Both the position numbers and the translations under genes were made by a program. Positions 1-20,290 of a stretch of DNA of 20,290 bases are shown one piece after another. Under the pieces are notes generated by a model. It made no database searches. It was given only the letters and a program-made list of their open reading frames with translations, and was not told the origin of the DNA. The DNA comes from a virus. Every line of letters begins with the position of its first letter. Within the stretch, counting starts at the first letter, position 1. Where the stretch lies: IMG/VR virus record IMGVR_UViG_3300034418_000737, positions 1 through 20,290 of that record. One strand, 5' to 3'.

Positions 1-55
1 TCAAGACCACTCCTATACCCGTGCTTTAGGGCAGCTTTAAACTGCCTGCCATTCA
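1..55. other. short gap at window edge with small inverted repeat
   Basis: No gene is supported here. The stretch holds GGCAG-N7-CTGCC (about 29-45), a short stem just downstream of the last leftward gene. No T-run follows on either strand, so a terminator is possible but not shown. Confidence 0.3.
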
Positions 56-262
56 TTAGAACATCCAGTTACTACGATACACAGAGTAGCCTAGTTTCTT
101 TAGCTCTTCAAGAATGGCTTTGTCAGCAGACTTGCGTGCTGCAATTGCTTCACGTAGTCCACCATACTTCGCTTCATTAATTTGTCTTCGTCGTTCTGCA
201 AGTTGTTCCTCAAGCATTTTGATTTCTTCGTTCATCTCTTTGATTTCATCATCACCTAGCAT
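56..262 (-). CDS. small coiled-coil protein, unknown function
   Basis: A 68-residue protein, highly charged, with an acidic start (MLGDDEIKEMNEEIK) and a heptad-like pattern of Leu/Ile/Ala through about residue 55, so a coiled coil is likely. It ends in an aromatic tail (YRSNWMF). It lies three bases downstream of the exonuclease gene and is the last gene of the leftward array seen here. A plausible SD (AAAGGAGT) precedes its ATG. I do not recognise the family. Its place beside the exonuclease and SSB-like genes hints at a replication or recombination accessory, but that is context only. Confidence 0.7.
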   Translation of the reverse strand: MLGDDEIKEMNEEIKMLEEQLAERRRQINEAKYGGLREAIAARKSADKAILEELKKLGYSVYRSNWMF

Positions 263-265
263 GTG

Positions 266-1114
266 TTACTCCTTTAACGATATATACTCAACCATCTTTG
301 GCTCTCGTGCCTTCGATGATTGTGCTGGTAGTTCCTGTAGCGTAGGCCAACACTCATATCTGTAATCACAGAACGTGCAGTTCTTGTTTAGCACAGTGTT
401 GCCTGTTGGTACACCTCTAAATGTCTCAGGCTCTGGTTCAAAGCAACGTTCAAACTCGTTGTCGTTTATCTTGGCTACGTTTGTTTTGATCTTTGATATC
501 TCCCAATCAACATCCATACCATCAGCAGGTACGTACTTGAAATGTCCATTGGCTTTGTTGACTACCCACCAACCACCTGCTTTGTGGTTAGATGCCTTGG
601 CATATCCAGCTAGCTGACCTACGTAACCAAAGGAATCACCAGCAGCAAGTGTTTCGTATGAGTCAAACTTGTTACGATAAGACCAGTCCGATGCAGACTT
701 CACATCATCTACTGCACCATCCAATGTGAGGTCATATGTGCCACTGATCTTTGTGTCTCCAAGATCAAGTGTCACATGCTCAGCCTCACCAAAGGGGATG
801 CCAGCCTCAACCAGCACCCCCTTGAATACCGCTTCAACAATGTCACCCAACATCATGTTCATTACGAATGAGTTGGGCTTGGGGAGTGATGTCTCCGGCT
901 TGTTCTTTTCAAACCAGAGTTGGCAAGTTGGTCTGCCAATATTAGACATACGCAATCTAAACCCATCACTCCCCCGTCCACCACCGAACTGGCGACGAAC
1001 AGCATCTGCTACGTCTGTGGCAATACGTTCAATCGTTGCCTCAGAGATAGACGACTTGCCATTGGCAGCGTCTTCCAGATACTGATGCAGCTTCAGTTCA
1101 GCGGGATGGTTCAT
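266..1114 (-). CDS. Cas4/RecB-like PD-(D/E)XK exonuclease with Fe-S cysteines
   Basis: A 282-residue nuclease of the PD-(D/E)XK fold, probably a 5'-3' or recombination exonuclease acting on replicating or degraded DNA. Visible motifs are GTYD (Asp128), the core DVK (Asp137-Lys139), and a Q-x3-Y motif (Gln167/Tyr171) as in RecB/Cas4 nucleases. Four cysteines fit the iron-sulphur 'staple' of AddB/Cas4: Cys64 near the N-terminus and C-x2-C-x5-C at 246, 249 and 255. Its start overlaps the stop of the upstream SSB-like gene (TAATG), so translation is likely coupled. In phages of this kind such a nuclease sits with polymerase and SSB and supplies recombination or host-DNA breakdown. The fold is fairly sure; the exact role is inferred. 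Confidence 0.82.
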   Translation of the reverse strand: MNHPAELKLHQYLEDAANGKSSISEATIERIATDVADAVRRQFGGGRGSDGFRLRMSNIGRPTCQLWFEKNKPETSLPKPNSFVMNMMLGDIVEAVFKGVLVEAGIPFGEAEHVTLDLGDTKISGTYDLTLDGAVDDVKSASDWSYRNKFDSYETLAAGDSFGYVGQLAGYAKASNHKAGGWWVVNKANGHFKYVPADGMDVDWEISKIKTNVAKINDNEFERCFEPEPETFRGVPTGNTVLNKNCTFCDYRYECWPTLQELPAQSSKAREPKMVEYISLKE

Positions 1115-2004
1115 TATGCAAAGTCCTCCATATCCACATCAACAAAGTCTTCTACCATGTCAGTGTCTATGTCCTCTGACTTGTGGGCATTCTCATCCCA
1201 AGCATTGAGTATGTATTGGTTGTAGTTTGCTACCCACCCAAGGAAGTTTGCTAGGTTCTCCTGTGTGCCGTTGTCCATATCCAGTGTCTTTGTCATGTCC
1301 AACTCTGCAACTGGCAAGTAAAAAGAGTTACCATTAGGTAGCTTACGTTCCTGTGTACCAGCAAGGATAGTATGCTGAACAGGTAGCCGACGCATCTTGC
1401 CAAGCTTGTTGAATACATCGCCAACAGTCTTGAATGCATCACGGTTCTCAATCTCCCAGATAAATGCAGTAGGCTCAACATTAACAGCATTACCTTGTTC
1501 ATCAACAGCATTGACCAACTCTACAGTACCAAACAAAACACGAACACGTTTGATCTGACGGATCAAGTCTTGTGTCTTCTCCGGCAATGCCTTGAAGTCT
1601 TGGATGTAACCAGCAGGCTTACCACAGTTAAAGCCACCGTCATTGTCCTTCATGTCTGTGTTCAGGTTGTCACCCATGACAGTCTTGATGTAACGGTTAG
1701 GTGCCTTATCGTTACCCATAATAAAACGCTTGTACATAAAGCGTTGAATAAAGGGTCTAATCACCGCACTTTCTGCGTAGTATGTAGGACCATCTGGAAT
1801 GTCCAGCTTGTACGTGCCAGCACCAACTACTTCCATCTTCACCTTCTTGCCATTCACATCTGCCTCACCCATGATTGGGTTATGGTTGATGCGAAGACGT
1901 GCAAGAGTGCTTGTCTTTTCCTTGGCACTGGTGTCAACAGACATGCCCATTGCCTTAGCCATTGCTGCATAGTTGTTAGTGTCTAGTGTTGCAACTTGGT
2001 TCAT
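1114..2004 (-). CDS. probable phage ssDNA-binding protein (acidic C-terminal tail)
   Basis: A 296-residue protein between DNA polymerase and exonuclease. It ends in a strongly acidic tail (residues about 278-296, rich in Asp/Glu, ending in Phe-Ala). Such a tail with a terminal aromatic is typical of phage ssDNA-binding proteins such as T7 gp2.5, where it contacts polymerase and helicase. The body is mixed alpha/beta with many basic and aromatic residues (for example the FIQRFMYKRF stretch near 85-95), suited to ssDNA binding. The gene starts with a clear SD (AAAAAGGAGAC) and follows the polymerase stop by 36 bases. No OB-fold signature can be proven by eye, so the name rests on the tail, length and neighbours. 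Confidence 0.62.
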   Translation of the reverse strand: MNQVATLDTNNYAAMAKAMGMSVDTSAKEKTSTLARLRINHNPIMGEADVNGKKVKMEVVGAGTYKLDIPDGPTYYAESAVIRPFIQRFMYKRFIMGNDKAPNRYIKTVMGDNLNTDMKDNDGGFNCGKPAGYIQDFKALPEKTQDLIRQIKRVRVLFGTVELVNAVDEQGNAVNVEPTAFIWEIENRDAFKTVGDVFNKLGKMRRLPVQHTILAGTQERKLPNGNSFYLPVAELDMTKTLDMDNGTQENLANFLGWVANYNQYILNAWDENAHKSEDIDTDMVEDFVDVDMEDFA

Positions 2005-2040
2005 TTGTGTGTCTCCTTTTTCAAACGGACGGTAGTTATA

Positions 2041-4089
2041 TCATGCCACATCTTTTGTGTCAAGCCAGTTAGGGCCAATCTTAGCTTCAAGAAGTAGTGG
2101 TACATTGAAGTCCAACTGCCACTTGTTGTTTACAATCTTTAGCAGATTGCGGTTAGCAGTGTCAATAACTTTCAATACCATATCCACTTCATCTGGATGA
2201 ACATCAATCACGATACTGTCATGTACAGTATTAACGATGCAGCTTTGTAGCTTGTTAGCTTCGAGTAGCTTGTCGATGTATATAAGAGAAATAGGTACGA
2301 TGTCAGCAGTAGCAAACGATTGTACTGGAAAGTTTTTGATCTGTGTGAAATATGTCACACCACCATACCTACGTCTTTGTACATCAGGGAAAGCAAACTC
2401 TCTGCCAGATGGTGTAGTAATCTTGCCTGTGCTTAGCGCCTCCTTTGCTAATGCCTCGTGCCATTTACCTATACCGTTATACTTGGTAGTAAACTGTTGA
2501 TAGTATGCAGCCTCTGCAGGTGTACGTCCAAAGCCACTAGCACCGTACAAAGGTGCAAAGGTGTGGGCCTTAGCTTCCTGACGTGACATGTTCTGTCCTG
2601 CCTCTGTGATAATCTTGGCGGTGTAGCTATGCACATCGAAACCTGTAGACACTTCGTCAATGGCTGTGTTGTCCTGTGATAGATACGCAGCGACACGAAA
2701 CTCTAGCTGTGCAAAGTCTGCTTCCATGATCTGCCCACCTTCCCAACGTGACACAAACACTTTCTTAACAGGGAATGTACCACCACGTGGCATGTTCTGC
2801 ATGTTAGGATCAGCACCAGACAGACGCCCCGTAGCAGTGCGATGCTGTAGCAATCGTACATGCAGCATACCATCAGGCTTAGTGTGTGTTGCTATGCCAT
2901 CGACAAAAGACGACAGGTAAGTATCAACAGCAGAAAGCCTGCGTACTCTGCGTAAAAACTTAGCAGCATCTTCCATGCCTCTAGATACTGCAATACCTTC
3001 GAGGAAGGTAAGGTTATCTTTACTTGTGCTGAAACCATTCGCACTAATCCATTTCTGATCTGGCGCATTGAACTTCAACCCCGCCACACTGTGATGATCA
3101 TCCACAAAAAGAAAACCAGACCCGCTACATTCGGGACATTTGCTAGGTCTTGCATACGGTGTTCCATCCTTCTTTGTCTTGTGCACTTTGCCGTTACCTT
3201 GGCAGGCAGTACACTGGTGTGCCTTCTGTTTGTACAATACTTCAGAGTGACGCTTGACTGTACTACGAAACTCGGTGTCGTCCATACGTCCCTCGAACAG
3301 ACTCGGCCACACCTTCTTATCTTGTACTGCACGACTATATATCACCCAAGACAACTGCTCTGGTGAGTTAAGATTGATTGGGCGATCACCCATTATCTCA
3401 CGTACATGCTCCTCAAGATCACGTAGTAGCTGCTGTTTCTCTTGTTCAAACTCCTGACGAACATCTTCCAATGCATCAAGATTAACCTTGAACCCACGCT
3501 GATATATCTTAGCAAGGTGCAAGGCAATACGATTTGTCAGAAGCATTGTGTTATTCAACGATGCATCTGTTGTACTGTAACGATCACGCAATCTCATGAA
3601 CAGTTGTTGTGTGGCAGACAAGTCAGCAGACAGGTACGTGAATAATTCATCGTGTGGTATGTCACGTACTGAATAACCTTTCTTGAAGTACTCCTTCAGT
3701 GTGTCCTGCTTTTGTGTCGCTAGCTGGTAGCGTTCAGCACATGCCTCAAGAGACAGTGGTTCTTTCTGTCCACGTTGTAGCACGTACTCCATTAGCATTG
3801 TATCTGCTATTGCACCTTCGTATGTAAAGCCAGATTCCCACAGCCACACAAGATCGTGTGCAGCGTTATGACAAACTAGAAGGGAGGTGCCATCCAACTT
3901 GTCTTGGACAATGCGCCTCCCCTCATGTGTAGGTGTATGCTCAGAGTGATCGAATGTTACAATGTCTTCGTTCCCGTCTTCATCCAGCATACCCACCATA
4001 ACTAGTGTGTTCTCTGGCTCGAATGGATCAAGGTGCATCTTCCCGTTGCGTTCGACAACGGTGTTCTCTACGTCCAGTGTTAGTATCAT
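2041..4089 (-). CDS. polA: family A DNA polymerase with 3'-5' exonuclease and partial DnaJ zinc finger
   Basis: The replicative polymerase, 682 residues. The N-terminal 3'-5' exonuclease shows ExoI (LDVEN, Asp6/Glu8), ExoII (CHNAAHD, about 73-79) and ExoIII (YLSADLSA, about 153-160), so proofreading looks intact. The C-terminal palm carries motif A (ADFAQLEFR, about 450), motif B (RQEAKAHTFAPLYG, about 500) and motif C (VHDSIV, about 620). Between them, near residues 290-325, lie two zinc-binding units, CTACQGNG and CPECSGSG, like half of a DnaJ cysteine-rich domain. From memory this arrangement marks the HMO-2011 group of marine phages. It follows an SD (TTAGGAGAAGAC) and sits downstream of three small unknown genes and thyX, in the same array as primase and helicase. 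Confidence 0.95.
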   Translation of the reverse strand: MILTLDVENTVVERNGKMHLDPFEPENTLVMVGMLDEDGNEDIVTFDHSEHTPTHEGRRIVQDKLDGTSLLVCHNAAHDLVWLWESGFTYEGAIADTMLMEYVLQRGQKEPLSLEACAERYQLATQKQDTLKEYFKKGYSVRDIPHDELFTYLSADLSATQQLFMRLRDRYSTTDASLNNTMLLTNRIALHLAKIYQRGFKVNLDALEDVRQEFEQEKQQLLRDLEEHVREIMGDRPINLNSPEQLSWVIYSRAVQDKKVWPSLFEGRMDDTEFRSTVKRHSEVLYKQKAHQCTACQGNGKVHKTKKDGTPYARPSKCPECSGSGFLFVDDHHSVAGLKFNAPDQKWISANGFSTSKDNLTFLEGIAVSRGMEDAAKFLRRVRRLSAVDTYLSSFVDGIATHTKPDGMLHVRLLQHRTATGRLSGADPNMQNMPRGGTFPVKKVFVSRWEGGQIMEADFAQLEFRVAAYLSQDNTAIDEVSTGFDVHSYTAKIITEAGQNMSRQEAKAHTFAPLYGASGFGRTPAEAAYYQQFTTKYNGIGKWHEALAKEALSTGKITTPSGREFAFPDVQRRRYGGVTYFTQIKNFPVQSFATADIVPISLIYIDKLLEANKLQSCIVNTVHDSIVIDVHPDEVDMVLKVIDTANRNLLKIVNNKWQLDFNVPLLLEAKIGPNWLDTKDVA

Positions 4090-4097
4090 GTCTTCTC

Positions 4098-4265
4098 CTA
4101 AAGATCACCATCGTGCCAATATTCCCAACCATTATCTACATCATTGTTATACCGTGCGTCAAGTGCCTCATAAAATTCTTTGTCGTTGATGTAACTTCGC
4201 AACGCTTTCAATACTTCTTCTTCGTCCATATTATGTTTATCCATGTAAGCTTTAAGCTTTTCCAT
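4098..4265 (-). CDS. small acidic protein, unknown function
   Basis: I choose the ATG at 4265 (55 residues, MEKLKAYMDKH...). It is preceded by GGGGGTGG, and an earlier start at 4301 would overlap the upstream gene by 50 bases. The chosen start still overlaps that gene by 14 bases. The protein is helical and acidic, ending in a Trp/Tyr/Asp-rich tail (NGWEYWHDGDL). It lies eight bases before the polymerase gene and is probably co-translated with its neighbours. No family is recognised. Confidence 0.6.
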   Translation of the reverse strand: MEKLKAYMDKHNMDEEEVLKALRSYINDKEFYEALDARYNNDVDNGWEYWHDGDL

Positions 4266-4503
4266 AGCCACCCCCATTCTGTAGTCTTGCGTAGAAAGCA
4301 CCTTCTGGGCTACGAAGTGCAGCCATTAAATCAAGCAGTTGTTGATATGATATGGCGATAACATTCTCGCCTAGTATTTCATCTTCCTGTGTAAGGAATA
4401 CGGCTGAATCATCGCCAATAATTACACGTATATCTTCAAACTCTGCAGTTTCATCTAGTGATGTGATGATTGCAGAGTCAGGTTCAAACTCTACGGTGTA
4501 CAT
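4252..4503 (-). CDS. acidic small protein, unknown function
   Basis: An 83-residue acidic protein with alternating hydrophobic/charged beta-like segments (MYTVEFEPDSAIITSLD, then FEDIRVIIGDDSAVFL) and a helical middle (ISYQQLLDLMAALR). It has an SD-like GAGGAAG upstream and overlaps the 3' end of the upstream 157-residue gene by 13 bases. It lies between thyX and the polymerase. No family is recognised, and nothing indicates a membrane segment or a metal site. Confidence 0.65.
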   Translation of the reverse strand: MYTVEFEPDSAIITSLDETAEFEDIRVIIGDDSAVFLTQEDEILGENVIAISYQQLLDLMAALRSPEGAFYARLQNGGGYGKA

Positions 4504-4964
4504 TTATTTGCTTCCTCTCGTTCCTTAGCACGTTTTCTTTCTTCATCATCCATTGGTCTGATATCGTCGTAACTAAAGGCGTAGGCTTTCTCCCTGAACC
4601 AGTCGTCAGACAGTGGGCGTCTACCCTCAGGTAGTTTGCTTTGGGTGCTTGCTTTAACGTATGTAGTCTCACCAGCATAGATAGCTGGGCCTTTACCGCC
4701 AGCAATAACTGCACCCTCATCGTTGAAGTCTACCCAGATAGTATCTGGTTTCTCGTGAGGCTCAGTGGTTTCACCCTGCCTAAGTATCCAGTCATACACA
4801 TCCTGAATGTCTACCTTACAGATACCACAGTATAGCATCAATTTCAGTCCCTCTTCTACGATAGCATCTCGTGCCTTTTCACTCATATCAAAGGTGTAGG
4901 TAGCATCTCCGTTCTCATGCTCTGTCACATGTTGTAGGGCTAGTGTGAAAGATTCGTCACTCAT
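4491..4964 (-). CDS. unknown acidic protein downstream of thyX
   Basis: A 157-residue protein. I use the ATG at 4964, preceded by AAAGGAGAGAG; the codon before it is GTG. It starts inside the last codons of thyX, so translation is probably coupled. The N-terminal half has a likely helix (SEKARDAIVEEGLKLML) followed by CGIC and a helix with Trp. The middle reads like a beta sheet, and the C-terminus is a charged helix rich in Arg/Glu/Lys. Only three cysteines are present, too few for an obvious metal site. Function is unknown; its position suggests nucleotide or replication metabolism at most. Confidence 0.68.
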   Translation of the reverse strand: MSDESFTLALQHVTEHENGDATYTFDMSEKARDAIVEEGLKLMLYCGICKVDIQDVYDWILRQGETTEPHEKPDTIWVDFNDEGAVIAGGKGPAIYAGETTYVKASTQSKLPEGRRPLSDDWFREKAYAFSYDDIRPMDDEERKRAKEREEANKCTP

Positions 4965-5730
4965 CACTCTCTCCTTTCATCAAAGCATCCCAACTCACAG
5001 GGAACAACTCACCCATCTTCTCACTGATCTGGTCAGCTACAATACGTGACTCATACTGTGTGTCAGGGGCACAGCGTAGCTTACACATAGCAGCAAAGGC
5101 ATCAAGGCTACCACTCCAGTACCACTCAGTCATGGTGGACTGTGGCAGTACCATACGTGCTTGTTCAGGTGCTACACCCTCGTCAAGAAGAGTATTATAT
5201 AGCCTGACGGAACCCTTGTTTATTTTAAGGTCCACATACACATCCATCGGCATATATTTGGGATAAAATGGACGAAGGTATTGTTTGTCAGGAGGATATA
5301 AATCTGCATCATCAGCATCGTATTCCAGATCGACACAAATCTCCTTTATGATCTCATCAGAGGAACCTTGTTTCTTATCCTCGCTACGTCCACGCCACTC
5401 TTTTGGATTATAGAACTCAGGTTCTTCATCTACATAGCGTCTACTAATCTCATTCCACCGTAGGAACTTATGCTTCACTAGCTGTCGTGCCACAAACACT
5501 GGTGCCTTAACGTGGAAGCTAGCAAAGGCATGACCGAAGGGTGACAGGTGCTTGTGCTTGGCTAGGTAACGGATCAGCTTAGCGTCACGTTCTGACAATA
5601 CATTCTCTCCTGTGAACATGTCATTGTCGTAGTCAACTTCCCACTCACTCTGCTTACCAAAGGATACTCGTGCAGCATTAACTACAGACAGGTCACTGCC
5701 CATGTGGTCAATGTATGTTGCTTCAATCAT
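4957..5730 (-). CDS. thyX: FAD-dependent thymidylate synthase ThyX
   Basis: Makes dTMP from dUMP using methylene-tetrahydrofolate, NADPH and FAD, supplying thymidine for phage DNA. The 257-residue length fits the family. The signature RHR-x7-S appears as KHK-FLRWNEI-S (residues 86-96), followed by RRY. The preceding HLSPFGH (61-67) matches the family's H-x-S-P-F-x-H stretch. Both arginines of the usual RHR are lysines here. The start overlaps the helicase stop (ATGA), and the gene lies in the replication array between helicase and polymerase. Phage thyX genes are common in marine phages and serve the same purpose. Confidence 0.93.
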   Translation of the reverse strand: MIEATYIDHMGSDLSVVNAARVSFGKQSEWEVDYDNDMFTGENVLSERDAKLIRYLAKHKHLSPFGHAFASFHVKAPVFVARQLVKHKFLRWNEISRRYVDEEPEFYNPKEWRGRSEDKKQGSSDEIIKEICVDLEYDADDADLYPPDKQYLRPFYPKYMPMDVYVDLKINKGSVRLYNTLLDEGVAPEQARMVLPQSTMTEWYWSGSLDAFAAMCKLRCAPDTQYESRIVADQISEKMGELFPVSWDALMKGESDE

Positions 5731-6950
5731 ACTACGTACCTCGCAATCTTATATTCCAATTCACAGTGCACAATGCCGTGCCATCCAGATAGTTTGTTCT
5801 TCACAACATTCAAGTGCCGTTGTGTGTCTTCTTCATCCTGTCCCTCAACGGGTGGGTTCTTACTAATCATAATCATAAGGTCAGCTTCTGCTGCCTTACC
5901 AGTACGACTGCCTTCCATCATGGCTTGGTTCAACACCACCTTACCCTCTGCCTCTGCACTAAGCTGTGACATATAGAAGATAGCACACTCATGCTGCTTT
6001 GCAATCTGTCGTGCATGGATAGCGTTAGCTTTCAGTGCCTCATCAGGACGTGCATAGCCAGCCGACTTGGCGAACTTGTCACCCATATCCAAGATCACAA
6101 TGTCAGGCTTGTACGATTTGCATACACTCTCAACCCATGCCATGTCACGGCCAGTGGCATCCTTGAACTTGATGTTGTCACGGATACGATTGTAAATCGA
6201 CATAGCTTTATCACGGTTCTTTGCAATCTCGAACTTGTCCATGCCACATGCAGCGGTGATGTAACGCTGGGCTACACGGTGATAGCCTTCCTCGTTGCAC
6301 AGGATCACACACTTAGCACCTTGCCATGCAAAGCCATCAGGACCAGCTATCAGTGACGCATGGAAGGATGTCTTGCCTGTGTTTGGGCGTGCACCTACCT
6401 CGACCAAGTGACCAGCGTTAATGCCCTCTACCTTACGTGTCAGGCTAGCAATGTTGAAATGCCAACGTGCTTCCAGATCATTCATTGCCATGATAGTATC
6501 AAGGTCAATGTCTTCCCAATCCACATTCAGGTTGGGTGTGAAGTCGTCACCATATTGCTCAAGCAGATTACGCAAAGGCTCAAGGCTAGCTTGTGTGCCG
6601 TTGACATAATCAAAGCCAAGGTTGGCAATGTCTTCACCAACTACCTGCTGGAACAATTTAGATAGCACCTCTTGTGCTACGTCGCTGCCCATAGGCTGCT
6701 CTTTCTTTACCTGATTGAATAGCGAACTGTATGCTTGCTTCTGTGCAGTGGTCATGGTGGGGTTGTTCGACATGAACAATGCTTCCACCTCATCAGGTGT
6801 AAGTGTGCGACTGTAACGATCCATCGCAGCGTCAATCGTCTGCTTGATCTTACGTACGTCTTTGCTGAATAGACGATCAGGGCAGCGTGCACCTCGGTGA
6901 TCGTCATAGAATGGTTTGTCCATAAGGCTACGGACTAGTGATAGCTCCAT
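5727..6950 (-). CDS. DnaB-like replicative helicase
   Basis: A 407-residue RecA-fold ATPase that should unwind DNA at the phage fork. Walker A is GARPNTGKTS (186-195), a glutamate pair follows strand 2 (CNEEGYHRV, about 219-226), and Walker B is DIVILDMGD (283-291). Downstream stretches FYMSQLS and EGSRTGKAAEADLMI match the sensor/H3-H4 region of DnaB/gp4 helicases. The N-terminal 150 residues are helical and could be the primase-interacting domain. It follows the primase gene by one base and overlaps thyX by four. Primase and helicase are separate proteins, unlike the fused T7 gp4. Confidence 0.9.
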   Translation of the reverse strand: MELSLVRSLMDKPFYDDHRGARCPDRLFSKDVRKIKQTIDAAMDRYSRTLTPDEVEALFMSNNPTMTTAQKQAYSSLFNQVKKEQPMGSDVAQEVLSKLFQQVVGEDIANLGFDYVNGTQASLEPLRNLLEQYGDDFTPNLNVDWEDIDLDTIMAMNDLEARWHFNIASLTRKVEGINAGHLVEVGARPNTGKTSFHASLIAGPDGFAWQGAKCVILCNEEGYHRVAQRYITAACGMDKFEIAKNRDKAMSIYNRIRDNIKFKDATGRDMAWVESVCKSYKPDIVILDMGDKFAKSAGYARPDEALKANAIHARQIAKQHECAIFYMSQLSAEAEGKVVLNQAMMEGSRTGKAAEADLMIMISKNPPVEGQDEEDTQRHLNVVKNKLSGWHGIVHCELEYKIARYVV

Positions 6951-6951
6951 G

Positions 6952-7713
6952 TCAGGCTCCTAGTGTTGTCAGGTTTTCAATGTCGGTAGGGTTACGATAC
7001 TTTAGATCGTCGGTCAGTCGCAATACTTTCACGGTGTCTACGTAACCACGTAACTCTTTAGCAAATTGCAGTGTCTTTGGCAGGGCGTCAGGGTCAAGTG
7101 CAATAACAGCTGTTGAGAACTGCGAGAGATACCTCTTGTGATAATCAGACAATGATGTGCCCAACACTGCGACCCCGACATACACATCATCACCTACAAT
7201 AGCGGCACTCACACAGTCCTCAACAACTACAGCCGTTTTACCATGTCCAAACGAGTATGGCAAGGGACTTTTACCATAACGTTTCCACTTAGGTAAACGG
7301 TGTGACAAAGATCTCCCAGTGGCATCAACCATTACATTGCCTTGCATCACTGGAAACACAACACGATTCTCCTTCACATCATACAACAAACCAAGCTCAT
7401 CGGCATCAATACCCCACTGATCGCAGAAGCTCTGTATCTTTACATTGTCTTTGACAATCCAGATAGGCTTGTCGAAAGCCATAGAGTGTGTCTCTTCTGC
7501 AACACTACCAAGTGACTTACGAATATCATCACTCGACAAATGAACACGGGTGCCACCACTTACAGTGCAGCTTGCCTTGTAGCAATTCCACATCAGTGAA
7601 CCCATGTTGTTGGTCACTGTGAATGTTTTGTAACCACCACAAGCAGGACAGTTAAGACGTTTAGTCTCACCATTACTTAATGCTAAGTCACTTACGTGTT
7701 GTTTTATATTCAT
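6952..7713 (-). CDS. DNA primase (zinc-binding plus TOPRIM)
   Basis: A 253-residue primase that makes RNA primers for lagging-strand synthesis. An N-terminal zinc ribbon has cysteines at 22, 25, 44 and 49 (C-x2-C-x18-C-x4-C). A TOPRIM-like fold follows, with VVVEDCVSA (Glu165-Asp166) and ALDPDA (Asp207-x-Asp209), the acidic metal-binding residues. The layout matches the primase half of T7 gp4. It is followed by the helicase gene. Only 18 bases separate it from the integrase stop, and that gap carries a 15-bp sequence repeated at 12849-12863. Confidence 0.9.
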   Translation of the reverse strand: MNIKQHVSDLALSNGETKRLNCPACGGYKTFTVTNNMGSLMWNCYKASCTVSGGTRVHLSSDDIRKSLGSVAEETHSMAFDKPIWIVKDNVKIQSFCDQWGIDADELGLLYDVKENRVVFPVMQGNVMVDATGRSLSHRLPKWKRYGKSPLPYSFGHGKTAVVVEDCVSAAIVGDDVYVGVAVLGTSLSDYHKRYLSQFSTAVIALDPDALPKTLQFAKELRGYVDTVKVLRLTDDLKYRNPTDIENLTTLGA

Positions 7714-7731
7714 TGTATAACACTTTCAATG

Positions 7732-8835
7732 TTACTCACTGACGTTCGATTTTACACATACGTTTCTCTGTGTCAATGCACTATTTGCACTTTCATATGT
7801 GTGTTTCATGTATGGACGAACAGAACTCACATGATTGTGACCAGTCACAGACATGATCTGTGGCAGTGGCACACCCTTGTCCACCATCTGTGTTACACCA
7901 GTCCTACGTAAGTCCATCAGCCTCAGTTCCTCTGGCAGACCAGCCTCTCTCATGATACGTCTACCTGTTTTGGATAGACGCTCCATTCTATACGGACTAA
8001 ACACACCGCCTTCTGACTTAGGATATGGTGCAACGTATTTCTGAAAACCAAAGTCACTCTTCTGTTGCTTGAGCATGTAATGAAGATCATCTGATATAGG
8101 CAAGAATACTTCTGCCCTACGCTTGCTCTGTCGCAGGTATAACTGACGTGCTTCCATGTCTATGTTGTCCCAAGTAAGCACTCGCATATCACCCAACCGT
8201 TGGCACCATTCGTATGCCATCTGCACTATGAGTCCGACATTACGATATTCAAAAGAAGAATAAGCAACATCAAGAAAGTTGATAACATGTTCGTGTTCCC
8301 ATACTACCTTCCTTTGCTTTGCCTGTTTGCGTTTGATGTTACCAAACGGATTGACCGTAGCCTCTTCCATTGTGATGGCGTAGTTGAACACTCTGCTTGA
8401 CGCAGTAGCCACATGATTAGCAAAACTGACACCACGTTTCACCCATTCTTCGTATACTTGCTTTGCAACCTTAGATGTAACAGACAGGTATGGCTTGCTA
8501 CCAATTGCCGCACACAACTCAGACAAACAATAACGATAATCAACTTTAGTTGTGTCACGTAACATGCTGAAATCATTAGACTGATAGTAGAAGTCTACCA
8601 AGTCAGCAACGGTGCTACTCTTATTAAGTTTAACAATCTTAGATTGTTCTTCACGATACTTATCAATGCGATTGTTATACTCCCTCACTACCTTACGTGC
8701 TTCACGAATGTCACTTGGCAACTCACCACGTTCAACAAGGCCAGCGTCTACCCATTTCTGTGGTGGGTTGTAACGATAGGTGATGCCGCCAGATGGCGAC
8801 ACCCTTTGTTGCACATAGCGTGGTAGCTTAGGCAT
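7732..8835 (-). CDS. int: tyrosine recombinase / phage integrase
   Basis: A 367-residue integrase. The start is the ATG at 8835, which overlaps the upstream stop as TAATG; a longer reading from 8877 would run into the DUF932 gene. An N-terminal arm-binding region and a core-binding domain (about 70-165) precede the catalytic domain. Catalytic positions are Arg213 (QRLGDMR), Lys238 (QSKRRAE), Arg310 in MDLRRTG, His333 in TGHNH and Tyr342 in RPYMKHT. The usual His of the HxxR box is Met307 here, a substitution known to be tolerated at this position. It lies inside the replication array rather than next to a repressor, and no att site or tRNA is visible beside it. Confidence 0.92.
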   Translation of the reverse strand: MPKLPRYVQQRVSPSGGITYRYNPPQKWVDAGLVERGELPSDIREARKVVREYNNRIDKYREEQSKIVKLNKSSTVADLVDFYYQSNDFSMLRDTTKVDYRYCLSELCAAIGSKPYLSVTSKVAKQVYEEWVKRGVSFANHVATASSRVFNYAITMEEATVNPFGNIKRKQAKQRKVVWEHEHVINFLDVAYSSFEYRNVGLIVQMAYEWCQRLGDMRVLTWDNIDMEARQLYLRQSKRRAEVFLPISDDLHYMLKQQKSDFGFQKYVAPYPKSEGGVFSPYRMERLSKTGRRIMREAGLPEELRLMDLRRTGVTQMVDKGVPLPQIMSVTGHNHVSSVRPYMKHTYESANSALTQRNVCVKSNVSE

Positions 8836-9668
8836 TACGCTGCCTCTAACAACTTGAACCGCTTGTCGCTGACCCACTTGCTTACCTCCTGTTCACGTGA
8901 CCACATGCTGATTGCTTGTGTATCATTGCCTGTGTTCTTCAGGTTAAAACCATTACGATCATCAGCATACGATGCATAGTTTGTGAAGGCAGAATACAGT
9001 GCCCATTTGTTGTGACCACGGACAGCAGCCTCTTGCATATACAGGCTATACATACGCTCAGCTTTACGCTTAGAGCCTACCATCTCTTCCAGCAGTGACG
9101 ACACATTCACATAACGCAGGCTGGTCTGTGCCCACACCTGCAGCTCCTGTGTCTGCTTCCAGAAGTCTGACTGTGCACGGTGCAGCTCATAGATGAAGCT
9201 GTCCATTGTGAAGTTGGCTGTGTTCTTACGACGCACCTTGTCATAGTCACCACGGATCATGCCATTGGTGCAGAAGAAATCAATCTGCCCAAAGAACACT
9301 TGGTTGCTACACGAACCATCAATGCCATGCAAAGAGATGATACGCTGTGCCACCTCAGTCTCGTGCTTGTCTGTGGTGATACGTGCAGTGGTGTTAGGCA
9401 GTGTCAGGTCAAGCATAGTCCATGCACCATTACGTGCCGTGCGCCACTTTGTATTGGCACCTACCATAGCATCGTCACCTAGTTCTGACGTGAGTGTATC
9501 AACAACCCCGCTATAAAAATCACGGTGGCTTGCACAAGTAAACTTGTGACCGACAATTCCAAGGTATTCGCCAGTGTTTGCGTTAATGACATATTTTTTG
9601 TCCTCTACTTTGGTGGGTTCAAAGGTAACATCAAAGTCGATGTGATCAGGTAGCATATCGAAAGCCAT
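8835..9668 (-). CDS. DUF932-family phage/plasmid protein
   Basis: The ATG at 9668 is chosen because it has a strong SD (AAAGGAGAC) six bases upstream; an earlier in-frame ATG at 9731 has none. The 277-residue product resembles the DUF932 family of phage and plasmid proteins. It has a central FFCTNGM motif, a later helix-rich part, and an NKWALYSAFTNYASY stretch matching the family's conserved W-x-L-Y-x-A-x-T. The biochemical role is not established. Its location beside integrase and the replication genes fits the family's usual association with replication modules. Confidence 0.82.
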   Translation of the reverse strand: MAFDMLPDHIDFDVTFEPTKVEDKKYVINANTGEYLGIVGHKFTCASHRDFYSGVVDTLTSELGDDAMVGANTKWRTARNGAWTMLDLTLPNTTARITTDKHETEVAQRIISLHGIDGSCSNQVFFGQIDFFCTNGMIRGDYDKVRRKNTANFTMDSFIYELHRAQSDFWKQTQELQVWAQTSLRYVNVSSLLEEMVGSKRKAERMYSLYMQEAAVRGHNKWALYSAFTNYASYADDRNGFNLKNTGNDTQAISMWSREQEVSKWVSDKRFKLLEAA

Positions 9669-9734
9669 CAGCTTGTCTCCTTTAGGTTTATGTTTGGCAA
9701 CTGTGCCGTATTTATTCAAGTGGTGCAACACAAA

Positions 9735-10109
9735 TTAATAACGATAAAAGATGTGTTGCCCGTATGTCACAGTCTCTGTGAAGTGTTTGGCCCAATAGGG
9801 CGATACATATGTGGCATGGTAGAACAGCGCACCCTCTGTGATGTCAGGGGCTACACCACTTAACACGTCATGTGCAATCATCTGTGACTCTGCCCATGCT
9901 CGTTTATCCTTGGGCTTGTCAGACTTACCATCCCAATACCAGCTAAACTGGTGGCGCTGCTTTACTACATCACATACAGTATCAGGAAACTTGACGTGTT
10001 CCATACGGTTAATCACTACGTGGGCAACAGCATACTTGCCCATCATGTTTTCGCTACGTGCCTCGTGATATACATTCATAGCTAGGCACAACAATGCAGT
10101 TGTCATCAT
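9735..10109 (-). CDS. SleB/CwlJ-type cell wall hydrolase (Hydrolase_2)
   Basis: A peptidoglycan hydrolase, probably a lytic transglycosylase-like enzyme. The pattern CLAMNVYHEARSE with the presumed catalytic Glu16, then VAHVVINR, QFSW, and GALFYHATYVSPYW, is the SleB/CwlJ signature. I start at the ATG at 10109 (124 residues), nine bases after GGAG; a TTG at 10127 overlapping the upstream stop is the alternative. No signal peptide is obvious. It is coupled to a membrane-protein gene just upstream. It sits in the early/replication array, away from the M15 endolysin and holin genes, so it may act at another stage or under different control. Confidence 0.85.
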   Translation of the reverse strand: MMTTALLCLAMNVYHEARSENMMGKYAVAHVVINRMEHVKFPDTVCDVVKQRHQFSWYWDGKSDKPKDKRAWAESQMIAHDVLSGVAPDITEGALFYHATYVSPYWAKHFTETVTYGQHIFYRY

Positions 10110-10123
10110 GTCTGCACACTCCG

Positions 10124-10438
10124 TCAATAATATATTGGGCTGTTTACTTTAGGTCCAACGTTGGACTTATTAGTTTCGTGTTCAAACATTACGTCTTTAC
10201 GAACACGCCAGTATACCCAACTGAACTGGCAGTGGTTTGCATCACGGAACACATACCACGCCACAAAATCTATGATCGGCACGAAGTTAAACTTACCCTC
10301 ACGCTTCCAGCCCCAGTTACGGGCACTGAATGTTTGGTTACTTGGTCCGAACATCAGGACGTTGAACAGGACTGACAGGGCTATCCCTATCCTGCTCACG
10401 TAGTTTATCAAAGTCTTTCCATTCATCGCATGGATCAT
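10124..10438 (-). CDS. small membrane protein carrying a palindrome-encoded tail
   Basis: A 104-residue protein with a hydrophobic segment (about 15-30, SRIGIALSVLFNVLMF) and a second, shorter one (FVPIIDFVAWYVF). Conserved-looking stretches QTFSARN, ID and HCQFSWVYW recall, from memory, a small phage membrane protein family often near lysis genes. Its C-terminal 15 residues include KSNVGPK, encoded by the 14-bp palindrome at 10153-10166. That tail may be an insertion. It overlaps the SleB gene region. The ATG at 10438 is used; one at 10426 is possible. A partner role with the hydrolase is inferred. Confidence 0.65.
   Translation of the reverse strand: MIHAMNGKTLINYVSRIGIALSVLFNVLMFGPSNQTFSARNWGWKREGKFNFVPIIDFVAWYVFRDANHCQFSWVYWRVRKDVMFEHETNKSNVGPKVNSPIYY
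10153..10166. repeat. palindrome copy R1 (perfect)
   Basis: GTCCAACGTTGGAC is a perfect 14-bp palindrome within TTTAGG..ACTTAT context. It lies near the 3' end of the membrane-protein gene and encodes SNVGP on the minus strand. It is the leftmost of six same-orientation copies. Confidence 0.85.
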
Positions 10439-10440
10439 CC

Positions 10441-10680
10441 TCAGTGGATTGCGAGGGGGGCGGGGTGGATGTAGTCATATTCCGCAAACTCCTCGGCTTC
10501 GTATTCAGATACAGAGATCAAGTTAATGTTCACTGCCTCTGGGTGCATGTGCTGTGCCATCATAATGGCAAAGTGTGTGGCTGTTTTCCAATCCTCTACG
10601 GCAGGGTAAGTGTCGTCCAATTGGACAACACTCTCCACACCGTCAATCTCAAGCGTTACTTCGTATGCATTGACGGACAT
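10441..10680 (-). CDS. acidic unknown protein
   Basis: A 79-residue acidic protein (many Glu/Asp) with an N-terminal beta-like stretch (NAYEVTLEIDGVESVVQLDD) and a helix (ATHFAIMMAQHMHP). GGGG lies 9-10 bases before the ATG. A perfect 12-bp palindrome, GTCCAATTGGAC, lies within it at 10615-10626. It lacks the flanks of the six-copy element and may be chance. No family is recognised. Confidence 0.65.
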   Translation of the reverse strand: MSVNAYEVTLEIDGVESVVQLDDTYPAVEDWKTATHFAIMMAQHMHPEAVNINLISVSEYEAEEFAEYDYIHPAPLAIH

Positions 10681-10685
10681 ATGGA

Positions 10686-10910
10686 TTACCCCGCAAAGTG
10701 AAACAGCTTACGCTGCGACATAGGATTACGTTCAACGTATAGGCTACGCTTGCCAACGTGATGTGCTGTCATGCACTTGTCACGCTGGAACAATGCAAGA
10801 CCACGTGACTTGACGCTACGCTTACGATACAAGCCTTTCAGGCCAAGGAAGTTGAAACGAAAGCCTTTGGTGCCATCATTCAGGGGTTTGGTTGCGATGA
10901 TTACGAACAT
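10686..10910 (-). CDS. basic unknown protein
   Basis: A 74-residue basic protein rich in Lys, Arg and Phe, with a strong SD (GAGGAGAAATAAAC). The middle (LKGLYRKRSVKSRGLALFQRDKCM) could bind nucleic acid. One cysteine, no membrane segment. It lies in the run of small early genes and is separated by two bases from the upstream 51-residue gene. Function is unknown. Confidence 0.65.
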   Translation of the reverse strand: MFVIIATKPLNDGTKGFRFNFLGLKGLYRKRSVKSRGLALFQRDKCMTAHHVGKRSLYVERNPMSQRKLFHFAG

Positions 10911-10912
10911 GT

Positions 10913-11068
10913 TTATTTCTCCTCTTTTGGTTTCAGGTCATACTTAGATACAAGTAGGTTATACATCATCATAGCAGCAGTTGTGACCATAGGATCACGT
11001 GCTCTGATCAGCCATGCCTCAAGCTCGGCCATGCTATCTGGTGTTGCAAACATGTCAGCAGGTTTCAT
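10913..11068 (-). CDS. 51-residue unknown protein
   Basis: A short reading frame of 51 residues starting MKPADMFATPDSM and ending KYDLKPKEEK. It fills the space between two likely genes and has AAGGA upstream at a loose spacing. The sequence is helical (AELEAWLIRARDPMVTTAAMMMYNLL) with a charged tail. It may be a small DNA-mimic or regulatory protein, but nothing in it is diagnostic. I include it because it closes an otherwise empty 170-base gap in a packed operon. Confidence 0.55.
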   Translation of the reverse strand: MKPADMFATPDSMAELEAWLIRARDPMVTTAAMMMYNLLVSKYDLKPKEEK

Positions 11069-11080
11069 GTGACAGTATCC

Positions 11081-11467
11081 TTATGCTACACGGACGTTGG
11101 AGGTGTCGATGGCACCAGTTTTGAATATGATTGGTTGCCAGCCATACGAACAGCAGGCATAGGCTTTGTTGCCTACAAGGTCAACAAGCACATCTCCTAC
11201 AGACATTGACGGGTGCTTACGGAAAGGGATCAGGTCACTGTTTACTTTCCTACCATACCCATTGCCTACGTCGAATGCTTCTTCGAGATCGTCAGCAATC
11301 ACGACAGCACTGGGTGTGTATAGGTCACAGGCAGCAGCGGCAGCAACACGTTTCTGTGCGTTGTCCTGCTTCAACATCATGCAGTCAACACGAATGTCCA
11401 GCAACGTCTGATCTGTGAATTGGCTGTTGGGCATTGTGATCTGATACAGAATGTAATGTGGCATCAT
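11081..11467 (-). CDS. unknown protein, 128 residues
   Basis: A 128-residue protein with a beta-rich start (HYILYQITMPN), an Ala-rich helix (VAAAAACDLY) and a C-terminal half with SVGDVLVDLVGNKAYACCSYGWQPI. That last part looks like a small beta fold seen in several phage early proteins. The start overlaps the stop of the upstream 46-residue gene (two tandem ATGs at 11467/11464). No catalytic motif is visible and the function is unknown. Confidence 0.68.
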   Translation of the reverse strand: MMPHYILYQITMPNSQFTDQTLLDIRVDCMMLKQDNAQKRVAAAAACDLYTPSAVVIADDLEEAFDVGNGYGRKVNSDLIPFRKHPSMSVGDVLVDLVGNKAYACCSYGWQPIIFKTGAIDTSNVRVA

Positions 11468-11604
11468 GCAATCCTTTTCTTTTGCAGCATTCGTTTGGTC
11501 ATACGGGCAAGCTCACGCTTACGTTTCCACTCATCACGTTTGATGGGTTTAGGTCCAACATCGGACTTAACAAACTTAATAAAGTTTTTCATTTCGTAAC
11601 GCAT
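11464..11604 (-). CDS. 46-residue basic protein containing palindrome R2
   Basis: A reading frame of 46 residues (MRYEMKNFIKFVKSDVGPK...), very rich in Lys and Arg, ending KRMLQKKRIA. AAAGGA lies upstream of the ATG at 11604, and an internal ATG at 11592 is possible. Residues 14-19 (SDVGPK) are encoded by the palindrome copy at 11553-11566. The stop overlaps the next start (ATGATG). High charge suggests nucleic-acid binding. It overlaps the upstream gene by 29 bases. Confidence 0.6.
   Translation of the reverse strand: MRYEMKNFIKFVKSDVGPKPIKRDEWKRKRELARMTKRMLQKKRIA
11553..11566. repeat. palindrome copy R2 (degenerate)
   Basis: GTCCAACATCGGAC, one step away from the R4/R5 variant, with the same TTTAGG and TTAA flanks as the other copies. 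It is inside the 46-residue gene and encodes SDVGP; the variant base changes Asn to Asp but keeps the frame. Confidence 0.8.
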
Positions 11605-11728
11605 TTTGCTTTTCCTTTCTGCTAAGCTTGCGTTTGTTACCCTTCTTAGGTGGTATGACCTGTGGGGCTTTGCGCTCTTGCAGCATAGCCTTTGCCACAG
11701 GGTTTACAATCCCCACTTTTGGTTTCAT
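11576..11728 (-). CDS. 50-residue basic protein, unknown
   Basis: The ATG at 11728 overlaps the upstream stop (ATGA), which decides this start over one at 11758. The 50-residue product is strongly basic, with a Lys/Arg run after a Pro-rich turn (QVIPPKKGNKRKLSRKEK). It may bind nucleic acid. It sits between the 117-residue gene and the 46-residue gene in a run of overlapping small frames. No family is recognised. Confidence 0.55.
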   Translation of the reverse strand: MKPKVGIVNPVAKAMLQERKAPQVIPPKKGNKRKLSRKEKQNALRNEKLY

Positions 11729-12078
11729 ATCACATACACCTTTCTGTCTTGCATCCATGCCAGTGATGCACCATCGAATACGCCTTCGTTGTCTTTGTAA
11801 ACAAAGCTATCATACTTGTATGGGTTGTATGTGATTTCATCCCACATATCAAACCCCCACGGCGTGTCCTGATCTAACAACTTGCCTACTAACCCAGCAT
11901 GAACATTCTTGCGCCGTTCTTTTAAGACACGATTACGCCCTGCTTGAGACACCTTGCCCTCTGGGCTTAGCAACATAACACTGTCACGATGGGCAATCAC
12001 CTTGCCCTTGTTATCGCCTTCCAGTGCCTTAATGGACCACAGCTTGCGGTGCAGGTTATAGTATACAAATACCTTCAT
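11725..12078 (-). CDS. conserved phage early protein (MKVFVYYNLHRKLWS type)
   Basis: A 117-residue protein. The ATG at 12078 is chosen because longer readings overlap the upstream gene deeply. The sequence pattern (MKVFVYYNLHRKLWSIKALEG, then KGKVIAHRDSVML, then KVSQAGRNRVLKERRKNVHAG) is one I recall from many phage genomes as a conserved hypothetical protein, with no known role. It starts one base after the Gp88-like gene's stop and ends in an ATGA overlap with the next gene. It is mixed alpha/beta and not membrane bound. Confidence 0.75.
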   Translation of the reverse strand: MKVFVYYNLHRKLWSIKALEGDNKGKVIAHRDSVMLLSPEGKVSQAGRNRVLKERRKNVHAGLVGKLLDQDTPWGFDMWDEITYNPYKYDSFVYKDNEGVFDGASLAWMQDRKVYVI

Positions 12079-12079
12079 G

Positions 12080-12778
12080 TCAGTGCTCCGACAAATGCAC
12101 AACGGTGGTGCGGTTGATAGTTTTCTGCGAGAAACAGCCAGCCTTGCAGTCAGCACAATGGCCAGACATTTTCTTCCATGTCTTGGGGCATTTGAACATG
12201 CGTTCACCATTCGGTGCAACAGTGCGGCTGTCGTCGCCATAGAACATGATATTCCAGCCAGCATCCATCATGTCATGCCATTCGGCATCAGTGTTAGACG
12301 GGTCAAACGATGCATTGATGGCGCAGTTCGGCAGCGTCATAAGCTCAATCTCAATCAAGCTGCGAAGCAAGACATTGCGCCAAGCACGAGTCGGTATCCA
12401 CCACAATGTGTCTGGCATAGCCTCACACATAGCCTTAATGCGGTATACGTCCTGAATGTCCTTGATGGCTTCGCCACGGGTCATGTGACGAACACGTTTG
12501 GTCTGCTTACGTTTCTTGTACAGCCAAGCTTTGACATTCGTCATGGAATGCACATCCAGCTTTTGCCAGATTGTTTCACAACGATCATCACGCTTGGCCA
12601 TGTTCTTATACATTCGATACAGCTTGACGTTATAGCATGTCGTATCGCAGTAGTCAGTGCGGTGCACACAAGTCCCTTTGTGATTGTCAGTGTCGTTGAT
12701 AGGGCGGTCAGAGGCAAACATGCCAATGTCGTCACAGAAACGAAACAGATCATTCAATTCAGCGTTAGAGACTGTCAT
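12080..12778 (-). CDS. Gp88-like cysteine-containing phage protein
   Basis: A 232-residue protein with an N-terminal cysteine group (TCVHRTDYCDTTCYNVKLYR, about 36-55), a middle stretch with RHMTRGEAIKDIQDVY and LWWIPTRAWRN, and a C-terminal group CPKTWKKMSGHCADCKAGC. This order, cysteines then an 'R-H-x-S/T-G-E/D' segment then 'TR' then a CxxCxxxC cluster, recalls the mycobacteriophage Gp88 family. The family may bind a metal or Fe-S cluster, but its role is unknown. The start has an SD inside a small stem (AACCTGAAAGGTT), and palindrome R3 lies just upstream. Confidence 0.6.
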   Translation of the reverse strand: MTVSNAELNDLFRFCDDIGMFASDRPINDTDNHKGTCVHRTDYCDTTCYNVKLYRMYKNMAKRDDRCETIWQKLDVHSMTNVKAWLYKKRKQTKRVRHMTRGEAIKDIQDVYRIKAMCEAMPDTLWWIPTRAWRNVLLRSLIEIELMTLPNCAINASFDPSNTDAEWHDMMDAGWNIMFYGDDSRTVAPNGERMFKCPKTWKKMSGHCADCKAGCFSQKTINRTTVVHLSEH

Positions 12779-12784
12779 GGGTTT

Positions 12785-12797
12785 AACCTTTCAGGTT
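12785..12797 (-). promoter_or_regulatory. SD hairpin, copy 1
   Basis: AACCTTTCAGGTT on the plus strand; in the mRNA AACCU-GAA-AGGUU forms a 5-bp stem enclosing the SD (AAAGG) of the Gp88-like gene. The same 13 bases occur upstream of the gene starting at 13296. Confidence 0.5.
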
Positions 12798-12802
12798 GTT
12801 AG

Positions 12803-12816
12803 GTCCAACGTTGGAC
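12803..12816. repeat. palindrome copy R3 (perfect, intergenic)
   Basis: GTCCAACGTTGGAC with TTAGG/TTAAG flanks, lying in the non-coding gap upstream of the Gp88-like gene. It is identical to R1 in its core, which shows the element is not kept only because of the peptide it encodes elsewhere. Confidence 0.85.
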
Positions 12817-12844
12817 TTAAGTTTCAGTTACACTGTATATACAT

Positions 12845-12884
12845 GTTATATAACACTTTCAATAAATATCAAGTGTTATATAAC
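12845..12884. repeat. 14-bp perfect inverted repeat around AT-rich centre
   Basis: GTTATATAACACTT and AAGTGTTATATAAC flank a 12-base centre. It contains TAACAC-N16-GTGTTA, the same half-sites as the three control-region operators with 11 more bases of spacing. It lies between two minus-strand genes and lacks a following T-run on either strand, so it looks more like a binding site than a terminator. Confidence 0.7.
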
Positions 12885-12898
12885 TGTAATACTAGTGT

Positions 12899-13111
12899 TT
12901 AGTTAGCATCTTTCCAGCCACTGTCTTGTGACCAGCTTACGATGTGATTGTCACTGTCTTTGACGATAGTCAATTTAGGTCCAACATTGGACTTAGCCTT
13001 TGCCGCTTGCAGCTTGTTAAGCATACGCATAACTCGCTCTTGCTGCGTAGGTTTACGAAGCCGAGCACTGCTAGAATGCCAATTGAATTGCTTATGCAAT
13101 TTGTATGCCAT
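12899..13111 (-). CDS. 70-residue basic protein containing palindrome R4
   Basis: The ATG at 13111 overlaps the upstream stop (TGATG), favouring it over one at 13126. The 70-residue product begins MAYKLHKQFNWHSSS, then has a basic helix (ERVMRMLNKLQAAKAK), then the palindrome-encoded KSNVGPK, then TIVKDSDNHIVSW. The element sits at a junction between a helix and a beta-like tail. It may bind nucleic acid. Family unknown. Confidence 0.62.
   Translation of the reverse strand: MAYKLHKQFNWHSSSARLRKPTQQERVMRMLNKLQAAKAKSNVGPKLTIVKDSDNHIVSWSQDSGWKDAN
12979..12992. repeat. palindrome copy R4
   Basis: GTCCAACATTGGAC, arms GTCCAA/TTGGAC, in a TTTAGG..ACTTAG context inside the 70-residue gene, encoding SNVGP in the same frame as R1, R2 and R5. 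Confidence 0.85.
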
Positions 13112-13296
13112 CACATTCCTGCCCATTCTTCCGGGGTGATACCCGTCATGAGAAACTCACGTTGCTCTGGTGACAAATGTGGCATGACGTTTTGGATCAA
13201 AGATCCATTCAGCCATTCAGCCAATTGCTCATTTGTGACAGGCAAATCCATTTCATGGATTATGCCAGACAGAATGGATTCACGTTTGATAAGCAT
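13111..13296 (-). CDS. conserved small phage protein (PVTNEQLAEWLNG type)
   Basis: The ATG at 13296 follows an SD in a small stem (AACCTGAAAGGTT), favouring it over the ATG at 13329. The 61-residue product has the pattern VHEM-like IIHEMDLPVT, QLAEW, G-LIQNVMPHLSPEQREFLMTGITPEEW, which I recall from many phages as a conserved hypothetical. It resembles a small all-helical, possibly regulatory, protein. It overlaps the next start. No function is established. Confidence 0.75.
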   Translation of the reverse strand: MLIKRESILSGIIHEMDLPVTNEQLAEWLNGSLIQNVMPHLSPEQREFLMTGITPEEWAGM

Positions 13297-13301
13297 GTTG
13301 T

Positions 13302-13314
13302 AACCTTTCAGGTT
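13302..13314 (-). promoter_or_regulatory. SD hairpin, copy 2
   Basis: Identical 13 bases to 12785-12797 (AACCTTTCAGGTT), six bases before the ATG at 13296. The SD AAAGG forms part of a 5-bp stem with a GAA loop in the transcript. Confidence 0.5.
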
Positions 13315-13331
13315 AAGTTGATCCAGCAAGA

Positions 13332-13349
13332 CAGTCCCCGAAGGGACTG
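13332..13349 (-). terminator. 7-bp stem with UUCG loop, weak terminator or processing hairpin
   Basis: On the leftward transcript CAGTCCC-TTCG-GGGACTG forms a perfect stem closed by a very stable C(UUCG)G loop. It is just after the first early gene. The downstream bases (TCTTGCTGG) are not a proper U-run, so partial termination or 3'-end protection is as likely as full termination. AGCAAGAC flanks it on both sides as a direct repeat. Confidence 0.4.
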
Positions 13350-13365
13350 CCCAAGCAAGACTAAC

Positions 13366-13962
13366 TTATGCAGCTTTGCTGTCAATCGTCTTGGCATTGT
13401 CAGCATATTCTGCAAGAATATCGTCGATAACATCAAGGATGTTAATGCCATTGACTTTGCAGACAGCTTTCAGCTGTTTAACGATTTCAGCTTTGCTGAC
13501 TACGCTAGGCTGCTCATTAACAGCTTTGCTGTCAGCTTGCTCTGGTCCAACATTGGACTTAACATCACTTTCAGTGGTGGCATCGGCTTCAGCCTTCGGC
13601 TTAGCCTTACGCATTGCAGCTTGTAAAGCTGTGAGGCTGGTAAAACCTTTCTTGCTTTCAGCAATAAACTTGCGGCATTCAACTTCGTTTTCAACGAACC
13701 ACAGTGCTTCGGAGCGACGACGTTTATCCACAATGTGGATTCCACAATCCTTCAGCCTTTGGCTGGAAATACGCTGACCACCCTCGGCTTTCAATTGCTG
13801 AAGCAATTTGCCAAGACGAGTGTCAAAGCCATCGGCTTTCGTGAAGGCATTGAAACGACGAACATCTGCTTTGCAGATCTTTTTCCACTCTGTTGCCAGA
13901 ATGAAGCCTTCAGCTTCAAGAGTGTTGATTTCAGGCTGTTCGATGGTGGTGATGGTGGTCAT
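13366..13962 (-). CDS. first leftward early protein, two-part, with palindrome-encoded linker
   Basis: A 198-residue protein, the first gene of the leftward array. The N-terminal part (about 15-105) is mixed and charged, with ADVRRFNAFTKADGF and a basic KRRRSEALWF segment that could bind DNA. A Lys/Ala/Glu-rich linker follows and includes KSNVGP, encoded by palindrome R5. The C-terminal part is helical (VSKAEIVKQLKAVCKV..ILDVIDDILAEYADN). A structured leader lies directly upstream. The first early gene often encodes a takeover or regulatory protein, but nothing here proves that. I do not recognise the family. Confidence 0.75.
   Translation of the reverse strand: MTTITTIEQPEINTLEAEGFILATEWKKICKADVRRFNAFTKADGFDTRLGKLLQQLKAEGGQRISSQRLKDCGIHIVDKRRRSEALWFVENEVECRKFIAESKKGFTSLTALQAAMRKAKPKAEADATTESDVKSNVGPEQADSKAVNEQPSVVSKAEIVKQLKAVCKVNGINILDVIDDILAEYADNAKTIDSKAA
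13545..13558. repeat. palindrome copy R5
   Basis: GTCCAACATTGGAC inside the 198-residue gene, encoding SNVGP in its linker. The left flank (TCTGG) differs from TTAGG in the other copies; the right flank ACTTAAC is kept. Confidence 0.85.
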
Positions 13963-13973
13963 GGCTTTCTCTT

Positions 13974-14064
13974 TCTCTATCTAATGTTACATTAAGAGAG
14001 TTTACTTATCTCTCACCCTAAAGTGAGATAAGGAAACTATCTATGTAACTAGATTAGATAGAGA
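13974..14064 (-). repeat. 91-nt long imperfect inverted repeat in the leftward leader
   Basis: Left arm 13974-14016 and right arm 14023-14064 around the loop CCTAAA. Paired blocks, outermost first, are TCTCTATCTAAT, GTTACAT, AGAGAGTTT (one mismatch), CTTATC and TCAC, with only small bulges (TAG, TA, TC). In the leftward transcript it would make a strong stem ending about 11 bases before the first start codon. Confidence 0.8.
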
Positions 14065-14083
14065 GATATAGTTTCGGTGTCAA
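14055..14083 (-). promoter_or_regulatory. possible leftward early promoter
   Basis: On the minus strand a perfect TTGACA (14083-14078) is followed after 17 bases by TATCTA (14060-14055). The -35 is ideal but the -10 matches only three of six bases. It overlaps the right arm of the long inverted repeat. Transcription would start near 14048, at the base of the inner stem. Confidence 0.4.
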
Positions 14084-14255
14084 TAGGGCTAATCAAATTT
14101 GTGTAACAAATTACATGCGTATGCGATCCTCTGCGCCTGCCGTTTCACGCATGGTTGCAAGAAATAAATTTACTTCATAAATTTTTTCTGAAACTCACGT
14201 GCAAAACTCACGAGACAGACCGACCTAAGATCCCATGATAGGTGTGGCATTATTG

Positions 14256-14272
14256 CAACAGTATAACTGTTG
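14256..14272. promoter_or_regulatory. 17-bp palindrome, likely operator
   Basis: CAACAGT-ATA-ACTGTTG, perfect 7-bp arms. A third half-site (AACAGT) is at 14292-14297, so copy R6 of the other palindrome is bracketed by ACTGTT and AACAGT. The minus strand also reads TATACT here, a possible -10. Confidence 0.5.
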
Positions 14273-14276
14273 ACAG

Positions 14277-14290
14277 GTCCAATGTTGGAC
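14277..14290. repeat. palindrome copy R6
   Basis: GTCCAATGTTGGAC, the centre inverted relative to R4/R5 (TG rather than CA), in an ACAGG..ACTAAC context. It is the only copy in the control region and directly adjoins the 14256-14272 palindrome. Confidence 0.8.
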
Positions 14291-14486
14291 TAACAGTGAC
14301 ACAGCCTACGGCTCAAACATGTGATGTGCTACATCATGCATGACCATCGAAGATGGGGGTGGTGGGAAATGTGCATCGGCATTGCAACACATCGCCACTT
14401 CACCCCATAGGGGGTGTGACTTTGAAAAATACCTAGGCAACTGATTACATATCAGTTGTTCACATTCACTAAGCCATTGAAAACTG

Positions 14487-14503
14487 TAACACATTCTGTG
14501 TTA
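14487..14503. promoter_or_regulatory. operator O1, TAACAC-N5-GTGTTA
   Basis: TAACACATTCTGTGTTA, perfect half-sites at spacing five. A weak rightward promoter may overlap it: TTGAAA (14477-14482), 16 bases, TGTTAT (14499-14504), with the operator in the spacer and -10. Confidence 0.6.
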
Positions 14504-14815
14504 TGGTGGAATGAAGGCTATGCTATGTGTTTCACCACACGTCATGACAACGTATTATACCCGCAATTGCACGGTGAAAGAGGGGTGGGCAGGGGCCATG
14601 CCGGGGGTATACGTAACTGTATATGGATTCCTACACAGATCAGGAAAAATGAAGTGTTAACCACATTACACTAAAAGTGGTTTACAGTGTACTTGGGTCA
14701 CGTAATGTTGCAATTGTTACAGTACAAAATTTGGTAGGGCACTTTAAGTGAACAGGTGATGTGTTCACGGAATGTTACAGTATATCACAATGTTTGTAAC
14801 ATATACGATTTAGTA

Positions 14816-14844
14816 TTGACATGGGTATGTTGAGCGTGTATAAC
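14816..14844 (+). promoter_or_regulatory. rightward sigma-70-type promoter
   Basis: TTGACA (14816-14821), 17 bases, TATAAC (14839-14844): eleven of twelve consensus bases with ideal spacing. The start would be near 14851, giving a leader of about 225 bases before the first rightward gene. Confidence 0.7.
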
Positions 14845-14857
14845 TATATTATAGAAA

Positions 14858-14893
14858 CTTAGATAACACTTAAAGTGTTACATGTACAGTGTT
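14858..14893. promoter_or_regulatory. operator O2 with repeat unit
   Basis: TAACACTTAAAGTGTTA (14864-14880) has perfect half-sites at spacing five, and eight-base arms in total. It lies about 14-30 bases downstream of the predicted start of the rightward promoter. CTTAGATAACAC (14858) and GTACAGTGTT (14884) recur at operator O3. Confidence 0.65.
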
Positions 14894-14963
14894 TCACTTA
14901 GACGTTTCTATATATTAAGTTAAATATACACTTACTTGTATATAATACTTAAAATAAATAACA

Positions 14964-14986
14964 CTTAGATAACACGTACAGTGTTA
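14964..14986. promoter_or_regulatory. operator O3 with repeat unit
   Basis: TAACACGTACAGTGTTA (14970-14986), perfect half-sites at spacing five, preceded by the same CTTAGA as O2 and sharing GTACAGTGTT with it. It is 106 bases downstream of O2, about ten helical turns. Confidence 0.65.
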
Positions 14987-15027
14987 CACTTAAATGTATT
15001 ATTCCCGAAGGTATAAGATACGTATGT

Positions 15028-15055
15028 CCACGCAGTTTACTGCGGGGGAGTTTTT
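15028..15055 (+). terminator. weak intrinsic terminator or attenuator in the rightward leader
   Basis: CGCAG-TTTA-CTGCG (15032-15044 with flanks), extendable by a CC/GG pair past one mismatch, then GGGGAG and TTTTT. The stem is short and not adjacent to the T-run. Being between promoter and first gene, it could end a leader RNA of about 205 nt. Confidence 0.35.
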
Positions 15056-15074
15056 GTATTAAAGGTTGACTTCT

Positions 15075-15287
15075 GTGAAAAAATCAGTAAAACTATATAC
15101 AGATAATGTCCTTGAAGAGTTTTACCGCCATGCTATGGATGGTACATTGGAGGACTTACACATTCCCCACAGTGATGTATTTTACGTACGTGAAGCCGTA
15201 CAGGCTCACTACGGACGTAGCTTTACGTTGGAAGAAGTTGAGCGTGCTATGAAGTTAGAAGGATGGACAGATGGAAAAGAAGAATGA
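15075..15287 (+). CDS. first rightward protein, unknown (70 residues)
   Basis: I use GTG at 15075, nine bases after AAAGG; a TTG at 15066 directly follows that SD and is too close to it. The product (MKKSVKLYTDNVLEEFYRHAMDG...) is acidic and helical. Its second half (DVFYVREAVQAHYGRSFTLEEVERAMKLEGW) could be a helix-turn-helix-like or small helical bundle, as in some phage regulators, but that is only a shape impression. It overlaps the next gene by 17 bases. Confidence 0.7.
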   Translation: MKKSVKLYTDNVLEEFYRHAMDGTLEDLHIPHSDVFYVREAVQAHYGRSFTLEEVERAMKLEGWTDGKEE

Positions 15288-15675
15288 CAAGAATGGATTA
15301 ATGACATCCTTCGTAGTTGGCATGGACATTATTCCTGAGATTGTAGATGCTAAGCAAAATGATAAGAACATGAAGATGGTCATGGAAGAATGGAACCTTG
15401 GCCCTGAAGAAGCATCTGAAGATCCTACAGCTAACAAAGAATACTGGGTTAAGATGGCACGTGTGTGGAATATCACCGAGCCTGAAGCACGTAGACAGAT
15501 GTGTGCTAACTGTGAGTACTTTCAGAATAGTCCAGTCTATATGGAAGCAATGGAAGATATTCCAATGAATAAGTACGACATGGATGGTGGTGGTAGAGGC
15601 TACTGCAAGAAGTTTGATTTCATCTGTCACAATCTTCGTACGTGCCAAGCATGGGATAAAGGTCATGACTATTGA
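15271..15675 (+). CDS. cysteine-containing unknown phage protein
   Basis: A 134-residue protein with an SD (AGAAGGA) inside the previous gene. The first half is acidic and helical. The second half has CANCEYF, then GGGRGYCKKFDFICHNLRTCQAW: five cysteines and a histidine in a pattern that could hold zinc or an Fe-S cluster. I recall similar sequences as hypothetical proteins in marine phages. It overlaps the next gene's start by 11 bases. Function is unknown. Confidence 0.75.
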   Translation: MEKKNDKNGLMTSFVVGMDIIPEIVDAKQNDKNMKMVMEEWNLGPEEASEDPTANKEYWVKMARVWNITEPEARRQMCANCEYFQNSPVYMEAMEDIPMNKYDMDGGGRGYCKKFDFICHNLRTCQAWDKGHDY

Positions 15676-15943
15676 GTACAGAGGTGAGAAGTTTAGTGGC
15701 TACAATAAGCCTAAGCGTACACCGGGACATCCTAAGAAGTCACATGCAGTGCTTGCCAAAGAAGGTGAGACTGTAAAGCTTATTCGTTTTGGTGAGCAGG
15801 GTGCTGAAACTGCAGGTAAACCTAAAGCTGGTGAATCGGATAGAATGAAAAAGAAACGTGCATCGTTTAAAGCACGTCACGCTAAGAACATTGCCAAGGG
15901 TAAGATGAGTGCAGCTTACTGGGCGGATAAAGCTAAGTGGTGA
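15665..15943 (+). CDS. basic phage protein with KARH...SAAYWADK motif
   Basis: ATG at 15665 after AAAGG, giving 92 residues. The N-terminal part resembles a short beta domain (MTIEYRGEKFSGYNKPKRTPG, then VKLIRFGEQGAETAG). The C-terminus, SFKARHAKNIAKGKMSAAYWADKAKW, is a widespread phage motif; some versions have cysteines and bind zinc, and this one has none. Possibly structural or packaged with the virion. The role is not established. Confidence 0.78.
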   Translation: MTIEYRGEKFSGYNKPKRTPGHPKKSHAVLAKEGETVKLIRFGEQGAETAGKPKAGESDRMKKKRASFKARHAKNIAKGKMSAAYWADKAKW

Positions 15944-15979
15944 TAGCTGGCTACAGCATCACATGAAAGGATACGTACT

Positions 15980-16498
15980 ATGGCTGGAAGATTGACTAGA
16001 AAGATTATTGCTGCTGGTCGTAAGGCTGCTGAAGCTGCTAAGGCAAATAAGCGTGGCAATCGTGGTGATACACCAGAGTTAGCTGAAGCTGCACGTAAAG
16101 GTGCTGCTGAACGTATGAAGGGTCGTAAAGCTGCGGAAGCACAGCGTACTACACAGCGTAGTAGCAGCATTAATAAGCGTACTGTAAGTGCAGAAGATAT
16201 TCGTCAAGCTAATACTGCATCTCAGTTTCGTGATATGCAAATGCGTATTGATGATATGGATGAAGGTCTTCGTAAGAAGTCATTGCAAAGAATGTTAGAT
16301 GCACAACAAGCTGAATTTGATGCTATGCGTGCGAGTGAAGTAGATCGTGCTAGCCGTAAGTCTACACAAGCTGCACGTGATCGTAAGATGAAAGATAAAG
16401 TGACCCTACCCGAAATGCCTTTTAATAAAGGTGGTATGGCTACTGGAAAACCACGTAAAGGTCATACGGACTATCGTGGTAACGGTCTATTTAAGTAA
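15980..16498 (+). CDS. basic helical protein with C-terminal KGGMA/DYR tail
   Basis: A 172-residue basic, Ala/Arg/Lys-rich, helical protein. It ends in NKGGMATGKPRKGHTDYRGNGLFK; similar KGGM...DYR...LF tails occur on several small phage proteins, from memory. A weak SD (AAAGGAT) is upstream. The next gene carries a related KGGM tail, suggesting a shared tag or paralogy. Possibly virion-associated or DNA-binding; not proven. Confidence 0.72.
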   Translation: MAGRLTRKIIAAGRKAAEAAKANKRGNRGDTPELAEAARKGAAERMKGRKAAEAQRTTQRSSSINKRTVSAEDIRQANTASQFRDMQMRIDDMDEGLRKKSLQRMLDAQQAEFDAMRASEVDRASRKSTQAARDRKMKDKVTLPEMPFNKGGMATGKPRKGHTDYRGNGLFK

Positions 16499-16510
16499 AG
16501 GAACATAGAC

Positions 16511-16891
16511 ATGGGTGTAATGGGATCTATCGCACGTCAAGGCAGAAAAGCAGCTATGCTTGCTAAAAAAGCTACTCCGGGTCAAGAAAAGATTGAGAAA
16601 GCTACCAAAGGCCAACGTGCCTATGCTAAGGGTCAAGCTAAAGCTGCAGGTGCTACTGCAGGTGCTGCTGGTCTAGGTATTACTGCATTGAATAAGAAAC
16701 TGAAAGAAGCTGAAACTGAAGCTGAACGTCAGAAGATTCGTGCAGATATTGAGAAGCTAATGCGTGAAATGGCTGCTGAAGAAAAGACAGACAATAAGTC
16801 TAAAGGCGGTATGGCACGTAAGAAGTACAACAAAGGTGGCTATGCTAACTGTGGTGCATCTGTACCTCCTAACGGCAAGAGTAGGAAGTAG
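16511..16891 (+). CDS. basic helical protein with KGGMA...KGGYANCGAS tail
   Basis: A 126-residue protein with an SD (AAAGGAAC). The first part is Lys/Ala-rich with a Gly/Ala segment (AAGATAGAAGLGITAL) that could be a weak membrane or amphipathic helix. A charged coiled coil follows (KKLKEAETEAERQKIRADIEKLM). The tail SKGGMARKKYNKGGYANCGASVPP repeats the KGGM theme of the upstream gene. Function is unknown. Confidence 0.72.
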   Translation: MGVMGSIARQGRKAAMLAKKATPGQEKIEKATKGQRAYAKGQAKAAGATAGAAGLGITALNKKLKEAETEAERQKIRADIEKLMREMAAEEKTDNKSKGGMARKKYNKGGYANCGASVPPNGKSRK

Positions 16892-16893
16892 GC

Positions 16894-17097
16894 ATGGAGT
16901 TTCTTGGAGTTATTCTATTTTGTGCTCAACAACCTGCAGAGACTTGCCAAGTATTGACTAGTCCATATGTATTTGAGAGTCACGAAGAATGTCTCCAAGA
17001 AACACAAAACATGTATTCTTTTTTAGGCATGACATATAGTCCCTACGCTATGGTTCCTATGTGTGTAGAATTAAAACAACAAGGTGAACCTACCTGA
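16894..17097 (+). CDS. small cysteine-containing, possibly exported protein
   Basis: A 67-residue protein starting two bases after the previous stop. The first 12 residues are hydrophobic (MEFLGVILFCAQ) but too short for a confident signal peptide. Cysteines at 10, 18, 33 and 57 could form two disulphides if it is periplasmic. I recall similar short proteins in alphaproteobacteria and their phages. The stop overlaps the next start (TGATG). Confidence 0.65.
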   Translation: MEFLGVILFCAQQPAETCQVLTSPYVFESHEECLQETQNMYSFLGMTYSPYAMVPMCVELKQQGEPT

Positions 17098-17231
17098 TGC
17101 CTGTTCGTAAAGTACAAGGTGGATACAGATGGGGTACTACTGGTAAAGTGTACCCTACTAAAGCACAAGCCGCTAAGCAGGGCAGAGCTATTGAAGCCAG
17201 TAAAGCTGCTAAGAAAAAAGGTAAGAAGTAA
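17097..17231 (+). CDS. 44-residue basic protein (MPVRKVQGGYRWG type)
   Basis: A short frame fully bounded by overlapping start and stop codons (TGATG at 17095 and TAATG at 17229). The product reads MPVRKVQGGYRWGTTGKVYP, then TKAQAAKQGRAI, then a Lys-rich end. This 'GGYRWG-x-GKVY-x-T' pattern is common on small phage proteins, from memory. Very basic, so nucleic-acid contact is likely. Role unknown. Confidence 0.75.
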   Translation: MPVRKVQGGYRWGTTGKVYPTKAQAAKQGRAIEASKAAKKKGKK

Positions 17232-17560
17232 TGAATTTCACAGCTTGGAAATCTGAACTAGAGAAATGTGGCTACGTTGTAACAGAAGATCTGATTACGA
17301 CTAAGCGTGGTGATGTGCTTGCAGGTAAAGATCCGTATGGCGGTTACTTTATTTCTGACTCACGTATTCAAGATATTGTAAGTCGTAAACCTGTTAAAAC
17401 TAAGCCTGCATCTAAACAGAAAGTCATTACAGAAGAAGAACTGGAAATGGTTCGTGCACGTGACGAGAATGGTCACTTTGTAGCTGACGATCCCACTACT
17501 CCTGATGTAAATGAAGCATGGGTAGTTAAGACTGTTAAGAAAGCAGTTAGAAAGAAATGA
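17231..17560 (+). CDS. unknown protein, 109 residues
   Basis: Starts in a TAATG overlap with the previous gene. The N-terminal 50 residues look like a compact mixed fold (WKSELEKCGYVVTEDLITTKRGDVLAGKD), and the rest is Lys-rich with the segment EEELEMVRARDENGHFVADDP. Basic C-terminus (VKTVKKAVRKK). Ends in an ATGA overlap with the virion-like gene. Family unknown. Confidence 0.7.
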   Translation: MNFTAWKSELEKCGYVVTEDLITTKRGDVLAGKDPYGGYFISDSRIQDIVSRKPVKTKPASKQKVITEEELEMVRARDENGHFVADDPTTPDVNEAWVVKTVKKAVRKK

Positions 17561-17922
17561 CCCTAGTATCCCCCGGTAAACCAGCACGTACGATCAGTAA
17601 GGGTGTTTCCTGTGAGGTACAGGACCAAGAGGAAACACTCTACACCTGTCCTGCTAACTGCCGGGCAGAAATTACTATGTTGTTTGTTGTGAATGCTAAC
17701 GGTAACACCACAGTCAGTGCTACATGGTACGACTCAAGTGCTACAGAAGCTTACAACATTTTAGGCGGTAAGAACATGACTACTGGTGAGTACATCCTGC
17801 TTACTGGTGCTACACTTGTTCTTGAGCCGGGTGATGAAATCCGTGTAACACCCTCAGGTAATGCTAGCCCAAACATTGACGCTATGTGTACAGTGACTGA
17901 AACATTTGTTCCTGTTGGATAA
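17557..17922 (+). CDS. probable virion structural protein (beta-rich)
   Basis: A 121-residue beta-rich protein with Gly/Thr/Ser-rich turns and short hydrophobic strands (AEITMLFVVNANGNTTVSATWYDS, then GEYILLTGATLVLEPGDEIRVTPSG). The composition and the 'tLvLepGDeirvt' segment are typical of small tail- or capsid-associated phage proteins. It is followed by a likely promoter and a structured leader, so it closes one transcription unit. Confidence 0.7.
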   Translation: MTLVSPGKPARTISKGVSCEVQDQEETLYTCPANCRAEITMLFVVNANGNTTVSATWYDSSATEAYNILGGKNMTTGEYILLTGATLVLEPGDEIRVTPSGNASPNIDAMCTVTETFVPVG

Positions 17923-17927
17923 CGGGG

Positions 17928-17956
17928 TTGCAATAATATCAATAGTGTGATATAAC
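17928..17956 (+). promoter_or_regulatory. possible rightward promoter for the DUF1127/lysis unit
   Basis: TTGCAA (17928-17933), 17 bases, TATAAC (17951-17956). The -10 is the same hexamer as the strong promoter at 14839. Transcription would start near 17963, leaving a leader of about 58 bases. Confidence 0.5.
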
Positions 17957-17972
17957 TAACTATGTTATAACT

Positions 17973-18014
17973 ACTCCTGTTGGCACAGTAAGTGCCTCTT
18001 ATGAATACAGGAGT
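17973..18014 (+). promoter_or_regulatory. SD-pairing leader hairpin
   Basis: ACTCCTGT (17973-17980) is fully complementary to ACAGGAGT (18007-18014), which holds the SD (AGGAG) of the DUF1127 gene. Inside lies a second stem, GGCAC-AGTAA-GTGCC (17982-17996). In the folded leader the SD would be hidden. Confidence 0.6.
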
Positions 18015-18020
18015 ATTGAA

Positions 18021-18239
18021 ATGCTAACACGCATTCTGAATTATCTAATTAAAGTACAAGAACGTAGAGCTGCTTACTGGCAGCTACAGACCTTTAGCGA
18101 CAAACAGTTGAAAGACATTGGCTTGAGTCGTGGTGAAATATACGAGGCAGTATATGGCGAAGACGACAACAAAAACGAAGTCAAGGGTGAACGAGGCTGG
18201 AAACTATACAAAGCCCGCAATGCGCAAGCGCCTGTTTGA
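18021..18239 (+). CDS. DUF1127-family small protein
   Basis: A 72-residue protein whose first 48 residues match DUF1127: an amphipathic helix (MLTRILNYLIKVQERRAAYWQLQ) followed by TFSDKQLKDIGLSRGEIYEAVYG. In alphaproteobacteria such small proteins act in RNA turnover, stress or phosphate responses. The last 24 residues (EDDNKNEVKGERGWKL...) are read from DNA that also encodes the start of the next gene, so they may be a late extension. It has its own likely promoter and an SD-masking hairpin, unusual in this packed array. A role in altering host RNA metabolism is inferred. Confidence 0.82.
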   Translation: MLTRILNYLIKVQERRAAYWQLQTFSDKQLKDIGLSRGEIYEAVYGEDDNKNEVKGERGWKLYKARNAQAPV

Positions 18240-18345
18240 AAAGATTAAAGCTGGCAGTAAAGGTGGTAAGCCCGGCCAGTGGTCTGCTCGTAAAGCGCAG
18301 ATGCTAGCAAAAGAATATAAAGATAATGGCGGGGGTTACAAATAA
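18154..18345 (+). CDS. conserved basic phage protein (GKPGQWSARKAQ type)
   Basis: ATG at 18154 (63 residues), with GAGG upstream; an earlier ATG at 18130 adds eight residues without homology. The core NYTKPAMRKRLFEKIKAGSKGGKPGQWSARKAQMLAKEYKDNGGGYK is a conserved small phage and virus domain that I recall as DUF5872-like. It overlaps the DUF1127 gene by 86 bases in another frame and the next gene by one base (TAATG). Highly basic. Function unknown. Confidence 0.8.
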   Translation: MAKTTTKTKSRVNEAGNYTKPAMRKRLFEKIKAGSKGGKPGQWSARKAQMLAKEYKDNGGGYK

Positions 18346-18590
18346 TGGCCCTCGCTAAATCACAAAAGAATCTTAATAAGTGGACACGCCAAGAATGGCG
18401 CACAAAAAGTGGTAAGCCTAGTTCACAAACAGGTGAACGTTACCTTCCTAAAAAAGCAATTGAATCTCTTAGTAGTTCTGAGTATGCAGCTACTACAAAA
18501 GCTAAACGTGAAGGCACCGCTAAAGGTAAGCAGCATGTGCCGCAGCCTAAAAGTATTGCTAAGAAGACAGCAAAGTTTAGACGCACTTAA
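18345..18590 (+). CDS. conserved basic phage protein (QEWRTKSGKPS...GERYLP type)
   Basis: An 81-residue basic protein with the pattern NKWTRQEWRTKSGKPS, TGERYLPKKAI, SSEYAATTKAKREG, GKQHVPQPKSIAKK, strongly conserved in marine phages and some giant viruses, from memory. It follows the DUF5872-like gene by a TAATG overlap; the two are often adjacent. Likely nucleic-acid binding by composition; role unknown. Confidence 0.8.
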   Translation: MALAKSQKNLNKWTRQEWRTKSGKPSSQTGERYLPKKAIESLSSSEYAATTKAKREGTAKGKQHVPQPKSIAKKTAKFRRT

Positions 18591-18601
18591 CAGGAGTTAC
18601 T

Positions 18602-19054
18602 ATGGCTTTCAAGTTATCACAACGTAGTATAAGTAAACTTGAGGGCGTAGACCCTAATATGGTAAACGTTGTAAAGCGTGCCATTGAACTTACACGTGTA
18701 GACTTTGGTGTGACAGAAGGTTTACGATCAGTAAATAGACAGAAAGAACTTGTGGCCGCTGGTAAATCACAAACCATGCGGTCTAAGCATATTGAAGGTA
18801 AGGCAGTAGATCTGGTAGCGTATATTGGCAGTGATATTGCATGGGAACTAAACCTTTACGATGATATTGCTGATGCTATAAAGCAAGCTGCAGACGAACT
18901 AGATGTACCCGTACGTTGGGGAGCAGCTTGGCACATTGACGATATTCGTACTTGGAACGGCAGTATGGAAGAAGCAATGAATGATTATATTGATCTTCGT
19001 CGTAGCCAAGGTCGCAGACCATTTATTGATGGCCCGCATTTTGAACTTTCGTAA
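18602..19054 (+). CDS. M15 peptidase endolysin
   Basis: A 150-residue zinc peptidase of the M15 (VanY/L-alanyl-D-glutamate or D-Ala-D-Ala peptidase) family that cuts peptide cross-links of the cell wall. Zinc ligands are visible: SKHIEGKAVD (His63 and Asp70) and DGPHFEL (His146). TEGLRSVNRQ (38-47) matches the substrate-side loop. A good SD (ACAGGAGTTACT) precedes it. No signal peptide, so it needs a holin to reach the wall; holin-like and lipoprotein genes follow. This is the main lysis enzyme of the window. Confidence 0.92.
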   Translation: MAFKLSQRSISKLEGVDPNMVNVVKRAIELTRVDFGVTEGLRSVNRQKELVAAGKSQTMRSKHIEGKAVDLVAYIGSDIAWELNLYDDIADAIKQAADELDVPVRWGAAWHIDDIRTWNGSMEEAMNDYIDLRRSQGRRPFIDGPHFELS

Positions 19055-19064
19055 GGTTTATACC

Positions 19065-19328
19065 ATGAGTGAGCAGGAATGGCATTTGTCCAGAAGTGTA
19101 CCTATCTCCTTGATCTTTGCTATTGCTTGTCAAACAGTAGCTCTGATTTGGTTTGTAGCTACTCTGCGTAATGATGTAGATGCTAACAAGATGGAACTAG
19201 TACGTCTTGAGACTAGAACTTCTAAAGTAGAGGAAGTAGTACAGATGCAGGCTGTAACCCTTGGTCGCATGGATGAGAACATAAAGAGCATTCGTGTGAT
19301 CCTTGAGGGAATGGCTAGGCAGAAATGA
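19065..19328 (+). CDS. membrane-anchored coiled-coil protein (holin or i-spanin-like)
   Basis: ATG at 19065 (87 residues); a longer frame from 18981 lies inside the endolysin. One TM helix (about 13-31, ISLIFAIACQTVALIWFVA) is followed by a coiled coil (DVDANKMELVRLETRTSKVEEVVQ). N-in topology with a C-terminal coiled coil fits an i-spanin or a class III-like holin. It overlaps the next gene by four bases. Its place after the endolysin supports a lysis role. Confidence 0.72.
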   Translation: MSEQEWHLSRSVPISLIFAIACQTVALIWFVATLRNDVDANKMELVRLETRTSKVEEVVQMQAVTLGRMDENIKSIRVILEGMARQK

Positions 19329-19792
19329 TTGATCCTCTTACAGCCCTCTCTGTGGCTAGCACAGCAGTCTCACAGATAAGACAGCTAGTATCTGCTGGCA
19401 GAGATGCTTCTAGTGCTCTGAGCAAGTTTGCTGGTGCTGTAAGTGATATCAACTATGCAGCAGAGAAAGCTAAGAACCCTAGCATATGGAAGTCTCTGAC
19501 GGGTAGTCCAGAAGCTGAAGCCATAGAGATATTTACTGCACAGAAGAAAGTGCAGCAGATGCGTACAGAGGTTGAGACACTTATCAACTTTCAGTACGGC
19601 CCAAAGGGCTTAGAGGAATACAAGGACACTCTTCGTAGAGTTAAGAAGCAAAGAGAAGAAACAGTTTACCGTAAGGAAAAGTTCAAGGAAGCCCTGATCT
19701 TGTGGGTCTTTGGTATCCTAATTACTGTTTCAGGTGTAGCTGTATTAGCCTTAATTATTTATTTTATTGGTACACAGCAAGGAAAGTGGTAG
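19325..19792 (+). CDS. helical protein with C-terminal TM, lysis-region
   Basis: A 155-residue protein: an N-terminal helical, Ala/Ser-rich part (MIDPLTALSVASTAVSQIRQLVSAGRDASSALSKF), a charged coiled coil (YKDTLRRVKKQREETVYRKEKFKE) and one TM near the end (LILWVFGILITVSGVAVLALIIYFI). I recall MIDPLTAL... proteins of this shape in marine phages. A lysis or membrane-modifying role is inferred from position. ATGA overlap with the gene before; the next ATG follows within two bases of its stop. Confidence 0.72.
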   Translation: MIDPLTALSVASTAVSQIRQLVSAGRDASSALSKFAGAVSDINYAAEKAKNPSIWKSLTGSPEAEAIEIFTAQKKVQQMRTEVETLINFQYGPKGLEEYKDTLRRVKKQREETVYRKEKFKEALILWVFGILITVSGVAVLALIIYFIGTQQGKW

Positions 19793-19793
19793 A

Positions 19794-20066
19794 ATGAAGG
19801 TAACACCTGAGTGGCTTGACAAGTGGCGTATCTGGCCTAGAATGATTATCACTTTGTATGGGATTGCATTCTACCAGACGACCAACTGGTTCATGAACCT
19901 GCCAGACCCAAGTAATGCTCAAGCTGGTTTCGTGTCTGTAATTGTAGGTGCTGGTGCAGGATTCTTTGGGATATACGTAAATGGCAAGAGCACACAGACA
20001 ATCAACCACACGTCGAATGTTACCAGCAATTCTACTAGGTCTAGCTCTAGTGAGTATGACCGCTAG
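19794..20066 (+). CDS. two-TM holin-like protein
   Basis: ATG at 19794 after AAGGA (90 residues). Two TM helices: MIITLYGIAFYQTTNWFM and AGFVSVIVGAGAGFFGIYV, with the short loop NLPDPSN and a polar C-terminal tail. This size and layout suit a class II holin, and I recall the W-R-x-x-P-R-...-YQ pattern from phage lysis cassettes. A lipoprotein start lies within its tail in another frame. Confidence 0.75.
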   Translation: MKVTPEWLDKWRIWPRMIITLYGIAFYQTTNWFMNLPDPSNAQAGFVSVIVGAGAGFFGIYVNGKSTQTINHTSNVTSNSTRSSSSEYDR

Positions 20067-20290
20067 TTGTTCAAGTCTTAACCCACTAGGGTTTTTGACA
20101 GGTGGTGGCACTAACGTAGCAGCTAATACACAGATAGGTAAGACCAACACACAAACGGTTGGTACTACCAAAGTACAAGAATCACGTACTGAGTTTACTG
20201 ACACGACTGTAGAACGCTTTGAGCAGACACAAGACCAAGAGAACACAGTCAAGACTGACTCAGTGCAGAACCTAACAATCAATGAAATAC
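19981..20290 (+). CDS. lipoprotein, o-spanin-like (partial, runs off window)
   Basis: A frame starting inside the holin-like gene (ATG 19981, 86-base overlap, +1 frame) and open to the window edge, at least 103 residues. An Arg-rich start (MARAHRQSTTRR), a hydrophobic segment (MLPAILLGLALVSM) and a cysteine in the lipobox-like TASC predict a lipid-anchored protein. The mature part reads GGGTNVAANTQIGKTNTQTVG, a pattern I recall from phage Rz1-like or lysis-region proteins. It would be the outer-membrane partner in the lysis cassette. An internal start at 20017 is possible. Confidence 0.7.
   Translation, partial: MARAHRQSTTRRMLPAILLGLALVSMTASCSSLNPLGFLTGGGTNVAANTQIGKTNTQTVGTTKVQESRTEFTDTTVERFEQTQDQENTVKTDSVQNLTINEI

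Follow-up and report, generated by a model that had tools for sequence, protein, structure and literature searches.

Oriented palindromes in the early operon of HMO-2011-type marine phages as probable sites of a phage-encoded regulator

The palindromes dispersed through the early operon of a marine phage most probably serve as binding sites for a regulator that had so far gone unrecognised and with which the phage would brake its own genes. Recognition of these sites by gp01, the product of the operon's first gene, is strongly supported by the co-variation of protein and sites. On the evidence of sequence comparisons, we consider it probable that gp01 limits the early operon through a control-region operator and, further along, roadblocks of the stoperator kind.

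HMO-2011-type phages are very common ocean viruses of bacteria. Judged by its sequence, the window (the whole stretch of 20,290 bases that we analysed) belongs to such a phage, with CRP-1 and CRP-345 as the nearest isolates. Its DNA polymerase is 78% identical to that of CRP-1 and 67% to that of HMO-2011 over the full length, and its early genes follow the order found in HMO-2011-type phages. The tyrosine integrase in the early operon, which is present at 20 of 20 long gp01 loci, points to a possibly temperate life style.

The palindrome, GTCCAAYRTTGGAC, occurs six times in the window, once in half-changed form, in a single orientation and only at 10153-14290. A scan with GTCCAACGTTGGAC allowing up to three mismatches returned these six matches and none elsewhere in the 20,290 bases (chance expectation 0.77, maximum 3 in 100 shuffles), in agreement with the positions given by the initial annotation. 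A search for the half-sites GTCCAA and TTGGAC at a spacing of 0-4 found six pairs where 0.02 were expected; five are copies of the palindrome and the sixth, GTCCAATTGGAC at 10615, has no spacer, lies inside an ORF and is probably due to chance. Since the copies share the flanks TTAg-core-tTAA, a common orientation can be assigned to them, as had been claimed. Their contexts are also as described: four lie in genes, all in the frame that gives SNVG or SDVG within KS(N/D)VGP, one is intergenic and one is in the control region (Table 1). The claim that variation is confined to the centre holds for the two central bases, which do vary, but one half-site base differs in the copy at 11553. The copy at 12803 has a promoter-like TTGATA/TAACAT upstream of it.

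Table 1. Features of the early region and integrase gene of the window.
Feature	Position	Strand	Remark
Control-region copy, GTCCAACATTGGAC in operon sense, proposed operator	14277..14290	-	adjoins sigma70-like promoter
Candidate early promoter: CTGTCA, 16-nt spacer with inverted repeat CAACAGTTATACTGTTG, AATAAT	14249..14276	-	consensus match only
gp01, 198 aa, proposed palindrome-binding protein	13366..13962	-	first gene of early operon
gp01 K80-R81	13720..13725	-	K/R80 tracks bases flanking core
gp01 predicted helix 110-120, LTALQAAMRKA, proposed recognition helix	13603..13635	-	T or S at residue 111 co-varies with operator position 5
Copy within gp01, KSNVGPE	13545..13558	-	in predicted disordered linker (residues 123-153)
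Copy within 75-aa ORF (12899-13126), KSNVGPK	12979..12992	-	
Intergenic copy	12803..12816	-	24 nt ahead of ATG of GP88-like gene (12080-12778)
Copy within 46-aa ORF, KSDVGPK, half-changed core GTCCGATGTTGGAC	11553..11566	-	
46-aa ORF, MRYEMKNFIKF...	11464..11604	-	site at same place in relatives (40 distinct proteins)
Copy near 3' end of 104-aa ORF (10124-10438), KSNVGPK	10153..10166	-	just ahead of cell-wall-hydrolase start
Tyrosine integrase	7732..8877	-	same operon as gp01

The palindrome is found in the corresponding early region of more than 100 distinct relatives, and it is present on all of the 52 viral contigs that were retrieved solely by homology to gp01. Each genome has four to eight sites along the early operon, about half of them within ORFs and in one frame. 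Intergenic copies mostly end 18-26 nt ahead of a start codon (100 of 126), and many operon copies stand just upstream of Shine-Dalgarno sequences, often between a stop codon and the ribosome-binding site. By the asymmetry of their flanks and centres, the operon copies keep one orientation with respect to transcription. HMO-2011 has five copies of a site of its own, AGTCCGACAGCGGACT, with a non-palindromic centre (ACAG); they are restricted to the same early region and one of the five is reversed. In CRP-2, CRP-207, CRP-603 and CRP-3, which have integrases, we found neither gp01 nor the motif, and a de novo palindrome search of the early regions of these four phages and of HTVC033P yielded no comparable oriented family. 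Two further candidate sites, GTCCAAGGTTGGAC in the CRP-clade integrase (ERLSKVGR) and GCCCAATGTTGGAC in the equivalent of the window's 282-aa ORF, were rejected as probable cases of protein conservation.

One of the two readings offered by the initial annotation was that a small palindromic element has been spreading, its copies in genes being tolerated as inserted peptides. Rickettsia palindromic elements, the model for this reading, are likewise translated as in-frame peptides, and two observations fit: the alignment of homologues showed that class-III gp01 proteins (e.g. L044, L053) have no SNVGP at the equivalent linker, and the lineages differ in which gaps are occupied. The absence in class III is also explained by selection of a site. 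However, the copies resemble each other over no more than about 24 bp, their positions stay equivalent across large divergence, and the substitutions are symmetric and made in concert with gp01; moreover, Rickettsia elements are much longer than the 14-24 bp seen here, where copies also occupy intergenic and control-region DNA. We therefore regard a spreading element as very unlikely. Selection for the KSNVGP peptide as a protein motif or tag, with the palindrome as a by-product, would account for the one frame used throughout the four window genes, but not for the intergenic copies or for the other peptides (PNVGA, SKVG, SDIG) at the same place. Homologues sharing the peptide without the palindrome, which had been named as evidence against a DNA element, were absent: the SNVG-like peptides of gp01 are encoded by palindromic codons in 91 of 91 distinct cases, which favours the DNA and makes selection for the peptide extremely improbable. 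As far as the codons tell, it is the DNA, not the peptide, that is conserved at the sites.

Within a genome, the core changes in concert. Several lineages (L033, L053, L132) have GTCCGATGTCGGAC, two have CCCCAACGTTGGGG, which occurs five times in L149/L152, and most L218 copies again share a core change. Changes in the half-sites are symmetric in the 14-bp near-perfect palindrome; single deviant sites are found in the window, L065, L168 and L184.

These changes are mirrored in gp01. Across all 117 distinct gp01 proteins, threonine at residue 111 accompanies A5:T10 sites in 92 of 92 cases, whereas serine accompanies G5 in 20 of 25; the five exceptions, with serine beside A5 sites, are from L036/L094/L190 and L225. 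In the first set, 58 of 60 proteins agreed, with seven changes each of residue and site on the tree, although the independent-pair sign test alone gave 5:0 with one tie (p = 0.06). In new proteins, the association recurred for serine with G5 (9 of 10) and threonine with A5 (26 of 26). Residue 111 is the best gp01 column, and residues 115, 117, 118 and 119 of the same predicted helix also score high. In the same genomes, the best gp01 columns account for 0.72-0.75 of the entropy, compared to 0.28-0.47 for the neighbouring DUF932, hydrolase and 72-aa families, to which this control applies, the GP88-like and 104-aa families having too few members. A second association concerns K80-R81: both genomes with CCCC..GGGG sites have xQRR in gp01, a co-variation that may partly reflect shared ancestry. 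Because the copies change together with one gp01 amino acid, they are most likely the targets of this regulator.

HMO-2011 gp74 is a distant gp01 (E 2e-14). Searches of gp01 against Pfam, PHROGs, NCBIfam and PDB sequences gave nothing convincing; this includes a profile search of PDB sequences, a set that may or may not hold the L5-type structure. In fold searches, neither the whole protein nor its confidently modelled domain of 110 residues (pLDDT 90.6) clearly matched a PDB structure or showed a recognised DNA-binding fold; a viral set yielded a single good match, a 205-aa protein that we take to be HMO-2011 gp74 on account of its length. It is conceivable, if doubtful, that gp01 founds a new family, its fold as yet unsolved, of operon-wide phage regulators that act at oriented, gene-hidden palindromes, possibly as nascent-RNA hairpins, with an immunity-like specificity switched by very few residues in a single helix.

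One feature of the sites is unexplained by a symmetric DNA site alone: half-changed operon sites are always G5-T10 and never A5-C10 (13:0 distinct), compared to 5:2 in the control region. This would be explained if the target of gp01 were a hairpin in the early mRNA, with a stem of 5 bp and a loop of 4 nt, through which the protein controlled translation, processing or termination, since these sites form G-U pairs in the mRNA sense. The one-way reading of the operon copies, the location of many just upstream of Shine-Dalgarno sequences, the compensatory stem changes and the ACAG centre of HMO-2011, which would form the loop, point the same way. Against this, some copies lie deep in ORFs, far from start codons, and sites with U-U or C-U mismatches exist (GTCC..GGTC in L078 and L072, GTCCCA..TTGGAC in L038). 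Further, control-region copies among relatives are equally conserved and show either orientation and either half-change; the one in the window lies immediately upstream of a promoter-like element and so may be untranscribed. We consider an RNA target unlikely.

The candidate early promoter matches the consensus at 9 of 12 positions, and a promoter scan alone was not above chance; a similar layout of promoter and palindrome recurs in many, though not all, relatives. At the early promoter, the control-region copy would act as an operator, gp01 binding as a dimer with one helix (110-120) per half-site. The operon copies, about 20 nt ahead of starts or in tolerated linkers, would be oriented roadblocks to RNA polymerase. 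In this way gp01 would limit expression of itself and the other early genes, so that the early operon is shut off during infection or, if there is lysogeny, a prophage silenced. Physical binding, the dimer, DNA rather than RNA as target and the block of transcription are what we infer from these patterns.

The position of the window's control-region palindrome, on the upstream side of the -35-like hexamer, would also suit an early activator (with this copy near -42), and many dispersed palindromes linked to one phage protein would suit a partition or organising system. In ParB-parS systems, the palindromes to which one protein binds measure about 14-16 bp, are dispersed and in many cases lie within genes. 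The sites described here instead follow the direction of transcription, are limited to a single early operon and often sit in the interval from a stop codon to a ribosome-binding site, and gp01 has no ParB match in Pfam above threshold (one member matches KorB, E 0.12). A role other than a brake, whether activation or partition, thus appears improbable.

Gp01 as a brake at its sites has its closest parallel in mycobacteriophage L5 and cluster A, integrase-bearing phages with many short, transcription-oriented repressor sites at the early promoter and in operons, whose site consensus and immunity repressor diverge together between lineages (PMC9283540, PMC6550527). L5 stoperators are asymmetric sites of 13 bp that lie mainly in short gaps between genes, as many as about 30 of them in one genome, and the repressor that binds them is monomeric and combines an HTH with a stoperator domain (PMC9283540, PMC6550527). 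The HMO-2011-type sites resemble them in their multiple copies outside promoters, in transcribed regions, in the single orientation of the operon copies (control-region copies vary and one HMO-2011 copy is reversed) and in the joint divergence of motif and proposed binding protein. They differ in being 14-bp palindromes, restricted to the early operon and about half inside ORFs, and gp01 matches no solved structure or curated family by sequence. The other reading of the initial annotation, oriented sites for a phage-encoded protein like those of L5, is thus supported as far as sequence goes by the equivalent places, orientation, concerted change and co-variation with gp01, although the likeness to L5 is incomplete. 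Lambda cI and P22-type operators are palindromes whose half-site bases follow recognition-helix residues, as proposed here, but they cluster at promoters, whereas these sites are dispersed through a transcribed operon, and gp01 is unmatched to the lambda-repressor family.

These results name a candidate regulator for CRP-1, CRP-345 and HMO-2011, together with a catalogue of its sites, and provide a natural series in which operator switches are paired with residue changes. They suggest that operators can be kept within genes by being read as harmless peptide, and they offer a specific answer to how integrase-bearing members of the group might control their early genes, as well as a means of predicting cross-immunity groups from sequence.

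The DNA polymerase of the phage in this IMG/VR virus contig (20,290 bases) shares 78% identity with its counterparts in Roseobacter phages CRP-1 and CRP-345, and 67% identity with that of Puniceispirillum phage HMO-2011, which places it among HMO-2011-type phages. Pattern and half-site searches of the window bore out the initial annotation, which had claimed six copies of a 14-bp palindrome, confined to 10153-14290, four of them within ORFs in one shared frame; each of the four reads S-(N/D)-V-G. Of the other two, one precedes the start of a GP88-like gene by 24 nt and one sits in the control region, about 310 nt ahead of the first gene. Both CRP-1 and CRP-345 carry this core at matching places, namely inside the first gene and the 46-aa gene, ahead of the GP88-like gene and in the control region. 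Their flanks, AAcc-core-actt, differ from those of the window, so that the peptide is PSNVGQ or VSNVGQ. The site was present in 52 of 52 viral contigs retrieved solely through homology to gp01, the 198-aa product of the first gene. Each of 20 large records (41-58 kb) has four to seven matches to the core pattern; among the records listed these are grouped within about 5 kb, apart from a word resembling a copy that a few of them have in the integrase gene. The 53 loci read on both sides usually had four to seven copies, with a median span of 2.7 kb. The integrase word of CRP-clade phages, which reads ERLSKVGR, probably reflects protein conservation, with a role as a site also possible. A spacerless palindrome with the same half-sites, in a 79-aa ORF of the window, is probably a chance occurrence.

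The codons and placement of the copies show that it is the DNA, not the peptide, that is conserved. Intergenic copies are numerous, and 100 of 126 end 18-26 nt ahead of the next start, between stop codon and ribosome-binding site. Within gp01, the palindromic codons spell all 91 distinct SNVG, SDVG, PNVG, SNIG or SKVG peptides, always with TCC for serine; in the SKKG motif of these proteins, the serine codons vary freely among AGC, TCA and TCT. Class-III gp01 proteins do not have the peptide, and their phages place sites between genes instead. In an AlphaFold model, the copy in gp01 falls within a disordered linker (residues 123-153).

Copies are alike inside one genome and unlike between genomes, in their flanks as well as in core bases such as those at palindrome positions 5 and 10. 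No further copy of the HMO-2011 word or its reverse was found in that genome beyond the five listed. Occasional single copies match a different class in both flank and core. Exchange of genes along with their operators would produce this pattern, and such copies suggest genes acquired with a foreign operator.

Palindrome classes and other elements of the window and related phages
Feature	Sequence or class	Genome and position
Consensus, operon sense (minus strand)	TTAAGTCCAAYRTTGGACCTAA	window
Flank class	TTAA..CTAA	window
Flank class	AACC..ACTT	CRP
Flank class	ACTA..TTA	L038
Flank class	ACG	L073 and L148
Core class	A5:T10	most genomes
Core class	G5:C10	all copies of L033, L053, L132 and others
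Core class	G5-T10	most copies of L148/L150
Core class	CCCCAACGTTGGGG	all five copies of L149 and L152; most copies of L218
HMO-2011 copies	AGTCCGACAGCGGACT or its reverse	53879, 54808, 61, 1262, 1927
Foreign-class copies		L065:7050; L150:4239
Spacerless palindrome	GTCCAATTGGAC	window 10615-10626
Integrase word	GTCCAAGGTTGGAC	L019:6868, L054:11646, others
Leader hairpin	GTTACA..CTCTC..CCCTAAAG..GAGAG..TGTAAC	window 13970-14060
Second palindrome family	AACACTT..AAGTGTT	window 14857-14882, 14963-14988, 12843-12872
Short inverted repeats	CAACAGTTATACTGTTG, CATATACAAAGTATATG, CATCTAAAGATG	window 14249-14276 and relatives
Adjoining palindromes	TTGTGATCACAA	CRP-1 and CRP-345 (L021, L022)

The co-variation signal points to gp01 as the partner of these sites. 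Among the first 60 distinct gp01 proteins, residue 111 was Thr with A5 sites in 50 and Ser with G5 sites in eight; the two exceptions (L036, L094) each had one half-changed copy. On a gp01 tree built leaving out the helix that holds this residue, residue 111 and site class changed seven times each, and independent pairs differed the same way in five cases, the opposite way in none and not at all in one (p 0.06). Later-fetched proteins, used as a test, had G5 sites in nine of ten new Ser cases and mostly A5 sites in all 26 new Thr cases, giving 92 Thr/A5, 20 Ser/G5 and five Ser/A5 among 117 proteins in all. Residue 111 is the top column of these (0.506 of 0.66 bits), followed by column 137, which the site itself encodes, and by 118, 115, 119 and, lower, 117, these four in the residue-111 helix. 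As a control, three well-sampled neighbouring proteins were scored on the same genomes: their best columns reached 0.28-0.47 of the entropy, that of gp01 0.72-0.75. The Ser111/Lys115 pair has G5 sites in 16 of 17 cases; Ser111 with Arg115 is mixed. Further, R80 accompanies pyrimidine-purine flanks (284 of 291 sites) and K80 flanks with A or G, a split that runs along two large clades and may be due to ancestry. In both genomes whose sites read CCCC..GGGG, gp01 has xQRR instead of RRR, yet HMO-2011 has QRR too and keeps GTCC, so the outer bases depend on more than Q81.

The 110-residue domain of gp01 is confidently predicted (pLDDT 90.6, pTM 0.83) as all helical, its last helix, 98-108, corresponding to protein residues 110-120. 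Comparison with the PDB by fold and by sequence gave no clear match, although low scores are not proof of a new fold, and Pfam, PHROGs and NCBIfam searches assigned gp01 to no family.

From sequence comparison, gp01 is probably a DNA-binding autoregulator. We infer that it would bind the palindromes as a dimer and affect transcription, the control-region copy serving as operator and the operon copies as stoperator-like roadblocks. Copies within the operon are oriented alike and those in control regions occur in both orientations, as a polar roadblock predicts; in mycobacteriophage L5, reversing the sites abolished their effect on elongation (PMC9283540). The chief rival, an RNA hairpin as the target of gp01, fits the half-changes, where G5-T10 outnumbers A5-C10 by 13:0 in operon copies and 5:2 in the control region, as G-U pairing would allow. 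The 13:0 excess also fits a DNA site of fixed orientation, however, and the control copy of the window, like that of some relatives, adjoins the upstream side of a promoter-like element and would thus fall outside the transcript, although a promoter scan scored not above chance. We regard an RNA target as unlikely.

Leader and control region hold other elements. A conserved long hairpin directly upstream of gp01 has similar counterparts in CRP-1, CRP-345 and L038-type phages. A second palindrome family lies in the control region, also in CRP-1 and HMO-2011, and overlaps a promoter-like element before the GP88-like gene. Short inverted repeats of varying sequence occupy a constant position, with the control-region copy on one side and an AT-rich -10-like hexamer on the other, and in CRP-1 and CRP-345 further palindromes adjoin the control-region copy.

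All 20 gp01 loci of sufficient length also encode an integrase. Within the group, CRP-3 has a tRNA gene as its integration site (PMC6918029); gp01 was not found in it, and neither gp01 nor the motif in CRP-2, CRP-207 and CRP-603, all with integrase. On present evidence the palindrome system does not count as a member of the L5 stoperator family, because its site is palindromic and no homology of gp01 to the L5 repressor was found in a profile search of PDB sequences or in fold searches. It would nevertheless work alike, motif and protein diverging together as motif and repressor do in L5 (PMC6550527), and gp01 may act as a prophage repressor or as an early-gene shut-off factor.

Follow-up and report, generated by a model that had tools for sequence, protein, structure and literature searches.

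A conserved late promoter and a lattice of palindromic cores, a probable operator array, in HMO-2011-type phages

The late operon of HMO-2011-type phages is preceded by a conserved promoter, and this promoter is followed by an array of short palindromic sites. We consider it probable that two of these sites, O2 and O3, are the strongest two members of an operator array, at which a dimeric protein encoded by the phage would bind DNA and restrain late transcription. The array was analysed in the window, i.e. the whole stretch of 20,290 nt, a contig of IMG/VR that belongs to an HMO-2011-type roseophage with CRP-1, CRP-345 and HMO-2011 as relatives. Phages of this type have been described among the most abundant ocean viral groups (PMC6918029). 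Under the terms searched, the group papers PMC6918029 and PMC9038755 make no mention of a promoter or operator in these phages, and the literature found for HMO-2011 together with operator or promoter concerns, by titles, other phages or topics.

The Roseobacter phages CRP-1 and CRP-345 were the top phage-record matches, each aligned to about 30% of the window with 73-74% identity. Both carry, in the same order, a tyrosine integrase, primase, helicase, thymidylate synthase and DNA polymerase. The leftward genes (below 13962) are this replication and integrase set, the early operon, while the rightward operon begins at 15066 and includes an endolysin at 18602-19054, with terminase and portal further on in CRP-1. 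The control region is the 1.1-kb gap (1103 nt, 13962-15066) between these divergent operons. The features on its late side are listed below.

14816-14844, + strand: rightward (late) promoter TTGACA-N17-TATAAC, with the -35 at 14816-14821 and the -10 at 14839-14844
14864-14880, no strand: O2, putative proximal operator, with the conserved core CACTTAAAGTG at 14867-14877
14881-14891, no strand: O2b, second lattice site CATGTACAGTG, 14 bp past O2; the 13-15 bp spacing recurs in relatives
14895-14904, no strand: O2c, half-site CACTTAGACG, 14 bp past O2b
14929-14939, no strand: isolated weak half-site CACTTACTTGT, a weak assignment from sequence alone
14970-14986, no strand: O3, putative distal operator, with the core CACGTACAGTG at 14973-14983; identical in L111, the closest relative
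14987-14997, no strand: O3b, lattice site CACTTAAATGT, 14 bp past O3
15066-15287, + strand: first gene of the late operon, 73 codons as listed, mean column identity 86%

Relatives were gathered by protein searches, and their rightward control regions were aligned on the promoter. The sequence-only reading had placed O2 just 3' of a near-consensus rightward promoter, and this is borne out, since TTGACA-N17-TATAAC is matched in the window and conserved in relatives. The family consensus is TTGACA-N16/17-TAAAAC, and in 40 non-redundant relatives TTGACA-N16/17-TAAAACTA is found, followed by CAC-N5-GTG. By consensus only, the promoter would be of the host sigma-70 type, as its hexamers and its spacer (within 16-18 nt) agree with that type and are conserved. 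Relative to the inferred start at about 14851, O2 occupies approximately +13 to +29.

Among 40 non-redundant relatives, CAC-N5-GTG was counted 73 times, compared with 0-5 times at any other gap from 0 to 11. The proximal core is present in 93 of 94 non-redundant relatives, starting 11-38 nt past the promoter end, and the distal core in 78 of the 94. The array consensus consists of palindromes of the form CAC-[GT]TA[AC]A-GTG, spaced on a lattice of 13-15 bp and arranged in two clusters ahead of the first late gene; CACTTAAAGTG is the consensus proximal core and CACGTACAGTG the commonest distal form. At the proximal sites, the information content of the six outer bases is 1.8-2.0 bits, and all aligned proximal cores have A at position 8. 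The lattice of the window runs through 14867, 14881 and 14895 (proximal) and through 14973 and 14987 (distal), and the half-site spacings in relatives peak at 13-15, 28, 47-48, 61-63, 75-76 and 89-90 bp. The lattice has a period of about 14 bp and does not follow the helical repeat of 10.5 bp. What is repeated is an inverted-repeat site with conserved sequence and geometry, placed at a fixed position relative to the promoter, as expected of an operator array.

The array is also nearly exclusive to this phage family and linked to its first late gene. Composite scans for promoter plus core, using two promoter forms, over the 2.9 million viral contigs of IMG/VR returned 90 and 85 stretches. It was found that 160 of 161 newly fetched scan loci encode the 73-codon first late gene, and at the lone exception the sequence ends 130 bp past the site. 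Across the whole genomes of relatives, the cores are concentrated in this region, with few strays. Among the isolates, CRP-1 and CRP-345 have the array, and HMO-2011 has CACTTAAGTG (N4). The core had no match in CRP-2, CRP-9, CRP-13, CRP-207 and CRP-603, in which the first late protein is 47-49% identical. In CRP-13, several TAC-N5-GTA occur in the same place as the array, which might hint at a phage regulator co-diverging with its sites; this point is weak because the stretch is AT-rich.

The analysis had started from three reported sites of the form TAACAC-N5-GTGTTA. All three are present and exact, at 14487-14503 (O1), 14864-14880 (O2) and 14970-14986 (O3), and the window holds no further exact copy. 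When the 1103-nt intergenic region was shuffled 300 times with its dinucleotides preserved, no palindrome with a given half-site and gap occurred twice, against three identical ones observed. The sites had been taken to share a signature of identical six-base half-sites around a free centre, and here the relatives tell otherwise. The full TAACAC/GTGTTA is carried by only 2 of the 93 proximal sites and 2 of the 78 distal ones, so the half-site first noticed is an extended local form, and the 11-bp core CAC-KTAMA-GTG is conserved in relatives with its centre included. From the aligned relatives, the conserved unit appears to be this 11-bp core with a constrained centre, and the 6-bp half-sites appear mostly local to this phage. 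The proposal that the sites are operators of a dimeric protein is upheld for O2 and O3, which lie behind the conserved promoter and share the conserved core with its fixed N5, but not for O1. Conservation in close relatives, or the lack of it, had been named beforehand as what could refute the proposal, and it divides the sites in the same way: O2 and O3 are conserved and O1 is not. In L111, O3 is letter-perfect and is the only such site, while at O2 the left core is kept and the right side is shifted by one base. One further site with a single mismatch (7718-7734) was rejected; it overlaps the region where the primase gene starts, and what is conserved there is a different element.

O1 belongs to another part of the control region, about 310 nt upstream of the late promoter and in another block than O2 and O3.

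14487-14503, no strand: O1, hairpin TAACACA-TTC-TGTGTTA, apparently no operator of this family; relatives have different self-complementary stems there
14436-14648, no strand: conserved noncoding block that holds O1, bounded by GGCAACTGATTnCATAaCAGTTGT (14436-14459) and TACACAGATCAGGAAAA (14632-14648)

Of 69 non-redundant relatives, 30 form a perfect stem at the position of O1, with 5 bp or more and a loop of 3 or 4; these stems have 19 different sequences (for example, CACATC-TTT-GATGTG, CATATC-TTT-GATATG and ATACC-TTC-GGTAT). The remaining relatives have no simple stem at the exact O1 centre. When this stretch was shuffled, the stem count had a mean of 0.4 and a maximum of 3, compared with the 30 observed. 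Since the stems vary in this way, TAACACA-TTC-TGTGTTA is one of many self-complementary stems found there, and the hairpin at this position appears to evolve by compensatory change. It is very improbable that the three exact sites all serve a single regulator as operators, with O1 among them. Their half-sites and spacing are letter-identical in this phage, and three such sites by chance are very unlikely; nevertheless, O1 was rejected as a third operator because it breaks the invariant core position (T at position 8, where every aligned proximal core has A) and because relatives carry other hairpins, with 18 other stems, at the same place. By this comparison, O1, O2 and O3 do not appear to form one set: O2 and O3 belong to the family-wide array, and O1 would be a hairpin that resembles them by chance.

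For 83 of the 92 distinct sequences, the noncoding block around O1 is 211-214 nt long, with a largely variable interior. RNAalifold of the whole block yielded neither a convincing global fold nor a clear strand, no known RNA family was found in it at the Rfam gathering score, and weak miRNA and snoRNA matches were discarded as chance. We also rejected GGCAACTGATTnCATAaCAGTTGT as a phage attachment site, as a bacterial genome scan gave 14 matches with 0 in tRNA; the SAR116 match sits inside an apparent coding gene. The block contains several hairpins and is possibly a new structured RNA or an origin. Just past it, at 14650-14690, a nearly invariant hairpin TGTTAACCAC...GTGGTTTACA is kept in most relatives. 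It is a tentative and rather doubtful idea that the region of about 14100-14800, between the divergent promoters, might be a large new structured RNA that would form an early/late switch together with the operator array.

Within the early operon, a fourth site with the same half-sites at a spacing of 16 had been proposed at 12851-12878. These coordinates fall within another element.

12845-12884, no strand: separate conserved hairpin GTTATATAACACTT-N12-AAGTGTTATATAAC, in the early operon between two early genes

The N16 element does exist, but its spacing is not fixed, being about 14 in L111. As a helically phased fourth operator it was rejected, because the loop varies over 10-13 nt in relatives and the outer arms co-vary, changing, by eye, from GTCT/AGAC to GTGT/ACAC to GTAT/ATAC. 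The hairpin itself is conserved in dozens of relatives, and one locus (L238) has two copies of it. Other repeats were noticed on the early side as well. The palindrome GTCCAACRTTGGAC (G-C variant GTCCGACATCGGAC) occurs six times in the window, at 14277-14290 and near 10152, 11552, 12803, 12979 and 13545. Each relative genome has 4-6 copies, most of them within a single early-region stretch. It is found between genes and also in frame inside genes, encoding (K)SNVG(P); it presumably resembles the P22 Mnt operator, a likeness that serves as a lead only. Small inverted repeats AACCTgaAAGGTT (near 12786-12800 and 13299-13312) overlap likely ribosome-binding sites of leftward genes.

The search for the regulator concerned the genes on both sides of the control region, with the following features on the leftward side.

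13366-13962, - strand: first gene of the early operon, 198 aa, candidate regulator, predicted all-helical
14053-14083, - strand: weak candidate leftward early promoter TTGACA...TCTAAT (N19); a similar TTGACA-TATACT in L113 and L143
inside 11576-11758, - strand: 50-aa basic protein ...NPVAKAMLQERKAPQVIPPKKG..., candidate only

On the late side, relatives suggest that the real start of the 73-codon gene may be the GTG at 15075. Its protein is acidic (pI 5.1), and the structure search gave Z of at most 2.6 with a model too poor for a meaningful search (pLDDT 63.5). The protein is always linked to the array, which is equally expected for a first gene that is merely regulated. The 198-aa early protein has a basic N-terminal domain and an all-helical model, for which one confident structural match was obtained, in the viral library only. 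It was recognised upstream in 48 of the 76 operator-bearing loci that extend at least 2 kb in that direction, leaving 28 of 76 without it. Using hhalign, an HMO-2011 protein was found to be homologous to it, and no homology was found for three proteins of about 200 aa that replace the gene in some loci. The 50-aa basic protein is present in every operator-bearing locus whose early region extends over at least 7 kb (41 of 41), and it has no Pfam or PHROG match. With Pfam and PHROGs, no helix-turn-helix gene was confidently matched among the window or CRP-1 proteins tested; the sole hint was HTH_11 in CRP-1 gp03, with an E of 0.0018, which is below the cut-off.

The most likely role of the array, judging from its arrangement, would be that of a switch restraining late transcription. 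It would span the first 120-150 bp transcribed from the sole conserved late-operon promoter, and dimers would bind the CAC-N5-GTG cores of the proximal and distal clusters. As neighbouring cores are 13-15 bp apart in two clusters, cooperative binding is probable. Bound dimers would block the start or the escape of host RNA polymerase, and the tandem cores just past the inferred start would fit promoter-escape repression by a cooperative dimer. The lysis, packaging and structural genes would then be delayed until the regulator is removed or outnumbered. From the sequence we infer that a protein binds the array, that its effect is repression and not activation, and that it sets the time of late expression. 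Counting against this account, sites 3' of the start could act in RNA, lattice repeats beside AT-rich DNA also suit a replication origin, and no regulator was identified among the window and CRP-1 proteins tested.

A replication origin, in which 14-bp iterons beside the AT-rich stretch would be bound by a phage initiator and the promoter would give activating transcription, is unlikely. The tandem period of 13-15 bp in two clusters and the A+T content of 74% in the 150 bp past the promoter do resemble iteron repeats, and the array lies between divergent operons beside a large conserved noncoding block. However, its position is tied to the promoter and the late gene, and no replication initiator was recognised among the window and CRP-1 proteins tested. 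We give low credence, lower still, to the repeats acting in RNA, as CACU-loop-AGUG hairpins of the late 5' UTR for an antitermination or translation factor. Such hairpins would sit within the transcribed leader, CACT-N3-AGTG could fold, and the TAC-N5-GTA of CRP-13 keeps complementarity; on the other hand, the outer bases are almost invariant instead of compensating, A/U-rich stems of 3-4 bp are weak, and a G-A mismatch interrupts the stem of the frequent CACGTACAGTG. The spacing and near-palindromy suit a DNA dimer.

The sites could also bind a host transcription factor borrowed by the phage, as the promoter is host-type and no RNA polymerase gene was noticed in these phages. Such borrowing has scarcely any chance of being correct, since phages that infect different hosts retain the array and the bacterial counts speak against it: the core occurs at the control rate in a SAR116 genome, with no enrichment, and the reversed control outnumbers the motif in 58 genomes of the class to which the SAR116 bacterium belongs (RCA strains not by name). 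The lack of enrichment in these 58 genomes makes a phage-encoded regulator likely.

If O2 and O3 are operators of such a regulator, the late promoter and its defined operator, shared across the family, offer a way into lysis timing in HMO-2011-type phages, and the array can be used to fish for the regulator. A new phage RNA or an origin may lie in the covarying noncoding block next to it, which is a concrete candidate for either.

When compared with known systems, the array shares features with three of them. In lambda OR/OL, clustered palindromic sites at a phage promoter between divergent operons are bound by cooperative dimers of CI or Cro. The palindromes here likewise form small clusters at a phage promoter, in a control region between divergent operons, with binding by cooperative dimers probable. 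Unlike OR/OL, the array has another sequence, an 11-bp core, a 14-bp period, sites 3' of the start and two clusters within one leader, and no repressor gene was recognised here. The iterons of phage and plasmid origins (lambda O, RepA) are tandem repeats of regular period beside AT-rich DNA, as are the repeats of the array, but here each repeat is palindromic, the array is tied to a promoter and no initiator was found. In lac, O1 at +11 is a roadblock or promoter-escape operator centred just 3' of the start, with a second, distal operator. The array similarly has a putative operator centred just past the inferred start plus a distal one; it differs from lac in its multiple lattice-spaced cores and in a distal spacing that follows the 14-bp lattice, not the 10.5-bp helical repeat.
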